The notes under the pieces were generated by a model that searched no databases, was not told where the DNA came from, and saw nothing but the letters and a program-made list of their open reading frames with translations. DNA of 64,000 bases from positions 969,137 through 1,033,136 of the forward strand of contig NZ_JAMTCI010000001.1 of assembly GCF_024171765.1 (NCBI RefSeq), in the 5' to 3' direction. This document shows positions 1-64,000 of the stretch, one piece after another (within the stretch, counting starts at the first letter, position 1; every line of letters starts with the position of its first letter). The stretch is from Williamsia deligens. GTDB taxonomy: Bacteria; Actinomycetota; Actinomycetes; Mycobacteriales; Mycobacteriaceae. The translations under genes were made by a program, and so were the position numbers.

Positions 1-83
1 ACCAGCTCGTGGGCGGGGAGCGCCGAGTCGGCAGCCAACGACGCCACCACACCCGAGGTGTCGAAGGTTGCCGTCTCGCTCAT
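1..83 (-). CDS. N-terminal fragment of a gene running off the left edge, possibly a PIN-domain protein
   Basis: Only about 27 codons are present, reading leftward from an ATG at 83 and open to the window edge. The visible residues begin MSETATFDTSGVVASLAAD. A short beta-strand-like stretch ending in Asp-Thr-Ser followed by small hydrophobics resembles the first acidic motif of PIN-domain (VapC-like) nucleases, but this is a weak hint from one motif. No ribosome binding site stands out upstream. The function cannot be assigned without the rest of the gene. Confidence 0.4.
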   Translation of the reverse strand, partial: MSETATFDTSGVVASLAADSALPAHEL

Positions 84-129
84 GTGTTCGATTGTACGGT
101 CACCCACCGACAGGAATCGGCCGCGGCAA

Positions 130-993
130 TCATCGGTCGCCGACGCGCGCCAATCTGTAGTGGAGTCGCATCGCGGTCAGGGAACCGACGGCGAGGCGGT
201 GGTCGGTACGGACCGTGTATTCGCCGTCGGGGTAGACGACGAACTCCTCCCGAAGTGGGGCCCGCGCGGCGAACCACCGACCGCGGTGCCGGACGGAGAC
301 ATACGCCCCGTCCGCACCGAACGTCTGCGATCCGGAGACAAGTCTCAGCGAACCGTCAGGGGTCACCGACGGACGCAGGAACACCTGGACCGACCCCATC
401 TCGAGTGCGAACGCGACCTTCACGTGCGGCTGCCCGTCGGCGGCGGCAGGTGGGGTCTGCACCCCGTAGAAACCGCTGTAGACGGGGCTGCCGTCACTCA
501 CCAACGTGCGCAGCCATGCGGCGCCGAGTCGACTGCCATCGTGGTCGCGCACCACACGAACGTCGCTGGTCATGCCGCGACTGACCGACAGAGACGACGT
601 GGGTAACGCGAGCTGACGGACGCGCCGACCGAAGTATCGGGTGACGAACGCCCCGCCCGGGGCGAAGAGTGGGTTCCACTGCGACCACACGTCCATCGCC
701 CAGGCCGAGGTCTGCTCGTAGAAATCCCGGACGAGGCCGTCGAGATCGTCTGCGCGGAACCCGGGCCCGTCGAGGGCCGACATGTCGTCGAGAAGCCCCG
801 CGGGGCCGGCGGCCGCGACCATCCCCTCCGCGGCGAAGTCCTCCAACCAGGCGTCACCGGTGCCGCCACGCCGGTTGTGAGGAGCGGCGAGCCACGCGCC
901 GTCGTCCGACGAGGGGTCGATCGGAACACCGACCGCCCGCCAGAACAGACGGGTGGACAGGTCGATCCGTGCGCTGATCCCGCCTGCCGTCAT
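130..993 (-). CDS. Conserved hypothetical protein, 287 aa
   Basis: The start is taken at ATG 993, giving MTAGGISARIDLSTRLFW; the reading frame is open further upstream, but that part would overlap the divergent acetyltransferase. The protein is soluble, with no signal peptide or membrane segment. The first third is acidic with Trp-rich patches (WSQWNPLF); the C-terminal half reads like beta-strands with regular aromatic residues. I do not recognise the family. It is divergent from the GNAT gene with about 46 bp between starts, so the two promoters must lie back to back. A TACTCT box sits about nine bases upstream of the start and could be its -10 element. Confidence 0.6.
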   Translation of the reverse strand: MTAGGISARIDLSTRLFWRAVGVPIDPSSDDGAWLAAPHNRRGGTGDAWLEDFAAEGMVAAAGPAGLLDDMSALDGPGFRADDLDGLVRDFYEQTSAWAMDVWSQWNPLFAPGGAFVTRYFGRRVRQLALPTSSLSVSRGMTSDVRVVRDHDGSRLGAAWLRTLVSDGSPVYSGFYGVQTPPAAADGQPHVKVAFALEMGSVQVFLRPSVTPDGSLRLVSGSQTFGADGAYVSVRHRGRWFAARAPLREEFVVYPDGEYTVRTDHRLAVGSLTAMRLHYRLARVGDR

Positions 994-1039
994 GCCACCG
1001 GAGAGTAGGGCGTTGCCCCCACACTGGCATCCTCGGTCC

Positions 1040-1483
1040 GTGACCACCCGTCTCGCCTCTGACCCGCACGAGGTGGCGGCCCTGCGCTGCGAATGGGCCC
1101 ACGAGCGTGACCACACCGTCGACCCTCATCCGGACCAGGACTTCACCGAGGCCGTCGGCGCTTGGATGGACAACCCCTCACGCACGGTCTGGACAGCGCG
1201 CGGCGTCGACGACGCGGTCGGGATGGTCTGCCTGACCGAGTACACCCGGATGCCGTCGCCGTCGGAATCGGCGAGCGGGCGGTGGGGGTACCTCGGCCAC
1301 CTCTATGTCCGGCCCGAAGCCCGCGGCGCGGGCGCCGGGGAGGCACTGGTCCGGACGCTGCTCGCCGAGTCGGCACGGCGTGGCCACACCAAGGTGGTGC
1401 TGTCACCGACCGCCCGGTCGATCCCGCTCTACGAGCGCTGCGGATTCACCGCCGGCAACGACCTCATGATCCGGCACCCCTGA
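1040..1483 (+). CDS. GNAT family N-acetyltransferase, 147 aa
   Basis: This small cytoplasmic protein has the GNAT fold. The acetyl-CoA binding loop reads LYVRPEARGAGAGEALV, matching the Arg/Gln-x2-Gly-x-Gly/Ala motif, and the last strand ends YERCGFTAGNDLMI, typical of these enzymes. It would transfer an acetyl group from acetyl-CoA to an amine; the substrate is not predictable. GTG 1040 is chosen because the upstream in-frame codons overlap the divergent gene and are Pro/Arg-rich. It is followed by a strong inverted repeat and then by the convergent glycosyltransferase gene. Confidence 0.8.
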   Translation: MTTRLASDPHEVAALRCEWAHERDHTVDPHPDQDFTEAVGAWMDNPSRTVWTARGVDDAVGMVCLTEYTRMPSPSESASGRWGYLGHLYVRPEARGAGAGEALVRTLLAESARRGHTKVVLSPTARSIPLYERCGFTAGNDLMIRHP

Positions 1484-1489
1484 CCCACA

Positions 1490-1544
1490 ACGGTTCCGGT
1501 GCAGCTGCGTGTCGCCGGGCGACACGTGCGTGCACCGGAACCGT
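1490..1544. terminator. Nested inverted repeat between convergent genes, probable bidirectional terminator
   Basis: A 14-bp arm (ACGGTTCCGGTGCA, 1490-1503) is perfectly complemented at 1531-1544. Inside it, a second perfect 8-bp stem (CGTGTCGC/GCGACACG, 1508-1526) has a three-base loop. There is no T-run. It lies in the 76-bp gap between the convergent acetyltransferase and glycosyltransferase genes, so it probably ends or insulates both transcripts. Confidence 0.7.
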
Positions 1545-1559
1545 CATGAGCGGAGCGGA

Positions 1560-3596
1560 TCAGGTCAGGGCGTAGACCGTCTGGCCGCCGACCGTCGTCG
1601 CGGTGTAGTTCGCCGCGACCCACTGCGCGATCTGCTGCGCGCTCGAGCTGCTACCACCCGGGCCGCCGCCCGATCCACTGCCGATGTAGTAGGCGATCTT
1701 GCCGTCCTTCACGTAGGAGATGAACTGCGCGAGCGTCGGGGTGGGATCACCACTCCATCCGCCGATGGCCATCACCGATGTGCCGCTGGCGATCTCGAGG
1801 CCCGCAGCCGACTGTGACCCGTTGGTGGCCGCCGCCCACGTGGTGGTGGTCGACTTCAGCAAGGCCGTCAGCTGCGACGAGGTCGCGCCGCCGCCCATAC
1901 CCATCCCGCCACCTGCACCACGGGCTCCGGCCTGCGCGGAACCCTGCCCGGCCGGCGCAGAACCCTGACCACCCGGTGCACCGGAACGTGCGGCGCCGCC
2001 ACCCATGCCACCACCGGGGCCACCCATGCCCGACGACTGCGATGTCGACACCGCGGTCGGGATGGACCCCGTGTGCTCCGTCGCGGCGGTCGCGATGCCG
2101 AACGCGGCTGTCGCACTGGACCCGACGAGCGCACCGAGGATCGCCGCGGTGGCAACCATCTTCTTCCACCGGAGGACACCGCCGACGAGGACAGCCAGTA
2201 CGCAGATGACCGCGACGACGCCGATCGCCCAGCGGGTCCACACCGGGCCGAAGTCGTTGCGGGAGAGCAGCACGATCGACCATCCGGCGGCCAGCCCGAT
2301 CATGGCGGAGAGGGCGACACGGCCGTCGAGCCGGTCCCGCAGTCGCCACGCGAACGCCGCGCCGAGCCCGACCAACGCACCGATCGCCGGCGCGAGCGCC
2401 ACCGTGTAGTACGGGTGAATCGTGCCGCTCATGTAGCTGAAGATCACGCCGGTGACGACGAGCCACCCACCCCACATCAGCAGTCCGGTCTTCTCCCCGC
2501 GGTCGAGCTGGCGGGTGTCCCGTGCCCGGATGAACTGTTGTGCAACGAGATACAGACCGAAGACGAGCACGAACAGTGCGACGGGGAGCAACCAGGAGAT
2601 CTCGTTGCCCATCTCGGACCCGAAGAGCCGATCGAGTCCGGTGGCGCCACCGAAGCTGGACCCGGCCGCTCCCTGGCCACCACCGCCGCCTCCGCCACCG
2701 TTACCGCTCCCGCCCAGGATCCGGCCGAGGCCGTTGTACCCCAGCACCAGGTCCATCACGGTGTTGTCCGTCGACCCGCCGATGTAGGGCCGCGATCCCG
2801 CGGGCCAGAGCGCGACCACGAGAACCCACCACCCGGCGCCGACGATCAGCGACACGAACGCCAGGGCGAGGTGCGCGATCCGACGCAGCCACCCGGTGTT
2901 CGCCAGCAGCAGGTAGGCGAGACCGAAGGCAGGCAGGACGAGCAGGCCCTGGAGCATCTTGGTCAGGAACGCGAATCCCAGTGCGACACCGACGAGGGCG
3001 AGCCACCGGCCGGATCCGCCGGTCGTCGCCCGGATCAGCGCATACCCCGCGGCGACCATCAGGAGCACCAACAGCGCGTCGGGGTTGTCGAACCGGAACA
3101 TCAGTGCGGCCGCCGGGGTGAACGCGAGCACCGCACCCGCGATGGTCGCGGCAGCGGTCCCGAGCCCTGGGTCGGCGATCGTCCGTCGGATGGTGGCGTA
3201 CAGCAGGGCGACAGCGGCGACACCCATGAGTGCCTGCGGGGCGAGGACGGCCCAGCTGTTCATCCCGAAGACCCGCACCGACAATCCGGTCACCCACAAC
3301 GACGCGGGCGGTTTGTCGACGGTGATGAAGTTCTGCGCATCGAGCGATCCGAAGAACCACGCCTTCCAGCTCGTCCCGCCGGCCTGAGCGGCCGCCGCGT
3401 AGAAACTGTTGGCGTATCCGTTCATCGACAGGTTCCACAGGTAGAGCACCGCGGTCACCGTCAGAAGGATGGGCAGTGGCGCCCTGGTCAGCAGACGTGA
3501 ACGGGTGGTCTGCGGGGATCGCGCGCTGACCCGATGGCGACCGCCGTCAGGGTCCGGATCGGCGGGCGGACGGGCCCGGTCGACGAGGGTGGTCAT
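1560..3596 (-). CDS. GT39-type membrane glycosyltransferase (YkcB-like), 678 aa
   Basis: This is a polytopic membrane protein of the ArnT/PMT clan, likely moving a sugar from a polyprenyl-phosphate donor to an acceptor on the outer face of the membrane. A short cytoplasmic tail is followed by a first membrane helix near residue 45. Then comes the first extracytoplasmic loop with NSFYAAAAQAG and ITVDKPPASLW, a signature I associate with the YkcB-like branch. Roughly ten to twelve more helices follow. A glycine run sits near residue 300, and a Gly/Ala-rich low-complexity linker precedes a C-terminal soluble domain of the YkcA/B type. ATG 3596 is chosen for its GGAGG site five bases upstream. 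The acceptor is unknown; cell-wall glycan or protein mannosylation are both possible. Confidence 0.8.
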   Translation of the reverse strand: MTTLVDRARPPADPDPDGGRHRVSARSPQTTRSRLLTRAPLPILLTVTAVLYLWNLSMNGYANSFYAAAAQAGGTSWKAWFFGSLDAQNFITVDKPPASLWVTGLSVRVFGMNSWAVLAPQALMGVAAVALLYATIRRTIADPGLGTAAATIAGAVLAFTPAAALMFRFDNPDALLVLLMVAAGYALIRATTGGSGRWLALVGVALGFAFLTKMLQGLLVLPAFGLAYLLLANTGWLRRIAHLALAFVSLIVGAGWWVLVVALWPAGSRPYIGGSTDNTVMDLVLGYNGLGRILGGSGNGGGGGGGGQGAAGSSFGGATGLDRLFGSEMGNEISWLLPVALFVLVFGLYLVAQQFIRARDTRQLDRGEKTGLLMWGGWLVVTGVIFSYMSGTIHPYYTVALAPAIGALVGLGAAFAWRLRDRLDGRVALSAMIGLAAGWSIVLLSRNDFGPVWTRWAIGVVAVICVLAVLVGGVLRWKKMVATAAILGALVGSSATAAFGIATAATEHTGSIPTAVSTSQSSGMGGPGGGMGGGAARSGAPGGQGSAPAGQGSAQAGARGAGGGMGMGGGATSSQLTALLKSTTTTWAAATNGSQSAAGLEIASGTSVMAIGGWSGDPTPTLAQFISYVKDGKIAYYIGSGSGGGPGGSSSSAQQIAQWVAANYTATTVGGQTVYALT

Positions 3597-3616
3597 GGTT
3601 CCTCCGTGGGGATGGG

Positions 3617-3632
3617 ACCGACACATGTCGGT
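3617..3632. promoter_or_regulatory. Palindrome ACCGACACATGTCGGT upstream of the glycosyltransferase
   Basis: This sequence has 7-bp arms around a 2-bp centre, 20 bp upstream of the glycosyltransferase start and about 90 bp before the SRPBCC gene. It has the shape of a dimeric repressor site. Its core GACA-NN-TGTC recurs upstream of rmlA at 32702. No regulator gene is adjacent, so the protein that binds it is unknown. Confidence 0.4.
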
Positions 3633-3723
3633 CGGTTCGGTCCTGACGATGTCCGTTCTGCCTCGGTTGCGACTGTCCGGAGGCTGGGAGGTCGCTGGGA
3701 GCGATCGCTGGTAGGAACGAGAG

Positions 3724-4212
3724 ATGATCGGCGATCGGTGGGGAGTGCGGGACGACGAGACCCGTCGCCGGTTCGCCTGCGACGACATCGTCACCGCACC
3801 GGTCCTGCAGGCCTGGCGGGGCGTGACGATCGATGCACCGGCCGACCGTGTCTGGCCGTGGGTCACGCAGATCCGCGCCGCGCCGTACTCGTACGACTGG
3901 ATCGACAACCTCGGGCGACGCTCACCGCAGACGTTGCTCGGCCTGCCGGGACCGGAGGTCGGTGAACCGTTCATGTCCTGCGGTGCGCGCCCGATGGGTC
4001 GCATCCTGGACGTGACGCCGGGCGAGCAGCTCACGGGCGAGATCGCCGGGGCGGTGATGTCCTATGTGCTGATGCCGCAGGGTGATTCGACGCGACTGCT
4101 GCTCAAGATCGTGATGGGCCGAGGGCGCCTGATCGCGCCGCTGGTGTCCGTCGGCGACCTCGTCATGGCCCGACGCCAGCTGCTGAACCTGCAGCGCCTC
4201 GCGGCGACCTGA
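3724..4212 (+). CDS. SRPBCC-family protein (polyketide cyclase/START-like), 162 aa
   Basis: The fold signature is a strand with Ile-Asp-Ala-Pro-Ala-Asp (WRGVTIDAPADRVWPWVTQ, near residues 35-53), then a loop YDWIDNLGRR, beta-strands, and a long C-terminal helix ending RRQLLNLQRLA. These proteins bind a hydrophobic ligand in a cavity closed by that helix. No catalytic residues can be inferred. ATG 3724 follows a purine-rich AGGAACGAGAG stretch. The gene is divergent from the GT39 glycosyltransferase and converges on the enoyl-CoA hydratase gene, with only seven bases between stops. Confidence 0.75.
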   Translation: MIGDRWGVRDDETRRRFACDDIVTAPVLQAWRGVTIDAPADRVWPWVTQIRAAPYSYDWIDNLGRRSPQTLLGLPGPEVGEPFMSCGARPMGRILDVTPGEQLTGEIAGAVMSYVLMPQGDSTRLLLKIVMGRGRLIAPLVSVGDLVMARRQLLNLQRLAAT

Positions 4213-4219
4213 ACCGGGA

Positions 4220-4930
4220 TCAGCTGCCGGCGATCGCCGCCTGATCGCCGACGCCGGTCACCGTCGCCTGCAGCGCGGCGACCGTCGAGGCATACCGCGA
4301 CGACTTGATCTCGCCCAGAGTGCGACCGCGGGTGTTCTGGTGGGTCCGTCCGTAGGTGATGGCGGCGGCCAGCACCTCGTCGACCGCGACAGCCGCGTCG
4401 GCGATCCCGAGGTCACGCGCCAGTTCCCCGCCATAGCGACGGCCGGTCATGAGCATCTCGTGGGCGGGGCGCACGGGCAGGCGGTCGGCCACCAGCAGCA
4501 CGCTTCCCGGTGCGTAGCTGGCACCGATGGTGATGCCGGGCATGCAGATGTAGCCGCGGTCGGCGCGCATGACGATGTGGTCGTGGGCGATGGCGACGAG
4601 CGCGCCACCGCCGAACGCGTGACCCTGCACCGCGGCGGCGGTCGGCATCGGGAAGGTCAACAGCCGCGCGAGGAGCTCCTGCACGCTCTGGGTGTAGGCG
4701 TCCACCTGGTCGACGTGCTCGAGCACCCACGCGGTGTCGAGACCGGTGGAGAAGAACTTGCCTGCGCCGGTGGTGACCAGCGCCGCAGGTCCTTCCGAGG
4801 CGAGCACCTCGTCGAGCAGGGTGTTGATCTCGGTGATCTGCGGCGGTCCCAGGACGTTCTCGGTGTCGGTCACACCCTCGTCGTTGAGATGGAGCACGAA
4901 CACGGTGTCATCACGCGTCAGGTGGGGCAC
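4220..4930 (-). CDS. Enoyl-CoA hydratase/isomerase family protein, 236 aa
   Basis: A crotonase-fold enzyme acting on acyl-CoA. The oxyanion-hole segments are visible: SGLD-like FSTGLDTAWV near residue 61 and the glycine-rich HAFGGGALVAIAHDHIVM near 100. The usual catalytic Glu of hydratases is not obvious, so an isomerase role, or a peroxisomal ECI-like role, is possible; CMPGITIGASYAPG replaces the more common FxE-x-G segment. GTG 4930 is used, because the upstream in-frame codons are Arg-rich and lie in the end of the next gene. It sits ten bases downstream of the EamA gene on the same strand and is probably co-transcribed with it. Confidence 0.75.
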   Translation of the reverse strand: MPHLTRDDTVFVLHLNDEGVTDTENVLGPPQITEINTLLDEVLASEGPAALVTTGAGKFFSTGLDTAWVLEHVDQVDAYTQSVQELLARLLTFPMPTAAAVQGHAFGGGALVAIAHDHIVMRADRGYICMPGITIGASYAPGSVLLVADRLPVRPAHEMLMTGRRYGGELARDLGIADAAVAVDEVLAAAITYGRTHQNTRGRTLGEIKSSRYASTVAALQATVTGVGDQAAIAGS

Positions 4931-4940
4931 ACGCCTGACC

Positions 4941-5876
4941 CTAGTCGGCCGCGCGGACCGGTGACGCCGGGTCGAGAACGTCCGGCGGCGCCGGCCTAGC
5001 CCGCGGCCGGCGCCGACTGATCGCCACACCGGTCAGGCACAGGGCGCCCCCGACGAATCCGAACACCGTCGGCACCTCGCCGAGGGTCAGCCACGACAGG
5101 CCGATCGCGAGCGCCGGCACCACCAACGACGTCGCCGCGAGCTTGCCCGCATCCGTGCGGGTCAGCGCGTACGCCCACGTGGTGAAGGCGATCGCGGTCG
5201 GTCCCACGCCCAGGTACACGACCCCCAGGACGGCGGACACCGGGGCGTCGGCGAGTTCACCGACGCCCACGGGCGCGAACGGGAGCGTCGCGAGCATGCC
5301 CGCGGCACAGCCGACCCACGTCGCCGTCACCGAATCCACCGTGCGCAGTGCGGCCTTCTGCATCAGGACACCTGACGCGTAGAGGACCGCGGTGACCAGT
5401 CCCAGCCCGATCCCGAGGACGTCGTTGGTCCCACCGCCCGTGCCCCCGACCGCGATGATGACCACCCCGGTGAACGCGATCGCCATGCCGACCACGAGCG
5501 GCCGGGGGAATCCCTCGCCGAAGAACAGCCCGGCCAGCACCGCGACGATGATCGGCGCGAAGTTGACCAACAGCGACGCCGTGCCCGCGTCGAGGTGGCG
5601 TTCGGCCCAGTTGAGGATGACGGTGTAGGCGCCGAACCACAGCACGCCGTACCCAGCCACCAGCGCCAGCGGACGTCCCCGCGGGATCCGACGCCGGTGC
5701 CGCAGTGCGAGGAGCAGCAGCACAGCGGTCCCCACCAGCAGCCGACCGAGAGCCATCACCCCGGGTGAGAAGTGCTCGCCCACAGCGCGGATCACGACGA
5801 ACGACGACGCCCACAACAGCATGGTGACCGCGGCGGCGATCACCGCCAGGTTCGCGGGATCCCTGCGACGCGTCAT
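4941..5876 (-). CDS. EamA-family drug/metabolite transporter, 311 aa
   Basis: Ten predicted membrane helices are arranged as two EamA repeats. The first begins NLAVIAAAVTMLLWASSF, the classical opening of this family; the second starts after NDVLGIGLGLVTAVLYASG. The C-terminus is basic and cytoplasmic. Such carriers export small metabolites or amino acids. ATG 5876 gives the normal family length of about 300 residues; longer in-frame upstream sequence overlaps the hydrolase gene and is compositionally abnormal. The substrate cannot be predicted. Confidence 0.85.
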   Translation of the reverse strand: MTRRRDPANLAVIAAAVTMLLWASSFVVIRAVGEHFSPGVMALGRLLVGTAVLLLLALRHRRRIPRGRPLALVAGYGVLWFGAYTVILNWAERHLDAGTASLLVNFAPIIVAVLAGLFFGEGFPRPLVVGMAIAFTGVVIIAVGGTGGGTNDVLGIGLGLVTAVLYASGVLMQKAALRTVDSVTATWVGCAAGMLATLPFAPVGVGELADAPVSAVLGVVYLGVGPTAIAFTTWAYALTRTDAGKLAATSLVVPALAIGLSWLTLGEVPTVFGFVGGALCLTGVAISRRRPRARPAPPDVLDPASPVRAAD

Positions 5877-5955
5877 GGACAGAGCGTGCGCGACGGGACA
5901 CCGCAGGGGCAAGCGGGATCCGGACGCGGACCGTACAGATCGCGCCAGAGTCCGT

Positions 5956-6744
5956 TCAGTCGAGGCCGAGGAACAGGGCGAGACGGTCGACCATCGCGTC
6001 CGGGTCCCACATGTGGTGGGCGCCGGCGATCCGCTCGGACGCGCCGTCGGGCGCCGCCGCGGCGATCGCGTCGGCCGCCTGCGCCATCCCGGGGAAGGTG
6101 TCCTCGCCGACGATCGCCAGCACCGGGACCGAAACCGCCTCGAGGACGCGCTGCAAGGGCTCGGCGGCGACCGCGACGAGCGCGCGCCCGTCGGGACGAA
6201 GGCTCTCGACCGCGGCGACGATCGCGTCCCACACCCCGGCCGCCTGCGCGTTCTCGATGAACTCGGCGGGCATGTCCCGCATGTACTGTCGCTGCGCGCC
6301 GTCACGGTCGCCGGCGTCGAGCCGACGCTCGAACTCGTCGATCCACTCCCGGGCGTCATCGGCCGTCTTCATGAACGGCGCCTCCCAGAGGACGAGGCCG
6401 TCCACCGGGGCCCCGGCCCGCGCCGCCTCGATCGCGATCGCACACCCCGACGAGTGGCCGACGAGCACAGCCGATCCACCCGCGGCGTCGATCATGGCCG
6501 CGACCGCCGCGAGTTCCCGCTCGAGCGTGAGGACACCCTCGGCGGGACTCTCGTTGCGTCCCAGTCGATCGTGGACGACGGCCGTGACCCCACGGTCGGC
6601 GAGCATGCGCGCCGTCGCGGTGGTCATCGGGTCGCCGGCACGGTTCGGTCCCGCACCGGCGATGAACACCACCCCCGGACCACCGTCGCCGTGGCGGTCG
6701 TAGGCGACGGTGTCGCCCATCGTGGTGGTCGCGAACTCGGTCAT
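5956..6744 (-). CDS. Alpha/beta-fold hydrolase, 262 aa
   Basis: The nucleophile elbow is GHSSG near residue 96, giving the catalytic Ser. The strand before it (GVVFIAGAGPNRAG) carries the oxyanion residues, and a C-terminal His lies in AGAHHMWDPDAM. The acid is probably the Asp in VGEDTFPGM. A lid region lies around residues 125-170. It belongs to the general esterase/lipase/haloperoxidase-like group, with no export signal. The start has a GAGGGGA site nine bases upstream. It lies 75 bp downstream of fgd1 on the same strand and may be its second gene. Confidence 0.85.
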   Translation of the reverse strand: MTEFATTTMGDTVAYDRHGDGGPGVVFIAGAGPNRAGDPMTTATARMLADRGVTAVVHDRLGRNESPAEGVLTLERELAAVAAMIDAAGGSAVLVGHSSGCAIAIEAARAGAPVDGLVLWEAPFMKTADDAREWIDEFERRLDAGDRDGAQRQYMRDMPAEFIENAQAAGVWDAIVAAVESLRPDGRALVAVAAEPLQRVLEAVSVPVLAIVGEDTFPGMAQAADAIAAAAPDGASERIAGAHHMWDPDAMVDRLALFLGLD

Positions 6745-6819
6745 GCGCAGGTCCCCTCGGCTCGATGTCGTGTCACCGGTACTGACCCGACGCCGAGCGA
6801 GAACTCATCGCGGCCGGGG

Positions 6820-7845
6820 TCAGTCGGTCGAGACCGACAGCTCGCGCAGACGGGGCGCGAGGTCGGAGGCGAAGTTGTCGAGGAATCTCTGCTGGTCGTG
6901 GCCGGGCGCGTGGAACACCAGGTGGTTGAGACCGGCGTCGGTGTACTGCTTCACGGCCTCGACCGCCTCGTCGGGGTCGGACGCGACGATCCACCGCTTG
7001 GCGACCTGCTCGATCGGCAGCTCGTCGGCGAGGCGCTCCATCTCGGTCGAGCTGTTCACGCTGTGCTTCTGTTCCTGCGTCAACGACAGCGGCGCCCAGA
7101 ACCGCGTGTTCTCCAACGCCAGTTCGGGATCCGGGTCGTAGGAGATCTTGATCTCGATCATGCGGTCGATCTCGTCGATGGACCGTTCCGCCTTCTCGGC
7201 GCCCTCCTTGACGGCGGGGATCAGCTTCTCGGTGTAGAGCTCCATCCCCTTGCCCGAGGTGCAGATGAAACCGTCGCCCTGGCGGCCGGCGTAGCGGGCG
7301 ACGACAGGACCGCCCGCGGCGACGTACACCGGGACCGGCTTCTCGGGGATGTCGTACATATATGCACCCTGGGTCGTGTAGTACTCGCCCTCGAAGTCCA
7401 CCTTCTCGCCGGTCCACAGTTCCCGCATCAGGCGGATGGACTCGCGCAGACGGGCGAAGCGTTCCTTGAACTCCGGCCATTCGCCCTGGAAGCCGGTCGC
7501 GTACTCGTTGAGCGCCTCGCCGGTGCCCACGCCGAGCATGATCCGGTTCGGGTAGAGGCAGGCCATCGACGCGAACGCCTGAGCGATGACGGCGGGGTTG
7601 TAGCGGAAGGTCGGGGTCATCACCGACGTGCCGATCTGGACGCGCTTCGTGCGCTCGCCGACCGCGGCCATCCACGACAGGGAGAACGGTGCGTGGCCAC
7701 CCTCGTGGCGCCACGGCTGGAAGTGGTCGCTGACGGCGACGGAGTCCATGCCGGCGCCCTCGGCCGCGACGGCGATCTCGACGAGTTCCCGCGGGTCGAA
7801 CTGTTCTGCCGACGCCTTGTATCCGAGTCTCAGTTCCTGGGCCAC
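6820..7845 (-). CDS. fgd1: F420-dependent glucose-6-phosphate dehydrogenase
   Basis: This enzyme oxidises glucose-6-phosphate to 6-phosphogluconolactone while reducing coenzyme F420, and is the main source of reduced F420 in mycobacteria. The 341-aa sequence matches remembered M. tuberculosis FGD1 almost throughout. The opening [10 protein letters not shown], the catalytic His41 and Trp45 in SDHFQPWRH, and the catalytic Glu in VGTGEALNE near residue 110 are all present, as is a conserved end [15 protein letters not shown]. The start is GTG with an AGGTGGAG site. It is a soluble (beta/alpha)8 luciferase-like protein. The hydrolase at 5956 lies downstream in the same direction. Confidence 0.95.
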
Positions 7846-7906
7846 TGCTCCACCTCACCCTGTGACGATCACCGCCGCGTTCGCGACAGCTCCACCGTAG
7901 TCCGAC

Positions 7907-9262
7907 CTACGGAACGGGCGACGGCGCAGATCCCGGTGCTGCCGCGGGGAGGTCGAGCCGGAACTCCGCGCCGGGCGGTCCCGTCGGCACCAGCACGACG
8001 TCCCCGCCGTGCAGGCGGGCCAGGCCACGGGCGACGGCGAGCCCGAGACCCGATCCGCCCGACCGCCGGTCGCGGGAGTCGTCGAGGCGCACCATCCGCT
8101 CGAAGACGCGGGCGGCGTCGTCGGGCGGGACGCCGACACCGGCGTCGATGACGCGCAGGTGGACCCAGCCCGGGGTGGGGTCGCGGGGGCTGGACTCGAC
8201 GACGAGACGGACGTCGCCACCGGGGGGTGTCGCCTGGCAGGCGTTGTCGAGGAGGTTCGCGACCACCTGGGCCACGCGCACCGGGTCGGCCAGGGCGGGC
8301 GGGGCGGTGCCGCTCACCGTGATGGTCAGCTCGGGGTGCAGCAGCCGCACGCGCTGCGCCTGCTCGTCGGCGATGACGGCGAGGTCGGTCGGGACCGGGG
8401 TCAGGGTCAGCCCGGCGTCGATGCGGGCCATGTCGAGCATGTCGTCGACGAGGCGCCCGGCGCGACGGGTCTCCCGGATCAGCAGCAGGGTCAGCCGCTC
8501 CCGCTCCTCGACGGGGGTGTCGCTGTCGGCCTGGAGCAGCGTCTCGGCGACCGCCTGGACCCCGGTCACGGGGGTGCGCAGCTCGTGGGCGGCGTCGGCG
8601 ACGAACTGTCGCACCGCCTGCTGCGCGCCGCGTTCGCGGACCTCGGCCCCCTCCAGCGAGTCGAGCATGTCGTCGAACGCCGCGGCGGTCCGACCGAGTT
8701 CGGTGTCGCGCCGGGTCGGCGCCAACCGGGCACCCCGGTTGCCGCCGGCGATGGACCGTGCCAGTTCCGTCATCGCGTCCAGCGGGGCGAGCGCGACCCG
8801 CACGAGGACCAGCAGCAGACCGGCCGTCACGAGCAGGGCGACCGCACCGGTGACGACCATCCCCCACACGAGACGCGACTCGACGCGGTCGAGCAGCCGT
8901 CCGTCGACCTCGAGCGTGAGCCGTGCACCCCTCGTCCACGCCCGCGCACCCGTCAGGTCCACGGTCCGGCGGGCGCGCGCGTCCTCCGTCGGCGACTCCG
9001 GCGGGCCGTAGACGGTCCCGTCGGACAGGACGAGCCGGGCCCGCACCGACCGCCCGTCGACGCGGGCGAAGAACTGTCGCGGGGTCGCCGCCGTGCGCGC
9101 GAGTTGACGGGCGACGGCGACCCGGTCGGTGAGTTGCCCGTCGACGGCGTGCCGCGACGCGGTCTGGAACAGGGTCAGGCCGATACCGACCACCGCGGCG
9201 AGCGCGACGGTGAGAACGAGCACCCCGGCCGCGGTCACCCGCAACCGCAGCGACCCGGTCAC
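7907..9262 (-). CDS. Sensor histidine kinase with HAMP domain, 451 aa
   Basis: A membrane helix (residues about 7-28) and a short extracytoplasmic sensor (about 30-145) are followed by a second helix with GAVALLVTAGLLLVLV. Next come a HAMP linker, a HisKA domain with the phospho-accepting His in DAAHELRTPVTGV near residue 242, and an ATPase domain. In the ATPase domain the N box is NLLDNACQAT, the G1 box DAGVGVPP and the G2 box GGSGLGLAVARG. It would autophosphorylate and pass phosphate to the partner regulator. GTG 9262 overlaps the regulator's stop by four bases (GTGA), so the two are translationally coupled. The signal is unknown. Confidence 0.92.
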   Translation of the reverse strand: MTGSLRLRVTAAGVLVLTVALAAVVGIGLTLFQTASRHAVDGQLTDRVAVARQLARTAATPRQFFARVDGRSVRARLVLSDGTVYGPPESPTEDARARRTVDLTGARAWTRGARLTLEVDGRLLDRVESRLVWGMVVTGAVALLVTAGLLLVLVRVALAPLDAMTELARSIAGGNRGARLAPTRRDTELGRTAAAFDDMLDSLEGAEVRERGAQQAVRQFVADAAHELRTPVTGVQAVAETLLQADSDTPVEERERLTLLLIRETRRAGRLVDDMLDMARIDAGLTLTPVPTDLAVIADEQAQRVRLLHPELTITVSGTAPPALADPVRVAQVVANLLDNACQATPPGGDVRLVVESSPRDPTPGWVHLRVIDAGVGVPPDDAARVFERMVRLDDSRDRRSGGSGLGLAVARGLARLHGGDVVLVPTGPPGAEFRLDLPAAAPGSAPSPVP

Positions 9263-9927
9263 CGTGCGGGCCCCAGCAGGTATCCCAGCCCACGCTCGGT
9301 GTGGATCAGCCGCGGCCCGTGCGCCTCGACCTTGCGGCGCAGCGCGCTGATGTTCACCTCGACGATGTTCGGATCGTAGTGCTCGTACCCCCACACCCCG
9401 GTCAGGATCTGGGTCTTGGTGACCACCCTCCCCCTGCGCCGGGCGAGGAACAGCAACACTTTGAACTCGGTGGCGGTCACCGCGATCGGTTCGCCGTCGC
9501 GCTGCACCACCGCGGCGTCGGGATCGATGACGAGGTCGTCGACGTGGAGCACGTCCGACGACCGGCCGCGACGCCGGAGCACCGCACCCACCCGGGCCAC
9601 CAGCTCCGCCATCTCGAACGGCTTGGAGATGTAGTCGTCGGCGCCCTCGGTGAGTCCGTGCAACCGGTCGGCCACGGAGTCCCGCGCGGTGACCATGAGG
9701 ATCCCGGCGTCGCTGCGTCGCCGGACCACGTGGAGCAGGTCGAAACCGTCCGAGCCGGGCAGCATCACGTCCAGCAGCACCGCGTCGGGGCGGAACTCGC
9801 GCAGGTCGTGTTCGATGCGCGATCCGTCGCCCCGCGCGCGGACGGTGTGCCCGGCCGCGCCGAGCGCAGCGCTGATCGCCACACGGATCGGTTCGGAGTC
9901 CTCCACCACGAGGACCGCGGGGCTCAC
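9259..9927 (-). CDS. OmpR/PhoB-family response regulator, 222 aa
   Basis: The receiver domain has the acidic pair Glu-Asp at residues 9-10, the phosphorylation site Asp53 in LLDVMLPGSDG, the switch Thr in MVTARDS and Lys in SKPFEMAE. A winged-helix DNA-binding domain follows from about residue 130, with EFKVLLFLARRRGRVV and the recognition-helix region VEVNISALRRKVE, and ends in the usual HTERGLGYLL. It is the partner of the histidine kinase at 7907 and lies 31 bases after the DUF5666-type gene, suggesting a three-gene transcript. Confidence 0.93.
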   Translation of the reverse strand: MSPAVLVVEDSEPIRVAISAALGAAGHTVRARGDGSRIEHDLREFRPDAVLLDVMLPGSDGFDLLHVVRRRSDAGILMVTARDSVADRLHGLTEGADDYISKPFEMAELVARVGAVLRRRGRSSDVLHVDDLVIDPDAAVVQRDGEPIAVTATEFKVLLFLARRRGRVVTKTQILTGVWGYEHYDPNIVEVNISALRRKVEAHGPRLIHTERGLGYLLGPAR

Positions 9928-9958
9928 GGGCGCCGATTCTGCCAGGTGGCGACGCCGA

Positions 9959-10579
9959 TCAGCTCGGCTGCACGGGCGCGCTCGACGACGGGGCCGTCGT
10001 CGGTGCGGTGCGCTTCACCACGTGCGTCGCGGTGAGGGCGCCGTCGGTGCGTGTCCCGGTCGCGGCGACGCGGTCGCCGACGGCGAAGTCGGTCCGCTGC
10101 TGGGGCGTCCTCGTCGTCCCGAAGGCCGTCGACGCGGTGATGGTGACCGTCACGTTCTGACCCTTCGCGGTCGTGAGCGTCCACGAGTCGCCGTTGATGG
10201 CGTCGATCGTCCCGACGACACCGCGCGCCCGGTGGGCCCTCTTCTGGCCGCCCCCGTTCTGCGTCCCACCGGTCCCGTCGCCGAACCGATGGCTGTGGGA
10301 CGCCTGCGCGACCGCGGCCCGCGAGGAGCCGCCGGAGTCGCCGGTGACGCCCCAGCCGATCAACCCGCCGAGCACGGCACCGATCACCAGACCGCCGGCC
10401 GCGGCGAGCACGCCCACTCGCGTGGCCCCGGTGAGGCGACGGCGAGGCGGCGGCCCGGCGACGACCTGTCCGTCACCGCCGGCGGTGTACGGCGCGGCGG
10501 GTGGCGGCGAGCCCGGCGGCGTCTCGAACTGCCGTGTCGGCTCGTCCTGCGGTCCGGGGTTCTCGGGTGTGTCGGTCAT
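9959..10579 (-). CDS. Membrane-anchored protein with a DUF5666-like beta domain, 206 aa
   Basis: The N-terminus (about 55 residues) is Pro/Glu-rich and cytoplasmic. One membrane helix follows, with VLAAAGGLVIGAVLGGLIGW. Outside there is a Gly/Ser/His-rich linker, and then a small beta-barrel-like domain starting GVVGTIDAINGDSWTL and continuing with TDFAVGDRVAATG. That pattern is typical of DUF5666/OB-like surface domains. The tail is Thr/Ser/Pro-rich. It is the first gene in a row with the two-component system, so it may be part of the sensing apparatus or a target of it. Confidence 0.75.
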   Translation of the reverse strand: MTDTPENPGPQDEPTRQFETPPGSPPPAAPYTAGGDGQVVAGPPPRRRLTGATRVGVLAAAGGLVIGAVLGGLIGWGVTGDSGGSSRAAVAQASHSHRFGDGTGGTQNGGGQKRAHRARGVVGTIDAINGDSWTLTTAKGQNVTVTITASTAFGTTRTPQQRTDFAVGDRVAATGTRTDGALTATHVVKRTAPTTAPSSSAPVQPS

Positions 10580-10707
10580 GGCACCACGCTAGGAACGAAC
10601 GGACGGCCGGGACAGAAGGCCACCTGAGGGATCGTCGGATTCCTCTGAGCGCGAACATGCCCTGAGCAGCAGACTTCGAGTCCGCTTGATGTCTTACGCT
10701 CGGGTCC

Positions 10708-12621
10708 ATGACCATGGAATCGGTCGCGTACAACACCATGTACCGCGGCATGGCCGCGAGCCGGAAACCGCCTCGCCTGCCGAAGGGCACCCGGCGGAGC
10801 ACCATCCGCCGCATCGGGGCGTTCGCCCGCCCGCACCGTCGGATGATCTCGGTGTTCCTCGCACTCAGCGTGCTCACCGCGATCCTCACCGTGGTCACGC
10901 CCATCCTCGCCGGACGGGTCGTCAACCAGATCACCGGACACGGGTCCACGACGACCATCACGTGGCTGGCCGTGGTCATAGCGGTGGTCGCTCTCGCCGA
11001 GGCCGGCGTCGGGCTCGTCGTGCGGTGGCTGTCGGCGTCGATCGGCGAGGGGCTGATCCTCGACCTCCGTCGGACCGTCTACGACCACGTCCAGCGGATG
11101 CCGGTCGCCTTCTTCACCCGCACCCGCACCGGTGCGCTCGTCAGCCGGTTGAACAACGACGTGATCGGCGCCCAGCGCGCCTTCTCCGACACCCTCTCCG
11201 GTGTCGTCTCCAACTTCGTGACGCTGGTGCTGACGCTGACCACCATGCTGCTCATCTCCTGGCAGATCACACTTCTCGCGCTGGTGCTGCTGCCGGTGTT
11301 CGTCATCCCCGCACGGCTGATGGGGCGCCGGATGGCGGCGCTCTCACGCCAGGCCGCGGAGTACAACGCGCTGATGTCCACGCAGATGACCGAGCGGTTC
11401 TCGGCGCCCGGCGCGACGCTGGTGAAGCTCTACGGTCGACCCGACGAAGAGTCGCGGCGCTTCGCCGACCGGGCGTCGTCGGTGCGGGACATCGGTGTCG
11501 CGCGGGCGATGTCGCAGTCGTACTTCGTCACCGCGCTGACGCTGGTCTCGGCCCTGGCGCTGGCCATGGTCTACGGCCTGGGCGGCGTGCTCGCCGTCGA
11601 CGGTCACCTGAACGCGGGCGCCGTCGTGTCCCTCGCGCTGCTGCTCACCCGGATGTACGCACCGCTCACCGCACTGGCGAACGCGCGTGTCGAGATCATG
11701 AGCGCGCTGGTCAGTTTCGAGCGCGTCTTCGAGGTCACCGACCTCGTCCCGCTCATCGACGACAAGCCCGACGCGACACCCGTCCCCGCCGGACCGCTGT
11801 CGATGCGGTTCGAGGACGTGCGCTTCGCCTATCCATCGGCGGACAAGGTGTCGCTGGCGTCGCTGGAGGAGGTGTCCGCGCTCGACACCCGCGGGGGTGT
11901 CGATGTGCTGCACGACATCTCCTTCGAGGTGCCGGCCGGCGAGATGGTCGCCCTCGTCGGCAGTTCCGGTGCGGGGAAGTCGACCATCGCCCAGTTGGCG
12001 ACCCGCCTCTACGACGTCGACTCCGGCGCGGTCCGGGTGAACGACGTCGACGTCCGCGACGTGACATCGCAGTCACTGCACCGGGCAGTGGGCCTCGTGA
12101 CCCAGGACGGCCACCTCTTCCACGACTCCGTCCGCGACAACCTCCTGCTGTCGAACCCGGACGCGTCCGAGGACGACATCTGGACGGCGCTGCGGCGCGC
12201 ACGCCTCGAGGAGCTGATCGCGTCACTGCCCGACGGACTCGACACCGTCGTCGGGGAGCGCGGGTACCGCCTGTCGGGCGGGGAACGGCAGCGGCTGACC
12301 ATCGCGCGGCTGCTGCTCGCCGCGCCGTCGGTGGTGATCCTCGACGAGGCCACCGCCCACCTCGACTCGACGTCGGAGGCAGCGGTGCAGGAGGCCCTGT
12401 CCGAGGCGCTCGTGGGTCGGACGTCGATCGTCATCGCCCACCGACTGTCGACGGTCCGGGCCGCGCACCAGATCCTCGTGCTCGAGGCGGGGCGCATCGT
12501 CGAACGGGGCACCCACCTGTCGCTGTTGGCCGCGAACGGCCGGTACGCCGAGCTGTACCGCACCCAGTTCGCCGACGACGCCGACGCACCGGTCGCGGCG
12601 ATCGCCCCCGCACAGGTGTGA
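10708..12621 (+). CDS. ABC exporter, fused permease and ATPase, 637 aa
   Basis: A type I (ABCB/MsbA-like) half-transporter that would act as a dimer. Six helices occupy residues about 45-330. The nucleotide-binding domain (about 360-620) has Walker A GSSGAGKST, signature LSGGERQRL, Walker B VVILDEATAHLD and the H-loop IVIAHRLST. The insertion between the first NBD strand and Walker A (DKVSLASLEEVSALDTRG) is longer than usual. The start has no ribosome binding site, but a TACGCT box ends seven bases before the ATG, consistent with a leaderless mRNA. The substrate is unknown; lipid, peptide or drug are possible. Confidence 0.92.
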   Translation: MTMESVAYNTMYRGMAASRKPPRLPKGTRRSTIRRIGAFARPHRRMISVFLALSVLTAILTVVTPILAGRVVNQITGHGSTTTITWLAVVIAVVALAEAGVGLVVRWLSASIGEGLILDLRRTVYDHVQRMPVAFFTRTRTGALVSRLNNDVIGAQRAFSDTLSGVVSNFVTLVLTLTTMLLISWQITLLALVLLPVFVIPARLMGRRMAALSRQAAEYNALMSTQMTERFSAPGATLVKLYGRPDEESRRFADRASSVRDIGVARAMSQSYFVTALTLVSALALAMVYGLGGVLAVDGHLNAGAVVSLALLLTRMYAPLTALANARVEIMSALVSFERVFEVTDLVPLIDDKPDATPVPAGPLSMRFEDVRFAYPSADKVSLASLEEVSALDTRGGVDVLHDISFEVPAGEMVALVGSSGAGKSTIAQLATRLYDVDSGAVRVNDVDVRDVTSQSLHRAVGLVTQDGHLFHDSVRDNLLLSNPDASEDDIWTALRRARLEELIASLPDGLDTVVGERGYRLSGGERQRLTIARLLLAAPSVVILDEATAHLDSTSEAAVQEALSEALVGRTSIVIAHRLSTVRAAHQILVLEAGRIVERGTHLSLLAANGRYAELYRTQFADDADAPVAAIAPAQV

Positions 12622-12693
12622 TCGCGCCCCAGGTGTGACTGCCCCGCAGCGCGGGTAGCCGTGCACCTGTCCCCGACAGACAGGTGCTCCCCG

Positions 12694-13392
12694 ATGACGT
12701 CCATCGCCCACCGCCCGGTGCACGAACTGGGCGGGCCCACCAGCGTTCTCGTCCGCCAGCGCGACGACCACGTCGAGCTCGACCGACTCATCCGGGCCGT
12801 GCACGACACACACGGCCCCGAACGTCAGCTGACGGTGAACCGCCTGTGCCGCCTCGTGTTCCCGCACGCGTTCGCCGAGGAGTCGGTGCTGTGGCCGGTG
12901 ATCCGTCGCGTCCTCCCCGACGGTGAGGAGCAGACACTGCAGATCGAGCGGGAGCACCAGCAGATCAACGAGCTGTTCACCCGCCTCGAGCGCGCCCGGC
13001 CCGACTCGATCGAGTACGACGACCTGTTCGCACGGATCACCGACCTGCTGAGGGAGGACGTCCGCGACGAGGAGGACCAGATGTTCCCCGACCTGCGCGA
13101 TGCCCTCGACGACCGCGAACTCCGACGTCTCGGGTGGGCGTGGCTGGCAGTCCGGCGCACGGCGCCGACGCGGCCCCATCCGGTGGTCTCACGGCGACCA
13201 CCAGGGAACGCCCTGGCCGCCCTCCCACTGACCCTGATCGACCGCTCCCGCGACGTGCTCGATCAGGTCGCGGTGCGGGGGTCCTCGCGGGTCGCGTCGT
13301 CGATCAGCACCGGACTGGCCGCCGCGGCCGGTCGCGTCGAACGCGTCGGCGTCCTCCGTCGGGGCGAGCGCCCCGACACCCACATCGACTGA
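12694..13392 (+). CDS. Hemerythrin-like HHE-domain protein, 232 aa
   Basis: The iron-binding four-helix bundle motifs are present in order: a His in QRDDHVELDRL, His and Glu in FPHAFAEESVLW, His in EREHQQINELF, and an EEDQMFPDL segment on the last helix. These proteins bind a di-iron centre and sense or scavenge oxygen, nitric oxide or peroxide. The C-terminal 80 residues lie outside the domain and are basic. ATG 12694 gives the natural beginning of the domain; no strong ribosome binding site is seen. It ends eight bases before the convergent metallophosphoesterase gene. Confidence 0.85.
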   Translation: MTSIAHRPVHELGGPTSVLVRQRDDHVELDRLIRAVHDTHGPERQLTVNRLCRLVFPHAFAEESVLWPVIRRVLPDGEEQTLQIEREHQQINELFTRLERARPDSIEYDDLFARITDLLREDVRDEEDQMFPDLRDALDDRELRRLGWAWLAVRRTAPTRPHPVVSRRPPGNALAALPLTLIDRSRDVLDQVAVRGSSRVASSISTGLAAAAGRVERVGVLRRGERPDTHID

Positions 13393-13400
13393 TCCCCGCG

Positions 13401-15089
13401 TCAGCGCGGTGAGGCCAGCAGCAGTTCGACGTTGTGGTCGGCAGCACCGCCGAGACGCTTCGCCTCGTAGCCGATGTCGTTGTACGAGAACTCGCGGTAC
13501 ATCGACGCCAGACCCGTCACCGAGTGGTCGCTGTAGTCCACCGAGTACGGTGCGCCCGACTCGATGAGCGTGCAGAACAGTGACAGCGTGCCGTCGCGGT
13601 TGTCGCACACCTCGATGATGCGGGCGTTCTGTGGGAAGTCGATGTGCGAGGCGGTGTTGATCTCCCAGAAGCTCTGTGCCGGAGTGGCGCCGGCGTGCGG
13701 GGTGATCTTGTTCTCGTGCGTGTGCCCGTTCACCCAGGCGACGACGTTCGGGAAGCGGTGGAAGAAGTCGACGAGCTGCTTCCCCGTCCGGCGGGCCTCG
13801 AACGGTCGCTCCGGGTCGGGGATGGGCAGCTCCATCGTGTCGCTGGTGTGGTGACTGAACGCGACGAACAACGTCCCGCGGTTGCCGGTGATCAGCCGTT
13901 CCATCCAGTCCAGCTGGCCCTGCCCGATGGACCCGTCGGTGAACCCGGCGTGGTTCGTCGTGTCCATGGAGATACCCACGACGCCGGGGGCGATCTCGAA
14001 CGAGTAGTAGGTGACGCCGGATTGCGGTGCGTCGGAGGCGAACCCGTGTCCGACGGGGCCGGGACCGGTGTAGCGCGGCCGGAAGTGCTCGGCCATGTAC
14101 TGCCGCGGCGTGAACGGTGCCCGCTTCGCGTCGGGGGTGACCTTGCGGATCGGTCCGGTCGCGACCTGCTCGGCGAACACGCGGCCGGCCGCCTTCGGGT
14201 CGGACCCGAACACGCGTGCCATCGCGTCGATCTGACGACGATCCTGCGGCAGGTCGATCTTGATGTCGCCGGTGTACAGCGCGTCGATGAAGGCGATACC
14301 GCTGGGCAGGGTGCCCTCGACGCTGTCGTCGTGGTTGCCGAAGACGCTGTACCAGCGGGTGTTCAGCCCCGGGCTGGCGATCGGCGTGATGCTCGACGCG
14401 AGGAGGCCGGGGATCTGGGGGAACCCCTTCTGCTTGTAGATGTCGTTCACCGCCGACTCCGGCTGCCAGTAGAGCGTCGACCCCCACACCTGCACGCCCT
14501 CATAGCGGTTCGGGTCGCCGGTGGACGGGCGGAACGTCCCGCCGCTGAACGCGGTGAGGAACCAGTCCAGCTCGGCGAACTCGTGGTTGTCGGTGTTGTC
14601 ACCGGTCGAGACGACGGCGTCGAACGTCCGGCCCGAGAACGGGGCCGACCGCAGTGCGTTGATGCGCTCGACGAGGGTGATCGCACCGTGCGGACCCAGC
14701 TTCTCGTGGGGGCGGAACGCCGACCCGTTCTGCAGGTGGATGAACTCCGCGCGCACGGGACTCTCCGCGTCGACCATGTGGATGTCGGTGGTCTGCACCA
14801 CCGAGGCCAACCCGACGCGGCGACCGTCGCGACCCGCCTTGGGCGCCGCCAACTCCGAACGCACGATGAGCGGCCATCCCGGGCCGGCGACCAACCTGCG
14901 GTACTTGTCCGGCCCGCTCGCGGCGGGAACGCCGACCACGTCGAGGGTGGTCCCGGCGACCGAGGCCGCGCGGGACGCCGCGGGCTCGGCCCAGGCGAAC
15001 GGCGACAGCTTCGTCCCCAGGTACGCCGCCGCGGCACCGACACCGGTGGCCTTGACGAATGTGCGGCGGTTGAACGAGCGACGATCCAT
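13401..15089 (-). CDS. Tat-exported metallophosphoesterase (TIGR03767-like), 562 aa
   Basis: The N-terminus MDRRSFNRRTFVKATGVG has a twin-arginine signal, followed by a hydrophobic core and an Ala-rich cleavage region, so the protein should be exported folded. Metal-binding motifs of calcineurin-like phosphoesterases are visible: QTTDIHMVD (Asp, His), VSTGDNTDN (Gly-Asp-Asn), FGNHDD (Gly-Asn-His-Asp), SHHT and NGHTHEN (Gly-His-x-His). ATG 15089 is preferred over GTG 15092 because AGGAGG then lies five bases upstream instead of two. It probably hydrolyses an extracellular phosphate ester and may scavenge phosphate. No Pho box was identified. Confidence 0.87.
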   Translation of the reverse strand: MDRRSFNRRTFVKATGVGAAAAYLGTKLSPFAWAEPAASRAASVAGTTLDVVGVPAASGPDKYRRLVAGPGWPLIVRSELAAPKAGRDGRRVGLASVVQTTDIHMVDAESPVRAEFIHLQNGSAFRPHEKLGPHGAITLVERINALRSAPFSGRTFDAVVSTGDNTDNHEFAELDWFLTAFSGGTFRPSTGDPNRYEGVQVWGSTLYWQPESAVNDIYKQKGFPQIPGLLASSITPIASPGLNTRWYSVFGNHDDSVEGTLPSGIAFIDALYTGDIKIDLPQDRRQIDAMARVFGSDPKAAGRVFAEQVATGPIRKVTPDAKRAPFTPRQYMAEHFRPRYTGPGPVGHGFASDAPQSGVTYYSFEIAPGVVGISMDTTNHAGFTDGSIGQGQLDWMERLITGNRGTLFVAFSHHTSDTMELPIPDPERPFEARRTGKQLVDFFHRFPNVVAWVNGHTHENKITPHAGATPAQSFWEINTASHIDFPQNARIIEVCDNRDGTLSLFCTLIESGAPYSVDYSDHSVTGLASMYREFSYNDIGYEAKRLGGAADHNVELLLASPR

Positions 15090-15152
15090 CACGACCTCCT
15101 GGTGCGGCAGGCGCTCTGCCCCGGGCGCCCAGGTGGATCCTGCCCTACCGAG

Positions 15153-15740
15153 TCACCGATCGTCGGTGTTCTCCGCGACGCGGAGTCCGTCGAGCAGCAC
15201 CGTCACCATCCGGCGGGCGTCGTAGCGCGCGTCGGTCCCCGCCCCGATGCAGAGGCTGCCGACGGCCCGCATCACCGCGATCGCCCCGACGTCGGCGCGG
15301 ATGTCGCCGTGGGCGACACCGGCCTGCAGGAGGTGCGCACAGACCGGCACGAGACGGTCGAGGAAATAGGTGTGGAGGTTCTCGAACGCAGCGTCGTCCG
15401 AGCGCAACGCCTCCGCGAGCCCGTGCTTGGTCACGAGGAAGTCGACGAACTGATCGATCCACCGGGACAGGGCCTCGTGCGGGGTGAGTTCGCCGTCGAG
15501 CAGCGCCGGCCCCGCGTCCGCCAACGCCTCCACCTGGTGGCGGTACACCGCGACGATCAGGTCGGCCCGCGTCGGGAAGTGCCGATAGATGGTCCCGACC
15601 CCGACGCCGGCGCGGGTCGCGATCTCGCGGACCGGGACACCCACGCCGGACTCGACGAACGCGGCCGCCGCGGCGTCGACGAGAGCGTCCGCGTTGCGTC
15701 GTGCGTCGGCCCGCTGACGCGGTGGCTGATCGCCGGCCAT
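15153..15740 (-). CDS. TetR-family repressor, 195 aa
   Basis: The N-terminal helix-turn-helix reads VREIATRAGVGVGTIYRHF (residues about 38-56), followed by a helical ligand-binding domain. ATG 15740 is chosen because the upstream in-frame codons run through the operators and are not TetR-like. The gene is divergent from the aldo/keto reductase gene with 143 bp between starts. Two GGAAC-N3-GTTCC palindromes lie in that interval, so it most likely represses itself and the reductase/F420-oxidoreductase pair. Confidence 0.9.
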   Translation of the reverse strand: MAGDQPPRQRADARRNADALVDAAAAAFVESGVGVPVREIATRAGVGVGTIYRHFPTRADLIVAVYRHQVEALADAGPALLDGELTPHEALSRWIDQFVDFLVTKHGLAEALRSDDAAFENLHTYFLDRLVPVCAHLLQAGVAHGDIRADVGAIAVMRAVGSLCIGAGTDARYDARRMVTVLLDGLRVAENTDDR

Positions 15741-15770
15741 GCCCGCCTCCCGAAATGATCCCTTGGCAAA

Positions 15771-15819
15771 CGGAACAGTGTTCCGTATCGTCGTCGTGGT
15801 GAGCGGAACAACGTTCCGC
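15771..15819. promoter_or_regulatory. Two palindromic operators (GGAAC-N3-GTTCC) for the divergent TetR
   Basis: CGGAACAGTGTTCCG lies at 15771-15785 and GCGGAACAACGTTCCGC at 15803-15819, both perfect palindromes apart from the central bases, with centres 33 bp apart (about three helix turns). They lie between the tetR and the aldo/keto reductase starts, where they would overlap both promoters. Almost the same core occurs at 51197-51243 beside another TetR gene. Confidence 0.85.
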
Positions 15820-15883
15820 TTCACGCCCCAGGATGCCAGACCAGCCCTGCCGCATCCACTCGCACCACGGAGAAGAGATCACC

Positions 15884-16903
15884 ATGCAGTACCGCACTCT
15901 CGGACGCACCGGCGTCACCGTCAGCACGCTCTCGCTCGGGGCGATGAACTTCGGCGCCATCGGTCGCACCACGCAGGACGAGGCGACCGCCATCGTCGAC
16001 GCCGCGCTCGAGGCCGGCATCAACGTCATCGACACCGCCGACATGTACGGCCAGGGCGAGTCGGAGGAGATGGTCGGACGGGCCATCGCCGGCCGTCGCG
16101 ACGACGTCGTCCTCGCGACGAAGGTCTTCAACCCGATGGGCGACGAGCGCAACCACCGGGGCAGCTCACGCCGGTGGATCACGACCGAGCTCGAGAACAG
16201 CCTCCGCCGGCTCGACGTGGACCACGTCGACCTCTATCAGATCCACCGCGCGGACCCGACGACGAGCGACGAGGAGACGCTGTCGGCGCTCACCGATCTG
16301 CAACGCGCGGGCAAGATCCGCTACGTCGGCTCGTCGACCTATCCGGCCCACCGGATCGTGCAGGCGCAGTGGGCGGCGCGGGAGAACCACCTCACCCGCT
16401 TCGTGACCGAGCAGCCGCCGTACTCGATCCTGCAGCGCGGCATCGAGTCCCACGTCCTCCCGGTGACCGAGCAGTACGGGATGGGTGTGCTGGTGTGGAG
16501 CCCGCTGGCCGGCGGCTTCCTGTCCGGTGCGATCCGCGCGGGTCAGGAGAACACCACGCACCGCGCCACGCTGCTCCCCGATCGATTCGGGCCCGACGCC
16601 CCCGCGACGGCCTCGAAGCTCGATGCGGTCGAGAAGCTCGTCGCCCTGGCGGACGAGGCGGGTCTGACCCTCATCCAGCTCGCCCTGGGGTTCGCGACCG
16701 CTCATCCGGGTGTGACCAGCGCGATCATCGGCCCGCGCACACTCGACCACCTGCGCTCGCAACTCGCCGCCGCCGACACCGTCCTGACCGCGGATGTGCT
16801 CGACGCGATCGACGAGATCGTCGCGCCCGGTGTCGATCTCGCGCCCGAGGAGAAGTTCGACACCCCGCCGTCGCTGCTCGAGAAGTCCCTCCGGAGGCGC
16901 TGA
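15884..16903 (+). CDS. Aldo/keto reductase, 339 aa
   Basis: An NAD(P)H-dependent carbonyl reductase with the (beta/alpha)8 fold. The catalytic set can be read: Asp and Tyr in DTADMYGQGESEE, Lys in VLATKVF, and His in YQIHRADP, plus the C-terminal cofactor-binding AIIGPRTLDHL. The start follows GGAGAAGAG, and ATG 15884 gives the usual MQYRTLGRTG opening. The downstream LLM-class oxidoreductase begins two bases after its stop codon and is probably translated from the same mRNA. Both are likely induced when the TetR at 15153 binds its ligand. The substrate is unknown. Confidence 0.92.
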   Translation: MQYRTLGRTGVTVSTLSLGAMNFGAIGRTTQDEATAIVDAALEAGINVIDTADMYGQGESEEMVGRAIAGRRDDVVLATKVFNPMGDERNHRGSSRRWITTELENSLRRLDVDHVDLYQIHRADPTTSDEETLSALTDLQRAGKIRYVGSSTYPAHRIVQAQWAARENHLTRFVTEQPPYSILQRGIESHVLPVTEQYGMGVLVWSPLAGGFLSGAIRAGQENTTHRATLLPDRFGPDAPATASKLDAVEKLVALADEAGLTLIQLALGFATAHPGVTSAIIGPRTLDHLRSQLAAADTVLTADVLDAIDEIVAPGVDLAPEEKFDTPPSLLEKSLRRR

Positions 16904-16904
16904 C

Positions 16905-17765
16905 ATGGTCTCGTTCGGCATCATGACGGCGGCGCAGAACGTCGACTACGCCGACGTCGCACGCGTCTGGCAGGAGGCCGACGGCCTGCCGGAGATCGAG
17001 CACGCCTGGCTGTTCGACCACCTCATGCCGATCGGCGGCGACCTCGACGGTCCGATCCTCGAGGGGTGGACGCTGCTGTCGGCGCTCGCCGCCCAGACGC
17101 GTCGTCTGCGGCTGGGGCTGTTGGTGACCAGCAACAGGATCCGTCCGCCGGCCCTGCTCGCGAAGATCGCGACCACCGTCGACGTGGTGTCCGACGGGCG
17201 GCTGGACTTCGGCATCGGTGTGGGGTCACGACCGAGCGTCCCGTGGGCGCGTCGCGAATACGACGCGTTCGGCCTGCCCTGGGTCGAGACACAGGAGGCG
17301 ATCACCGGTCTCCGCGAGGGCGTGGCGCTCATCCGACGCGTCTGGACCGAGGAGTCACCGTTCGACGTCGACGGCGCCGTGGTGCGGGTGGCCGGGGCGT
17401 TCCAGAGGCCCACACCGGTGCAGTCGCCGGGGCCGCCGATCATGATCGGCGGCCGGTCCGCCGCGGTCCTGCGGATCGCCGCCGAGCACGCGGACCTGTG
17501 GAACATCCCGGGCGGCGACATCGCCGACGCCGCCGACCGGAGCCGCCTCCTCGACCGGTACTGCGCGGACGCCGGACGCGATCCGGCGGCGATCACCCGG
17601 TCGATCCATCTCGGGGTGTCCTACGACCGCCCACAGGACACCCGCGCTGCGATCGGCGCGGCGATCGACGCAGGGTTCACGCACATCGTGCTCGGACTCG
17701 GTGCGCCGTACCCCGACGGCGTCGCCGGGTGGGTCGCGGACGAACTCGTCCGACCGTCGAACTGA
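16905..17765 (+). CDS. LLM-class F420-dependent oxidoreductase, 286 aa
   Basis: A luciferase-like (beta/alpha)8 enzyme. The N-terminal strand FGIMTAAQN, the segment AWLFDHLMPIGGDLDGP, and FGIGVGSRPSVPWARREYDAFGL are typical of the F420-binding branch; PPIMIGGRS and the end AIDAGFTHIVLGL are also family features. It would use reduced or oxidised F420 made available by FGD1. ATG 16905 follows the reductase stop by one base, with GGAGG at 16893. A paired role with the aldo/keto reductase in detoxifying or reshaping one compound is an inference from operon structure. Confidence 0.85.
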   Translation: MVSFGIMTAAQNVDYADVARVWQEADGLPEIEHAWLFDHLMPIGGDLDGPILEGWTLLSALAAQTRRLRLGLLVTSNRIRPPALLAKIATTVDVVSDGRLDFGIGVGSRPSVPWARREYDAFGLPWVETQEAITGLREGVALIRRVWTEESPFDVDGAVVRVAGAFQRPTPVQSPGPPIMIGGRSAAVLRIAAEHADLWNIPGGDIADAADRSRLLDRYCADAGRDPAAITRSIHLGVSYDRPQDTRAAIGAAIDAGFTHIVLGLGAPYPDGVAGWVADELVRPSN

Positions 17766-17784
17766 CGGGTCCGGGATCCGCGGG

Positions 17785-18123
17785 TCAGTGGTCCGCGCGG
17801 GCCTCGGAGACGAGCGATGCGGCCTGGGCCAGGCTCAGGCCCCTGTCGGCGCGACGCAGCGTGCGGATCTGCGCGACCTCACCGTGGACGGGCTCGATCA
17901 CGGCGCGCACCTCGTCGACCGTCCAGTCGCGGGGCTTGGGTGTGGGCCGCAGCCGCACGAACACCACACCCAGGTTGGCCACGATCACGACGACGCCGAT
18001 GACGACCCAGCCCCAGCGGCGGTCGTCCCACCAGCCGCCCAGCAGGTAGCCGACGCAGGCGATCAACACCACCGACCCGATCAGGGTCAGGCTGTTGGCG
18101 AACGTCCGCATCCCCTTCTCCAT
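17785..18123 (-). CDS. Small membrane protein with two helices, 112 aa
   Basis: Two hydrophobic segments (residues about 11-28 and 38-56) are separated by a short GGWWDDRRWG turn. A cytoplasmic tail follows, with RPTPKPRDWTVDEVRAVIEP and a final helix rich in Ala and Arg. I do not recognise the family. There are two possible ATG starts (residues 1 and 5). It lies 21 bases downstream of the acyl-CoA dehydrogenase gene on the same strand and could be co-transcribed with it. Confidence 0.6.
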   Translation of the reverse strand: MEKGMRTFANSLTLIGSVVLIACVGYLLGGWWDDRRWGWVVIGVVVIVANLGVVFVRLRPTPKPRDWTVDEVRAVIEPVHGEVAQIRTLRRADRGLSLAQAASLVSEARADH

Positions 18124-18144
18124 GGGCAGCAGCCTAGTGGGGGA

Positions 18145-19329
18145 TCAGCGGAACGCGTCACGCCCCGTCAGGGCCTTGCCGACGGTGAGCTGGTGCATCT
18201 CGCTCGTACCCTCGTAGGTCAGCACCGACTCGAGGTTGTTGATGTGCCGGATCACCGGGTACTCCAACGTGATCCCGTTCGCGCCCAGGATCGTGCGGCA
18301 CTCGCGTGCGATCTGGATCGACTCACGCACGTTGTTCAGCTTGCCGGTGCTGATCTGCTCGGGACGGATCTCGCCGCGGTCCTTGATGCGGCCGAGGTGC
18401 ACGGCCAGCAGCTGACCCTTCCCCAGCTCGAGCGCCATGTCGGCGAGTTTCGCCTGGGTCAGCTGGTATCCCGACAGCGGCTTGTCGAAGACCTCGCGGT
18501 CGGCGGCATAGGAGATGGCGGTCTCCAGGCAGTCGCGAGCGGCGCCCAGCGATCCGAAGACGATGCCGAAGCGTGCCTCGTTCAGACAGCTCAGCGGCCC
18601 CTTGAGCCCGGTGACACCCGGGAGCATCGCCGACGCGGGCAGCCGCACGTCCTCCAGCACCAGCTCGGAGGTGACCGATGCGCGCAGCGAGAGCTTCCGG
18701 GTGATCTCCGGGGCGCTGAAACCCGGTGTGTCGGTGGGCACCACGAACCCGCGGATGCCGCGGGGCCCCTCGTCGAGGTCGGTGCGGGCCCAGATGACGG
18801 CGACGTCGGCGACGGACCCGTTGGTGATCCACATCTTCGAGCCGTTGAGCACCCAGTCGTCGCCGTCGCGCTTGGCGTTGGTGCGCATGCCGCCGGGGTT
18901 CGAGCCGTAGTCGGCCTCGGTGAGACCGAAGCAGCCGATGGCCTGGCCCGCCGACATCTTCGGCAGCCACTCGTCCTTCTGCTCGTCGCTGCCGAACGCG
19001 TGGATGGCGAACATCGCCAGCGACCCCTGCACGGAGACGAAGCTGCGCAGGCCGGAGTCGACGGCCTCGAGCTCCTGGCAGGCGAGGCCGTAGGTGGTGG
19101 CCGACATGCCGGCGCACCCGTACCCGGTGAGGTGCATGCCGAACAGCCCGAGCTCGCCGAGCTCGCCGGCGAGCTCCCGCACCGGCAGGTGGGCGTTCTC
19201 GAACCACTCGCCGACGTGGGGGCGGAGCTTCTCGTCGCCGAAGCGACGGACGGTGTCCCGGATCTCCCGCTCGTCGGCGTCGAGGATGTCGTCGAACGCG
19301 AACAGGTCACCGATCGTCTGAGCGGACAT
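18145..19329 (-). CDS. Acyl-CoA dehydrogenase, glutaryl-CoA dehydrogenase-like, 394 aa
   Basis: A flavoenzyme of the acyl-CoA dehydrogenase family. The segments CFGLTEADYGSNPGGM and KMWITNGSVADVAVIWART bind FAD and substrate, and the C-terminal YEGTSEMHQL places the catalytic base Glu near residue 373. The GKALTGRDAF ending closely resembles glutaryl-CoA dehydrogenases (decarboxylating, lysine/tryptophan breakdown), though it could act on another short acyl-CoA. The Arg that binds the glutaryl carboxylate cannot be confirmed by eye. ATG 19329 is preferred over the upstream GTG because the GAGGGA site then has normal spacing. Confidence 0.87.
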   Translation of the reverse strand: MSAQTIGDLFAFDDILDADEREIRDTVRRFGDEKLRPHVGEWFENAHLPVRELAGELGELGLFGMHLTGYGCAGMSATTYGLACQELEAVDSGLRSFVSVQGSLAMFAIHAFGSDEQKDEWLPKMSAGQAIGCFGLTEADYGSNPGGMRTNAKRDGDDWVLNGSKMWITNGSVADVAVIWARTDLDEGPRGIRGFVVPTDTPGFSAPEITRKLSLRASVTSELVLEDVRLPASAMLPGVTGLKGPLSCLNEARFGIVFGSLGAARDCLETAISYAADREVFDKPLSGYQLTQAKLADMALELGKGQLLAVHLGRIKDRGEIRPEQISTGKLNNVRESIQIARECRTILGANGITLEYPVIRHINNLESVLTYEGTSEMHQLTVGKALTGRDAFR

Positions 19330-19387
19330 CAGCGTCACTCCCTCTCGTGTGGAACTCGATCCACACTAACCCCGGCACAATGGGGAG

Positions 19388-19552
19388 ATGACCGACCGCG
19401 AATCCAAGGTGTGCGAGGTGTGCGGCCGCCCGTTCACCAACCGGAAGCGGTGGAACTCCCGCGGCCAGTGGGACGAGGTGCGCTACTGCTCGCAGTCCTG
19501 CCGGCGCGCGGCCCGCCGGTTGCGCCGGAGTGGAGACCGTCCCGCGTCCTGA
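19388..19552 (+). CDS. DUF2256-type zinc-finger protein, 54 aa
   Basis: A tiny basic protein: CEVCGRPFTNRKRWN followed by WDEVRYCSQSCRRAARR. The four cysteines (C-x2-C near residues 9-12 and C-x3-C near 35-39) should bind one zinc, as in the DUF2256 family; the function of that family is unknown. The start has a CACAAT box exactly at -12 to -7 and GGGGAG directly before the ATG, so leaderless initiation is likely. It is divergent from the acyl-CoA dehydrogenase and is the last gene before the lower-GC island. Confidence 0.8.
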   Translation: MTDRESKVCEVCGRPFTNRKRWNSRGQWDEVRYCSQSCRRAARRLRRSGDRPAS

Positions 19553-19563
19553 CCTGAAGTCAT

Positions 19564-19713
19564 TCATCGAGCAAGGTGCGGGCGCTTGACGGCTGCGCGC
19601 TCAAGGATTCGCGTGACCGACGGCTTAATGGCATCCTCGCGACGCCACCCGAGATGACTCTCAGTCGGGTTGTAGCCCCGCCGATCGTCGATCAGCGAGA
19701 GGTCGCCCGCACT
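19564..19713 (-). pseudogene. Open frame after the HEPN-like gene, possible frameshifted C-terminus
   Basis: Just past the TAG of the 391-aa gene, a different frame stays open for about 50 codons to a TGA at 19564, reading ...LSLIDDRRGYNPTESHLGW and on to ...AVKRPHLAR. I count G or C at the third position in roughly three quarters of its codons, which looks coding. There is no in-frame ATG, GTG or TTG near its beginning. The simplest reading is that the gene at 19712 once continued here and a one-base slip ended it early. It could also be chance. Confidence 0.35.
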
Positions 19714-20887
19714 ATCGAGGGTCCAGCCAGTCCCGGACCAGCTGATCGTTGACTTCGTTTCTATCGAGCGTCTTGTCGGCCTCCAACGCTGCCTTGAGGC
19801 GGGCCACGAGATCGATGTCGACACTCCCAAGCAACGGCGTGCGCTTCTTCGGTTGCCTCGTCGGCTGAACCGCGAGCTTTTCTCTCGGGAACAGGTCGAC
19901 CAGATCGATCATTTGCTCGTAGCGGACCTGTATCGGATCACCCTTGTTGAACTTCCACGGGATCACCCGCAGCTTGGTTGCGCTGTCGGCCTCGCCGTAG
20001 TGGTGGACGAAGTCGTTCCTGATCAAACGAATATCACCGAAGAAGTCAGACGTTATGTCATTCTTGCCCAACGCATCCGGTTCCGGCAGCGACCGGTTGA
20101 AGAACTCGGCGAGCCGCGGCCTGAACTGTTCATCCCAGATTGCGTGCATGTAGGTGAACCACTGGGCGTACTCGATCGACTGCATCTCGGGGTAGTACTC
20201 AGTCTCGCCGAAGCCGCCGCCCGCGATAGCCAGGTTGGTCCCTGAGTTAATCGCAGAAATAAAGTGCTGCATGTGAACGCGTCCTGGGCCTGGGGTGTTC
20301 GCGTAGAACCGCCTCTCCTCCGGGATCAACGCCGCCTGCATGGGTGATGTCTCCGCCGGAACGTTTGCACGGAAACTGAAGTAGTGCCCGATATCCCGGG
20401 ATCTTCCGCCTTCCAGAAACCGCTTGTGTTGCTGCTCCCACCCCTCGACACGCTGCGTGCTCGGGAAGTGTGCGGACATCGACATGAATAGCGAGATCAT
20501 GAACGTTCGTTCTAGCTCGGCAATCAGATCCTCGACCACCTCGACTTCGTCTACGACCGTCGCCTGAAGCACAGGTACAACGACTCGAACCGCGTCCAGC
20601 AGGGTCTTTATGTCGGCATCGAATGTTCGTCCTGTCCGCAGACCTGCCGCCGCTTCGATCACATCCTCGAGCTGGCTCTTCAGGACCGTCCCAGCCATCG
20701 GTGGGTCCGCCTCCGCGATCAAGTTGATCGGGTCTGCAAGGTGAATGACGAGCAGTTGTTGACCTTGCACTGGGATTGAGTTTCCCGCCGATGCGAAAGC
20801 GGCGAACGATCTTAAAATCTGCTCCGTCATGTTTTGACTGTTTTCGAGCACCTTCAACCACCGCGAGGCCCTGCTCTGCCTGTTCAT
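19712..20887 (-). CDS. Unrecognised accessory protein with a HEPN-like Arg-Asn-x3-His motif, 391 aa
   Basis: I do not recognise this gene as a whole. It is mostly helical, with no signal peptide or membrane segment. Near residue 300 it has DIRLIRNDFVHHYGEAD, in which Arg, polar Asn and His four residues later match the catalytic R-x4-H motif of HEPN-superfamily RNases; the surrounding helix and following Gly are also typical. An Asn-Ser-Gly-rich middle (ISAINSGTNLAIAGGGFGE) and a basic C-terminus (RQPKKRTP) are notable. Its DNA is clearly lower in GC than the neighbours, with codons such as TTA and AGA near the start. No obvious antitoxin gene is adjacent. A defence or regulatory RNase role is an inference. 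Confidence 0.6.
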   Translation of the reverse strand: MNRQSRASRWLKVLENSQNMTEQILRSFAAFASAGNSIPVQGQQLLVIHLADPINLIAEADPPMAGTVLKSQLEDVIEAAAGLRTGRTFDADIKTLLDAVRVVVPVLQATVVDEVEVVEDLIAELERTFMISLFMSMSAHFPSTQRVEGWEQQHKRFLEGGRSRDIGHYFSFRANVPAETSPMQAALIPEERRFYANTPGPGRVHMQHFISAINSGTNLAIAGGGFGETEYYPEMQSIEYAQWFTYMHAIWDEQFRPRLAEFFNRSLPEPDALGKNDITSDFFGDIRLIRNDFVHHYGEADSATKLRVIPWKFNKGDPIQVRYEQMIDLVDLFPREKLAVQPTRQPKKRTPLLGSVDIDLVARLKAALEADKTLDRNEVNDQLVRDWLDPR

Positions 20888-21152
20888 GGGGCAAGTATCG
20901 ACGCGAGCACTGGCGTCGAACCCGATCTAAGAGACCGGTGTCCTACGAACGGCCGACCCAGCTGATCGCCATATAAAGCAACCCGATTGATTGCAGCAGC
21001 GCGGAGGAGTCTCGGTGTTCTTTGACTAATTTGCGACGTTGCATGTCGGCTTCCCGTGCTGCTGGAGAACGCCTGGCTGCGAACCAGTAGGCGGTTTACG
21101 CACCTGTTTAAGGCGCAGCGGACGCCCATCACGTGGCGCCCGGACCGATCGG
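20888..21152. other. Lower-GC intergenic stretch right of the accessory gene
   Basis: This 265-bp stretch separates the HEPN-like gene from the cholesterol oxidase stop codon. It contains AT-richer patches (ATATAAAGCAACCCGATTGATTG) and no convincing gene, tRNA or direct-repeat boundary. The promoter of the accessory gene should lie at its left end. The composition suggests it belongs to the same transferred segment. Confidence 0.5.
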
Positions 21153-22757
21153 TCAGAACACAGACCCGACGTCGGACGGGATGATTCGGTCGATTGCCCA
21201 TTCGGCGATCGCCGCGATCGTCATCGACGGGTTGCACGCCGCGGTGTTGCCCGGCATCAGGGCGCCGTCGAGGACGTAGAGGCCCCGGTGCCCGTTCACA
21301 CGCCCCTGCAGGTCACACACCACGTCCATCGGTGCGCCACCGAGCGGGTGCCAGGTGGACGGGTAGGGCTTGAACGTGTCGAACAGGATCGACGACGGGC
21401 CGGCGATCTTCTGCGTCAGCGGGCCGATCCGGGTGTCCTGCAGGACGTGGTCCCCGTCGCGTGGCCAGCGCAGCACCGCCTGGTCCTGGGCGCGGTCCCA
21501 CACGAACGTCCCGCGGGCGTCGCTGACGCCGTAGCCGACCATCATCGTGGTCCGCGGATCGGTGCCCAGCGTCGGGATCGACGCCTGGATGACCGTCGCG
21601 GCCTTCCGGGGGTCACCGGACCAGTCGAGGCTGCCGAACACCACCGGCCCACCCTGCTGTGTGCCCATGCTGTCGGCGGGGTCGGTCCACGTGTAGATGC
21701 GGTCGCCGTTGCTGCCCCACCCGGTACCGAGACCGGCCGGCAGGTCCGGGATGGTGTCGTGCGCCTGGGCGCGCATGAGCAGCTTGGTCGTGTTCATCGT
21801 CCCCGCGGCCATCACCAGAGCCCGCGTCGTCATCTCGATGGTCTCGAGGACTCCGCCGGACGACGAGATGCGGTTGACCCGGACCCTCCAGCGCCCGTCG
21901 CGCTCGCGGATCACGTCGGTGACCTCATGCTGCAGGCGCAGGTCGAGCCGGCCGGTGGCCTCCGCCTGCTTGATGTAGGTGACGTCGACGGTGTGCTTGC
22001 CACCGTTGTTCACCCCGAGTGATCCGGCACCGTTCGTGTAGGACTTGCGCATCTCACCGCGCAGCTCGGCGAGCGCGTAGCTCCAGTCGATGGGCATCGG
22101 GATCTTCGACACCGGCAACCCGGCCCGGATGCAGTGATCCCGGAACACCCGGGGCGCGAGGTACTCCGGCGAGCTGATCAACGCGTCCGGCGCTGTCTCG
22201 ATCCGGAGCATCTTCGAGACGCGCGGGTAGTAGGTCCGGGCGAGCAGGCCGTAGTCGATGCGCGAGGGGAACTGCGTGTAGAAGACCGACTCGATCGGCT
22301 GCAGCGTCATCCCCTGGTACACGAGCGATCCGCCGCCGAGCCCCGCCGCACACAACGCCGACATGTTCTCGCCCGCAACGGCTTCGATCAGACCCACGTA
22401 GGGATCGACGACGAGCGGCCGCCCGAACAGTGTCGGCGCCGACCGGTACCAGAGCATCCGCTTGTCGGGGTTCGTCGGGGTGGCGAAGGTGTTCGCGTTC
22501 GGGCCGGTCGCCCACCGACGGCCACGCTCGAGCATGGTGACCGGGACACCCGCCTGGGTCAGACGCAGCGCGGTGACGCCGCCGCCGAAGCCGGACCCGA
22601 TGACCACGACGCGGTGGTCCTCGCGTCGGAACGGGATGCGGCCCGGCCGCGGGGCGGTGGGCTCGGCGACCGCCCTCCCCGCGACGCCCGCACCTGCGGC
22701 CACCGCAGCCGCCGCCCCGGCACCCGCGATGAACGTCCTGCGTCCGAATCCACCCAC
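21153..22757 (-). CDS. choA: Cholesterol oxidase (GMC-type flavoenzyme), Tat-exported, 534 aa
   Basis: This enzyme oxidises cholesterol and related 3-beta-hydroxysteroids with O2 to 4-en-3-ones and H2O2. A twin-arginine signal (GGFGRRTFIAGAG) and Ala-rich region predict export. FAD binds at VVVIGSGFGGGVTALRL. The active-site His is in TWHPLGGAPMD and the Asn in NTAACNPSMTIAA, as in class I (non-covalent) Streptomyces/Rhodococcus enzymes. GTG 22757 is preferred because the longer TTG start at 22796 would place the operator palindrome inside the coding region; neither has a clear ribosome binding site. It follows a TetR gene and a lipase-like gene on the same strand. Confidence 0.88.
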   Translation of the reverse strand: MGGFGRRTFIAGAGAAAAVAAGAGVAGRAVAEPTAPRPGRIPFRREDHRVVVIGSGFGGGVTALRLTQAGVPVTMLERGRRWATGPNANTFATPTNPDKRMLWYRSAPTLFGRPLVVDPYVGLIEAVAGENMSALCAAGLGGGSLVYQGMTLQPIESVFYTQFPSRIDYGLLARTYYPRVSKMLRIETAPDALISSPEYLAPRVFRDHCIRAGLPVSKIPMPIDWSYALAELRGEMRKSYTNGAGSLGVNNGGKHTVDVTYIKQAEATGRLDLRLQHEVTDVIRERDGRWRVRVNRISSSGGVLETIEMTTRALVMAAGTMNTTKLLMRAQAHDTIPDLPAGLGTGWGSNGDRIYTWTDPADSMGTQQGGPVVFGSLDWSGDPRKAATVIQASIPTLGTDPRTTMMVGYGVSDARGTFVWDRAQDQAVLRWPRDGDHVLQDTRIGPLTQKIAGPSSILFDTFKPYPSTWHPLGGAPMDVVCDLQGRVNGHRGLYVLDGALMPGNTAACNPSMTIAAIAEWAIDRIIPSDVGSVF

Positions 22758-22777
22758 TGTCGACCCCCGCGTCGTCT

Positions 22778-22793
22778 CGTGACCTGTGTCACG
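22778..22793. promoter_or_regulatory. Palindrome CGTGACCTGTGTCACG upstream of cholesterol oxidase
   Basis: Perfect 6-bp arms with a 4-bp centre lie between the TetR stop and the preferred cholesterol oxidase start. A TTGACA-like -35 (reading leftward from about 22828) precedes it, so a bound repressor would sit over the start of the transcript. The adjacent TetR is the obvious candidate. The sequence does not match the KstR or KstR2 consensus as I remember them. Confidence 0.5.
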
Positions 22794-22822
22794 CAAAAAC
22801 TAGACAGAACGCAGCGCGAGTG

Positions 22823-23386
22823 TCAATTTCGTGGTGACGGCGACCAGTCGCGGAACGCCGGCTCGACCCAGCGCAGCAGGAAGGCCGCCAGGTCGTCGTC
22901 GGGGCGGTCGGGGCTCTCGAAGAGCACGCTGAACAATCCGACCGCGAGCGCGATGTCGATGACGTCGTCCCAGCGATCCGCGAGCTCGGGATGGCGAGAC
23001 GCCATGCGGGCGAACATCTCTCGCGCGATGGGCCGTGCTCGGTCCACCATGCCGGGGTCGAACAGGGGGTTCTGGCCGGAGGGTCCCATCAGGACCGCGA
23101 GCACCGGGTGGTCCCGCATCACCGCCCGGGCGCCGACGATGAGCGCGACGAACTCCCCGGCCGGCCCGGGATGTGTCGGTGTCACACCATGGATCTCGTC
23201 GAACGCCGTTCGCGCGAGTTCGGAGACGGCCTCGGAGATGAGCTGCTCGCGCGACCCGAAGATCGAGTAGACGGTCTGCCGGGACACGGCCGCGGATTGC
23301 GCCACCGCCGCGATGGACGCCGCGTCGAACCCGCCCGACCCGATCAGGTCCAGCGTGGCGTCGAGGATCTTCTGTCGCGACCGCAC
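22823..23386 (-). CDS. TetR-family regulator, 187 aa
   Basis: The helix-turn-helix reads IAAVAQSAAVSRQTVYSIF near residues 25-43, and the rest is a helical ligand-binding domain containing the TetR_C-like stretch FARMASRHPELADRWDD. GTG 23386 is used as the start; the frame upstream offers no better codon. It lies between the HSL-type esterase (44 bases) and the cholesterol oxidase (65 bases), all on the minus strand, and probably controls them in response to a sterol-like ligand. That last point is inference from position. Confidence 0.85.
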   Translation of the reverse strand: MRSRQKILDATLDLIGSGGFDAASIAAVAQSAAVSRQTVYSIFGSREQLISEAVSELARTAFDEIHGVTPTHPGPAGEFVALIVGARAVMRDHPVLAVLMGPSGQNPLFDPGMVDRARPIAREMFARMASRHPELADRWDDVIDIALAVGLFSVLFESPDRPDDDLAAFLLRWVEPAFRDWSPSPRN

Positions 23387-23430
23387 TCGGTCATGGTCCC
23401 ACCGCGGGACCCGTCACGGCGGAGGTCGGC

Positions 23431-24408
23431 TCAGCCGGCCTGGCCCCGTGCGGTGTCGTGCTCCGCTGCGCGGGACGACCGGATCGCCTCGGTGATGAAG
23501 TCGGCGGCCAGTGCGATGGCCTCGAGCGACTCGGGATGTCGGGCGTTGAGCGCCGGGAACGCGTGTACCTGCCAGCGGAAGCGATGGGCCACCGCGACAC
23601 CACCCACCGAGTCGATCGACTCGACGAGCTCGATGATGTCGGCCTCGAGCATCTCGTCCTGCGCATTGATGATGAGCGTCGGCGGGAGCCGGTCGGCCGG
23701 GACGTCGATGATGCGACGGACGCCGCGCAGGGCGATGGGCCCCTGGTCGAACATCGGCGCGAGCTCGGCCATCTTGGATTTCGGCAGGTACGCGTCGCTG
23801 CGGCTGCTGCGGTCGGGATTCGAGGCGAGATCCAGGTCGAGCAGAGGCGAGAACCCGACGAACGCGTCCGGGACCTGGATCCCGTCGGCGGCGGCCAGCT
23901 CGGCGACCTTGGGGGCGAGGAACCCGCCCGCGGAGTCGCCGGCGACCACGACGTGGCGATACCCGCGCTCCATGATCAGCTCGCGATAGGCCATGTAGGC
24001 GTCGTTGACAGACGTGCCCACACCGGCCTCGGGCAGCTGCCGGTAGGCGAGGGAGACGACAGGCAGGCCGGTCTTCCGCGACAGGCGGGAGGCGACGGCG
24101 CGATGCGTCGCGAGTCCGCACACCACGAACGCCCCACCGTGCAGGTACAGCACCGCGGTGTCGCTGTCGCGGCGGCTCGGGCCCGACGGGACGATGTACT
24201 CCGCCGGACGGCCGGCGAGGGTCATCGGCTCCCCGACGACGCCCTTCGGCTTCGGCCCCCGCGCGAGCGCCTTGTCGACGAGGTACAGCATCTTCATCGT
24301 CTGCGGCGTCAGCGGCCAGTACTTGAGCACCGGCCGGATCAGCAGACGGCTGCCGAACCACAGTGCATAGGAACCGCGACTGGGATTGTCATGGGTGATC
24401 ACCGGCAT
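23431..24408 (-). CDS. HSL-type alpha/beta hydrolase (lipase/esterase), 325 aa
   Basis: A hormone-sensitive-lipase family esterase. The oxyanion motif is YLHGGAFVV near residue 94; the nucleophile Ser is in VAGDSAGGFLAP; the Asp is in INAQDEMLEAD; and the His is in FRWQVHAFP. There is no export signal. ATG 24408 has AGGAGG six bases upstream. It is followed by the TetR and cholesterol oxidase genes, which suggests it may free sterols from esters or remove short acyl groups, as LipU-like enzymes are thought to do. The substrate is not shown by the sequence. Confidence 0.88.
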   Translation of the reverse strand: MPVITHDNPSRGSYALWFGSRLLIRPVLKYWPLTPQTMKMLYLVDKALARGPKPKGVVGEPMTLAGRPAEYIVPSGPSRRDSDTAVLYLHGGAFVVCGLATHRAVASRLSRKTGLPVVSLAYRQLPEAGVGTSVNDAYMAYRELIMERGYRHVVVAGDSAGGFLAPKVAELAAADGIQVPDAFVGFSPLLDLDLASNPDRSSRSDAYLPKSKMAELAPMFDQGPIALRGVRRIIDVPADRLPPTLIINAQDEMLEADIIELVESIDSVGGVAVAHRFRWQVHAFPALNARHPESLEAIALAADFITEAIRSSRAAEHDTARGQAG

Positions 24409-24694
24409 CGAGAACCTCCTCCGGCGTGGTCGGCAGTCCGTCCGCGGGCACTTCTTGCCGCACCGGACGCCGGTCCCGGTCTCTGCAGTGTGCCCCGATC
24501 CATCCGTGGCCACCCAACTTTTGTGATCCTTCGGGACGCCGGGGGTCGACGGTTGTGTGGATCACCGGCACCCGGGGACTGTGACGTGGCTGGGTGGTGA
24601 TGCCCGCGTCGTCGCCCCGGCGACGATGATGGGAAACTCTTCTGCGGTCGGCTCCCGGTCGGGAGATGTCGGTTCGAGCAGCGGAAGGACCCTG
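24409..24694. other. Intergenic region between the divergent esterase and NRPS-like genes
   Basis: This 286-bp stretch must hold the promoters of both divergent genes. The NRPS-like reading frame is open upstream through part of it (ATG codons near 24557 and 24626), so the synthetase could be up to 46 residues longer. I see no strong hairpin or repeated operator. Confidence 0.4.
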
Positions 24695-27600
24695 GTGGAC
24701 GTCACCGCCAACGCGTCGCAACACCCGTCCCCACCGCCGTACCCGATCCCGTCGCACTTCCTCGCCGGCGACCGCGCGCCGAGTCCGCGCACCCTGATCG
24801 ACATCCTCCACGCGACGGCGGAGACGTTCCCCCAGGCGCCCGCGATCGACGACGGCGAGGCCGTCCTCAGCTACGCCGAGCTGATCGAGGCCGTCGACGA
24901 GGGCGCGCTGTGGATGGCGCGGCAGGGCATCCGGCGCGGCGATCGCGTCGGCATCCGCATGCCGTCGGGATCACGGGCCCTCTACCTCGCGATCCTCTCG
25001 GCCATCGCCGCCGGTGCGGCCTATGTCCCTGTCGACGTCGACGACCCGGACGAGCGCGCGGACCTGGTGTTCGGTGAGGCGCAGGTCGCCGCCGTCGTGG
25101 ACTCGGTCGGTCTGCACCGTGCGGCGGCGGTCCGCGAGCGGGACGCTCCCACCGACCCCGACCTGACCGAGCTGGCCCCCCGCACCACCGACGACGCCTG
25201 GGTCATCTTCACGTCCGGGTCGACGGGTACGCCGAAAGGTGTTGCGGTGACGCATCGCAACGCCGCGGCCTTCGTCGACGCCGAGGCGCAGCTGTTCCTG
25301 CAGGACGAGCCGATCGCCCCGGGTGATCGCGTGCTCGCCGGGCTGTCGGTGGCGTTCGACGCCTCCTGCGAGGAGATGTGGTTGGCGTGGCGGCACGGCG
25401 CCTGCCTGGTGCCGGCACCCCGATCGCTGGTGCGCAGCGGGATGGATCTCGGCCCGTGGCTGGTCGCCCGCGACATCACGGTGGTCTCGACTGTGCCCAC
25501 ACTGGCGTCGTTGTGGCCGGCCGAGGCACTCGAGGCGGTCCGTCTGCTCATCTTCGGCGGCGAGGCGTGCCCACCCGAGCTCGGTGAGCGCCTGGCCGTC
25601 GCCGGGCGCGAGGTGTGGAACACCTACGGGCCCACCGAGGCGACGGTGGTCGCATGCGCCGCACCGCTCACCGGTTCCGGGCCCGTCCGCATCGGCCTGC
25701 CGCTCGCCGGATGGGATCTCGCCGTCGTCGACCCCGCCGGCCTGCCCGTGGCGGAGGGCGAGACCGGGGAACTCGTCATCGGTGGCGTGGGCCTCGCGCG
25801 CTACCTCGACCCCGCCAAGGACGCCGAGAAGTACTCGCCGATGCCGTCGCTGGGGTGGGACCGCGCCTACCGCAGCGGTGACCTCGTCCGACTCGACCCC
25901 GAGGGTCTGGTGTTCGCCGGACGCGCCGACGACCAGGTGAAGGTCGGCGGCAGGCGCATCGAGCTCGGCGAGATCGACACCGCACTGCAGAACCTGCCCG
26001 GGGTCGGCGGGGCGGCGGCCGCCGTGCGGACCACGGCCGCCGGGAACTCCGTGCTCATCGGGTACCTGGTGTCCACCGATCCCGACTTCGACGTCGAGGC
26101 CGCGCACGACCTGCTCTCCGAGCGGCTCCCCGCGGCGCTGGTACCGCGCCTCGCACTCGTCGACGAGCTGCCGACCCGCACCTCCGGCAAGGTGGACCGC
26201 GCCGCACTGCCGTGGCCCCTGCCCGGCTCCGCCGGGGGCGGCGAGGGCGACCTGTCCGCGACGGAGCGGTGGGTGGCCGACCGGTGGACCGCCGTCCTCG
26301 GGGTCACGATCACCGACGCCGACACCGACTTCTTCGCCGAGGGCGGGGGGTCGCTCGCCGCGGCCCAGCTCGTCACGGCGCTGCGCGAGCGGTATCCCGA
26401 GGTCACCGTCGCCGACCTCTACGACCACCCGCGGCTCGGTGCCCTCGCGGGCATGCTCGACGACTCGTCGCCGCAGGTCGCCGTCGAGCCGCGCACCGTC
26501 CGGCCCACCCCCCGGATCACCGGTGTCGCGCAGATCCTGCTGTCGGTACCGCTCACCACCCTCACCGGACTGCAGTGGGCGACGTGGCTGGGAGTCGCGA
26601 ACAACATCGCGGCGTCGGTCACGGACGTCCCGTGGCTGATCTCGGTGAACTGGTGGGTCCTGCTCGCCGCCTTCGTCGTGTTCATCACCCCGGTGGGCCG
26701 TATGGCCATCGCCGTCGGCGGATGTCGGCTGCTGCTCGCCGGTGTGCGGCCGGGGCGGTACCCCCGCGGTGGCGGCGTCCACCTCCGCCTGTGGGTGGCC
26801 GAGCGGCTCACCGAGGCCAGCGGCGCGGCGAACCTCGCGGGCGCACCGTGGATGATCTATTTCGCCCGGGCGTTGGGCGCGGACATCGGCCACGGCGTCG
26901 ACCTGCACACCCTCCCCCCGGTGACGGGGATGCTGTCGCTGGGCGACGGCTGCTCGATCGAGCCCGAGGTCGACCTCGCCGGGTGGTGGATCGACGGTGA
27001 CGTCGTCCACATCGGCGACGTCGAGATCGGCGAACGGGCCACCGTCGGTGCACGGTCCACCCTGCTGCCCGGTGCGCGGGTCGGACGCGACGCGATCGTC
27101 GCACCCGGGTCGGCGGTGCTCGGCAGGGTCAAGGCCCGCCAGCACTGGGCGGGTTCGCCCGCGGTGAAGACCGGCAAGGCGACGACCCACTGGCCCGCGC
27201 AGCGACCGCCGCGCGCCAGCGGGTGGGTCCCGGTCTACGGGCTGACGTCGATCCTGCTCGCCGGGATCCCGCTGATCGCGCTCGCGGCCGGTCTGGGTGT
27301 GATCGCCACGTGGGCGGTCCACGCCGATCGACTCCGCGATGTCGCCGTCCGCGCGCTGATCCTGCTCCCCGCGGCCACGCTGACGAGCCTGCTGGTGTTC
27401 GCGGCGATCACCGCGGGTGGCGTCCGCCTGCTGTCGATCGGTCTGCACCAGGGCTACCACCCCGTCCGCTCCCGGATCGGGTGGCAGGTGTGGGCGACGG
27501 AGCGGTTGATGGACTCCGCCCGCACCTATCTGTTCCCGCTGTACGCGAGCCTGCTGACGCCCGCGTGGTTCCGACTGCTCGGCGCCGACATCGGCACGGG

Positions 27601-28606
27601 CACCGAGATCAGCACCGCCCTGGTCATCCCGAAGTTCACCTCGGTCGGCGACGGCGCGTTCCTCGCCGACGACACGATGGTCGCGTCCTACGAACTGGGC
27701 GGCGGGTGGATCCACATCGACGAGGCGCGGATCGGCAAACGCGCGTTCCTCGGCAACTCCGGCATGACCGGCCCGGGCCGCAAGGTGCCGAAGAACAGCC
27801 TGGTGGCCGTCCTCTCGGCGACACCGGACAAGGCCAAGTCCGGGTCGAGCTGGCTCGGCAGTCCCCCGGTCCGCCTGCGTCGTGCGGTCGCCCCGACGGA
27901 CAGCTCACGCACCTTCGATCCCCCACTGCGGCTGAAGATCGCCCGCGGCGTGGTGGAGACGCTGCGGCTGATCCCGGTCATGATCTCGTTCGGGCTCGGG
28001 TTGTTCGTCCTGATCGGCCTGCAGTACATCGCGTCGCAGTCGAACTTCTGGCTCGCCGGACTGGTCAGCGGGCTGGTGCTGCTCGTGGCCGGGGCCGCCG
28101 CATGTTGCATCGCGGCGGCCGCCAAATGGCTGGTGGTGGGCCGGATCTCGGTGGGTGACCACCCGCTGTGGAGCTCGTTCGTCTGGCGCAACGAGCTGTC
28201 GGACGCGTTCGTCGAGACGGTGGCGGCGCCGTGGTTCGCCAACGCCGCCACCGGCACGCCGATCCTCAACCTGTGGCTGCGGATGCTCGGTGCCACCATC
28301 GGCCGCGGCGTCTGGTGCGAGACCTACTGGCTGCCCGAGGCCGACCTGGTGACCCTCGGTGACGGCGCCACCGTGCAACGCGGCTGCGTGGTGCAGACCC
28401 ACCTCTTCCACGACCGGGTCATGGCGATGGACGAGGTGCGGATCTCCGACGGCGCCACGCTCGGCCCGCACTGCGTGGCGCTCCCCGCGTCGGGTCTGGG
28501 CGAGTCCGCCACGGTGGGCCCGGCCTCGCTGGTGATGCGCGGGGACGTCGTGCCCGCGCACACCCGCTGGCAGGGCAACCCCATCGCCCCCTGGTCTGAT
28601 CGATGA
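24695..28606 (+). CDS. Pls/PosA-type NRPS-like membrane synthetase, 1303 aa
   Basis: The architecture is adenylation, carrier, then membrane condensing modules, as in epsilon-poly-lysine synthetase. The adenylation domain (about 30-500) has FTSGSTGTPKGVAVTH, NTYGPTEATVVA, YRSGDLVRLDP, GRADDQVKVGGRRIELGEID and the catalytic Lys in RTSGKVDRAALP. The carrier domain (about 515-585) carries the phosphopantetheine Ser in FFAEGGGSLAAAQL. The rest holds about six membrane helices and three left-handed-helix repeat blocks (VGDGAFLAD, LGDGATVQRG types) that form the amide-bond-making tandem domains of this family. The activated amino acid is unknown. GTG 24695 is chosen for GGAAGGA five bases upstream. 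Confidence 0.87.
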   Translation: MDVTANASQHPSPPPYPIPSHFLAGDRAPSPRTLIDILHATAETFPQAPAIDDGEAVLSYAELIEAVDEGALWMARQGIRRGDRVGIRMPSGSRALYLAILSAIAAGAAYVPVDVDDPDERADLVFGEAQVAAVVDSVGLHRAAAVRERDAPTDPDLTELAPRTTDDAWVIFTSGSTGTPKGVAVTHRNAAAFVDAEAQLFLQDEPIAPGDRVLAGLSVAFDASCEEMWLAWRHGACLVPAPRSLVRSGMDLGPWLVARDITVVSTVPTLASLWPAEALEAVRLLIFGGEACPPELGERLAVAGREVWNTYGPTEATVVACAAPLTGSGPVRIGLPLAGWDLAVVDPAGLPVAEGETGELVIGGVGLARYLDPAKDAEKYSPMPSLGWDRAYRSGDLVRLDPEGLVFAGRADDQVKVGGRRIELGEIDTALQNLPGVGGAAAAVRTTAAGNSVLIGYLVSTDPDFDVEAAHDLLSERLPAALVPRLALVDELPTRTSGKVDRAALPWPLPGSAGGGEGDLSATERWVADRWTAVLGVTITDADTDFFAEGGGSLAAAQLVTALRERYPEVTVADLYDHPRLGALAGMLDDSSPQVAVEPRTVRPTPRITGVAQILLSVPLTTLTGLQWATWLGVANNIAASVTDVPWLISVNWWVLLAAFVVFITPVGRMAIAVGGCRLLLAGVRPGRYPRGGGVHLRLWVAERLTEASGAANLAGAPWMIYFARALGADIGHGVDLHTLPPVTGMLSLGDGCSIEPEVDLAGWWIDGDVVHIGDVEIGERATVGARSTLLPGARVGRDAIVAPGSAVLGRVKARQHWAGSPAVKTGKATTHWPAQRPPRASGWVPVYGLTSILLAGIPLIALAAGLGVIATWAVHADRLRDVAVRALILLPAATLTSLLVFAAITAGGVRLLSIGLHQGYHPVRSRIGWQVWATERLMDSARTYLFPLYASLLTPAWFRLLGADIGTGTEISTALVIPKFTSVGDGAFLADDTMVASYELGGGWIHIDEARIGKRAFLGNSGMTGPGRKVPKNSLVAVLSATPDKAKSGSSWLGSPPVRLRRAVAPTDSSRTFDPPLRLKIARGVVETLRLIPVMISFGLGLFVLIGLQYIASQSNFWLAGLVSGLVLLVAGAAACCIAAAAKWLVVGRISVGDHPLWSSFVWRNELSDAFVETVAAPWFANAATGTPILNLWLRMLGATIGRGVWCETYWLPEADLVTLGDGATVQRGCVVQTHLFHDRVMAMDEVRISDGATLGPHCVALPASGLGESATVGPASLVMRGDVVPAHTRWQGNPIAPWSDR

Positions 28607-28624
28607 CCGTCGGGGACGTGACGC

Positions 28625-29044
28625 CTACGTGCGGGCGCGGCGACGGCGGTTGACGAGGTACCCGTCGACGCCGGTGCGTCCGGTGTTCACCAGACCGACC
28701 GCGACGAGGGCGGCGATGAGCGCGAGCGGGAACTCGTAGCCGCCGTCGCTGTTCCAGAAGCCCTTGTCGGCGTGGACGGTGATGATCGCGCCGGCCATGT
28801 CGATGATGAGCAGGATCGACACCAGCGGGACCAGGACGCCGACGATCAGCAGGATGCCGCCGACGAACTCGACCCACGTCGCGTAGTGCGCACTGAACTC
28901 GGGGAACGGCACGTCCATCGCCCGAAAGCCCTTCTCGGTGGCGCCGATTCCGTTGGTGTGCAGCTTCTGCCACCCGTGCATGATGAAGATGATCCCGAGG
29001 ATCACCCGGGCCACCAGCGACGTGATACTGCGCGACGAATCCAT
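28625..29044 (-). CDS. DoxX-family membrane protein, 139 aa
   Basis: Four membrane helices and the DoxX opening pattern RVILGIIFIMHGWQKL are present, with the WVEFVGGILLIVGVL segment of the second helix. Mycobacterial DoxX works with superoxide dismutase and a thiol oxidoreductase in oxidative stress, but many family members have no known role. It converges on the NRPS-like gene with 18 bases between stops. It starts at 29044 and is divergent from the M1 peptidase. Confidence 0.85.
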   Translation of the reverse strand: MDSSRSITSLVARVILGIIFIMHGWQKLHTNGIGATEKGFRAMDVPFPEFSAHYATWVEFVGGILLIVGVLVPLVSILLIIDMAGAIITVHADKGFWNSDGGYEFPLALIAALVAVGLVNTGRTGVDGYLVNRRRRART

Positions 29045-29245
29045 GAGCGATGTCCTCTCGAGGGGGGATGTGGCGGTGTCCGGTTGGTCGGACTCGATCC
29101 GTCGCGAACGCTACCGCGCGGGATCGACGAGCGACAGCGTAACCGGTCCGCGGTCCGTTTACGGCGAGGGCGCCGACCCCGCAGCTCCACGGACCGCCCG
29201 GTAACGTCGTCCCTCACAGCATCTCGGCCGGCGAGTGGAGGTTCG

Positions 29246-30613
29246 GTGCCGGGCAAGTCCCACAAGCGCGACGCGGCCGGGAACGGCGGTCCGCTCCTCG
29301 GCGACCCCGCGGACGGCATCGACCCCTATCTGCCCACCAACGGCAACCTCGGTTACCGGGTGAGCCGCTACGAACTCGATCTCGAGTACAAGGTGGCGAG
29401 CAATCGCCTGGCCGGCGAGGCGACGCTCACCGCGACAGCGATCAACCACCTCGGGCGTTTCACCGTCGATCTCGCCAGTCACCTCTCGGTGTCCAAGGTG
29501 TCGGTGAACGGTCACCGGGCGCAGCGGTACTCCCATCGGTCGGGGAAGCTGTCGATCAGTCCGGCCCACCCCCTGCCCCCGGGCTCGGCCTTCACCGTCG
29601 ACATCAAGTACGGCGGGTCGCCGCGTCCCATCCGCGGGCCCTGGGGGGAGGTCGGGTTCGAGGAGCTGACCGAGGGCGCGCTCTGCGCCAACCAGCCCAA
29701 CGGCGCGGCGTCGTGGTTCCCGTGCGACGACCATCCCGCCTCCAAGGCGTCCTATCGCATCGCGATCACCACGGAGTCCCCGTACTTCGCCGTCGCGAAC
29801 GGGACGTTGGCGCACAAGCGGACCAAGGCCGCGATGACGACGTGGGTCTACGAGCAGGTCGAGCCGATGGCGACCTACCTCGCCACCATCTCGATCGGCC
29901 CGTACGAGAAGAAGCAGCTCGCCCGCAAGCCCGTCCCCATCACGGCGGTCCTCCCCCACCGGTTGCTGGACCGCTTCGAGTCCGACTTCGGCCGCCAGAC
30001 CGAGATGATGGACGCGTTCACCGACATGTTCGGCCCCTACCCGTTCCCGGAGTACACGGTCGTCGTCACCGACGACGACCTCGAGATCCCCATCGAGGCG
30101 CAGGGGATGTCGACGTTCGGGGCGAACCACTGCGACGGCGAGCGGGGGTCGGAGCGGCTCGTCGCGCACGAACTCGCTCACCAGTGGTTCGGGAACTCCC
30201 TGACGCTGACCCGGTGGCGGGACATCTGGCTGCACGAGGGGTTCGCCTGCTACAGCGAGTGGTTGTGGGCCGAGCGCGCAGGCGACGACACCGCCGACGC
30301 GCTGGCGCGGTCACACCATCGCCGGGTCGCCGGTCAGAAGCAGGACCTCGTCCTGGCCGATCCGGGCCCGTCGACGATGTTCGACGACCGTGTCTACAAG
30401 CGCGGCGCCCTGACCCTGCACGCGCTGCGCCTGACGATCGGCGACGACGCGTTCTTCGACCTGCTGCGCGACTGGACCCACGAGTACCGGTACAGCTCGG
30501 TCACCACCGACGACTTCATCGGCGTCGCCGCACGCCACACGGACCTGTCGCTGAGCGAGCTGTGGGACGAATGGCTCTGGTCCGAACCCCTGCCGGACCT
30601 GCCGGACGCCTGA
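29246..30613 (+). CDS. M1-family zinc aminopeptidase with a non-canonical exopeptidase loop, 455 aa
   Basis: The zinc site is clear: His308, Glu309 and His312 in HELAHQWFGN, and the third ligand Glu331 in WLHEGFACYSE, eighteen residues on. The N-terminal beta-domain (about 25-215) and catalytic domain match M1 peptidases, but the C-terminal helical domain is absent, so it is about half the usual length. In place of the usual Gly-x-Met-Glu-Asn motif it has PIEAQGMSTFGANH, so the amino-terminus-binding Glu may be different. GTG 29246 follows GGAGG by four bases. No signal peptide; it is cytoplasmic or released by another route. Confidence 0.87.
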   Translation: MPGKSHKRDAAGNGGPLLGDPADGIDPYLPTNGNLGYRVSRYELDLEYKVASNRLAGEATLTATAINHLGRFTVDLASHLSVSKVSVNGHRAQRYSHRSGKLSISPAHPLPPGSAFTVDIKYGGSPRPIRGPWGEVGFEELTEGALCANQPNGAASWFPCDDHPASKASYRIAITTESPYFAVANGTLAHKRTKAAMTTWVYEQVEPMATYLATISIGPYEKKQLARKPVPITAVLPHRLLDRFESDFGRQTEMMDAFTDMFGPYPFPEYTVVVTDDDLEIPIEAQGMSTFGANHCDGERGSERLVAHELAHQWFGNSLTLTRWRDIWLHEGFACYSEWLWAERAGDDTADALARSHHRRVAGQKQDLVLADPGPSTMFDDRVYKRGALTLHALRLTIGDDAFFDLLRDWTHEYRYSSVTTDDFIGVAARHTDLSLSELWDEWLWSEPLPDLPDA

Positions 30614-30614
30614 A

Positions 30615-30643
30615 CCCGCCCAGCCCTCTCGGGGCCGGGCGGG
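30615..30643. terminator. GC-rich hairpin between convergent M1 peptidase and DUF5709 genes
   Basis: CCCGCCC at 30615-30621 pairs with GGGCGGG at 30637-30643, with a further inner GCCC/GGGC stem and a short loop. It fills the 38-bp gap between the two convergent stops and probably terminates both transcripts. There is no U-tract, as is common in actinobacteria. Confidence 0.65.
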
Positions 30644-30651
30644 GCGGGTGA

Positions 30652-31146
30652 TCAGGGCAGCTGGTCGGACGGGATCGTGTGCACGGCAGCCTCTTCCGCG
30701 GACGCGGCGGCTCCGTCGATCCCGGCGTCGGAGGCGATCTCCTGGTGGGTGCGGTGGTCGACACCACCGTCGGGTCCGACCAGTCGACCGGATCGGTCGT
30801 CCCCGGTCTGTGGGTCGTACTCCTCGATCGCGTCGATGTCCTCGGACAGCTCGTCGTCGTTCTCGGGCACACGCGGACGGGTGTCCTCGTGGAAGGCGAC
30901 CTCGGTTGCCGGGTCCGGCTCCTCCTCGGCGAGGTGCTGGTCGAGCGACTCGCCCTCGCGCTGCTCTTCGGCGGTGATGCCGTAGCGGGTGGCCGGGCTG
31001 GGCTTCTCCGGCGGGGAGATCCCCTCGTCGAGGATGTCGTCGACACCGCGGTCGTCGAGGGTGTCCTCGGGCTGGAGCTGATCGTCGGGGTCGTAGTTGT
31101 ACTCCCCGTCGGATCCCTCGGTCATGCTCTCGACATCGTCTTTCAT
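30652..31146 (-). CDS. Acidic DUF5709-type protein, 164 aa
   Basis: A strongly acidic, probably disordered protein with EGEYNYDPDDQLQPEDTLDD-like stretches near the start, DILDEGISPPEKP, and an Asp/Glu-rich middle. This pattern matches the actinobacterial DUF5709 family. No enzymatic motif is visible. ATG 31146 has a GGTGGAG site nearby. It lies 41 bases downstream of rmlC on the same strand, but its role in rhamnose synthesis, if any, is not suggested by the sequence. Confidence 0.75.
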   Translation of the reverse strand: MKDDVESMTEGSDGEYNYDPDDQLQPEDTLDDRGVDDILDEGISPPEKPSPATRYGITAEEQREGESLDQHLAEEEPDPATEVAFHEDTRPRVPENDDELSEDIDAIEEYDPQTGDDRSGRLVGPDGGVDHRTHQEIASDAGIDGAAASAEEAAVHTIPSDQLP

Positions 31147-31187
31147 GTCTCCACCCTGCCACGGTCGCGGCGGGCGTTGCCACCGGC

Positions 31188-34395
<3,208 letters not shown>

Positions 34396-34427
34396 GGCGG
34401 CCACGATACGCACCAGAAGTCAATTCT

Positions 34428-34472
34428 TGAGTATCCACTCAGAATATGCGATCTTTCCTGAGCACGCACTCA
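34428..34472. promoter_or_regulatory. Two TGAG-N6-CTCA operators between the TetR and MFS genes
   Basis: TGAGTATCCACTCA lies at 34428-34441 and TGAGCACGCACTCA at 34459-34472. Their centres are 31 bp apart, about three helix turns, so two repressor dimers would bind the same face. The first site is where the tetR -35 region should be; the second is just before the pump's ribosome binding site. Confidence 0.8.
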
Positions 34473-34486
34473 GACCTGGAGGCACC

Positions 34487-36040
34487 ATGGCCCGCAAGTG
34501 GCTCACCCTGACCGCCGTGTGCACCGGCGTCTTCATGCTCCTGCTCGACGTCACGATCGTGAACGTCGCGCTCCCCGACATCCAGAAGGACCTCGACTCG
34601 AACCTGTCGGACCTGCAGTGGGTCGTCGACGCGTACGCGCTGTCGCTGGCCGCGCTGCTGCTCACGTCGGGCACGATCGCCGACATCGTCGGCCGACGCC
34701 TGGTCTTCGCGACGGGGATCGTCGTGTTCACGGTCGGGTCACTCGCCTGCGGCCTGGCCCCGAACATCCTCACGCTGATCATCGCCCGCCTGGCGCAGGG
34801 CGTCGGCGGCGCGATCATGTTCGCGACGGCTCTCGCGCTGCTCGCCCAGGCCTTCGCCCCGCGCGAGCGCGGCACCGCCTTCGGCGTCTTCGGCGCCGTC
34901 ACCGGCGTGTCGGTCGCCGTGGGCCCGGTCCTCGGCGGCGTCCTCACCACCGGCCTGTCCTGGCACTGGATCTTCTTCGTCAACATCCCGGTCGGCGTGA
35001 TCGCACTGATCATCACGATCGTCGGGGTCGACGAGTCGAAGGCGCCGGGCACCCACAGGATCGACTGGCTCGGATGCGTGACCTTCAGTGCCGCACTGGC
35101 GTTCCTGGTGTTCGGGTTGATCCGCAGCCACGCCGACGGGTGGGGTTCGCTGCAGGTCTCGGGGTCCCTGATCGCCGCCGCGGTCCTGCTGGTCGCGTTC
35201 GCGGTGATCGAACGGATGGTGGCCGAACCGATGGTCGACGCCTCGCTGTTCCGGGTCCCGACGTTCACCGGTGGCCTGATCGCGGCATGGGCCATCTCGG
35301 CGGCCATGTTCTCGCTGCTGACCTACATCGTCATCTACCTGCAGGGCACGATGGGATATTCGGCGCTGCAGGCCGGGCTGTACTTCCTGCCGTTCTCCGG
35401 ACTCGTCTTCGTCGCCGCGGCGATCGCCGGTCGACTCTCGGACAAGGTGCCCGCGCGCTGGCTCATCACGCCCGGGTTCGTCCTGGTCGGCGTGGGCCTG
35501 TTGCTCATGCGCGGCACGGATCCCACCGGCGGCTGGACCCAGTTCGTGCCCGGTTTCGTCGTCGCCGGGATCGGGACCGGTCTCATCAACGTCCCGCTGG
35601 CGTCGACGGCGGTCGGCGTGGTGGAGCAGGCGCGCGCAGGCATGGCGTCGGGGATGAACTCGACGTTCCGACAGATCGGGATCGCCACCGGCGTCGCGCT
35701 CCTCGGCAGCCTGCTCGCCTCCCGCCTCAGCGACAACGTCCAGCAGGCCCTGGCGGGGACACCGCTCGCCGAGAGGGGACGCGAGATCGGGGATGCCGTC
35801 GCCAACGGCGCCGCGGGTCAGGTCATCGCCTCGGTGCCCGCTCCGCTCCGTGAACTGGTGGCCGACCGGGCCGGTCGCGGGTACGCCGACGCGCTCGACC
35901 TCATCCTGCTCATCGCCGCGTGCATCGCGGGTGCGGCAGCCGTGTGCTCGGCGGTGCTGATCCGGTCGAAGGACTTCCACGCCGCCCGAGTGGAGGCCGG
36001 CCAGGCCGTCGACCCCGGGTTGGCGACCGCCGAGTCCTGA
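34487..36040 (+). CDS. DHA2-family (14-helix) MFS efflux transporter, 517 aa
   Basis: A drug:proton antiporter-type carrier. The motif LDVTIVNVALPDIQ in the first helix and LQWVVDAYALSLAALLL in the second are DHA2 hallmarks. The loop GRRLVF (motif A) follows, and the antiporter motif C appears as GAVTGVSVAVGPVLGGVL in the fifth helix. The long C-terminal end fits 14 helices. ATG 34487 has GGAGG five bases upstream. It is almost certainly controlled by the divergent TetR. The substrate is unknown. Confidence 0.92.
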   Translation: MARKWLTLTAVCTGVFMLLLDVTIVNVALPDIQKDLDSNLSDLQWVVDAYALSLAALLLTSGTIADIVGRRLVFATGIVVFTVGSLACGLAPNILTLIIARLAQGVGGAIMFATALALLAQAFAPRERGTAFGVFGAVTGVSVAVGPVLGGVLTTGLSWHWIFFVNIPVGVIALIITIVGVDESKAPGTHRIDWLGCVTFSAALAFLVFGLIRSHADGWGSLQVSGSLIAAAVLLVAFAVIERMVAEPMVDASLFRVPTFTGGLIAAWAISAAMFSLLTYIVIYLQGTMGYSALQAGLYFLPFSGLVFVAAAIAGRLSDKVPARWLITPGFVLVGVGLLLMRGTDPTGGWTQFVPGFVVAGIGTGLINVPLASTAVGVVEQARAGMASGMNSTFRQIGIATGVALLGSLLASRLSDNVQQALAGTPLAERGREIGDAVANGAAGQVIASVPAPLRELVADRAGRGYADALDLILLIAACIAGAAAVCSAVLIRSKDFHAARVEAGQAVDPGLATAES

Positions 36041-36111
36041 CCCGGCTCGACAACCGGGCGAATCCCGCGAAACGCTTCCTTCGGGCGCTCTGACCGGGCA
36101 CCATTCGAACC

Positions 36112-37953
36112 ATGACAACGACGGTTGGTGTGGTCCTGGCGGCGCCGGGGTCCGAGGGCGGCGGCGCCGCGCTCGATCAGGTCTTCGGGATGAGTGCGGC
36201 GGCAGCCGTCGTCTCCGTCGCCCTGCTGTGGATCGGCTGGCGACACCGCACGCACAAGATCACCTGGCTGGCGCGACTGGGCGCGTGGGCCGGACGGACG
36301 ATCAACCGCCCGGGCTGGGCGGCGCTGCCGGTCGGCATGTTCATCTCGACGATCATCTGCGCGCTCTTCGGGTTCCTCTGGGACGTCAGCCTGCACGTCG
36401 GCAAGGGGCGCGATGCCGGCCCCCTGGCGAACCCCGCCCATTACTTCATCCTGGTGGGCCTGTTCTTCCTGTTCATCGCGGGCATGCTGTCGATCTTCCT
36501 GCCGTTCGAACGGCCCGGCCGTGCCGCCATCCGGATCACCCGCACCTGGTACGCACCGGTGGGCGGCGTGCTGCTCGCGGGGTGCGGACTGTACGCACTG
36601 ATCGGCTTCCCGCTCGACGACATCTGGCACCGCATCTTCGGTCAGGACGTCACGCTCTGGGGACCCACCCATCTCATGCTGATCGGTGGTGCCGGCACGT
36701 CACTGATGGCGCTGTTGCTGCTGGAACGTGAGGGCCGCGCCGCGATGGGCGACGCCGCGCCTCCGGACTCCCGCGGGGTGTGGGTGATGCGCTGCACCGC
36801 ATTCGGCGGCCTCCTCATCGGCCTGTCGGTCTTCCAGATCGAGTACGACTTCGGCATCGAGCAGTTCCGACTGGTCTTGCAGCCCATGATGATCGCGGGC
36901 GCCGCCGCGTTCGCGCTGGTCGCGGCCCGCATCACCCTCGGTCGCGGCGCGGCACTCATCGCAGCGGTGTCCGCGGCCCTCATCCGCGGTGCCGTCGCGC
37001 TCGTCGTCGGACCCGGGTTGGGTGCGCCCCTCAACGTCTTCGCGCTCTACATCGGACCCGCGCTGGTCGTCGAGCTCATCGGGCTGACGGCGCTGGTCCG
37101 TCGCCCGGTGCTGTTCGGCGTCGTCGCGGGTCTCGGCGTCGGCACGATCGGGCTGTGGCTCGAGTCGTTCTGGATCGACGGGGTCTACCACTACCCGTGG
37201 CCCACGAGCATGTGGGGCGAGGCACTGGCGATGGCCGTGCCGGTGGCCGTTGCGATGGGGATCTGCGGTGCTCTGATGGGGATCGTCCTCACCGGAGAAC
37301 GTCTTCCCCGGCCGAAGCTCGCAGGGGTCGCCGTCGCCCTCACCGTCCTCGTCATCGGGGGCGCCGTCGCGAACGGACTGCGCGTCGAGGTCCCGTCCGA
37401 CGCGCGGGCGTCGATGACGCTGACACCGGCGGCGTCGGTCGACGGCGAGACCCGCGCGACGGCCGTCGTCGCCCTCTCCCCCACCGACCTCGTCTCGGAC
37501 GACCCCGAGTGGGTGACGATCCTGTCCTGGCAAGGGGGACTGGACAAGTCGCGCGGCCTGCTCATCGATCCGCTCGAGAAGATCGGACCCGGGCTGTACC
37601 GCTCGACGCAGTCGTTCCCGACCTCCGGCTCGTGGAAGACCCTGCTGCGGGTGCAGGACGGGACCACGATGACCGCGGTGCCCATCTACCTGCCCTCGGA
37701 CCCCGGGATCGGCGCGCGGGAGGTGACGGCGGAGCCGCAGATGACACGGCCGTTCGTCAAGGAGATCTCGATCCTGCAGCGCGAGAGGACCTTCCACTAC
37801 CCGAGCTGGTTGTACGGTGCGGCGTCGCTGGTGGTGCTGGTCTGTTCGATCATCCTCATCACCGCGCTGGCCTGGGGTGCCGCCCGGATCAACCGTGCCG
37901 ACGCCCTGCCCGCGCGTTCCCGGGATCGCGAACCCGTGGAACCCCGCCCGTGA
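36112..37953 (+). CDS. Unknown polytopic membrane protein with His-rich helices and an Ig-like outer domain, 613 aa
   Basis: About ten membrane helices are followed by an extracytoplasmic beta-rich segment (about 450-580) with SFPTSGSWKTLLRVQDG, which resembles FixH/YtkA- or CopC-like domains, and then a last helix. Conserved-looking polar residues sit in or next to helices: WDVSLHVGKGRDAGP, ANPAHYFIL, DDIWHRIFGQDV, LWGPTHLMLI and GVYHYPWP. Such buried His and Asp often bind metal or haem. I do not recognise the family. The stop overlaps the next gene's GTG by four bases, so it heads a three-gene translationally coupled unit. Confidence 0.65.
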   Translation: MTTTVGVVLAAPGSEGGGAALDQVFGMSAAAAVVSVALLWIGWRHRTHKITWLARLGAWAGRTINRPGWAALPVGMFISTIICALFGFLWDVSLHVGKGRDAGPLANPAHYFILVGLFFLFIAGMLSIFLPFERPGRAAIRITRTWYAPVGGVLLAGCGLYALIGFPLDDIWHRIFGQDVTLWGPTHLMLIGGAGTSLMALLLLEREGRAAMGDAAPPDSRGVWVMRCTAFGGLLIGLSVFQIEYDFGIEQFRLVLQPMMIAGAAAFALVAARITLGRGAALIAAVSAALIRGAVALVVGPGLGAPLNVFALYIGPALVVELIGLTALVRRPVLFGVVAGLGVGTIGLWLESFWIDGVYHYPWPTSMWGEALAMAVPVAVAMGICGALMGIVLTGERLPRPKLAGVAVALTVLVIGGAVANGLRVEVPSDARASMTLTPAASVDGETRATAVVALSPTDLVSDDPEWVTILSWQGGLDKSRGLLIDPLEKIGPGLYRSTQSFPTSGSWKTLLRVQDGTTMTAVPIYLPSDPGIGAREVTAEPQMTRPFVKEISILQRERTFHYPSWLYGAASLVVLVCSIILITALAWGAARINRADALPARSRDREPVEPRP

Positions 37954-38150
37954 CGGCCACCCTCGCCAGTCACTCACTGCTCCTCGCCCTGCCCGCGTTC
38001 GTCCCCGCCGTGCTCCTGGTCGGGGTGATCGTGGCGATCGCCGTCCGCGACCGGCGACGGGGCGACGACGAGGGCGACGAGCTGCCGCTCGAGGACTGGG
38101 GTACCGGCGACGGGGGTACGCGCGACGCGGGTGACGACGACCGGCGATGA
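37950..38150 (+). CDS. Small single-helix membrane protein, 66 aa
   Basis: GTG 37950 overlaps the previous stop (GTGA), and its own stop overlaps the next start (ATGA at 38147). One membrane helix, with ALPAFVPAVLLVGVIVAIAV, is followed by a highly charged tail, RDRRRGDDEGDELP, ending in Gly/Asp-rich sequence. The overlaps on both sides indicate a real gene despite its size. It looks like an accessory subunit that sits between the two large membrane proteins. Confidence 0.65.
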   Translation: MTATLASHSLLLALPAFVPAVLLVGVIVAIAVRDRRRGDDEGDELPLEDWGTGDGGTRDAGDDDRR

Positions 38151-39466
38151 GCGACACCGTGTTCTCCGCGCACGGACTCGGCGCGGAGTATCTCCCTCTG
38201 CCGTACACCTATGCGCTGATCGGCGGGGCGTGGGCGCTCACCGCGTCGTTCGCGATCGTCGCCTTCGCCTGGAAGTCACCGAGGCTCGACCCCGACCGCG
38301 CTGGCGTCCGACTACCGGCCTCGCTGACGCGCGCCGTCGACTCCCGTGTCGTGCGCGGTGTCGTCGCGGCGCTCGCGCTGCTGCTGACCCTGTGGATCCT
38401 GCTGGCCGCGGTCGCCGGTCCGTCGGACGCCGACGAGAACCCGCTCCCGGGTGCCTTCTACATCCTGCTGTGGGTCGGCTTAGTCGTCCTGTCGGTGCTT
38501 ATCGGGCCGGTGTGGCGGGTCGTCTCTCCACTGCGGTTCCTCACCTCGGCGGTGCACCGCGCCCCGACCCGGACCTACCCGCAGTCGTGGGGTCATCGAC
38601 CCGCCGCCCTCGGACTGCTCGCGTTCGTGTGGCTGGAACTGGCATCGCCGGACCCCGACTCGGTTCTGGCGGTGCGGATCTGGCTGGCGCTCTACGTCGT
38701 CGTCATGCTCGCAGGGTGGTGGTCGTTCGGGACCAGGTGGTTCGCCCGGACCGATCCGTTCGAGACCTACAGCGTGGTCGCCTCACGGATCGCCCCGTTC
38801 CGACGGGACCGTGACACCGGCCGTGTGGTCCTGGGCAATCCCCTCGCGCACCTGACGACCCTGCCGGATCGGCCGGGGATGCTCGCGGTGATGGCCGTGC
38901 TCCTGGGTTCCACCGCGTTCGACAGTTTCTCCGCTTTTCCCGTGTGGCGCCGGTGGATCGACGGTCTGGGTGAGGGCAGCGCCGCCGCGACGCTCGTCTC
39001 CACCGCCGCGCTGGGGGTCTTCGTCGCCGTGGTGGCGGTGACGTTCTGGGCGGCGACCCGCGCGACCGGCGGCGTCACACCCGAGCAGCGTCGCCGCCTC
39101 CCCGGGCGGATGGCGCACACCCTGATCCCGATCGTGGTGGGCTACATCCTCGCCCATTATCTGAACTACATCGTCGAACGCAGCCAGGCGGTGATCGCCT
39201 CCTTGGGCGACCCTCTGGGACGAGGGTGGAACGTGTTGTGGCTGGGTGACATCCACCCCGAGTACGTCCTCAGCGAGCACCCGACCGTGTCCTCGACGCT
39301 CAAGCTGGTGTTCGTCGTCGGCGGACACATCGCGGCGGTGGTCAGCGCCCACGACGCCTCGTTACGCCTGCTGCCCCGTCGACATCGCCTGACGGGGCAG
39401 CTGGCGCTGATGCTCACGATGGTGGGTTACACCTTCCTGGGCCTCTACCTGCTTTTCGGGGGCTGA
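38147..39466 (+). CDS. Unknown polytopic membrane protein, 439 aa
   Basis: The opening FSAHGLGAEYLPLPYTYALI is followed by about ten helices. Near the C-terminus are AHYLNYIVERSQAVIASLGD and GGHIAAVVSAHDASLRLLP, which place several His residues in or at the edge of helices, as in metal- or haem-binding membrane proteins. I recall similar actinobacterial proteins carrying a 'fenitrothion hydrolase' label, but nothing here shows hydrolase activity. ATG 38147 overlaps the small gene's stop. The gene ends one base before the convergent NADH dehydrogenase stop. Confidence 0.65.
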   Translation: MSDTVFSAHGLGAEYLPLPYTYALIGGAWALTASFAIVAFAWKSPRLDPDRAGVRLPASLTRAVDSRVVRGVVAALALLLTLWILLAAVAGPSDADENPLPGAFYILLWVGLVVLSVLIGPVWRVVSPLRFLTSAVHRAPTRTYPQSWGHRPAALGLLAFVWLELASPDPDSVLAVRIWLALYVVVMLAGWWSFGTRWFARTDPFETYSVVASRIAPFRRDRDTGRVVLGNPLAHLTTLPDRPGMLAVMAVLLGSTAFDSFSAFPVWRRWIDGLGEGSAAATLVSTAALGVFVAVVAVTFWAATRATGGVTPEQRRRLPGRMAHTLIPIVVGYILAHYLNYIVERSQAVIASLGDPLGRGWNVLWLGDIHPEYVLSEHPTVSSTLKLVFVVGGHIAAVVSAHDASLRLLPRRHRLTGQLALMLTMVGYTFLGLYLLFGG

Positions 39467-40717
39467 TCAGCCCGCGACACGCTCCGGCTCACGCTCCTGT
39501 GCACGCTGCGCGGCGGTCAGGGCCGGACGGCGATTGGCACCGTAGGCGCCGAACCACCGGCCGATCGCGTCGATGCGATTGCCCACGCCCGACAGGTAGT
39601 ACAGGTGCACCGCGAGCCAGGCACCCCAGGCCGGCAACCCGCTGATGCCCGGGCCGACCGGTCCCTGCAGGACGGCCTTGCCGCGCCCGATGATCGACAT
39701 GCTGCCCTTGTCGAAGTAGCGGAACGGCGTCCCGGGACCGATCTTTCGGGTGATGGTGTCGGCCGCGTGGCGGCCTTCCTGCATCGCGACCGGGCTCTGC
39801 CCGGGGTAGCCCTTCAGCGACGTCATGTCGCCGATCGCGTAGATGTCCGCGTACCCGCCGACCGTCAGATCCGGGTTGACGAGCAACCGGCCGGCGCGGT
39901 CGGTGTCACATCCGGTGGCCTCCGCCAGCACCGCCGCGAACGGCGACGCCGACACCCCGGCGGCCCAGATCACGGTGTCCGACGCGATCCGCCGTGTCGC
40001 AGCGCCCTTCTCGATGTCGACGGTGACGACGCCGTCGTCGATGTCGGTGACGAGCGACTTCAGCACCACGTCCACACCGGCGGCCTCGAGGGTCTTCTTC
40101 GCATACCGGCTCAGGCGGCCGCCGAACACGGGCAGCACCTCACCGACACCCTCGACGAGGGTGATGGACACGTCCGCGCGCTGGTGGCGGCGGGCGAGCC
40201 CGGCGATCTCACCGGCCAGCTCGACGCCTGTGGCACCCGCACCGACCACCACGTAGCTCGACGCGGAGCGGTCGTCGGGCCGGGCGAAATTGCGGACGAG
40301 CTGCTCACGCAATGCGACGGCGTCCTCGCGGGTCTTCAGCGAGAACGTCCGGTGCGCGTACTCGTCGTGACCGAAGTACGACTGCGACGCACCGGTCGCG
40401 GCGATCAGCGACGAGTACCCGGCCTGCTGCTCACGGTCGGCTCCGGTGTAGGTCACGCTGTGCGCGTCGGGGTCGATCGCGGTGACCGTGCCCTCGACGA
40501 CGTCGATCTTCGTATCGACCGAGTCCGCAGCGGCGGGCGAGACGGTGTCGGCGTCGAGGACACCTGTCGCGACCTGGTACAGCAGCGGCTGGAAGAGGTA
40601 CTGCGCCACGGAGCTGATCATCAGCACCGACTTGTCCGACCGCGCGAGCCGACGGGCGGCGGCGACACCACCGAACCCCGATCCGACCACCACCACGTCG
40701 TACTGCGGTGCACCCAT
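39467..40717 (-). CDS. ndh: Type II NADH dehydrogenase-like flavoprotein, 416 aa
   Basis: A single-subunit NADH:menaquinone oxidoreductase-type enzyme that does not pump protons. FAD binds at DVVVVGSGFGGVAAARRL, NADH at YVVVGAGATGVELAGEIAGL, and the second FAD region is YAIGDMTSLKGYPGQSPVAMQEGRH. The C-terminal WGAWLAVHLYYLSG holds the amphipathic membrane-attachment region. ATG 40717 is chosen over ATG 40723 because GAGGAG then has six-base spacing. Divergent from it is a LysR gene, which may regulate it. Confidence 0.9.
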   Translation of the reverse strand: MGAPQYDVVVVGSGFGGVAAARRLARSDKSVLMISSVAQYLFQPLLYQVATGVLDADTVSPAAADSVDTKIDVVEGTVTAIDPDAHSVTYTGADREQQAGYSSLIAATGASQSYFGHDEYAHRTFSLKTREDAVALREQLVRNFARPDDRSASSYVVVGAGATGVELAGEIAGLARRHQRADVSITLVEGVGEVLPVFGGRLSRYAKKTLEAAGVDVVLKSLVTDIDDGVVTVDIEKGAATRRIASDTVIWAAGVSASPFAAVLAEATGCDTDRAGRLLVNPDLTVGGYADIYAIGDMTSLKGYPGQSPVAMQEGRHAADTITRKIGPGTPFRYFDKGSMSIIGRGKAVLQGPVGPGISGLPAWGAWLAVHLYYLSGVGNRIDAIGRWFGAYGANRRPALTAAQRAQEREPERVAG

Positions 40718-40852
40718 GACCATCTCCTCACCGTCTCGTCGATCAGAGAACTTCGCGTTTCATCATCGACAACGCCCATGCTGACGGCGTTTCATCCGTC
40801 CGACCAGCGCATTTCTCCGATGACATCTATCTCGATCGTCGATCAATGGCGG

Positions 40853-40858
40853 TAGGGT
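40853..40858 (+). promoter_or_regulatory. TAGGGT -10 box for leaderless lysR transcript
   Basis: TAGGGT sits exactly at -12 to -7 from the GTG at 40865, with no ribosome binding site. In the same 147-bp divergent region, ATCGATC-like repeats (near 40832-40845) could be LysR contacts, but a T-N11-A pair cannot be fixed by eye. Confidence 0.45.
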
Positions 40859-40864
40859 CGCCCG

Positions 40865-41755
40865 GTGGAGATCCGACAGCTGACCTACTTCGTGGCGGTG
40901 TGCGGCGACCTGAGCTTCTCCCGGGCCGCCGAGCGGCTCTACATGTCGCAGTCGGCGATCAGTCATCAGGTGGCGCGGCTCGAGCGCGACCTGGGCGTCA
41001 CCCTGCTCGAGCGCTCGACGCGGTCGGTGACGATCACGGATGCGGGACGCCGGCTGCTGCCCGTGGCCGAACAGATCCTCGCTCTCACCGACCGCGCCTA
41101 CGCGGTGGTGCGGGAACGCACGTCGCGGATCCGGCTCGCCGCGAACATGTCCTTCGCCGAACGGGCGTTGGCCGCCATCTCCGACGTCCGCGACGAGCAC
41201 ACCGAGGTCGAGATCGAGTTCGTGCTCAAGGACTTCACCCAGCGCGTCGACGCGGTCGTGTCCGGTGACGTCGACATCGCCCTGATCCGCGGCGACCTCG
41301 ACGACCACCGCGTCACCGTCCACCCGCTGTGGGTGGAGGACCTCGTGGTCGCCGTCGCCAAGCGACATCCCCTGGCCAGGAACGACACCGTCACCCTCGA
41401 CGACCTCGCGCCCTATCCGCTGCTCCTGCCACCGCGTCGGCAGCAGGTCCTGCTGCACGGGATCGTCGAATCCGCCTTCGCCGCAGCGGGACTGACACCG
41501 CGCTACGGCGACCCCGTCCCCAGCGACCACACCGCCACGCTCGAGCTGGTGAACCGTCCGGATGCGTGGACCGTCCTCTACGACGAACCGCACGCGCAGG
41601 CCCTCGCGGGACTCCGCGAGTCGAGCGGACGGTTGCGGGTCCCCGTCTGCGGCATCGTCCGGGGGCGGGCCTCGGACCGTCGACGACCGTCCGGGGAACC
41701 CGTCGTCGATGACCTCCTGCAGGCCCTCCGACGGACCGGGGGTGAACTCACGTGA
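40865..41755 (+). CDS. LysR-family transcriptional regulator, 296 aa
   Basis: The N-terminal winged helix-turn-helix has LSFSRAAERLYMSQSAISHQ followed by LERDLGVTLLERSTRSV. The periplasmic-binding-like effector domain begins near residue 90 (RIRLAANMSFAERAL). LysR proteins usually regulate a divergent gene, here the NADH dehydrogenase, and often themselves. The stop overlaps the start of the following acetyltransferase by four bases (GTGA). Confidence 0.92.
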   Translation: MEIRQLTYFVAVCGDLSFSRAAERLYMSQSAISHQVARLERDLGVTLLERSTRSVTITDAGRRLLPVAEQILALTDRAYAVVRERTSRIRLAANMSFAERALAAISDVRDEHTEVEIEFVLKDFTQRVDAVVSGDVDIALIRGDLDDHRVTVHPLWVEDLVVAVAKRHPLARNDTVTLDDLAPYPLLLPPRRQQVLLHGIVESAFAAAGLTPRYGDPVPSDHTATLELVNRPDAWTVLYDEPHAQALAGLRESSGRLRVPVCGIVRGRASDRRRPSGEPVVDDLLQALRRTGGELT

Positions 41756-42342
41756 GCCTCGACTGGCCGCGTCGGATCCCGACCATCGCCGACGACGTCG
41801 TGGAACTGCGCCCCCTCGAGGCCCATGACGTCGACGCCGTCCTCGAGTGCGCGTCGGACCCTGTGTCGCAACGGTTCACGACCGTCCCCAGCCCGTACCG
41901 CCGCCAGGACGCCGTGGAGTTCGTCGACCGGGCATCCGCGCAGGTGTGGCCGGGCTTCGTGGTGGCGATCACCGAGGGCGACGACGACGACCTGCTGGGC
42001 ACCTGCCACCTGCGAGTCCACGACGAGGACAGTGACGTCGTCGCGATCGGCTACATGGTGTCGCCGGCCGCGCGAGGGCGCGGCATCGCCACGCGGGCGA
42101 CACGACTGCTCATCGACTTCGCGTGGTCGGTCGGTGCCCATCGCGTCACGATCGACGCCTTCGCGACCAACGCCGCGTCCCGCGCGGTGGCGGTGCGCTG
42201 CGGGATGCGACAGGAGGGGGTCCTGCGGGAGGCACACCTCGGCAACGGCGGGATCCGCCACGACGTCGTCGTCTACGGACTGCTGCGGTCGGATCCTGCT
42301 GCAGCGTCGGATGATCCGAGCACCGGGGGCGGCATCCGGTAG
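41752..42342 (+). CDS. GNAT-family acetyltransferase (RimJ/RimL-like), 196 aa
   Basis: The motif VELRPLEAHDVDAVLE near residue 20 and the acetyl-CoA loop VSPAARGRGIATRATRLL near residue 105 are typical. The segment NAASRAVAVRCGMRQEGVLR near residue 145 matches the RimJ/RimL-type subgroup. It is coupled to the LysR gene. The last about 23 codons overlap the 3' end of the convergent CoA-transferase gene by 70 bp. Confidence 0.87.
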   Translation: MSLDWPRRIPTIADDVVELRPLEAHDVDAVLECASDPVSQRFTTVPSPYRRQDAVEFVDRASAQVWPGFVVAITEGDDDDLLGTCHLRVHDEDSDVVAIGYMVSPAARGRGIATRATRLLIDFAWSVGAHRVTIDAFATNAASRAVAVRCGMRQEGVLREAHLGNGGIRHDVVVYGLLRSDPAAASDDPSTGGGIR

Positions 42343-43433
42343 GTCGCCGGCGTCGCCGACAGACCGATCGGGTTGCGCACGGTGGGCTGCGCGACATCCC
42401 CGATCCGCGCCGTCGGGTCGATGCCCACCGACCGCGCGAAGTCGAACGCCTCGGCCATGTCGTTGATCGGTCCCGCCGGGACACCGGCCCCGGTGAGCGC
42501 GTCGAACCAGTGGTCGGCGCCGTGCCGGGCGAGCGCCGGCGCGACCGCCTCGATCAGCGCGTCGTGGTGGGCGACACGGTCGGAGTTGGTCACGAACCGC
42601 GCATCGTCCGCGAGGTCCGCGGCGCCGATCGTCTCGACGAAGCGCCGGAACTGGACGTCGTTGCCGACCGCCACCGCCAGTGGACGGTCCGCGGTGGGCA
42701 GGACCTCGTACGGGACGATGCTCGGGTGTCGGCTCCCCATCGCCGTCGGCACGACGTCGGCCGCGAGGTAAGCGGTGGTCTGGTTCGACATCGTCGCCAG
42801 CGCGACCGACAGCAGGTCGAGATCGACGCGTTGGCCCTCGCCGGTGCGGTCCCGGTGTCGCAGCGCCGCCAGGATCCCTGCCATCGCATGCGCTCCGGTG
42901 AGGACGTCGACGACGGCGACACCGACCTTGACCGGCGGGCCGCCGGGCTCACCGGTGATGCTCATCAACCCGCTCATGGCCTGGATCAGCAGGTCGTACC
43001 CGGGGATCGATGCGCCCGCGTCGCGACCGAAACCGGTGATGGCGCAGTAGATCAGGTCCGGCTTCACCGCGACGAGGTCGTCGTACCCGAGTCCGAGACG
43101 CTCCATGGTCCCCGCCCGGAAGTTCTCGATGACGACGTCGGCACCCCGCACGATCTCGAACGCCGCGTCACGCCCGTCATCGGTGGACAGGTCGAGGGCG
43201 ACCGACCGCTTGTTGCGGTTGACCGACGCGAAGTAGGTGGCCATCTGTTCGGGTCCGTCGGGGCCCGGCACCTCGAGATGCGGCGGCCCCCACGACCGGG
43301 TGTCGTCGCCTGTTCCCGGTCGTTCGATCTTCACGACCTCGGCACCGAGGTCGGCCATCAGCATCGTCGTGTACGGCCCGGCGAGCACCCGACTGAAGTC
43401 GGCCACGACGATCCCGTCGAGAGCTCCCGCCAT
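42273..43433 (-). CDS. Class III (CaiB/BaiF) CoA-transferase, 386 aa
   Basis: The family start VVADFSRVLAGPYTTMLMADLGAE (here split over residues 9-32), then EVVKIERPGTGDDTR, NRNKRSVALDL and VIENFRAGTM are diagnostic. The probable catalytic Asp is Asp176 in VAVVDVLTGAH, which forms the acyl-anhydride intermediate. These enzymes move CoA between carboxylic acids; the acyl groups are not predictable. ATG 43433 is the natural family start. Its 3' end overlaps the opposing acetyltransferase gene. Confidence 0.92.
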   Translation of the reverse strand: MAGALDGIVVADFSRVLAGPYTTMLMADLGAEVVKIERPGTGDDTRSWGPPHLEVPGPDGPEQMATYFASVNRNKRSVALDLSTDDGRDAAFEIVRGADVVIENFRAGTMERLGLGYDDLVAVKPDLIYCAITGFGRDAGASIPGYDLLIQAMSGLMSITGEPGGPPVKVGVAVVDVLTGAHAMAGILAALRHRDRTGEGQRVDLDLLSVALATMSNQTTAYLAADVVPTAMGSRHPSIVPYEVLPTADRPLAVAVGNDVQFRRFVETIGAADLADDARFVTNSDRVAHHDALIEAVAPALARHGADHWFDALTGAGVPAGPINDMAEAFDFARSVGIDPTARIGDVAQPTVRNPIGLSATPATYRMPPPVLGSSDAAAGSDRSSP

Positions 43434-43516
43434 GTCCGTCCCGTCCCTCGTCGCCGCACGCCGTCGTGACACCTACCGTAGGCGGGCACCGCCCCACCCG
43501 ATCCCGAGAGGCCCGC

Positions 43517-44029
43517 GTGATCGCCCACACCTCCCGCCTGACCCTCGCCCCGGTGGGCGAGCAGGACGTGGACGACTTCGTCGCGTTGGTGATCCGTCCG
43601 GAGCTGTACGTCGTCATCGGCGGCGCCCCGGCCGACCACGGCGAGGCCCGCGGCCGGGTCGAGCGGTGGTTGGCGGGATCCCCGGACCCGCGACACCTGT
43701 GGATCAACCACGTCGTGCGACACCGCGACACCGGCAGCCTGATCGGCCACTGTCAGGGCACGATCACGACGGACGACGATGCCGGCGCGCCCGATTGCGT
43801 CGTCGGCTACACCGTTCACCCCGACCACCACGGCCAGGGTGTCGCGACGGAGATGATGCGTGCGTTCGTTGATGTGATCACCTCGGAGTTCCACCCGAGA
43901 CGATTCGTCGCCCACATCGCCCCGGGTCATGAGGCGTCCGAGCACGTGGCAGCGGCGCTCGGCCTGTTTCCGACAGGCCGACTCGACGACGCCGGCGAGC
44001 GGATCTGGGCGTCGCACACCACCCCGTGA
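43517..44029 (+). CDS. GNAT-family acetyltransferase, 170 aa
   Basis: TSRLTLAPVGEQDVDDFVAL at the start and VVGYTVHPDHHGQGVATEM in the middle give the GNAT acetyl-CoA loop. The end has EHVAAALGLFPTGRLDDAG. GTG 43517 is chosen because a GAGAGG site precedes it; the frame upstream is open but Arg-rich. It is divergent from the CoA-transferase with about 80 bp between. The substrate is unknown. Confidence 0.82.
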   Translation: MIAHTSRLTLAPVGEQDVDDFVALVIRPELYVVIGGAPADHGEARGRVERWLAGSPDPRHLWINHVVRHRDTGSLIGHCQGTITTDDDAGAPDCVVGYTVHPDHHGQGVATEMMRAFVDVITSEFHPRRFVAHIAPGHEASEHVAAALGLFPTGRLDDAGERIWASHTTP

Positions 44030-44043
44030 CGGCAATGTCCGGG

Positions 44044-44073
44044 TTGCACGGCCAACACTTGTAGTTTCACAAT
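44044..44073 (+). promoter_or_regulatory. Promoter with an overlapping MarR-like operator for the second efflux pump
   Basis: A TTGCAC -35 (44044-44049) and CACAAT -10 (44068-44073) are 18 bp apart. The -10 lies at -13 to -8 from the ATG at 44081, so the message may be leaderless. The palindrome TTGTAGTTTCACAA (44059-44072) covers the -10 box and is a typical MarR site; the MarR gene at 45543 lies after the pump. Confidence 0.45.
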
Positions 44074-44080
44074 GGTTGCC

Positions 44081-45541
44081 ATGGGTCAAGAACTCACCGC
44101 ACGCCGGAAGACGATCATCCTGGCCACCTGCTGCCTGAGCCTGCTGATCGTCTCGATGGACGTCACCATCCTCAACGTCGCCCTCCCCGACATCCGCCGC
44201 GACCTCGGCGCGTCGGTGTCCGGGCTGCAGTGGGTGATCGACATCTACACGCTGACCGTCGCGAGCCTCCTGCTGCTCTCCGGCGCGACGGCCGACCGCT
44301 TCGGCCGCCGGCGCGTGTTCCAGATCGGGCTGACCGTCTTCGCCGTCGGATCGCTGCTCTGCAGCCTCGCGACCAGCGTCGACATGCTCATCGGGGCACG
44401 GTTCCTGCAGGCCATCGGCGGGTCGATGCTCAACCCGGTGGCGATGTCGATCATCACGCAGGTGTTCACCGGCAAGCAGGAACGCGCCAAGGCGGTCGGC
44501 GTGTGGGGTGCGGTCGTCGGCATCTCGATGGCTCTCGGGCCGATCGTCGGCGGCGTCCTCATCGACACCCTGCGGTGGCAGTCGGTGTTCTGGATCAACC
44601 TGCCGATCTGCGCGGCGGCGATCGTCCTCTCGGCGATCTACGTGCCCGAGTCGAAGGCGTCGACGGTCCGACGCCTGGACCCGGTCGGTCAGGTCCTCGG
44701 CATCCTCTTCATGGCGACGATCGTGTCGGGGCTCATCGAGGGACCGAACATGGGCTGGTCGGACCCGCGGACCCTGGCGCTGTTCGCCGTCGGGATCGCG
44801 GGCCTGGTGGGCTTCATCGCCTGGGAGCTGCGGCACCACACACCGTTCATCGACGTGCGCTTCTTCCGCAGCGTGCCGTTCTCCACGGCGACGGTGGTCG
44901 GGGTCATGGCGTTCGCCGCCTACGGCGCCTTCCTGTTCCTGATGTCGAGCTACCTGCAGAACGTGCGCGGCTACTCCGCGATCCACGCCGGCATGTTGTA
45001 CCTGCCGATCGCGGTCGCGACCCTGGTCTTCTCGCCCGTCTCCGGGCGGCTCGTGGGCAGGTACGGGACGCGGCCGTCGCTGCTGGCCGCGGGACCCCTG
45101 CTCGCGGCGGGCTCCGTCCTGCTGACGTTCCTCACCCCGACCACCCCGGTCTGGCAGGTGATCGCGACGTTCTTCGTGTTCGGGATGGGGTTCGCCTTCG
45201 TCAACGCACCGATCACCACATCCGCGGTCAGCGGGATGCCGCGCGAGCGGGCGGGCGCCGCCTCGGCGGTCGCGTCCACCAGCCGCCAGCTCGGGGTCAG
45301 TCTCGGTGTGGCGATCAGCGGTTCGGTCGCCGGGTCGGCGATCGCCGCGAGCGGCGTGACGTTCACCGACGCGATCGCACCCCTGTGGTGGATCACGGCG
45401 GTGTTCGCGGTCGTCATCGCCGCACTCGGCCTGATCAGCACCACCGCGTGGGCAGACCGCACGACCCAGCGCATCGCCTACCTCTTCGGCGACGAGGCGA
45501 CCGTGCCGGCGGCGTCGGCGCCCGTCCCGGAACGGGTCTGA
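44081..45541 (+). CDS. DHA2-family MFS efflux transporter, 486 aa
   Basis: The same type as the pump at 34487: MDVTILNVALPDIRRDLGAS, LQWVIDIYTLTVASLLLLSG, motif A as DRFGRRRVFQ and motif C as AVVGISMALGPIVGGVL. Fourteen helices fit the length. Two in-frame ATGs exist (44072 and 44081); the second is preferred because the first overlaps the -10 box and operator. A MarR gene starts one base after its stop and is probably its regulator. The substrate is unknown. Confidence 0.92.
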   Translation: MGQELTARRKTIILATCCLSLLIVSMDVTILNVALPDIRRDLGASVSGLQWVIDIYTLTVASLLLLSGATADRFGRRRVFQIGLTVFAVGSLLCSLATSVDMLIGARFLQAIGGSMLNPVAMSIITQVFTGKQERAKAVGVWGAVVGISMALGPIVGGVLIDTLRWQSVFWINLPICAAAIVLSAIYVPESKASTVRRLDPVGQVLGILFMATIVSGLIEGPNMGWSDPRTLALFAVGIAGLVGFIAWELRHHTPFIDVRFFRSVPFSTATVVGVMAFAAYGAFLFLMSSYLQNVRGYSAIHAGMLYLPIAVATLVFSPVSGRLVGRYGTRPSLLAAGPLLAAGSVLLTFLTPTTPVWQVIATFFVFGMGFAFVNAPITTSAVSGMPRERAGAASAVASTSRQLGVSLGVAISGSVAGSAIAASGVTFTDAIAPLWWITAVFAVVIAALGLISTTAWADRTTQRIAYLFGDEATVPAASAPVPERV

Positions 45542-45542
45542 C

Positions 45543-46016
45543 GTGGAGTCGGGCACGCGGGCCGGACACTGGGCCGCTGCGCGCACGTCGGATCCGGCCG
45601 ACGAGGCGTGGCAGCTCATGGCGCACTTCGTGATCGACAACCGCGGGGCGTGGAAGAAGGCCGTCACCGAGCGGACCGGTCTGGCGTTCAACCAGATCCG
45701 ACTGTTGCGCCGCATCGCGGCGCAGCCCCGCTCGGTGTCCGAACTCGCCGAGGCGGTCGGCATCGACGCGCCCGCCGCATCGGTGGCCATGACGCACCTC
45801 GAGCGCGACGGTCTGGTGGCGCGTCATGTCGACCCGGAGAACCGGCGGCGCAAGATCGTGTCGGTCACCGAGGCCGGTCGCGCGGTGCTGCACTCCGCGA
45901 TGACCACCCCGGACCCCGCGCCACCCGCCTTCGGCGTCCTCGACGCCGAGGAGATCCAGACCCTGCGCCGCATCGTCGGACGGCTCGACGGCGCCCGCGA
46001 CGACGCGGAGCGCTGA
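45543..46016 (+). CDS. MarR-family regulator, 157 aa
   Basis: The winged helix-turn-helix is RSVSELAEAVGIDAPAASVAMTHLERDGL with the wing HVDPENRRRKIVSVTEAG. It lies directly behind the efflux pump (one base from its stop), which is an autoregulated-operon arrangement; the palindrome over the pump promoter is the likely target. The start is GTG with no strong ribosome binding site, consistent with coupled translation. Confidence 0.88.
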   Translation: MESGTRAGHWAAARTSDPADEAWQLMAHFVIDNRGAWKKAVTERTGLAFNQIRLLRRIAAQPRSVSELAEAVGIDAPAASVAMTHLERDGLVARHVDPENRRRKIVSVTEAGRAVLHSAMTTPDPAPPAFGVLDAEEIQTLRRIVGRLDGARDDAER

Positions 46017-46026
46017 GCGACCCCGG

Positions 46027-47082
46027 TCAGCCGGCCGATCGCACCGCGCTGCGGACGCGATCCGCCTCGCGGACCGCGCCGCTGTTCGACGTCCCCTGGC
46101 GGGACCCGGCCAGTTTCGCCGCGATGTGGTCGCGCACGGTGATCGGCTCGTAGGGGATCCCCTCGCCCTCCCACCCGCGCAGCGTGCTGACGACGGCGTC
46201 GGGATTGCCGTCGTGGAAGAACGCGGCCGACCGCCGGCGGCGGATGGTCCCGTCCACGATCGGGGGCTTCACGCGGTGCAGCGTCGACATCCACCGGTCG
46301 CCGGTGAGGCGCGCGGTGAGATCACCGAGGTTGACGAGCAACGCATCGTCCACCGGTGCCACGTCGTGCCACTGCCGTTCCGAACCCAGGACCTGCAGCC
46401 CCGCGACCTGGTCGGCCCACAACACCGTGACGATGCCGAAGTCGGTGTGCTCCCCCATGCCCGTGAGATCGCCGTCGAGCGTGACCGTCCCCTCGGGAAG
46501 CGCGTAGTTGTTCATCCGCAGCACATCGATGGAGTGGTCGGCGATCGACGGGAAGAACTCGTCGGGCACACCCAACGCCGCGGCGAAGATCGTGGTGAGC
46601 GCCCGGGCCACGCGCGACGCCTCGTCGAAGTAGGCCTGCACCTGCGACCGGAAGCCCTCGACCTGCGGCCAGACGTTGGTGCCGTAGTCCGACTCCGACA
46701 GATCGAGGTCGGGGAAGGACGCCGCCTCGACCCCGACGTTGTAGGCCTCGAAGAAGTCGTTCATGCCCGAGGCCGCCGCCACACCCAGGCTGAGCGACAG
46801 CGATTCGCTCGCCGGTGGGCTGTAGCCGCGGTTCGCGCCCGCCACCCGCCAGGTCTTCTTCGCGTCGATCGGGAGACCGAAGAAGGCGTCGATGGCGTCA
46901 GCCAGACCGTGCGTCACGGAGTCCGGGATGCCGTGGCCCCGGATCTGCATGAAGCCGACCCGACGGCAGGCGTCGTCGACGGCGTCGACCACCGCGGCGA
47001 CCTCACGCGGGGAACCGCCACCGGTCGCTGCGCTGATGTCGATCACGGGGACGTCGAACGGGGGTTCTGGGGAACGGTCCAT
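46027..47082 (-). CDS. 2-oxoglutarate/Fe(II)-dependent dioxygenase, isopenicillin N synthase-like, 351 aa
   Basis: The DIOX_N domain starts VPVIDISAATGG and includes FMQIRGHGIPDSV. The iron site is His and Asp in MGEHTDFGIVTVL and the second His in STLHRVKPP. The oxoglutarate-binding Arg-x-Ser is in RRRRSAAFF. This family covers many oxidations (hydroxylation, desaturation, ring closure), so a substrate cannot be given. A TGAGGA site lies upstream of the ATG. It converges on the MarR gene and is 112 bp from the next MarR. Confidence 0.88.
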   Translation of the reverse strand: MDRSPEPPFDVPVIDISAATGGGSPREVAAVVDAVDDACRRVGFMQIRGHGIPDSVTHGLADAIDAFFGLPIDAKKTWRVAGANRGYSPPASESLSLSLGVAAASGMNDFFEAYNVGVEAASFPDLDLSESDYGTNVWPQVEGFRSQVQAYFDEASRVARALTTIFAAALGVPDEFFPSIADHSIDVLRMNNYALPEGTVTLDGDLTGMGEHTDFGIVTVLWADQVAGLQVLGSERQWHDVAPVDDALLVNLGDLTARLTGDRWMSTLHRVKPPIVDGTIRRRRSAAFFHDGNPDAVVSTLRGWEGEGIPYEPITVRDHIAAKLAGSRQGTSNSGAVREADRVRSAVRSAG

Positions 47083-47194
47083 GGTGGATCCTCACCGGAT
47101 GCGCGTCCTCGCATCTCGCCGACGCCGCGGTCGCGGTGTGCGGCGCTCCGCGGCCCCGCGCATCTCGACCGGCCTCAGGTTGTTGCCGGTGCAA

Positions 47195-47677
47195 TCATCC
47201 CTGCGCTGCGACAGGCGTCGTGTCGTCGGCGATGTGGTCCCGCACCTCGCCGAACACCTGCCCGATCCGGTCGACGTCGCGCGGACTGAGGCTGTCGAAC
47301 AGCAGCCGCCGCACCTGGTTCACGTGACCGGGACTGGTGACCTGCAGCTTGGCCCGCCCGGCGTCGGTCAGGACCGCGACCTGACCGCGCCGATCACTGG
47401 GACAGGGGCGCCGCTCCACCCACCCCAGGTCGACGAGTCGGCTGATCGCCCTGGTCACGCCGCTGCGGGTCGCCATCGTCGCATCCGCGAGGGACGACAT
47501 CCGCATCTGACCGCCCTCGGCCTCCGACAACGTCACCAGCAGTTCGAAGTCGGTGAGCGAGATGCCGGCGTCGCGCTGCAGCTGGTGGTCCAGACGGGCG
47601 AGCAGCATGCGCGTGGCGTCGAGGTAGGCGCGCCAACTGCGCTGTTCGTCCTCCGAGAGCCATCGGACCTCATCCAT
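47195..47677 (-). CDS. MarR-family regulator, 160 aa
   Basis: The wHTH contains MRMSSLADATMATRSGVTRAI with VERRPCPSDRRGQVAVLTDAG as the wing. The single Cys in the wing and the quinone-enzyme neighbour suggest a redox-sensing possibility, which is speculative. A TAGACT box ends seven bases before the ATG. It is divergent from wrbA, and an AGTTGA-N8-TCAACT site lies between. Confidence 0.88.
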   Translation of the reverse strand: MDEVRWLSEDEQRSWRAYLDATRMLLARLDHQLQRDAGISLTDFELLVTLSEAEGGQMRMSSLADATMATRSGVTRAISRLVDLGWVERRPCPSDRRGQVAVLTDAGRAKLQVTSPGHVNQVRRLLFDSLSPRDVDRIGQVFGEVRDHIADDTTPVAAQG

Positions 47678-47698
47678 GGGTCCCAGTCTAGACGAAGT

Positions 47699-47718
47699 AG
47701 TTGACATCGCAATCAACT
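47699..47718. promoter_or_regulatory. MarR-type operator AGTTGA-N8-TCAACT
   Basis: The perfect 6-bp arms lie between the divergent marR and wrbA starts and overlap a TTGACA-like -35 box (47701-47706) for wrbA. Outer bases extend the symmetry (GAAGT on the left, ACTTC on the right). The MarR at 47195 is the natural binder. Confidence 0.65.
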
Positions 47719-47769
47719 TCGGTAGCGTGGTCGGGGACAGACAGACGACGAGAGGTGAGGGACACCCTG

Positions 47770-48369
47770 ATGACGAAGATCGCGATCATCTACTACTCCG
47801 CGACCGGGCACGGCACCACGATGGCGAAGAAGCTCGAGGAGGCCGCACAGGCCGCCGGCGCCGAGGTGCGCGTGCGCCACATCGCCGAGACCACCGACCC
47901 GTCGGTGTTCGCCGAGAACCCCGCGTGGACCGCCAACTACGAGGCCACCAAGGATCTCCCGGCCGCGACCGGTGACGACATCGTCTGGGCCGACGGCGTG
48001 ATCCTCGGTTCGCCCACCCGCTTCGGCAACACCGCCGGACCGTTCCAGGCGTTCATCGACACCCTGGGCGGCCTGTGGGCGCAGGGCAAGCTGGCGAACA
48101 AGGCCTACGCCGGGTTCACCTCCAGCCAGACCGCGCACGGCGGTCAGGAGGCCACGCTGCTGGCGCTCTACACCACGATCATGCACTGGGGTGGCCTCGT
48201 CGTCGCCCCGGGTTACACCGACGGCCTGAAGTTCGCCGACGGCAACCCCTACGGCGTCGGCCACGTCACCGGCCCGAACAACACCGAGGAGCTCGCGCCG
48301 GAGACCGTCGCCGCGCTCGAGCATCTGGCGCAGCGCATCGTCACCTTCGCCGGCAAGCTGGCACAGTAG
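47770..48369 (+). CDS. wrbA: NAD(P)H:quinone oxidoreductase, WrbA type
   Basis: A flavodoxin-like FMN protein that carries out two-electron reduction of quinones, avoiding semiquinone radicals. FMN-phosphate binds at IIYYSATGHGTTMAKK; GSPTRFGNTAGPFQAFID and SSQTAHGGQEATLLAL are WrbA signatures. 199 aa is normal. ATG 47770 has a GAGGTGAGGGA region upstream. It is probably repressed by the divergent MarR, and a hairpin follows the gene before the pirin gene. Confidence 0.93.
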   Translation: MTKIAIIYYSATGHGTTMAKKLEEAAQAAGAEVRVRHIAETTDPSVFAENPAWTANYEATKDLPAATGDDIVWADGVILGSPTRFGNTAGPFQAFIDTLGGLWAQGKLANKAYAGFTSSQTAHGGQEATLLALYTTIMHWGGLVVAPGYTDGLKFADGNPYGVGHVTGPNNTEELAPETVAALEHLAQRIVTFAGKLAQ

Positions 48370-48381
48370 GTCTCACCACCG

Positions 48382-48413
48382 CGGCGGGCGTTCCGACACC
48401 GGGACGCCCGCCG
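48382..48413. terminator. Hairpin after wrbA
   Basis: CGGCGGGCGT (48382-48391) pairs with ACGCCCGCCG (48404-48413) with an inner TCC/GGG extension. It lies 12 bp after the wrbA stop and 36 bp before the pirin start. It probably ends most wrbA transcripts. Confidence 0.7.
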
Positions 48414-48449
48414 TGTCGTCTCCCAGGGTCGTCCCCCAGTGAGGTTCGC

Positions 48450-49229
48450 ATGACTTCAGCAACACCCCTCGTCGACGTCCGCCGCGCGGCCGATCGCTAC
48501 TCCACGCAGATCGGCTGGCTGGACTCCCACCACTCGTTCTCGTTCTCGTCGCACTACGACCCCGACAACACCCACCACGGGCTGCTGCTGGTCAACAACG
48601 ACGACATCGTCACGCCCGGTCAGGGATTCGACACGCACCCGCACCGGGACATGGAGATCGTCACCTGGGTGCTGCAGGGATCACTGGTCCACCAGGACTC
48701 GATGGGACACTCGGGCGTCATCTATCCCGGCCTGGCGCAGCGGATGAGCGCCGGGACCGGCATCCTGCACTCGGAGAAGAACGACTCGTGGCGCCTCGGC
48801 GCCGACGCCGGCACCCACGGTGATCGTCACGACGACCCCGTGCACTTCATCCAGATGTGGGTCGTCCCCGACGAATCCGGGATCACACCGACCTACGAGC
48901 AACTCGAGATCGACGACGAATTGCTCTCGGGCGGGCTCGTGACCGTGGCCTCGGGCATGCCGGGGCACGTCGACCACTCGGCGATCCGCATCCGCAACAA
49001 GTTCGCGGCGATGCACGTCGCGCGACTACGGCCCGGCGGTGAGCCGGTCACCCTGCCCGACAGTCCGCTCGGGCACGTGTTCGTCGCCCGCGGCGAGGTC
49101 GAGATGGAAGGTGTCGGTCCACTCTCCGAGGGCGATGCCGTACGTCTCACCGGTTCCGGCGGCCAGAGGGTCTCCAGCGCGACCGGCGCCGAGGTCATCG
49201 TGTGGGAGATGCACGCGACGATCGGGTGA
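48450..49229 (+). CDS. Pirin-family protein (bicupin), 259 aa
   Basis: The N-terminal cupin keeps the iron ligands: His63 and His65 in FDTHPHRDMEIV, His107 and Glu109 in GILHSEKN. Some pirins have quercetinase-like dioxygenase activity; others act as redox-responsive protein partners. The C-terminal cupin lacks such residues, as is usual. ATG 48450 follows GAGG by five bases. The position next to WrbA suggests a shared role in quinone or flavonoid stress. Confidence 0.9.
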   Translation: MTSATPLVDVRRAADRYSTQIGWLDSHHSFSFSSHYDPDNTHHGLLLVNNDDIVTPGQGFDTHPHRDMEIVTWVLQGSLVHQDSMGHSGVIYPGLAQRMSAGTGILHSEKNDSWRLGADAGTHGDRHDDPVHFIQMWVVPDESGITPTYEQLEIDDELLSGGLVTVASGMPGHVDHSAIRIRNKFAAMHVARLRPGGEPVTLPDSPLGHVFVARGEVEMEGVGPLSEGDAVRLTGSGGQRVSSATGAEVIVWEMHATIG

Positions 49230-49241
49230 CCCCGACGCGCG

Positions 49242-50015
49242 TCAGAGCGGCAGTCGGTCGACCATCGGTCGCTGCCGCAGATCGGCGTGACGGAACCACT
49301 CGACCCCGAAGACGGTGCGCAACAGCTCGATCGGCATCGCGAGGAACGGGCCGAAGTCGCCCACCTGCGTGGCGTGGGCGACCATCGCCGCACGTTTCGC
49401 GTCGATCACCGAGGTCACGTCGACCTCGACGGTGATCTCCGAGGCGGGCACACCGAACGAGTCAAGGTCGAGATCGGGGGTGTCCTCCGTCCACGCCGGG
49501 TTGGCCTTCATCATCGCCTTCATGCTGTCGCGGTTGGCGACGCTCTCGAAACGGTGTGGTGTCTCGGCCATCTCGGCGGCCGCGCGTCCGACATGGTGCA
49601 CCGCGATGTGGTCGGGGTGGCCGTACCCACCGTTGCTGTCGTAGAAGGTGACGACGTCGGCCGACTCCTCGACGAGGACATCGGCGAGACGGCGGGCCGC
49701 CTCCTCGACCGGGATGTTGGAGAAGGCCGCGGGGTTCTCGTTCTCCGGCGTGCCCGCCATCCCCGAGTCGGGGTAGTCGAACATGACCAGCCGATGGACG
49801 CCGAGCGCCTCCGCCGACGTCTCCAGTTCTCGGCGACGCCGCGACAACAGCGACTCCCCCGGTTCGAGGATCCCGTCCGGGAACTCGCCCAGCGCACCGT
49901 CGGTGGCGGTCACCAACACCACGCGATGCCCGGCATCGGCGGCCAGACGGATCGTGCCTCCCGTCGAGAAGACCTCGTCGTCGGGATGGGCGTGGAAACA
50001 CACGAGAACACTCAC
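49242..50015 (-). CDS. PIG-L (LmbE-like) zinc deacetylase, 257 aa
   Basis: The metal motif HAHPDDEV (His10, Asp13) is at the N-terminus, and the third ligand is His in GYGHPDHIAVHH near residue 129. The family includes MshB (mycothiol biosynthesis) and Mca (mycothiol S-conjugate amidase). The length and the long C-terminal section with DLDSFGVPASEITVEVDV fit the Mca/MshB group, but which one is not clear. GTG 50015 is supported by a TACGCT box exactly at -12 to -7 (50022-50027 on the minus strand). Confidence 0.88.
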   Translation of the reverse strand: MSVLVCFHAHPDDEVFSTGGTIRLAADAGHRVVLVTATDGALGEFPDGILEPGESLLSRRRRELETSAEALGVHRLVMFDYPDSGMAGTPENENPAAFSNIPVEEAARRLADVLVEESADVVTFYDSNGGYGHPDHIAVHHVGRAAAEMAETPHRFESVANRDSMKAMMKANPAWTEDTPDLDLDSFGVPASEITVEVDVTSVIDAKRAAMVAHATQVGDFGPFLAMPIELLRTVFGVEWFRHADLRQRPMVDRLPL

Positions 50016-50021
50016 CCGACG

Positions 50022-50027
50022 AGCGTA
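50022..50027 (-). promoter_or_regulatory. TACGCT -10 box for the leaderless PIG-L deacetylase transcript
   Basis: Read on the minus strand, TACGCT ends six bases before the GTG at 50015, leaving no room for a ribosome binding site. It lies in the gap after the monooxygenase stop at 50045, so the deacetylase can be transcribed by itself. Confidence 0.45.
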
Positions 50028-50044
50028 GTCAGCCCGGCCCGACG

Positions 50045-51178
50045 TCACCGACCGGCCGTCGCCCGCCCGAGGAACGCCGCGAGTCCGTACGGCGCGGAGT
50101 CGCCGATGCAGAGCTCCAGGATCTCGCGGGCGTCGGGCCCCGCCGTCGCCGTGCGCGCCGCCATCGCCTCCTCATACTTGGCGATCGCCCGGTCGGCGTC
50201 GTCGGGATGCCCCGCCAGCGCCAGCGCGAGCTGTGCACCGTCGAGCATGGCCAGATTCGCGCCGTCACCGGCCGGCGGAGCGAGGTGGGCGGCGTCGCCG
50301 ATCAGCGTCACCCCCGGGATCCGGTCCCAGCGTGTCCCCTCCGGCAGCTCGTGGATCCGTCGGATCACCGGGGGTGTCGCGGTCTCGGTGATGAGCGCGA
50401 GCAGCTCGGGCGCCCAGCCGTCGAACTCGGCGGCGACGCGGGCGCGGACGTCGCCCGATGCCTCCAGGTCATCGACCCAGTCCGCCGATCGGCGCAGCTG
50501 GAAGTAGGCGTGCAGCACACCGCCGGATTCGCGGTGGGTCGAGATCCCCTGTCCGGGGGACAGCGCGAACATCGCGCCGCTCCCGGCCAGTGCCGCGGTC
50601 GCCGGGTGATCGGTGTCGACGTCGTGCAGGTAGGTCTCGACGAACGTCACGCCGACGTATTGCGGGGCAGCGTCGGTCAGCAGCGATCGCACGCGGGACC
50701 AGGCACCATCCGCACCGACGAGCACGTCGGTGACGGTCGCGGTGCCGTCGGTGAACCGCACCTCGTGACGGCCGTCGTCGAGGGTGGTCACCGACGCCAC
50801 CTTCATCCCCCACCGGACCGCGCCGTCGGGGAGGGACTCGAGGAGGATGCGGCGCAGATCGCCCCGCAGGACCTCGGGTCGACCCGTGGCGACGTCGTCC
50901 TCGGGGGCGTCGTCGTCGAGCAGGACGGTGCCGATGCTGTCGACGACGCGGGTGGCCTGGCCGCCGGAATGGATGATCGCGCGGAACTCGTCGGTGAGCC
51001 CGGCCGCCGCCAGGGCCGCCTGTCCGTCCTCCTCGTGGATGTCGAGCTGGCCACCCTGCGTACGACTCTGCGCCGACGACTCCGCCTCGTAGACGGTCGC
51101 GGTGATCCCGTGTACGTGCAGGACCCGGGCGAGGGTCAGCCCGCCGAGACCCGCCCCGATGATCGTGATGGTGGTCAT
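50045..51178 (-). CDS. FAD-dependent monooxygenase, TetX-like, 377 aa
   Basis: A class A flavoprotein monooxygenase. FAD binds at TIIGAGLGGLTLARVL (residues 5-20), the conserved DG motif is LVGADGAWSRVRSLL, and the GD motif is VTLIGDAAHLAPPAGDGANLAM. RTQGGQLDIHEEDGQAAL resembles TetX/antibiotic-oxidising enzymes. It would hydroxylate an aromatic or polyketide-like compound using NAD(P)H and O2. ATG 51178 has GGAGGGAG upstream. It is divergent from a TetR gene with two clear operators between. Confidence 0.92.
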   Translation of the reverse strand: MTTITIIGAGLGGLTLARVLHVHGITATVYEAESSAQSRTQGGQLDIHEEDGQAALAAAGLTDEFRAIIHSGGQATRVVDSIGTVLLDDDAPEDDVATGRPEVLRGDLRRILLESLPDGAVRWGMKVASVTTLDDGRHEVRFTDGTATVTDVLVGADGAWSRVRSLLTDAAPQYVGVTFVETYLHDVDTDHPATAALAGSGAMFALSPGQGISTHRESGGVLHAYFQLRRSADWVDDLEASGDVRARVAAEFDGWAPELLALITETATPPVIRRIHELPEGTRWDRIPGVTLIGDAAHLAPPAGDGANLAMLDGAQLALALAGHPDDADRAIAKYEEAMAARTATAGPDAREILELCIGDSAPYGLAAFLGRATAGR

Positions 51179-51196
51179 GCCGACTCCCTCCGTTGC

Positions 51197-51243
51197 CTGG
51201 AACGGCGTTCCAGTCTCGCCAGCAAGTTTGGAACGCCGTTCCA
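51197..51243. promoter_or_regulatory. Two palindromic operators TGGAAC-N3-GTTCCA
   Basis: CTGGAACGGCGTTCCAG at 51197-51213 and TGGAACGCCGTTCCA at 51229-51243, with centres 31 bp apart, lie between the divergent monooxygenase and TetR genes. Both are perfect palindromes apart from the central base. They share the core GGAAC-N3-GTTCC with the sites at 15771-15819. Confidence 0.88.
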
Positions 51244-51262
51244 GAGATGTCAAGATGTCGGC

Positions 51263-51934
51263 ATGCCCCCGCGTGCCCGTCGTACCGACTCGCTGTCGAA
51301 GGAGGCCATCGTCGCCGCGGCGACGGAGATCCTCGACGCCGACGGCGAGAGCGCACTGACCTTCCGGGCACTCGCCGCGCGGTTGTCGACCGGGGCGGGC
51401 GCGATCTACTGGCACGTCGCCGACAAGGACGATCTGCTCACCGCGGCGACCACCGACGCCGTCGACCGCACGCTGACCGGGATCGACGATCTCGCGGATC
51501 CGCGAGAAGCGCTGCGCGCGATCGCCGTTCGTGTCTTCGACACGGTCGACGACCACCCGTGGGTCGCCACCCACCTCGCACGGGGCCTCGGTCAGCCGGG
51601 GATGATCGCGGTGCTCGACGCGATCGGCCGTCAGGTCGACGCCCTGGGCGTGCCGCCGGGGCGCCTGTTCGACACGGCCACGGCACTGCTCAGCTACATC
51701 CTCGGTGGGGCGGGTCAGAACGCGGCCAACGCCCGCCTGCACGCGCAGGACCCGGAGGCGGCCGGACGCTCGGCGGCACTCGGCCGGGAGTCGGATCGGT
51801 GGGCGTCCCTCGACGCGGAGCGGTACCCCTTCGTCCGGGCGATGGCCGACTCCCTGCGGGATCACGACGACCGAGAGCAGTTCCTCGCCGGGGTGGACCT
51901 CATCCTGGCCGGGATCGATGCCCGGGATGGGTGA
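51263..51934 (+). CDS. TetR-family repressor, 223 aa
   Basis: The helix-turn-helix has ALAARLSTGAGAIYWHV (residues about 43-60), and the C-terminal domain is of the TetR_C type found in tetracycline-like and polyketide-responsive repressors. ATG 51263 has CAAGAT at -12 to -7 and no ribosome binding site. It most likely represses the divergent FAD monooxygenase and itself via the two adjacent sites. The gene is followed by tRNA-Thr on the opposite strand. Confidence 0.9.
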   Translation: MPPRARRTDSLSKEAIVAAATEILDADGESALTFRALAARLSTGAGAIYWHVADKDDLLTAATTDAVDRTLTGIDDLADPREALRAIAVRVFDTVDDHPWVATHLARGLGQPGMIAVLDAIGRQVDALGVPPGRLFDTATALLSYILGGAGQNAANARLHAQDPEAAGRSAALGRESDRWASLDAERYPFVRAMADSLRDHDDREQFLAGVDLILAGIDARDG

Positions 51935-51954
51935 CGTCCGGGGCGGGTGGTGCG

Positions 51955-52030
51955 TGGAGCCGCCTGCGAGAATCGAACTCGCGACCTTTTCATTACGAGT
52001 GAAGCGCTCTACCGACTGAGCTAAGGCGGC
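51955..52030 (-). tRNA. tRNA-Thr (CGT anticodon)
   Basis: Read on the minus strand, GCCGCCT (acceptor) begins at 52030, with D-arm TAGCTCAGTCGGTAGAGC, anticodon loop CTCGTAA (anticodon CGT) and T-arm GCGAGTTCGATTCTCGC. The acceptor 3' side AGGCGGC, discriminator T and encoded CCA close it. The outermost anticodon-stem pair is C-A, a mismatch next to an otherwise perfect stem. It lies between the convergent TetR gene and holB. Confidence 0.95.
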
Positions 52031-52109
52031 GTGCCGCCCGAAGGCAGCGTCGACCAGTGTATCGACCGCGCGGCGGCGCGGCCAAACCGCTCCGGCCCAG
52101 GCGCCCGCG

Positions 52110-53369
52110 TCAGCGACGCAGCGCGGTGGCGATGGCCGCGACCATGGCGTCGACAGCGAACTTCGGTTTGACGTTGTGGTCGAGGACCTCGCGGCACTCG
52201 AGGACCGCCTCGACGCACTGCAGGAGCCGTTCGGGCGGGGCGAACGCGGCCATCCGGTGTGTCTGGTCCGCCATGTCCGGGTGCATCGCGGCGACCGGGG
52301 CCGCGTAGGCCGCGACGACCGCGTCGCGGAACAACGCCGCGAGGTCGACCAGGGCACGGTCGAGGACATCGCGCTGCAGGCGGGTCCGCCGCGACTTCTG
52401 TTGACGCTCCAGGTCTTTGAGCACGCCGGCGGACCCGCGCAGCGCTCCCGCCGATCCCTTGCCCGTACCGCCCGCACCCAGCGCGGTGCGCATGGTCTCG
52501 GTCTCGGCCTCGTCGATCTCGGTGCTGATGGACTTCGCGACCGCCTCGGCGGAGCGGACCAGGTTCTCGGCGTCGCCGTAGACCGTCGACTCTCGGGTGG
52601 CGGCCCGCGCCAGGCCCAGGGCCTGCGTCCGCTGCGACCGGGCGCTCTCGTCGGTCGCGAGCCGGCGCGCCCGCCCGACATGGCCGCCGCAGACCGAGGC
52701 GGCCCAGCGGGCGGTCTCGGGGTCGACGCCGTCGGCCGCGAGGACCTGCGCGATCGCCGCGACCGACGGCATCGTCAGCGGGACATGGCGGCAGCGGGAG
52801 CGCAGGGTCACCGAGATGTCCTCGGGATCGATGCTGGGGGCGCACAGCAGCAGCACCGTCCGTGACGGCGGTTCCTCGACCACCTTCAGCAGGGCGTTGG
52901 CGGCCTGCTCGGTCAGACGGTCGGCGTCCTCGATGAGGACGACCTGCCAGCGGCCCGTGGCCGGGCGCCGCGACGCGATCTGCACGGTCTCGCGGATCAG
53001 CTTGACGGAGATGCTCAGGCCATCCGGGACGATCCGCCGTACGTCGGCGTGGGTGCCGCTCATGACCGTGGTGCACGCGTGGCAGTGGCCGCAACCCACC
53101 TCGTCGGCGTCCTGACACTGCAGGGCCGCGGCAAAGCACTGCGCTGCGACCGAGCGACCGCTGCCGGGCGGACCGGTGAACAGCCAGGCGTGCGTCATCG
53201 AGCTGCGCACCGGGACGGAACCGGCTCCGGAGTCCTCGCCGAACATGGAGACCGCGCCGTCCTCGGTCATCGTGATGTCGGAGGACACGGCACGGGCGGA
53301 GCGGGCGGCCGCGGAGAGTTCGTCGACGACACCCTGCTGCCCCACGAGGCGGTCGAACACCGATGTCAC
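52110..53369 (-). CDS. holB: DNA polymerase III delta-prime subunit
   Basis: A clamp-loader subunit that helps place the beta clamp on DNA. The Walker A-like loop is GPPGSGRS, with Arg instead of Lys, consistent with delta-prime not using ATP. A zinc site follows with CGHCHACTTVMSGTHADV. The partner sensor motif LRSRCRHVPL (Ser-Arg-Cys) is intact. The C-terminal half forms the collar domain. 419 aa with GTG 53369; a TAGGCT box ends seven bases before the GTG. Homologous to Rv3644c from memory. It is next to the adenylate cyclase gene, as in mycobacteria. Confidence 0.93.
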   Translation of the reverse strand: MTSVFDRLVGQQGVVDELSAAARSARAVSSDITMTEDGAVSMFGEDSGAGSVPVRSSMTHAWLFTGPPGSGRSVAAQCFAAALQCQDADEVGCGHCHACTTVMSGTHADVRRIVPDGLSISVKLIRETVQIASRRPATGRWQVVLIEDADRLTEQAANALLKVVEEPPSRTVLLLCAPSIDPEDISVTLRSRCRHVPLTMPSVAAIAQVLAADGVDPETARWAASVCGGHVGRARRLATDESARSQRTQALGLARAATRESTVYGDAENLVRSAEAVAKSISTEIDEAETETMRTALGAGGTGKGSAGALRGSAGVLKDLERQQKSRRTRLQRDVLDRALVDLAALFRDAVVAAYAAPVAAMHPDMADQTHRMAAFAPPERLLQCVEAVLECREVLDHNVKPKFAVDAMVAAIATALRR

Positions 53370-53410
53370 GCGGGCAAGCCTAGCCGCGCCCCACGACACC
53401 GCCCGCCCGC

Positions 53411-53416
53411 TACCGT
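53411..53416 (+). promoter_or_regulatory. TACCGT -10 box for leaderless cyclase transcript
   Basis: TACCGT sits at exactly -12 to -7 from the cyclase GTG at 53423, with no ribosome binding site in between. The divergent holB start is 53 bp away, so both genes share this short promoter interval. Confidence 0.45.
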
Positions 53417-53422
53417 TACGTC

Positions 53423-55120
53423 GTGGTCGAACGTCAGTCCCGTGCGCGCAGGCTTCTCCACCTGCTGCGCTGGCTGGCGCACACGCCCTGGCCGGTGCTG
53501 CTGCTCGACCTGCTGCGCGCGAACATCATCGGCGCGCTGTTCACCTTCGCCTTCCTGCGCTTCGGCATGCCGTACGAGTACAGCGTCCGGCTCGACCAGA
53601 TCAACGGCTACAACCAGGCGGTCTTCGTCGTCTACCTGTTGACGGCGGCGTTCGTCGGGGGCTACCTCAGCATCCTGCTGACGCTGCCGGTCCTGGTGTG
53701 GCACCGCCGCCGCAGCCGTCTCGACAACGAGTTCGCCCGCCGCCGGGCACTGCGTCTGCCGGTGCTGCTCACCATGGTCAACCTCGGCCTGTGGACTGTC
53801 GGCGGGATCCTGTTCGCCCTGCTCAACCTGCAGGCGTCGGGGTCGACGGCGTTCGTGGTGTGGTTGGCGTCGGCGATCGGCGGGTTCGTCTCGTGCGTGC
53901 TCGGCTACCTGCAGGCCGAGAAGGTGTTGCGGCCCATCACCGTCTCGGCGATGGCCAACGACCCCACCAGCACCCCCGTCGCGCTCAGCGTGACCATCCG
54001 CATCGTCCTCTTCTGGTGCATCAGCGTCGTCGTGCCATTGGTGGCGATCGTGCTGCTGATCGTCGGCCAGCAGACCGGGGTCATCACCACCGACGCCGCC
54101 GGCCTCCAGCGCCCTCTGCTGTGGCTCGTCGTCGCGACCGCCGTGTTCGGGCTGATCGGTCTGATCCGGCTCGTCGGTGCCATCGCCGACCCGATCCGTG
54201 AGCTGCGGGAGGCACTGCTCTCGGTCCGCGCCGGTGACCTCGACACCTCGGTGCGGGTCTATGACGGCAGCGACATCGGCCTGCTGCAGACCGGGTTCAA
54301 CGACATGGTGGTGGAACTGCGCGAACGCCAGGAGCTGCGCAACCTGTTCGGCCGCTACGTCGGCGAGGACGTCGCCCGCAAGGCCATCGAGAGCGGGACC
54401 CAGCTCGGCGGCGAGGAACGCTACGTGGGGGTCCTCTTCGTCGACATCGTCGGCTCGACGCGACTGGCCGTGACGCGTCCGCCGCGCGAGGTCGTGGATC
54501 TGCTCAACGAGTTCTTCCGGGTGGTGGTCGAGACCGTGGGTCGCCACGGCGGGTTCATCAACAAGTTCCAGGGCGACGCGGCGCTGGCGATCTTCGGCGC
54601 CCCCCTGGATCTGCAGGACTTCGCAGGGCAGGCACTCGCCGCGGCCCGCGAACTGCGGATCGAGCTCGAGCGCACCCTGGGCGAGACCGACGTCGGCATC
54701 GGCGTGTCCGCGGGCAAGGCGATCGCCGGTCACATCGGGTCGGAGAAGCGACTCGAGTACACCGTCATCGGCGACCCGGTGAACGAGGCAGCGCGTCTGA
54801 CGGAGATGGCGAAGGGCGAGTCCGCCCGTGTGCTGGCCTCGGCCCGCGCCATCTACCTCGCGTCCGACGCCGAGGCCGAGTGCTGGGACATCGGCGAGAG
54901 CGTCGAGCTGCGGGGTCGGGGTCTCGAGACCAAGCTCGCGCGACCGAAGTTCGCCCTCGTCGTCGAGGACGACGAGGCCGTCGACGACAACGCCGACGGT
55001 GTCGTCGACAGTGCGGTGGGCGCGTCGCTCACCAGCCCGACAGGCCGTGGTGGCGCGTCGAGCGGGGCCGTCGACGACGAGGACGAGGACTCCGACGAAA
55101 GTGCCGCGTCGCGCCGCTGA
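53423..55120 (+). CDS. Membrane-bound class III adenylate cyclase with HAMP domain, 565 aa
   Basis: Six membrane helices (residues about 25-250) are followed by a HAMP segment starting ADPIRELREALLSVRAGD and a class III cyclase domain (about 325-500). Metal-binding Asp residues are in GVLFVDIVGSTRLA and GGFINKFQGDAALAIFG, and the transition-state region is VIGDPVNEAARLT. It would make cAMP from ATP. The C-terminal 60 residues are an Asp/Glu/Ser-rich tail, probably disordered. Similar to Rv3645 by order and architecture. The GTG start is supported by the TACCGT box upstream. Confidence 0.92.
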   Translation: MVERQSRARRLLHLLRWLAHTPWPVLLLDLLRANIIGALFTFAFLRFGMPYEYSVRLDQINGYNQAVFVVYLLTAAFVGGYLSILLTLPVLVWHRRRSRLDNEFARRRALRLPVLLTMVNLGLWTVGGILFALLNLQASGSTAFVVWLASAIGGFVSCVLGYLQAEKVLRPITVSAMANDPTSTPVALSVTIRIVLFWCISVVVPLVAIVLLIVGQQTGVITTDAAGLQRPLLWLVVATAVFGLIGLIRLVGAIADPIRELREALLSVRAGDLDTSVRVYDGSDIGLLQTGFNDMVVELRERQELRNLFGRYVGEDVARKAIESGTQLGGEERYVGVLFVDIVGSTRLAVTRPPREVVDLLNEFFRVVVETVGRHGGFINKFQGDAALAIFGAPLDLQDFAGQALAAARELRIELERTLGETDVGIGVSAGKAIAGHIGSEKRLEYTVIGDPVNEAARLTEMAKGESARVLASARAIYLASDAEAECWDIGESVELRGRGLETKLARPKFALVVEDDEAVDDNADGVVDSAVGASLTSPTGRGGASSGAVDDEDEDSDESAASRR

Positions 55121-55182
55121 CCTGACGGGTCGTGGCCGGTCGGCGATCGTGGTCTGGGTCCGGGGTCGGGGTCCGGGCCGCC

Positions 55183-56043
55183 TCAGCCCGTGACGACGCG
55201 ACCGCGGCCGCTGCGTTTCGCCTGGTACAGAAGGGCGTCCGCCCGACGGAAACAGTCGACCGTCGCCTCGTCGGGACGACGGACGGTCAGGCCCGCGCAG
55301 AACGTCTGACCGTCGGGGACCACCGCCGCGAGCTCGTCGAGCACCTGTCGCGCGGACTCGTCGTCGCTGTCGGGCAGTGCGACCGCGAACTCCTCGCCGC
55401 CCCACCGCGCGAGAACCGCCCTGTTCCCGACGGCGGTCGTGGCGTCCCGCGCGAAGTCGACGAGGAGCTGATCACCGGCCGCGTGCCCGAACGTGTCGTT
55501 GTAGGTCTTGAACCGATCGAGGTCGACGATGGCCAGGGCCACGTCCTGCGACCGCGCCGGCGGCTGCTCGAACCGGGTGAGCAGGTCCTCCCAGCCACGC
55601 CGGTTCATCAAACCGGTCAGCGGATCGGTGGTGGCGGCGACCATGAGCGACTCCTCGGCGCGCCGACGGTCGGTGGTGTCGTGGATGACCGCCATCGTCC
55701 ACACCTGCCCCTGCGGCCCGGTCACCGGACTCGCCGACACCCACCCCCATCGGACGCTGCCGTCGGGATGGACATACCGCTTCTCCACGCGCAGTGCCTC
55801 ACCGCGCGACGCGGCTGCGTCCATCAACTGCGCCATCGCCCGGTGCTGGGCGATGTCGTCGGGATGGGTGAACGCCCGCGACGACATCCCGGCGATGTCC
55901 GACCAGGGCCGCCCGACCATCGCGCAGTAGGCGGAGTTCGCGGCGGTGAGGAGTCCCTCCTCGTCCGCGAGCGCCATCGGGACCGTGCTCGCCTCGAACG
56001 CGGCCACGAACCAGCGATGGTCGACACGACCGTGGTCCCTCAT
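55183..56043 (-). CDS. PAS-GGDEF diguanylate cyclase, 286 aa
   Basis: A PAS domain (about 8-125, with ALADEEGLLTAANSAYCAMV and HPDGSVRWGWVSASPVTGPQG) is joined to a GGDEF domain. The GGEEF active site is in RWGGEEFAVALP. The preceding residues (AVGNRAVLARW) lack the Arg-x2-Asp of the inhibitory I-site, so product feedback is probably absent. It would make c-di-GMP from two GTP. There is no membrane helix, so it is soluble. It sits between the cyclase and topA, a position where I recall no gene in M. tuberculosis. Confidence 0.88.
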   Translation of the reverse strand: MRDHGRVDHRWFVAAFEASTVPMALADEEGLLTAANSAYCAMVGRPWSDIAGMSSRAFTHPDDIAQHRAMAQLMDAAASRGEALRVEKRYVHPDGSVRWGWVSASPVTGPQGQVWTMAVIHDTTDRRRAEESLMVAATTDPLTGLMNRRGWEDLLTRFEQPPARSQDVALAIVDLDRFKTYNDTFGHAAGDQLLVDFARDATTAVGNRAVLARWGGEEFAVALPDSDDESARQVLDELAAVVPDGQTFCAGLTVRRPDEATVDCFRRADALLYQAKRSGRGRVVTG

Positions 56044-56079
56044 CGCTGCGCCCCCCGCGTCACGATGACCGGCGCAGGA

Positions 56080-59000
56080 CTAGTCCTGCGCCGATCCGCT
56101 CGACTTCTTCGCGGCCGACTTCTTCGCGCCCGACTTCTTCGCAGCTGACTTCGAGGCGGTCGCCTTCTTCGTCGTCTTCGTGGCGGTGGCCTTCTTGGCG
56201 GTGGTCTTCTTCGCCGGTGCCTTCTTCGCCGCGGTGGTCTTCTTCGCGGCAGCCTTCTTGGCACGCTTCGGGGCGGGACCCCGCGCGCGTCGGTCCGCGA
56301 GGAGCTCCATCGCACGCTCGGCGGTGATGGAGGCGACGTCGTCGTCCTTGCGGAGGCTCGCGTTCGTCTCGCCGTCGGTGACATACGGCCCGAAGCGGCC
56401 GTCCTTGATCACCATCGGCTTCTCGCTCACCGAGTCGTTGCCGAGTTCCCGCAGCGGAGGAGCCGCGGCCTGACGACCACGCCGCTTGGGTTCGGCGTAG
56501 ATCTTCAGTGCCTCCTCCAGCGTGATGTCGAAGATCTGCGACTCCGTCGCCAGCGAGCGCGAGTCGGTGCCCTTCTTCAGGTACGGCCCGTAGCGACCGT
56601 TCTGCGCGGTGATCTCGTCACCGGTCTCCGGGTCGGTCCCGACGACGCGCGGAAGCGACAGCAGCTTGAGCGCGTCCTCCAACGTGACCGACGCGATCTC
56701 CATCGACTTGAACAGCGAACCGGTGCGCGGCTTGGGGCCGGCCTTCTTCGCGGCGGTCTTCTTCGCGGCCTTCTTCGCCGGTGCTGCAGCGGTTTTCGTG
56801 GCGGTCGCGGTGCCGCCGCCCGAACCACCCGGGGCGCCTGCCGACACCGGGTCGCCGTCGAGCGGCGTCGGCCCCGACGGCACCGTGGCCGGGTCGGACC
56901 CGTCGTCGTCCGAACCGTCGTCGTCGGGATCCGGGAGGATCTCGGTGACGTACGGGCCGAAACGGCCCTCCTTGGCGACGATCTCGTGACCGGTCACCGG
57001 GTCGTTGCCCAGTGAGCGCCCCTCCTGCGGGGTGCTGAACAGCTTCTCGGCCACCTCGAGCGTCAGCTCGTCCGGCGTCATGTCGTCGGGGAGATTCGCC
57101 CGCTGCAGATCCGGGTCGGCCCCGGCCGGCGCCACGTCGCGCTCGAGGTACGGCCCGAACCGTCCGACGCGCACGACGACGGGCCTGCCCTCGGCGTCGT
57201 CGAAGAGCTTGATGGAGTTGATCTCCCGGGCGTCGATCTCCTCGAGGTTCAACCCGACGAGCTTCTTCAGCCCGCCGTCATGGGCGATCTCGGCGTCCGC
57301 ATGCGACCCCGACGTCTCGCCGCCGAAGTAGAAACGCGACAACCACGCGGTGCGGTTCTCCGCACCCGACGCGATCTGGTCGAGGTCGTCCTCGAGCGAG
57401 GCGGTGAAGTCGTAGTCGACGAGTCGACGGAAGTACGCCTCCAGCAGACCGACGACCGCGAACGCCACCCACGAGGGGACGAGCGCACTGCCCTTCTTGT
57501 GGACGTATCCGCGGTCCTGGATCGTGCCGATGATCGAGGCGTAGGTCGACGGGCGTCCGATCCCGAGGTCCTCGAGCATCTTCACCAGCGACGCCTCGGT
57601 GTACCGGGCCGGCGGGTTGGTCGAGTGCCCCTCGGCCTGCAGGTCGGTGCTGGTGAGGTGCTGGCCCTCGGTGAGGGTCGGCAGACGCACCTCGGCGTTG
57701 TCCGCCTGGCCCCCGGCCTGCTCGTCGACGGTCTCGACGTAAGCGGACAGGAAGCCGGGGAAGGTGATGGTGCGCCCGGATGCGGCGAACGTCGCGCGTT
57801 CGCCGGTGGTGGCGGTGCCGCTGATCCGCAGGCTCATCGTGGTGCCGCGGGCGTCGGCCATCTGCGACGCGACCGTGCGCTGCCAGATCAGCTCGTAGAG
57901 ACGGAACTCGTCGGACTGCAGCGCCGAGGCCACCTGGCCCGGCGTCCGGAAGGACTCACCGGCGGGACGGATCGCCTCGTGGGCCTCCTGCGCGTTCTTC
58001 ACCTTGCGCGTGTACTGCCGCGGCGTCGGGTGCACGAAGTCGGGGCCGTAGAGCTCGCGGGCCTGATCCCGGGCAGCGGTGATCGCCGACTCCGACAGCG
58101 TCGTGGAGTCGGTACGCATGTAGGTGATGTAGCCGTTCTCGTACAGGCGCTGCGCCACCCGCATGGTGCGGTCGGAGGTGAAGCGCAGCTTGCGTCCCGC
58201 CTCCTGCTGCAGCGTCGACGTCATGAACGGTGCGTAGGGGCGGCGTGTGTACGGCTTCTCCTCGACGGAGGTCACCGTCATGTCCGCGCCCTGCAGCCCG
58301 TCGGCGAGGGCACGGGCGCGGGCCTCGTCGAGGACGACGATCCCGTCGGTCTTCTTGACCGTGCCGGTGGAGTCGAAGTCGCGTCCGCTGGCGACCCGGT
58401 TCGCGTCGACCGAGACCAGCTTGGCGCCGAACGTCCGCGGGGTCACGTCGGCCCCTGCATCCAGTGTGGCCTCGATGTCCCAGTACGACGCGGACACGAA
58501 CGCCATCCGCTCCCGTTCGCGCTCGACGATGATGCGCGTGGCCACCGACTGCACGCGGCCCGCCGAGAGCTTCGGCATGACCTTCTTCCACAGCACCGGC
58601 GACACCTCGTAGCCGTAGAGGCGGTCGAGGATGCGGCGGGTCTCCTGCGCGTCGACGAGGTCGATGTCGAGGTCACGGGGGTTGTCGGCGGCGGCCTGGA
58701 TGGCCGACTGGGTGATCTCGTGGAACACCATCCGGCGCACGGGCACGCTGGGGCGCAGGGTCTCCAACAGGTGCCACGCGATGGCCTCGCCCTCGCGGTC
58801 ACCATCCGTCGCGAGGTAGAGCTCGTCGACACCCTTCAGGAGCTGCTTGAGCTCGCTGACGGTCGACTTCTTGTCCGGGGAGACGACGTAGAGGGGCTCG
58901 AAGTCCTCGTCGACGTTGACGCCGAGGCGCGCCCAGGGCTGTCCCTTGTACTTGGCGGGGACGTCGGCGGCGCCGCGGGGCAGGTCACGGATGTGCCCGC

Positions 59001-59127
59001 GGGAGGACTCGACGACGTAGTTGGACCCGAGGTAGCCCGCGATCTTGCGCGCCTTGGTCGGTGACTCGACGATCACCAGACGACGCACGTCGCCCCGTGA
59101 CGGGGACGAGGTGTCGCTATCTGCCAC
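56080..59127 (-). CDS. topA: DNA topoisomerase I
   Basis: A type IA enzyme that relaxes negative supercoils. The Toprim domain is VIVESPTKARKI with Glu21, then ATDGDREGE with Asp108, Asp110 and Glu112. The active Tyr is Tyr336 in YITYMRTDST. After the catalytic core (to about residue 600) come topoisomerase C-terminal repeats with FGPYV/GRYGPYL motifs, and the tail ends in Lys/Ala-rich repeats (KKAAAKKTTAAKK type), as in mycobacterial TopA. 1015 aa. The start is GTG 59127; no strong ribosome binding site. Confidence 0.96.
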   Translation of the reverse strand: MADSDTSSPSRGDVRRLVIVESPTKARKIAGYLGSNYVVESSRGHIRDLPRGAADVPAKYKGQPWARLGVNVDEDFEPLYVVSPDKKSTVSELKQLLKGVDELYLATDGDREGEAIAWHLLETLRPSVPVRRMVFHEITQSAIQAAADNPRDLDIDLVDAQETRRILDRLYGYEVSPVLWKKVMPKLSAGRVQSVATRIIVERERERMAFVSASYWDIEATLDAGADVTPRTFGAKLVSVDANRVASGRDFDSTGTVKKTDGIVVLDEARARALADGLQGADMTVTSVEEKPYTRRPYAPFMTSTLQQEAGRKLRFTSDRTMRVAQRLYENGYITYMRTDSTTLSESAITAARDQARELYGPDFVHPTPRQYTRKVKNAQEAHEAIRPAGESFRTPGQVASALQSDEFRLYELIWQRTVASQMADARGTTMSLRISGTATTGERATFAASGRTITFPGFLSAYVETVDEQAGGQADNAEVRLPTLTEGQHLTSTDLQAEGHSTNPPARYTEASLVKMLEDLGIGRPSTYASIIGTIQDRGYVHKKGSALVPSWVAFAVVGLLEAYFRRLVDYDFTASLEDDLDQIASGAENRTAWLSRFYFGGETSGSHADAEIAHDGGLKKLVGLNLEEIDAREINSIKLFDDAEGRPVVVRVGRFGPYLERDVAPAGADPDLQRANLPDDMTPDELTLEVAEKLFSTPQEGRSLGNDPVTGHEIVAKEGRFGPYVTEILPDPDDDGSDDDGSDPATVPSGPTPLDGDPVSAGAPGGSGGGTATATKTAAAPAKKAAKKTAAKKAGPKPRTGSLFKSMEIASVTLEDALKLLSLPRVVGTDPETGDEITAQNGRYGPYLKKGTDSRSLATESQIFDITLEEALKIYAEPKRRGRQAAAPPLRELGNDSVSEKPMVIKDGRFGPYVTDGETNASLRKDDDVASITAERAMELLADRRARGPAPKRAKKAAAKKTTAAKKAPAKKTTAKKATATKTTKKATASKSAAKKSGAKKSAAKKSSGSAQD

Positions 59128-59344
59128 GGTGTGTTCCCGCGCCCTTCCTCATATATGTCGACTCGGTTGTCGACCGCTGTGCCGGACTGACGACAAGCAC
59201 ACTTGTGGCCTGTTGTACCCCATGAACGGTCCCTCCTGCACAACGCTCCGGCCCGACCGATCGTTTCCCGGCGCTCCGACACGCCGGGACCGATGCGCTG
59301 TGGTCGTCCACAAAGCGCTGGTCACGGGCGGTCACCGGACGAGA
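59128..59344. other. Intergenic region upstream of topA
   Basis: This 217-bp stretch holds the topA promoter. There is an ACAAG-CACA-CTTGT inverted repeat (59193-59206) and an AT-richer patch CATATATGTCGAC near 59151-59163. The Rv3647c-like gene ends at 59345 upstream on the same strand. No other gene is visible. Confidence 0.4.
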
Positions 59345-59926
59345 TCAGACGGTCGGCCAGGCGGCGAACGCGGCCGGGTGGTCCGGCGGGGCGCCGATGC
59401 TCTCGACCAACCGGGTCAGACGCCGACGACCCGCCACCCTCAGCGCCGGACTGCTGCCACGGGTACCGACGAGGGTGGGCGCGATGCCCGCCCGCATGAG
59501 CGCCGTCGCCAGCGGGCCGTGGGTGTCGGGCGCATGGGGGTCGAGACCCAGCAGGTAGCGGCCACCCTCGTCCGCGCGTCCGGCCGCGATCGTCCACAGC
59601 CGTAGCGCCCGGGGCGACGGGACCCACCCCGCGGGCATCGTCTTGACCGCACCTGTGATCCACGCCCGGGTCAGCGATTCCAGGGCCTTGCTCGTCTCGG
59701 TCCGCGCCATCGGCGAGCCCTCGTCGGAGACGGCGGTCGCCGCGCGGGCACCGCTGAGCTCGATCTCCTCCACCAGCGCATCGGCACGCCACGGGGCGGC
59801 GACGACGATCGACACCCGGCTGCCGGCCGGTGTGTGACTCGACTGGCCCTGCGCCGCAAACAATCCCGCGAGATCGTCGAGCGAGGGCTCGTCGGTCTCG
59901 GCGGAGAAGAAGGAGAGCTGGCCCAC
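59345..59926 (-). CDS. Conserved hypothetical protein (Rv3647c-like), 193 aa
   Basis: Starts GQLSFFSAETDEPSLDDLAGL, a pattern I associate with this mycobacterial gene, followed by a possible nucleotide-handling segment RVSIVVAAPWRADALVEEI and a helical, Arg-rich C-terminus with PALRVAGRRRLTRLVESIG. The length agrees with the roughly 192 aa I recall for Rv3647c, so GTG 59926 is used. Function is unknown; no catalytic motif is seen. It lies between topA and cspA as in mycobacteria. Confidence 0.75.
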   Translation of the reverse strand: MGQLSFFSAETDEPSLDDLAGLFAAQGQSSHTPAGSRVSIVVAAPWRADALVEEIELSGARAATAVSDEGSPMARTETSKALESLTRAWITGAVKTMPAGWVPSPRALRLWTIAAGRADEGGRYLLGLDPHAPDTHGPLATALMRAGIAPTLVGTRGSSPALRVAGRRRLTRLVESIGAPPDHPAAFAAWPTV

Positions 59927-59997
59927 GCCGGGAACACTACCGCCCCCGTACCCGCGCGACCTGCACGGACGCCGTCGGGACAGGTGCGGACAGACGT

Positions 59998-60030
59998 CGC
60001 CCCCGACACCCGTGACGGGTGCCGGGGGCG
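59998..60030. terminator. Strong hairpin after cspA
   Basis: CGCCCCCG (59998-60005) and CACCCGT (60007-60013) pair with ACGGGTG (60015-60021) and CGGGGGCG (60023-60030), with single mismatches and a one-base loop. It lies about 75 bp downstream of cspA (minus strand) and upstream of the Rv3647c-like start, so it most likely ends the cold-shock message. Confidence 0.75.
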
Positions 60031-60103
60031 AGTCGTGAAAGTCATGGTCGCCATCTGTGCGGGTCACGCCACGAGGACGTGGCCCACCGGGACCGTGAAA
60101 TTC

Positions 60104-60307
60104 TCAGAGTGCGCGGACCCCGGTGGCCTGCGGGCCCTTGGTGCCCTGACCGACCTCGAACTCCACGCGCTGGTTCTCCTCCAGCGAGCGGAAGCCCGAC
60201 CCCTGGATCTCCGAGTAGTGGACGAACACGTCGTCGGGTCCGCCATCAGGTGCGATGAAGCCGAAGCCCTTCTCCGCGTTGAACCACTTCACAGTCCCCT
60301 GTGCCAT
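60104..60307 (-). CDS. cspA: Cold-shock protein (CspA-like), 67 aa
   Basis: An OB-fold single-stranded nucleic-acid binding protein. RNP-1 is KGFGFIAP and RNP-2 DVFVHYSE; the rest ([25 protein letters not shown]) is typical of the family. It melts RNA structure and works as an RNA chaperone. The ATG has AGGAG upstream. A possible promoter (TTGTCC/AGGTAT, 60406-60378 on the minus strand, 17 bp apart) would give a leader of about 65 nt. Confidence 0.95.
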
Positions 60308-60603
60308 ATCTCCTGCTGTCCTCACTGCTCACAGATTGCGGCGTGATGTGTCTCGCGCCGGGTCCGTCACGTCCGCCATACCTGGTGGGCGACGTTCGCG
60401 GGACAACCGCGCACTAACCTCGGGTACCACGTCCGCAACGCGGTTCCGGGTGTCCGACATCGCGATGAAGCACCCCGGCACCTGCGACCGACGTCAGTCA
60501 ACCATGAAGGGTCCGATCCCGTCAGTCAGGAAGCCATGCAGTTCACAACGCTGTCAGATGTCAACTCCCGGACACCTGGTGGTCATGGTGATCGACAACA
60601 TCG
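60308..60603. other. Intergenic region between divergent cspA and helicase genes
   Basis: 296 bp containing the cspA leader and promoter candidate at 60378-60406 (minus strand) and the helicase promoter. I see no second gene and no strong hairpin. The helicase end holds AACATCGGTG just before its GTG start. Confidence 0.45.
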
Positions 60604-62934
60604 GTGTCTGCGATGACGCTGCCCGACACGTTCGGTGGGCAGCTCCTCCAGCGGTCGCTCGCGGGCGTCACCGAGGGGTTGTCACCTGTCACATACGCGA
60701 CCGTGATCGACTCGCAGACAGCACAGTTCGACGACTGGCCCGCGTGGGCGTCACCGGCGGTGGTCGACGCGTTCCGCGAGCGTGGAGTCGCACGGCCGTG
60801 GATCCACCAGACCGCCGCCGCGGACCACGCGCATGCCGGTCGACACGTCGTGGTCGCGACGGGCACGGCGTCGGGGAAGTCGGTCGCCTACCAGCTCCCC
60901 GTCCTCACCGACCTCGTCGCGAATCCCCGTGCCACCGCGCTCTACATCTCACCGACGAAGGCGTTGGGCGCCGACCAGATCCGCTCGGTGAGCGGCCTGA
61001 TCGCGGGCCGTCCCGAATTCGCCCACATCGCACCGTGTTCCTACGACGGCGACACCGAACCCGATGTGCGCCGATGGGCCCGCGAACACTCCCGGTGGTT
61101 GTTCACCAACCCCGACATGCTGCACATCGGGTTCCTCGGGTCGCCCGGGCGCTGGCGACACTTCTTCCGCAACCTCCGCTACATCGTCGTCGACGAGTGC
61201 CATCACTACCGCGGCGTGTTCGGTGCCCACACCGGACTCGTCCTGCGGCGCGCGCTGCGCATCGCCCGGGCTGCCGGCGCCGATCCCACCGTGGTCGCGG
61301 CGAGCGCGACCGCCGGGGACCCGCAGGGCGCGCTCACACGGCTGATCGGCGCGGAGTGCGTCGCCGTGACGACCGACGGTTCGCCCCACGGCGAGCGCAC
61401 GGTCGCGCTGTGGGAACCGGGGTTCAGCCCGGGCATCACCGGCGAGCACGGTGCGCCCGTGCGACGGTCCGCCGGTGCCGACGCGGCGCGCATCCTGGCC
61501 GACCTCGTCGTCGAGGGCGCCCGCACCCTCTGTTTCGTCCGCAGTCGGCGCGGCGCGGAGATCACCGCGCTCAGCGCCCGCCATCTGCTCGCCGCCGCGG
61601 ATCCGGAGCTCGTCGACCGCGTCGCGGCCTATCGCGCCGGATACCTCGCCGAAGACCGTCGCGCGCTGGAGGCCGCGCTCTCGGACGGGCAGCTCCTGGG
61701 TGTGGCGACCACCAACGCCCTCGAACTCGGCGTCGACATCGCCGGACTCGACGCCGTCGTCGTGGCGGGCTATCCCGGCACCGTCGCGTCGTTCTGGCAG
61801 CAGGCCGGCCGCGCCGGCCGCCGCGGCGAGGGGTCGCTGGTGGTGATGGTGGCCCGCGACGACCCCCTGGACACCTACCTGGTGCACCACCCGGAGGCGT
61901 TGTTGGGTCGCCCCGTCGAGTCCGGCGTGTTCGACCCGGGCAACCCCTATGTGCTCGGTCCGCACATCCTGTGCGCCGCCACCGAGGCGCCGCTGACCGA
62001 GGCGGATGTCGTCGCGTTCGACGCCGCCGAGGTGGTCGCCGACCTGACCGACCGCGGTCTGCTGCGACGCCGCGCCGCGGGCTGGTACCCGGCCGCCGGG
62101 CTCGACCCGCACGGCGACGTCGACATCCGCGGGGGGATCGGCGGACAGGTGATGATCGTCGACACCACCACCTCGCAGCTGCTCGGCACCGTCGACACCG
62201 GGCGGGCGATGTCGACGGTGCACGCCGGTGCCGTCCACCTGCACCAGGGGCGCACCTTCGTCGTCGACGAACTCGACCTGACCGACGGCCTGGCGCTGTG
62301 TCACCCCGAGGAACCGGACTGGACGACGTCGGCGCGGGAGACGACGTCCATGGACATCACCGCCGTCCTCGAGTCCGTCGACGCGGGTGAGCTGCAGATC
62401 GCGTTCGTCGAGGTCGACGTCACGCACCAGGTGGTGGGGTATCTCCGGACCCTGGTGTCGGGTGAGGTGCTCGACGTCGTCGAACTCGACATGCCTCCGC
62501 AGACGCTGCACACGCGGTCGGTGATGTACACCCTCACGCCCGAGGCGCTCGAGGGCGCCGGGGTGACCGCATCGGCCTTCCCCGGTGCGCTGCATGCCGC
62601 CGAGCACGCGGCCATCGGACTGCTCCCCCTCATCGCGACCTGCGACCGGTGGGACATCGGCGGCCTGTCGACCAACCTGCACCCGGACACCGGCCTGCCC
62701 ACCGTGTTCGTCTACGACGGCTACCCCGGTGGCGCGGGGTTCGGTGAGCGTGGTTTCCGCGCGTTCCGCACCTGGATCCGCGCCACGCTCGACGCGGTCA
62801 CCGCCTGTCGGTGTGAGTCGGGCTGTCCGTCGTGTGTGCAGTCGCCCAAGTGCGGCAACGGGAACGAGCCACTGGACAAGGCGGGGGCGATCGCGGTGCT
62901 CACGCTGGTGCTCGCCCACGCCGGCGACGACTGA
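60604..62934 (+). CDS. DEAD/DEAH-box helicase with DUF1998 zinc domain (MrfA/YprA-like), 776 aa
   Basis: Helicase motifs: Walker A ATGTASGKS, Walker B variant VVDECHHY, motif III as SATAGDP, and motif VI QQAGRAGRRGEGS. The C-terminal domain has the four-cysteine cluster CRCESGCPSCVQSPKCG near residue 745, as in DUF1998/MrfA-type repair helicases. It is likely a 3'-5' DNA helicase in repair. GTG 60604 and ATG 60613 are both possible starts. The order cspA-helicase-Tad genes matches Rv3648c-Rv3649-Rv3654c from memory. Confidence 0.93.
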   Translation: MSAMTLPDTFGGQLLQRSLAGVTEGLSPVTYATVIDSQTAQFDDWPAWASPAVVDAFRERGVARPWIHQTAAADHAHAGRHVVVATGTASGKSVAYQLPVLTDLVANPRATALYISPTKALGADQIRSVSGLIAGRPEFAHIAPCSYDGDTEPDVRRWAREHSRWLFTNPDMLHIGFLGSPGRWRHFFRNLRYIVVDECHHYRGVFGAHTGLVLRRALRIARAAGADPTVVAASATAGDPQGALTRLIGAECVAVTTDGSPHGERTVALWEPGFSPGITGEHGAPVRRSAGADAARILADLVVEGARTLCFVRSRRGAEITALSARHLLAAADPELVDRVAAYRAGYLAEDRRALEAALSDGQLLGVATTNALELGVDIAGLDAVVVAGYPGTVASFWQQAGRAGRRGEGSLVVMVARDDPLDTYLVHHPEALLGRPVESGVFDPGNPYVLGPHILCAATEAPLTEADVVAFDAAEVVADLTDRGLLRRRAAGWYPAAGLDPHGDVDIRGGIGGQVMIVDTTTSQLLGTVDTGRAMSTVHAGAVHLHQGRTFVVDELDLTDGLALCHPEEPDWTTSARETTSMDITAVLESVDAGELQIAFVEVDVTHQVVGYLRTLVSGEVLDVVELDMPPQTLHTRSVMYTLTPEALEGAGVTASAFPGALHAAEHAAIGLLPLIATCDRWDIGGLSTNLHPDTGLPTVFVYDGYPGGAGFGERGFRAFRTWIRATLDAVTACRCESGCPSCVQSPKCGNGNEPLDKAGAIAVLTLVLAHAGDD

Positions 62935-62949
62935 CCGACAGCCCGACCC

Positions 62950-63333
62950 CTACGGTGGGTCGTCCCCGGCGGGACCTGCGCGCGCCCGCGCCCGGGCGAC
63001 ACGGTCCCCGAACGGCCCCAGCGCCACCGCGACGTCAGCGGTCACCGTCACCTCCGTCCCGTCGACCACACACTCCGACACCGTCAGATGATTCGCCGCC
63101 GCGACCGTCCGCGCGGCGGAACACGGGTCGGGTTCGGCGAGGATCGCGCGACCGGCACCCGCGAGGGCGGCGAGATCGGCGCCGCTCTGGGCACGATGCC
63201 GGGCCACCACCGCCGCCCCCACGAACACGATCGTCACGGTCAGCCCGACGACTGCGGCGACGACGAATGCGCCCAGCACGGTGGCGAATCCGCGATCGTC
63301 GGCGACCGACCCCGGCCCGTCCCGTGACCTCAT
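62950..63333 (-). CDS. TadE/G-like pilus-assembly protein, 127 aa
   Basis: A short cytoplasmic tail, then a single membrane helix with FATVLGAFVVAAVVGLTVTI and an external segment containing RHRAQSGADLAALAGA, the signature of the helicase/secretion-neighbourhood TadE-like family. Two Cys (PDPCSA and SECVVDG) probably form a disulfide outside. It converges on the helicase (15 bp between stops) and its start overlaps the preceding TadE gene by four bases. Confidence 0.82.
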   Translation of the reverse strand: MRSRDGPGSVADDRGFATVLGAFVVAAVVGLTVTIVFVGAAVVARHRAQSGADLAALAGAGRAILAEPDPCSAARTVAAANHLTVSECVVDGTEVTVTADVAVALGPFGDRVARARARAGPAGDDPP

Positions 63334-63740
63334 CCGTCCGCGCCCTGCGGTTCGCGGGCGGCGACAGCCGTCGCACCCAGTTCCACACCGGGCAGCACCG
63401 GCGAGCGGACCCTCACCCGGGCGGTGACGCTGTCGGAGTCGATCGCGATCGAGATGTCGGCCCCGGCCGGGGCGACCGACCGGCCGCGCGCGAGGGCCGA
63501 ATCGTCATCGGCCGCGGCGAGTCGCGCGACCTCCCGGGCGGCGTCGACGCTGCGGACATGGGTCGCGACCCCCAGGACGGCCCCGACGCCGAGGACCACC
63601 ACCGCGACGATCGCCGCGATCGCGAACGCGGCCTCCACGGTGACCATCCCGCGTTCGTCGCCGACCAGTCGCATACGCCGGCGCCGACGTGTCCCATCCC
63701 CCATGTCCATCAGACGCGGCGGCGTCCGATCCGGTTCCAC
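63330..63740 (-). CDS. TadE-family protein, 136 aa
   Basis: After a basic start comes the TadE pseudopilin pattern GDERGMVTVEAAFAIAAIVAVVVLG with the Glu after Val-Thr-Val, followed by an outer domain with SVDAAREVARLAAADD. These proteins are minor pilins of Flp/Tad secretion systems. Possible starts are GTG 63740 and ATG 63710; neither has a clear ribosome binding site. It overlaps the next gene by four bases (ATGA). It is preceded by a GGDEF gene rather than the flp pilin I expect in M. tuberculosis. Confidence 0.8.
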   Translation of the reverse strand: MEPDRTPPRLMDMGDGTRRRRRMRLVGDERGMVTVEAAFAIAAIVAVVVLGVGAVLGVATHVRSVDAAREVARLAAADDDSALARGRSVAPAGADISIAIDSDSVTARVRVRSPVLPGVELGATAVAAREPQGADG

Positions 63741-63747
63741 CGTCGGG

Positions 63748-64000
63748 TCAGACGGACCCGACGTCGACGGTCAGGGCGCGGTCACCACCACGTTGTTTCG
63801 CCTCGTACATCACCGTGTCCGCGGTGCGCAGCGCCGGCCGGACCACCCCGATCCCCGCCTCCCGCACGGCCGCGGCGCCGACGATGGCGGCGCCCACGCT
63901 GACCGTGCAACCAGGGTCGCGGATCGCGCGGATACGGGCGGGCACAGCGGCGATCCGCCGACGCAGGTCCTCCGGCGGGCCCGCGATGTGCGCGGTGAAC
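63748..64000 (-). CDS. C-terminal part of a GGDEF-domain protein (cut by the right edge)
   Basis: The visible end of a diguanylate-cyclase-like protein: CTVSVGAAIVGAAAV and ALRTADTVMYEAKQRGGDRA are typical of the last helices of a GGDEF domain. The active-site loop lies outside the window, so activity cannot be judged. The gene runs in from beyond 64000 and its stop lies eight bases before the TadE GTG, so it is probably co-transcribed with the Tad genes. Confidence 0.78.
   Translation of the reverse strand, partial: FTAHIAGPPEDLRRRIAAVPARIRAIRDPGCTVSVGAAIVGAAAVREAGIGVVRPALRTADTVMYEAKQRGGDRALTVDVGSV

Follow-up and report, generated by a model that had tools for sequence, protein, structure and literature searches.

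Bacterial immunity commonly employs HEPN RNases as effectors, and most of those described need a partner gene or a signal. The HEPN fold is an alpha-helical bundle of four helices with the motif at the end of helix 3, and RNase activity in the superfamily is metal-independent. HEPN-MNT toxin-antitoxin systems contain a HEPN protein with the Rx4H motif, and the ribbon-helix-helix (RHH), a strand-helix-helix module that binds DNA as a dimer, is a usual fold of antitoxins. The described system that comes closest to the locus examined here is Tha, a prophage-borne HEPN RNase of Staphylococcus aureus that acts against phages and is triggered by tail proteins (PMC11087260). Tha-1 has 301 aa and the motif R265NSIMH270, no domain is recognisable in its N-terminal part, and the H270A mutant has lost its anti-phage activity (PMC11087260).

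Here we examined a gene for a 391-aa protein in a 64,000-nucleotide stretch of Williamsia deligens DNA (the window; Table 1). As far as the available description of Tha goes, the two are alike in several respects: each is a single protein borne on a mobile element, its N-terminal part matches no recognised domain, its HEPN domain contains R-N-x3-H, and it has no nucleotidyltransferase partner. Tha-1 ends at its HEPN domain, whereas the window protein continues into an extra RHH tail, and a comparison of the neighbours of 31 loci found no inhibitor gene like ith of Tha. Tha may serve as the closest working model, a likeness drawn from its published description rather than from its sequence. A HEPN domain with Rx4H is also shared with the HEPN-MNT toxin-antitoxin systems, but an MNT gene is absent among the neighbours of the window gene.

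Table 1. Features of the island, its gene and the phage adaptor genes beside relatives (window positions unless a locus is named)
Feature	Position	Strand	Remarks
Inserted island	19554..21150	.	1,597 bp, GC 0.589; absent from genomes G002 and G006; no terminal repeats evident
Upstream non-coding part of island	20888..21150	.	263 bp; no convincing relative in the compared loci; nothing in Rfam at curated level
Downstream part of island, with the supposed tail frame	19554..19711	.	158 bp; no relatives above chance
Flanking gene, DUF2256	19388..19552	+	PF10013
Flanking gene, GMC oxidoreductase	21153..22796	-	PF05199/PF00732
Gene, predicted HEPN-type RNase with RHH tail	19712..20887	-	391 aa; TAG stop 19712-19714; ORF intact
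N-terminal region, residues 1-140	20468..20887	-	no Pfam domain; helical in low-confidence model (pLDDT 44.7); candidate sensor
Putative HEPN core, residues 235-340	19868..20185	-	family alignments and hhalign
[D/E]-x3-R motif, D252 to R256	20120..20134	-	Ex3[KR] motif of HEPN domains (available text of PMC3710099); 26/26 rows
Rx4H motif, R290-N-D-F-V-H295	20003..20020	-	R and H in 26/26 rows; N in 19/26 (H 3, Q 2, T 2)
RHH-like C-terminal tail, residues 345-391	19715..19855	-	profile match to RHH_1 at 93.7% (hhalign); 0.06-0.59% in nine pairings of unrelated segments
Adaptor beside L011, intact, with second phage gene	L060:7777-8679	-	PF07030, PHROG 195
Adaptor beside L014, shortened	L063:1395-1610	-	PF07030, PHROG 195
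Adaptor beside L004, broken	L004:4463-4795	+	PF07030, PHROG 195

A low-GC island with an empty counterpart

A sequence-only reading of the window had picked out the segment by its lower GC, and the composition bears this out. The gene itself has a GC of 0.580, and the other sampled 1,597-bp stretches of the window all lie at 0.671 or above (mean 0.700, sd 0.021). Eight genomes of the same genus, the window's own among them, were searched with the DNA on either side of the island (18145-19560 and 21153-22796). Two of the other seven have the flanks directly adjoining: in base-level comparison the island's place is taken by 1 bp in G002 and by 12 bp in G006. The empty site in both falls between the stop codons of the DUF2256 gene and the GMC oxidoreductase gene, and the limits of the island were set relative to G002. 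The remaining five genomes say nothing on the empty site because their best flank matches lie far from each other, are short or fall on different contigs.

These comparisons support the description of the low-GC segment as a sharp-edged insertion. The earlier proposal of a foreign single-gene module is supported by the empty site, by the patchy occurrence of the gene (23 of 401 genomes) and by the homes of its relatives, some on plasmids and others next to remnants of prophages. The direction of the event is not proved by two empty sites, and gain by insertion is favoured over loss from G002 and G006 because of the composition and the patchy occurrence. The same reading had seen no integrase or repeat. 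Among the repeats listed for 19400-21300, neither a terminal repeat nor a target-site duplication stands out, and a Pfam scan of the six neighbouring window genes detected no integrase. The families recognised among the neighbours are DUF2256, acyl-CoA dehydrogenase, GMC oxidoreductase, TetR and alpha/beta hydrolase. Elsewhere in the window, 24557-28606 on the plus strand holds a 1,349-aa ORF that by eye resembles an adenylation/carrier protein with transferase-like repeats.

With respect to the non-coding parts of the island, Rfam returned nothing near a curated score that would indicate a conserved regulatory RNA, and the upstream DNA of relatives is similar between close pairs only (L009/L010 and L025/L027). 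The single gene is a minus-strand ORF whose product contains, as first read, the R-N-x3-H motif, here within LIRNDFVHH. The window protein has no match of any weight in Pfam, NCBIfam or PADLOC. In PADLOC-DB 2.0.0 it remained without a match up to E 10, and the 26 aligned family members gave single weak matches, the best of them to Cas13a (E 0.0047) and others to a CARF-HEPN model (0.027) and DpdE (0.036). A match of the window protein to phrog_14548 (E 0.0004) was not used because only one of the 26 family members shares it, and an APAF-1-like winged helix (E 0.16) was likewise set aside.

Conservation and profile similarity of the putative HEPN core

The main family alignment comprises 26 rows, the window protein and 25 relatives. 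Left out of it were L010 (89% like L009), L020 (near-identical to L007), L032 and L033 (second pieces of L025 and L026), a relative lying in two overlapping frames in genome G376, which is a frame-broken copy (L022/L031), and an N-terminally truncated remnant of another family branch in a genome of the same genus (L003:1501-1851, genome G003). Only six columns are invariant, namely W251, R256, A260, R290, H295 and W311. The conservation of the motif R and H in homologues, which the first reading had left to be checked, is complete in these rows, and both residues were also invariant in an earlier 10-row alignment that included L003 and L010. The residue at position 291, directly after the R, is polar throughout, and position 252 is D or E in every row, four residues ahead of the invariant R256. 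When three remoter sequences were added, R was retained in 29 of 29 and H in 28 of 29, the exception having K in the H column and H next to it. This pattern matches the one given for HEPN domains in PMC3710099: Rx4-6H, in which the R is followed by a polar position, mostly N, D or H, and further upstream an acidic position that is conserved and typically part of Ex3[KR].

The same text proposes a binding role for some HEPN domains and takes the loss of Rx4-6H as the mark of non-catalytic members (PMC3710099). The window protein could accordingly be a non-catalytic or regulatory RNA- or DNA-binding protein that keeps the motif for structural reasons, a reading that the predicted status of the family's RNase activity also allows. 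The retention of R and H in all 26 rows argues against it, and we consider it improbable.

Profile comparisons were made with hhalign against HEPN_Swt1 (PF18731; 13 sequences) and HEPN_RiboL-PSP (PF18735; six sequences, one of them under the family cut-off). The core matched HEPN_Swt1 with a probability of 16.2% and a score of 24.2, and HEPN_RiboL-PSP with 8.6% and 23.2, while the N-terminal, middle and tail segments gave 0.06-0.42% with these two families. With HEPN_Swt1, the aligned stretch spans W-x3-F/Y-R...R-N-x3-H, and with HEPN_RiboL-PSP it is again the motif region that aligns. For comparison, HEPN_Swt1 and HEPN_RiboL-PSP, two accepted families, match each other at 12.2% with a score of 24.9. 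An enlarged core alignment gave 7.8% (score 21.1) and 11.3% (score 23.4), respectively. The probabilities are thus low in absolute terms (8-16%), and the added sequences lowered the HEPN_Swt1 value from 16.2 to 7.8%. The scores nevertheless exceed those of all column shuffles (100 per family), whose maxima were 19.6 for HEPN_Swt1 and 19.1 for HEPN_RiboL-PSP. Single members match both families below the Pfam cut-off (best E 0.071 for HEPN_Swt1 and 0.036 for HEPN_RiboL-PSP), and in the same scan of the 26 members Phage_Nu1 (E 0.0027, two members) and DprA_WH (0.0096) rank above them. The Swt1 loci listed are mostly long open frames, most of them about 900-2,100 aa, unlike the window protein.

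Two AlphaFold models from three-sequence alignments are poor (pLDDT 44.7 and 45.9), and in these low-confidence models helices are placed at residues 233-264 and 278-297. The low absolute probabilities, the mixed weak Pfam matches and the poor models would be in keeping with R-N-x3-H being a chance match in an unrelated helical family. However, the alignment has no more than six invariant columns and R and H are two of them, the upstream HEPN motif is likewise conserved in every row, and the real scores lie above 200 shuffles, which leaves a chance match very improbable. HEPN membership of the core is instead supported, though not proved, because the core resembles two HEPN families about as much as those families resemble each other. 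The proposed HEPN assignment has therefore gained in strength from the invariant R290 and H295, the [D/E]252-x3-R256 motif and the shuffle comparison, and the prediction that the window protein is a HEPN-type RNase is well supported at the level of sequence.

The C-terminal RHH-like module

The last 47 residues of the window protein align with 25 sequences of RHH_1/CopG (PF01402) at 93.7%, with an E value of 1.8e-07 for the pair, whereas the unrelated pairings stay below 1% (Table 1). A profile comparison with PDB sequences gave ParG (E 0.049) and NikR (E 1.6), both of them RHH proteins, although neither match is significant alone. CopG-type repressors are stand-alone proteins, whereas in the window protein the module forms a tail on an RNase-type protein. 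In 24 of the 26 rows the protein ends 4-16 residues past the Trp387 column, the window protein at 4; the other two, L028 and L030, are short and have no tail. L009 too belongs to the short forms, its aligned Trp lying outside an RHH-like module, and the tail is likewise lacking in the short relative L010. On these similarities, what truly closes the window protein is a complete RHH-like module. With the family profile, the RHH tail also came up in three other genomes (L056-L058), where it terminates another kind of protein; in L056, the one of the three that was scanned, Pfam recognised cNMP_binding followed by RHH_1, both above cut-off.

In the sequence-only reading the neighbouring frame 19564-19713, open for 49 codons, had instead looked coding and was taken as the possible C-terminus of a defence gene, lost by a frameshift. 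A longer C-terminus in relatives would have favoured this, but they end in substantially the same place, and the window protein already closes on a complete module. Among 101 genomes the frame itself was the only strong match, the next best having an E value of 0.007 per genome, which is chance level, and none was found in 72,556 plasmid records. At the three codon positions its GC is 0.70/0.54/0.70 and does not show the gene's pattern of 0.60/0.39/0.74. Open frames of this length are common in the window: when 150-nt pieces are drawn at random, 57% prove open in a randomly chosen frame. The frameshift was rejected on these grounds, and its probability is close to negligible.

Distribution and genomic contexts of the family

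At the limits used, relatives occur in 23 of 401 genomes of the same taxonomic family, the window's own included, and in nine of 31 genera. The closest, L011, has 51% identity, and a relative on a genome contig of Mycolicibacterium sp. P9-22 (L004) has 37%. Eight plasmid records carry a relative, seven from Rhodococcus and one from Mycolicibacterium, and a search of 50,697 phage records found none. In a viral contig collection, a relative is present on three near-identical contigs (one base apart), where its neighbours are a replication initiator that passes the cut-off of PF23343 and an FtsK-like gene that scores below cut-off; when this collection was scanned with the window protein alone or with three other sub-alignments, no relatives came up. 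The family profile matched six of 396 genomes of the phylum: the window's own, three by the tail only, G584, which has a core relative outside the taxonomic family, and G517, whose match resembles elongation factor Ts and was dropped. A protein of a Pantoea plasmid, reached through the G584 relative, has the same core. This short relative (L103:3917-4528, Pantoea ananatis plasmid pOC5aB) is adjoined, according to the annotation, by a retron-type HNH endonuclease and an ATP-binding gene, a pair that we take to be Septu-like.

Neighbours were clustered for 31 loci (22 genome regions, L004-L010, L092 and the window). No antitoxin gene had been seen at the outset, and this clustering of predicted neighbours likewise revealed no conserved partner or antitoxin gene. 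The clusters found were of recombinase type (six and five loci), ABC, IS30, acyl-CoA dehydrogenase and HTH (three loci each). Six plasmid regions share no neighbour; they contain recombinases, IS30, an annotated Swt1-HEPN, TIGR02391, DUF3644, an N-6 methylase and NYN. Defence-type genes lie near several relatives, namely HsdM (L064), Mrr (L061), Swt1-HEPN (L009), an N-6 methylase (L010) and the retron-type HNH and ATP-binding pair of the Pantoea plasmid.

The lack of a conserved separate antitoxin gene and the plasmid location of many relatives would also suit a one-gene addiction module of the toxin-antitoxin type, which would stabilise its carrier plasmids or islands rather than act against phages. 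In such a module the HEPN core would act as toxin, while a built-in antitoxin and repressor would be provided by the RHH tail or else by the N-terminal part, in keeping with the RHH being commonly an antitoxin fold. However, the tail is not an obligatory antitoxin, because the short relatives do without it, and the gene caller used for the clustering was crude and would miss very small or RNA antitoxins. We regard an addiction module as unlikely.

The same gene caller overlooked an association that emerged from DNA comparison of the loci. Downstream of the gene in L011, L014 and L004, on the same strand and starting after 172, 78 and 53 bp, respectively, lies one and the same phage head-tail adaptor gene, in three different genera. 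By its family the adaptor is of the Mu gp36 type, and "Mu-like" refers here to the adaptor family only. Four of 251 genomes searched have this adaptor inside prophages, three of them with no HEPN gene there and the fourth being that of L011. L013 lies near two genes that are also present in one of the prophages lacking the HEPN gene. Remnants of prophage structural genes stand beside L011, L014, L004 and L013. L060 (the region of L011) and L004 both adjoin genes that we take to resemble comM and dprA. The simplest reading of the L011/L014/L004 clade is that the gene was prophage cargo and that the prophages decayed around it. For the window island we infer such an origin only by extension, because neither a remnant of the adaptor gene nor any other recognisable phage gene was found in it.

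Discussion

The explanation that we prefer, and to which we give about an even chance, is a one-gene, mobile-element-borne HEPN RNase effector with an RHH tail that would act in the manner of Tha. The island would be a horizontally acquired single-gene module encoding a three-part endoribonuclease of the HEPN superfamily. Sensing or regulation would best be assigned to the N-terminal part (~220 residues, without a known domain). The HEPN core would provide an active site of R290 and H295, supported by D252 and R256 and presumably located where two identical subunits meet. For the C-terminal RHH tail, dimerisation and DNA binding are the most likely roles, plausibly at the gene's own promoter, which would keep expression low. 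The scenario that we find most likely has the protein silent in a healthy cell; a phage or competing element sensed via the N-terminal part would then trigger RNA cleavage and a stop of growth. The outcome would be abortive infection or superinfection exclusion, as for Tha of Staphylococcus prophages.

A more far-reaching version, which we put forward tentatively and think clearly less probable than not, is that the relatives form an undescribed family of self-contained one-gene immune RNases, combining sensor, HEPN RNase and RHH repressor in one polypeptide. Such a protein would repress its own promoter until an invader releases it, and the family would have begun as prophage cargo beside the head-tail adaptor and passed from there to plasmids and to chromosomal islands with no phage genes. 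The literature searched does not describe a HEPN-RHH protein, and "undescribed" is provisional, as subscription papers were mostly outside its scope. The terms RHH, ribbon-helix-helix and MetJ are absent from the available text of PMC3710099, and none of the titles listed for HEPN, mycobacter, RNase and abortive infection concerns such a protein.

If the preferred explanation is true, the window protein would be a compact single-gene form of HEPN effector with its own RHH module. It belongs to a protein family that has no name in the searched libraries and that mobile elements have spread patchily (23 of the 401 genomes sampled) through a host family that includes Mycolicibacterium and Rhodococcus. 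A compact site with a known empty counterpart makes the window gene directly testable.
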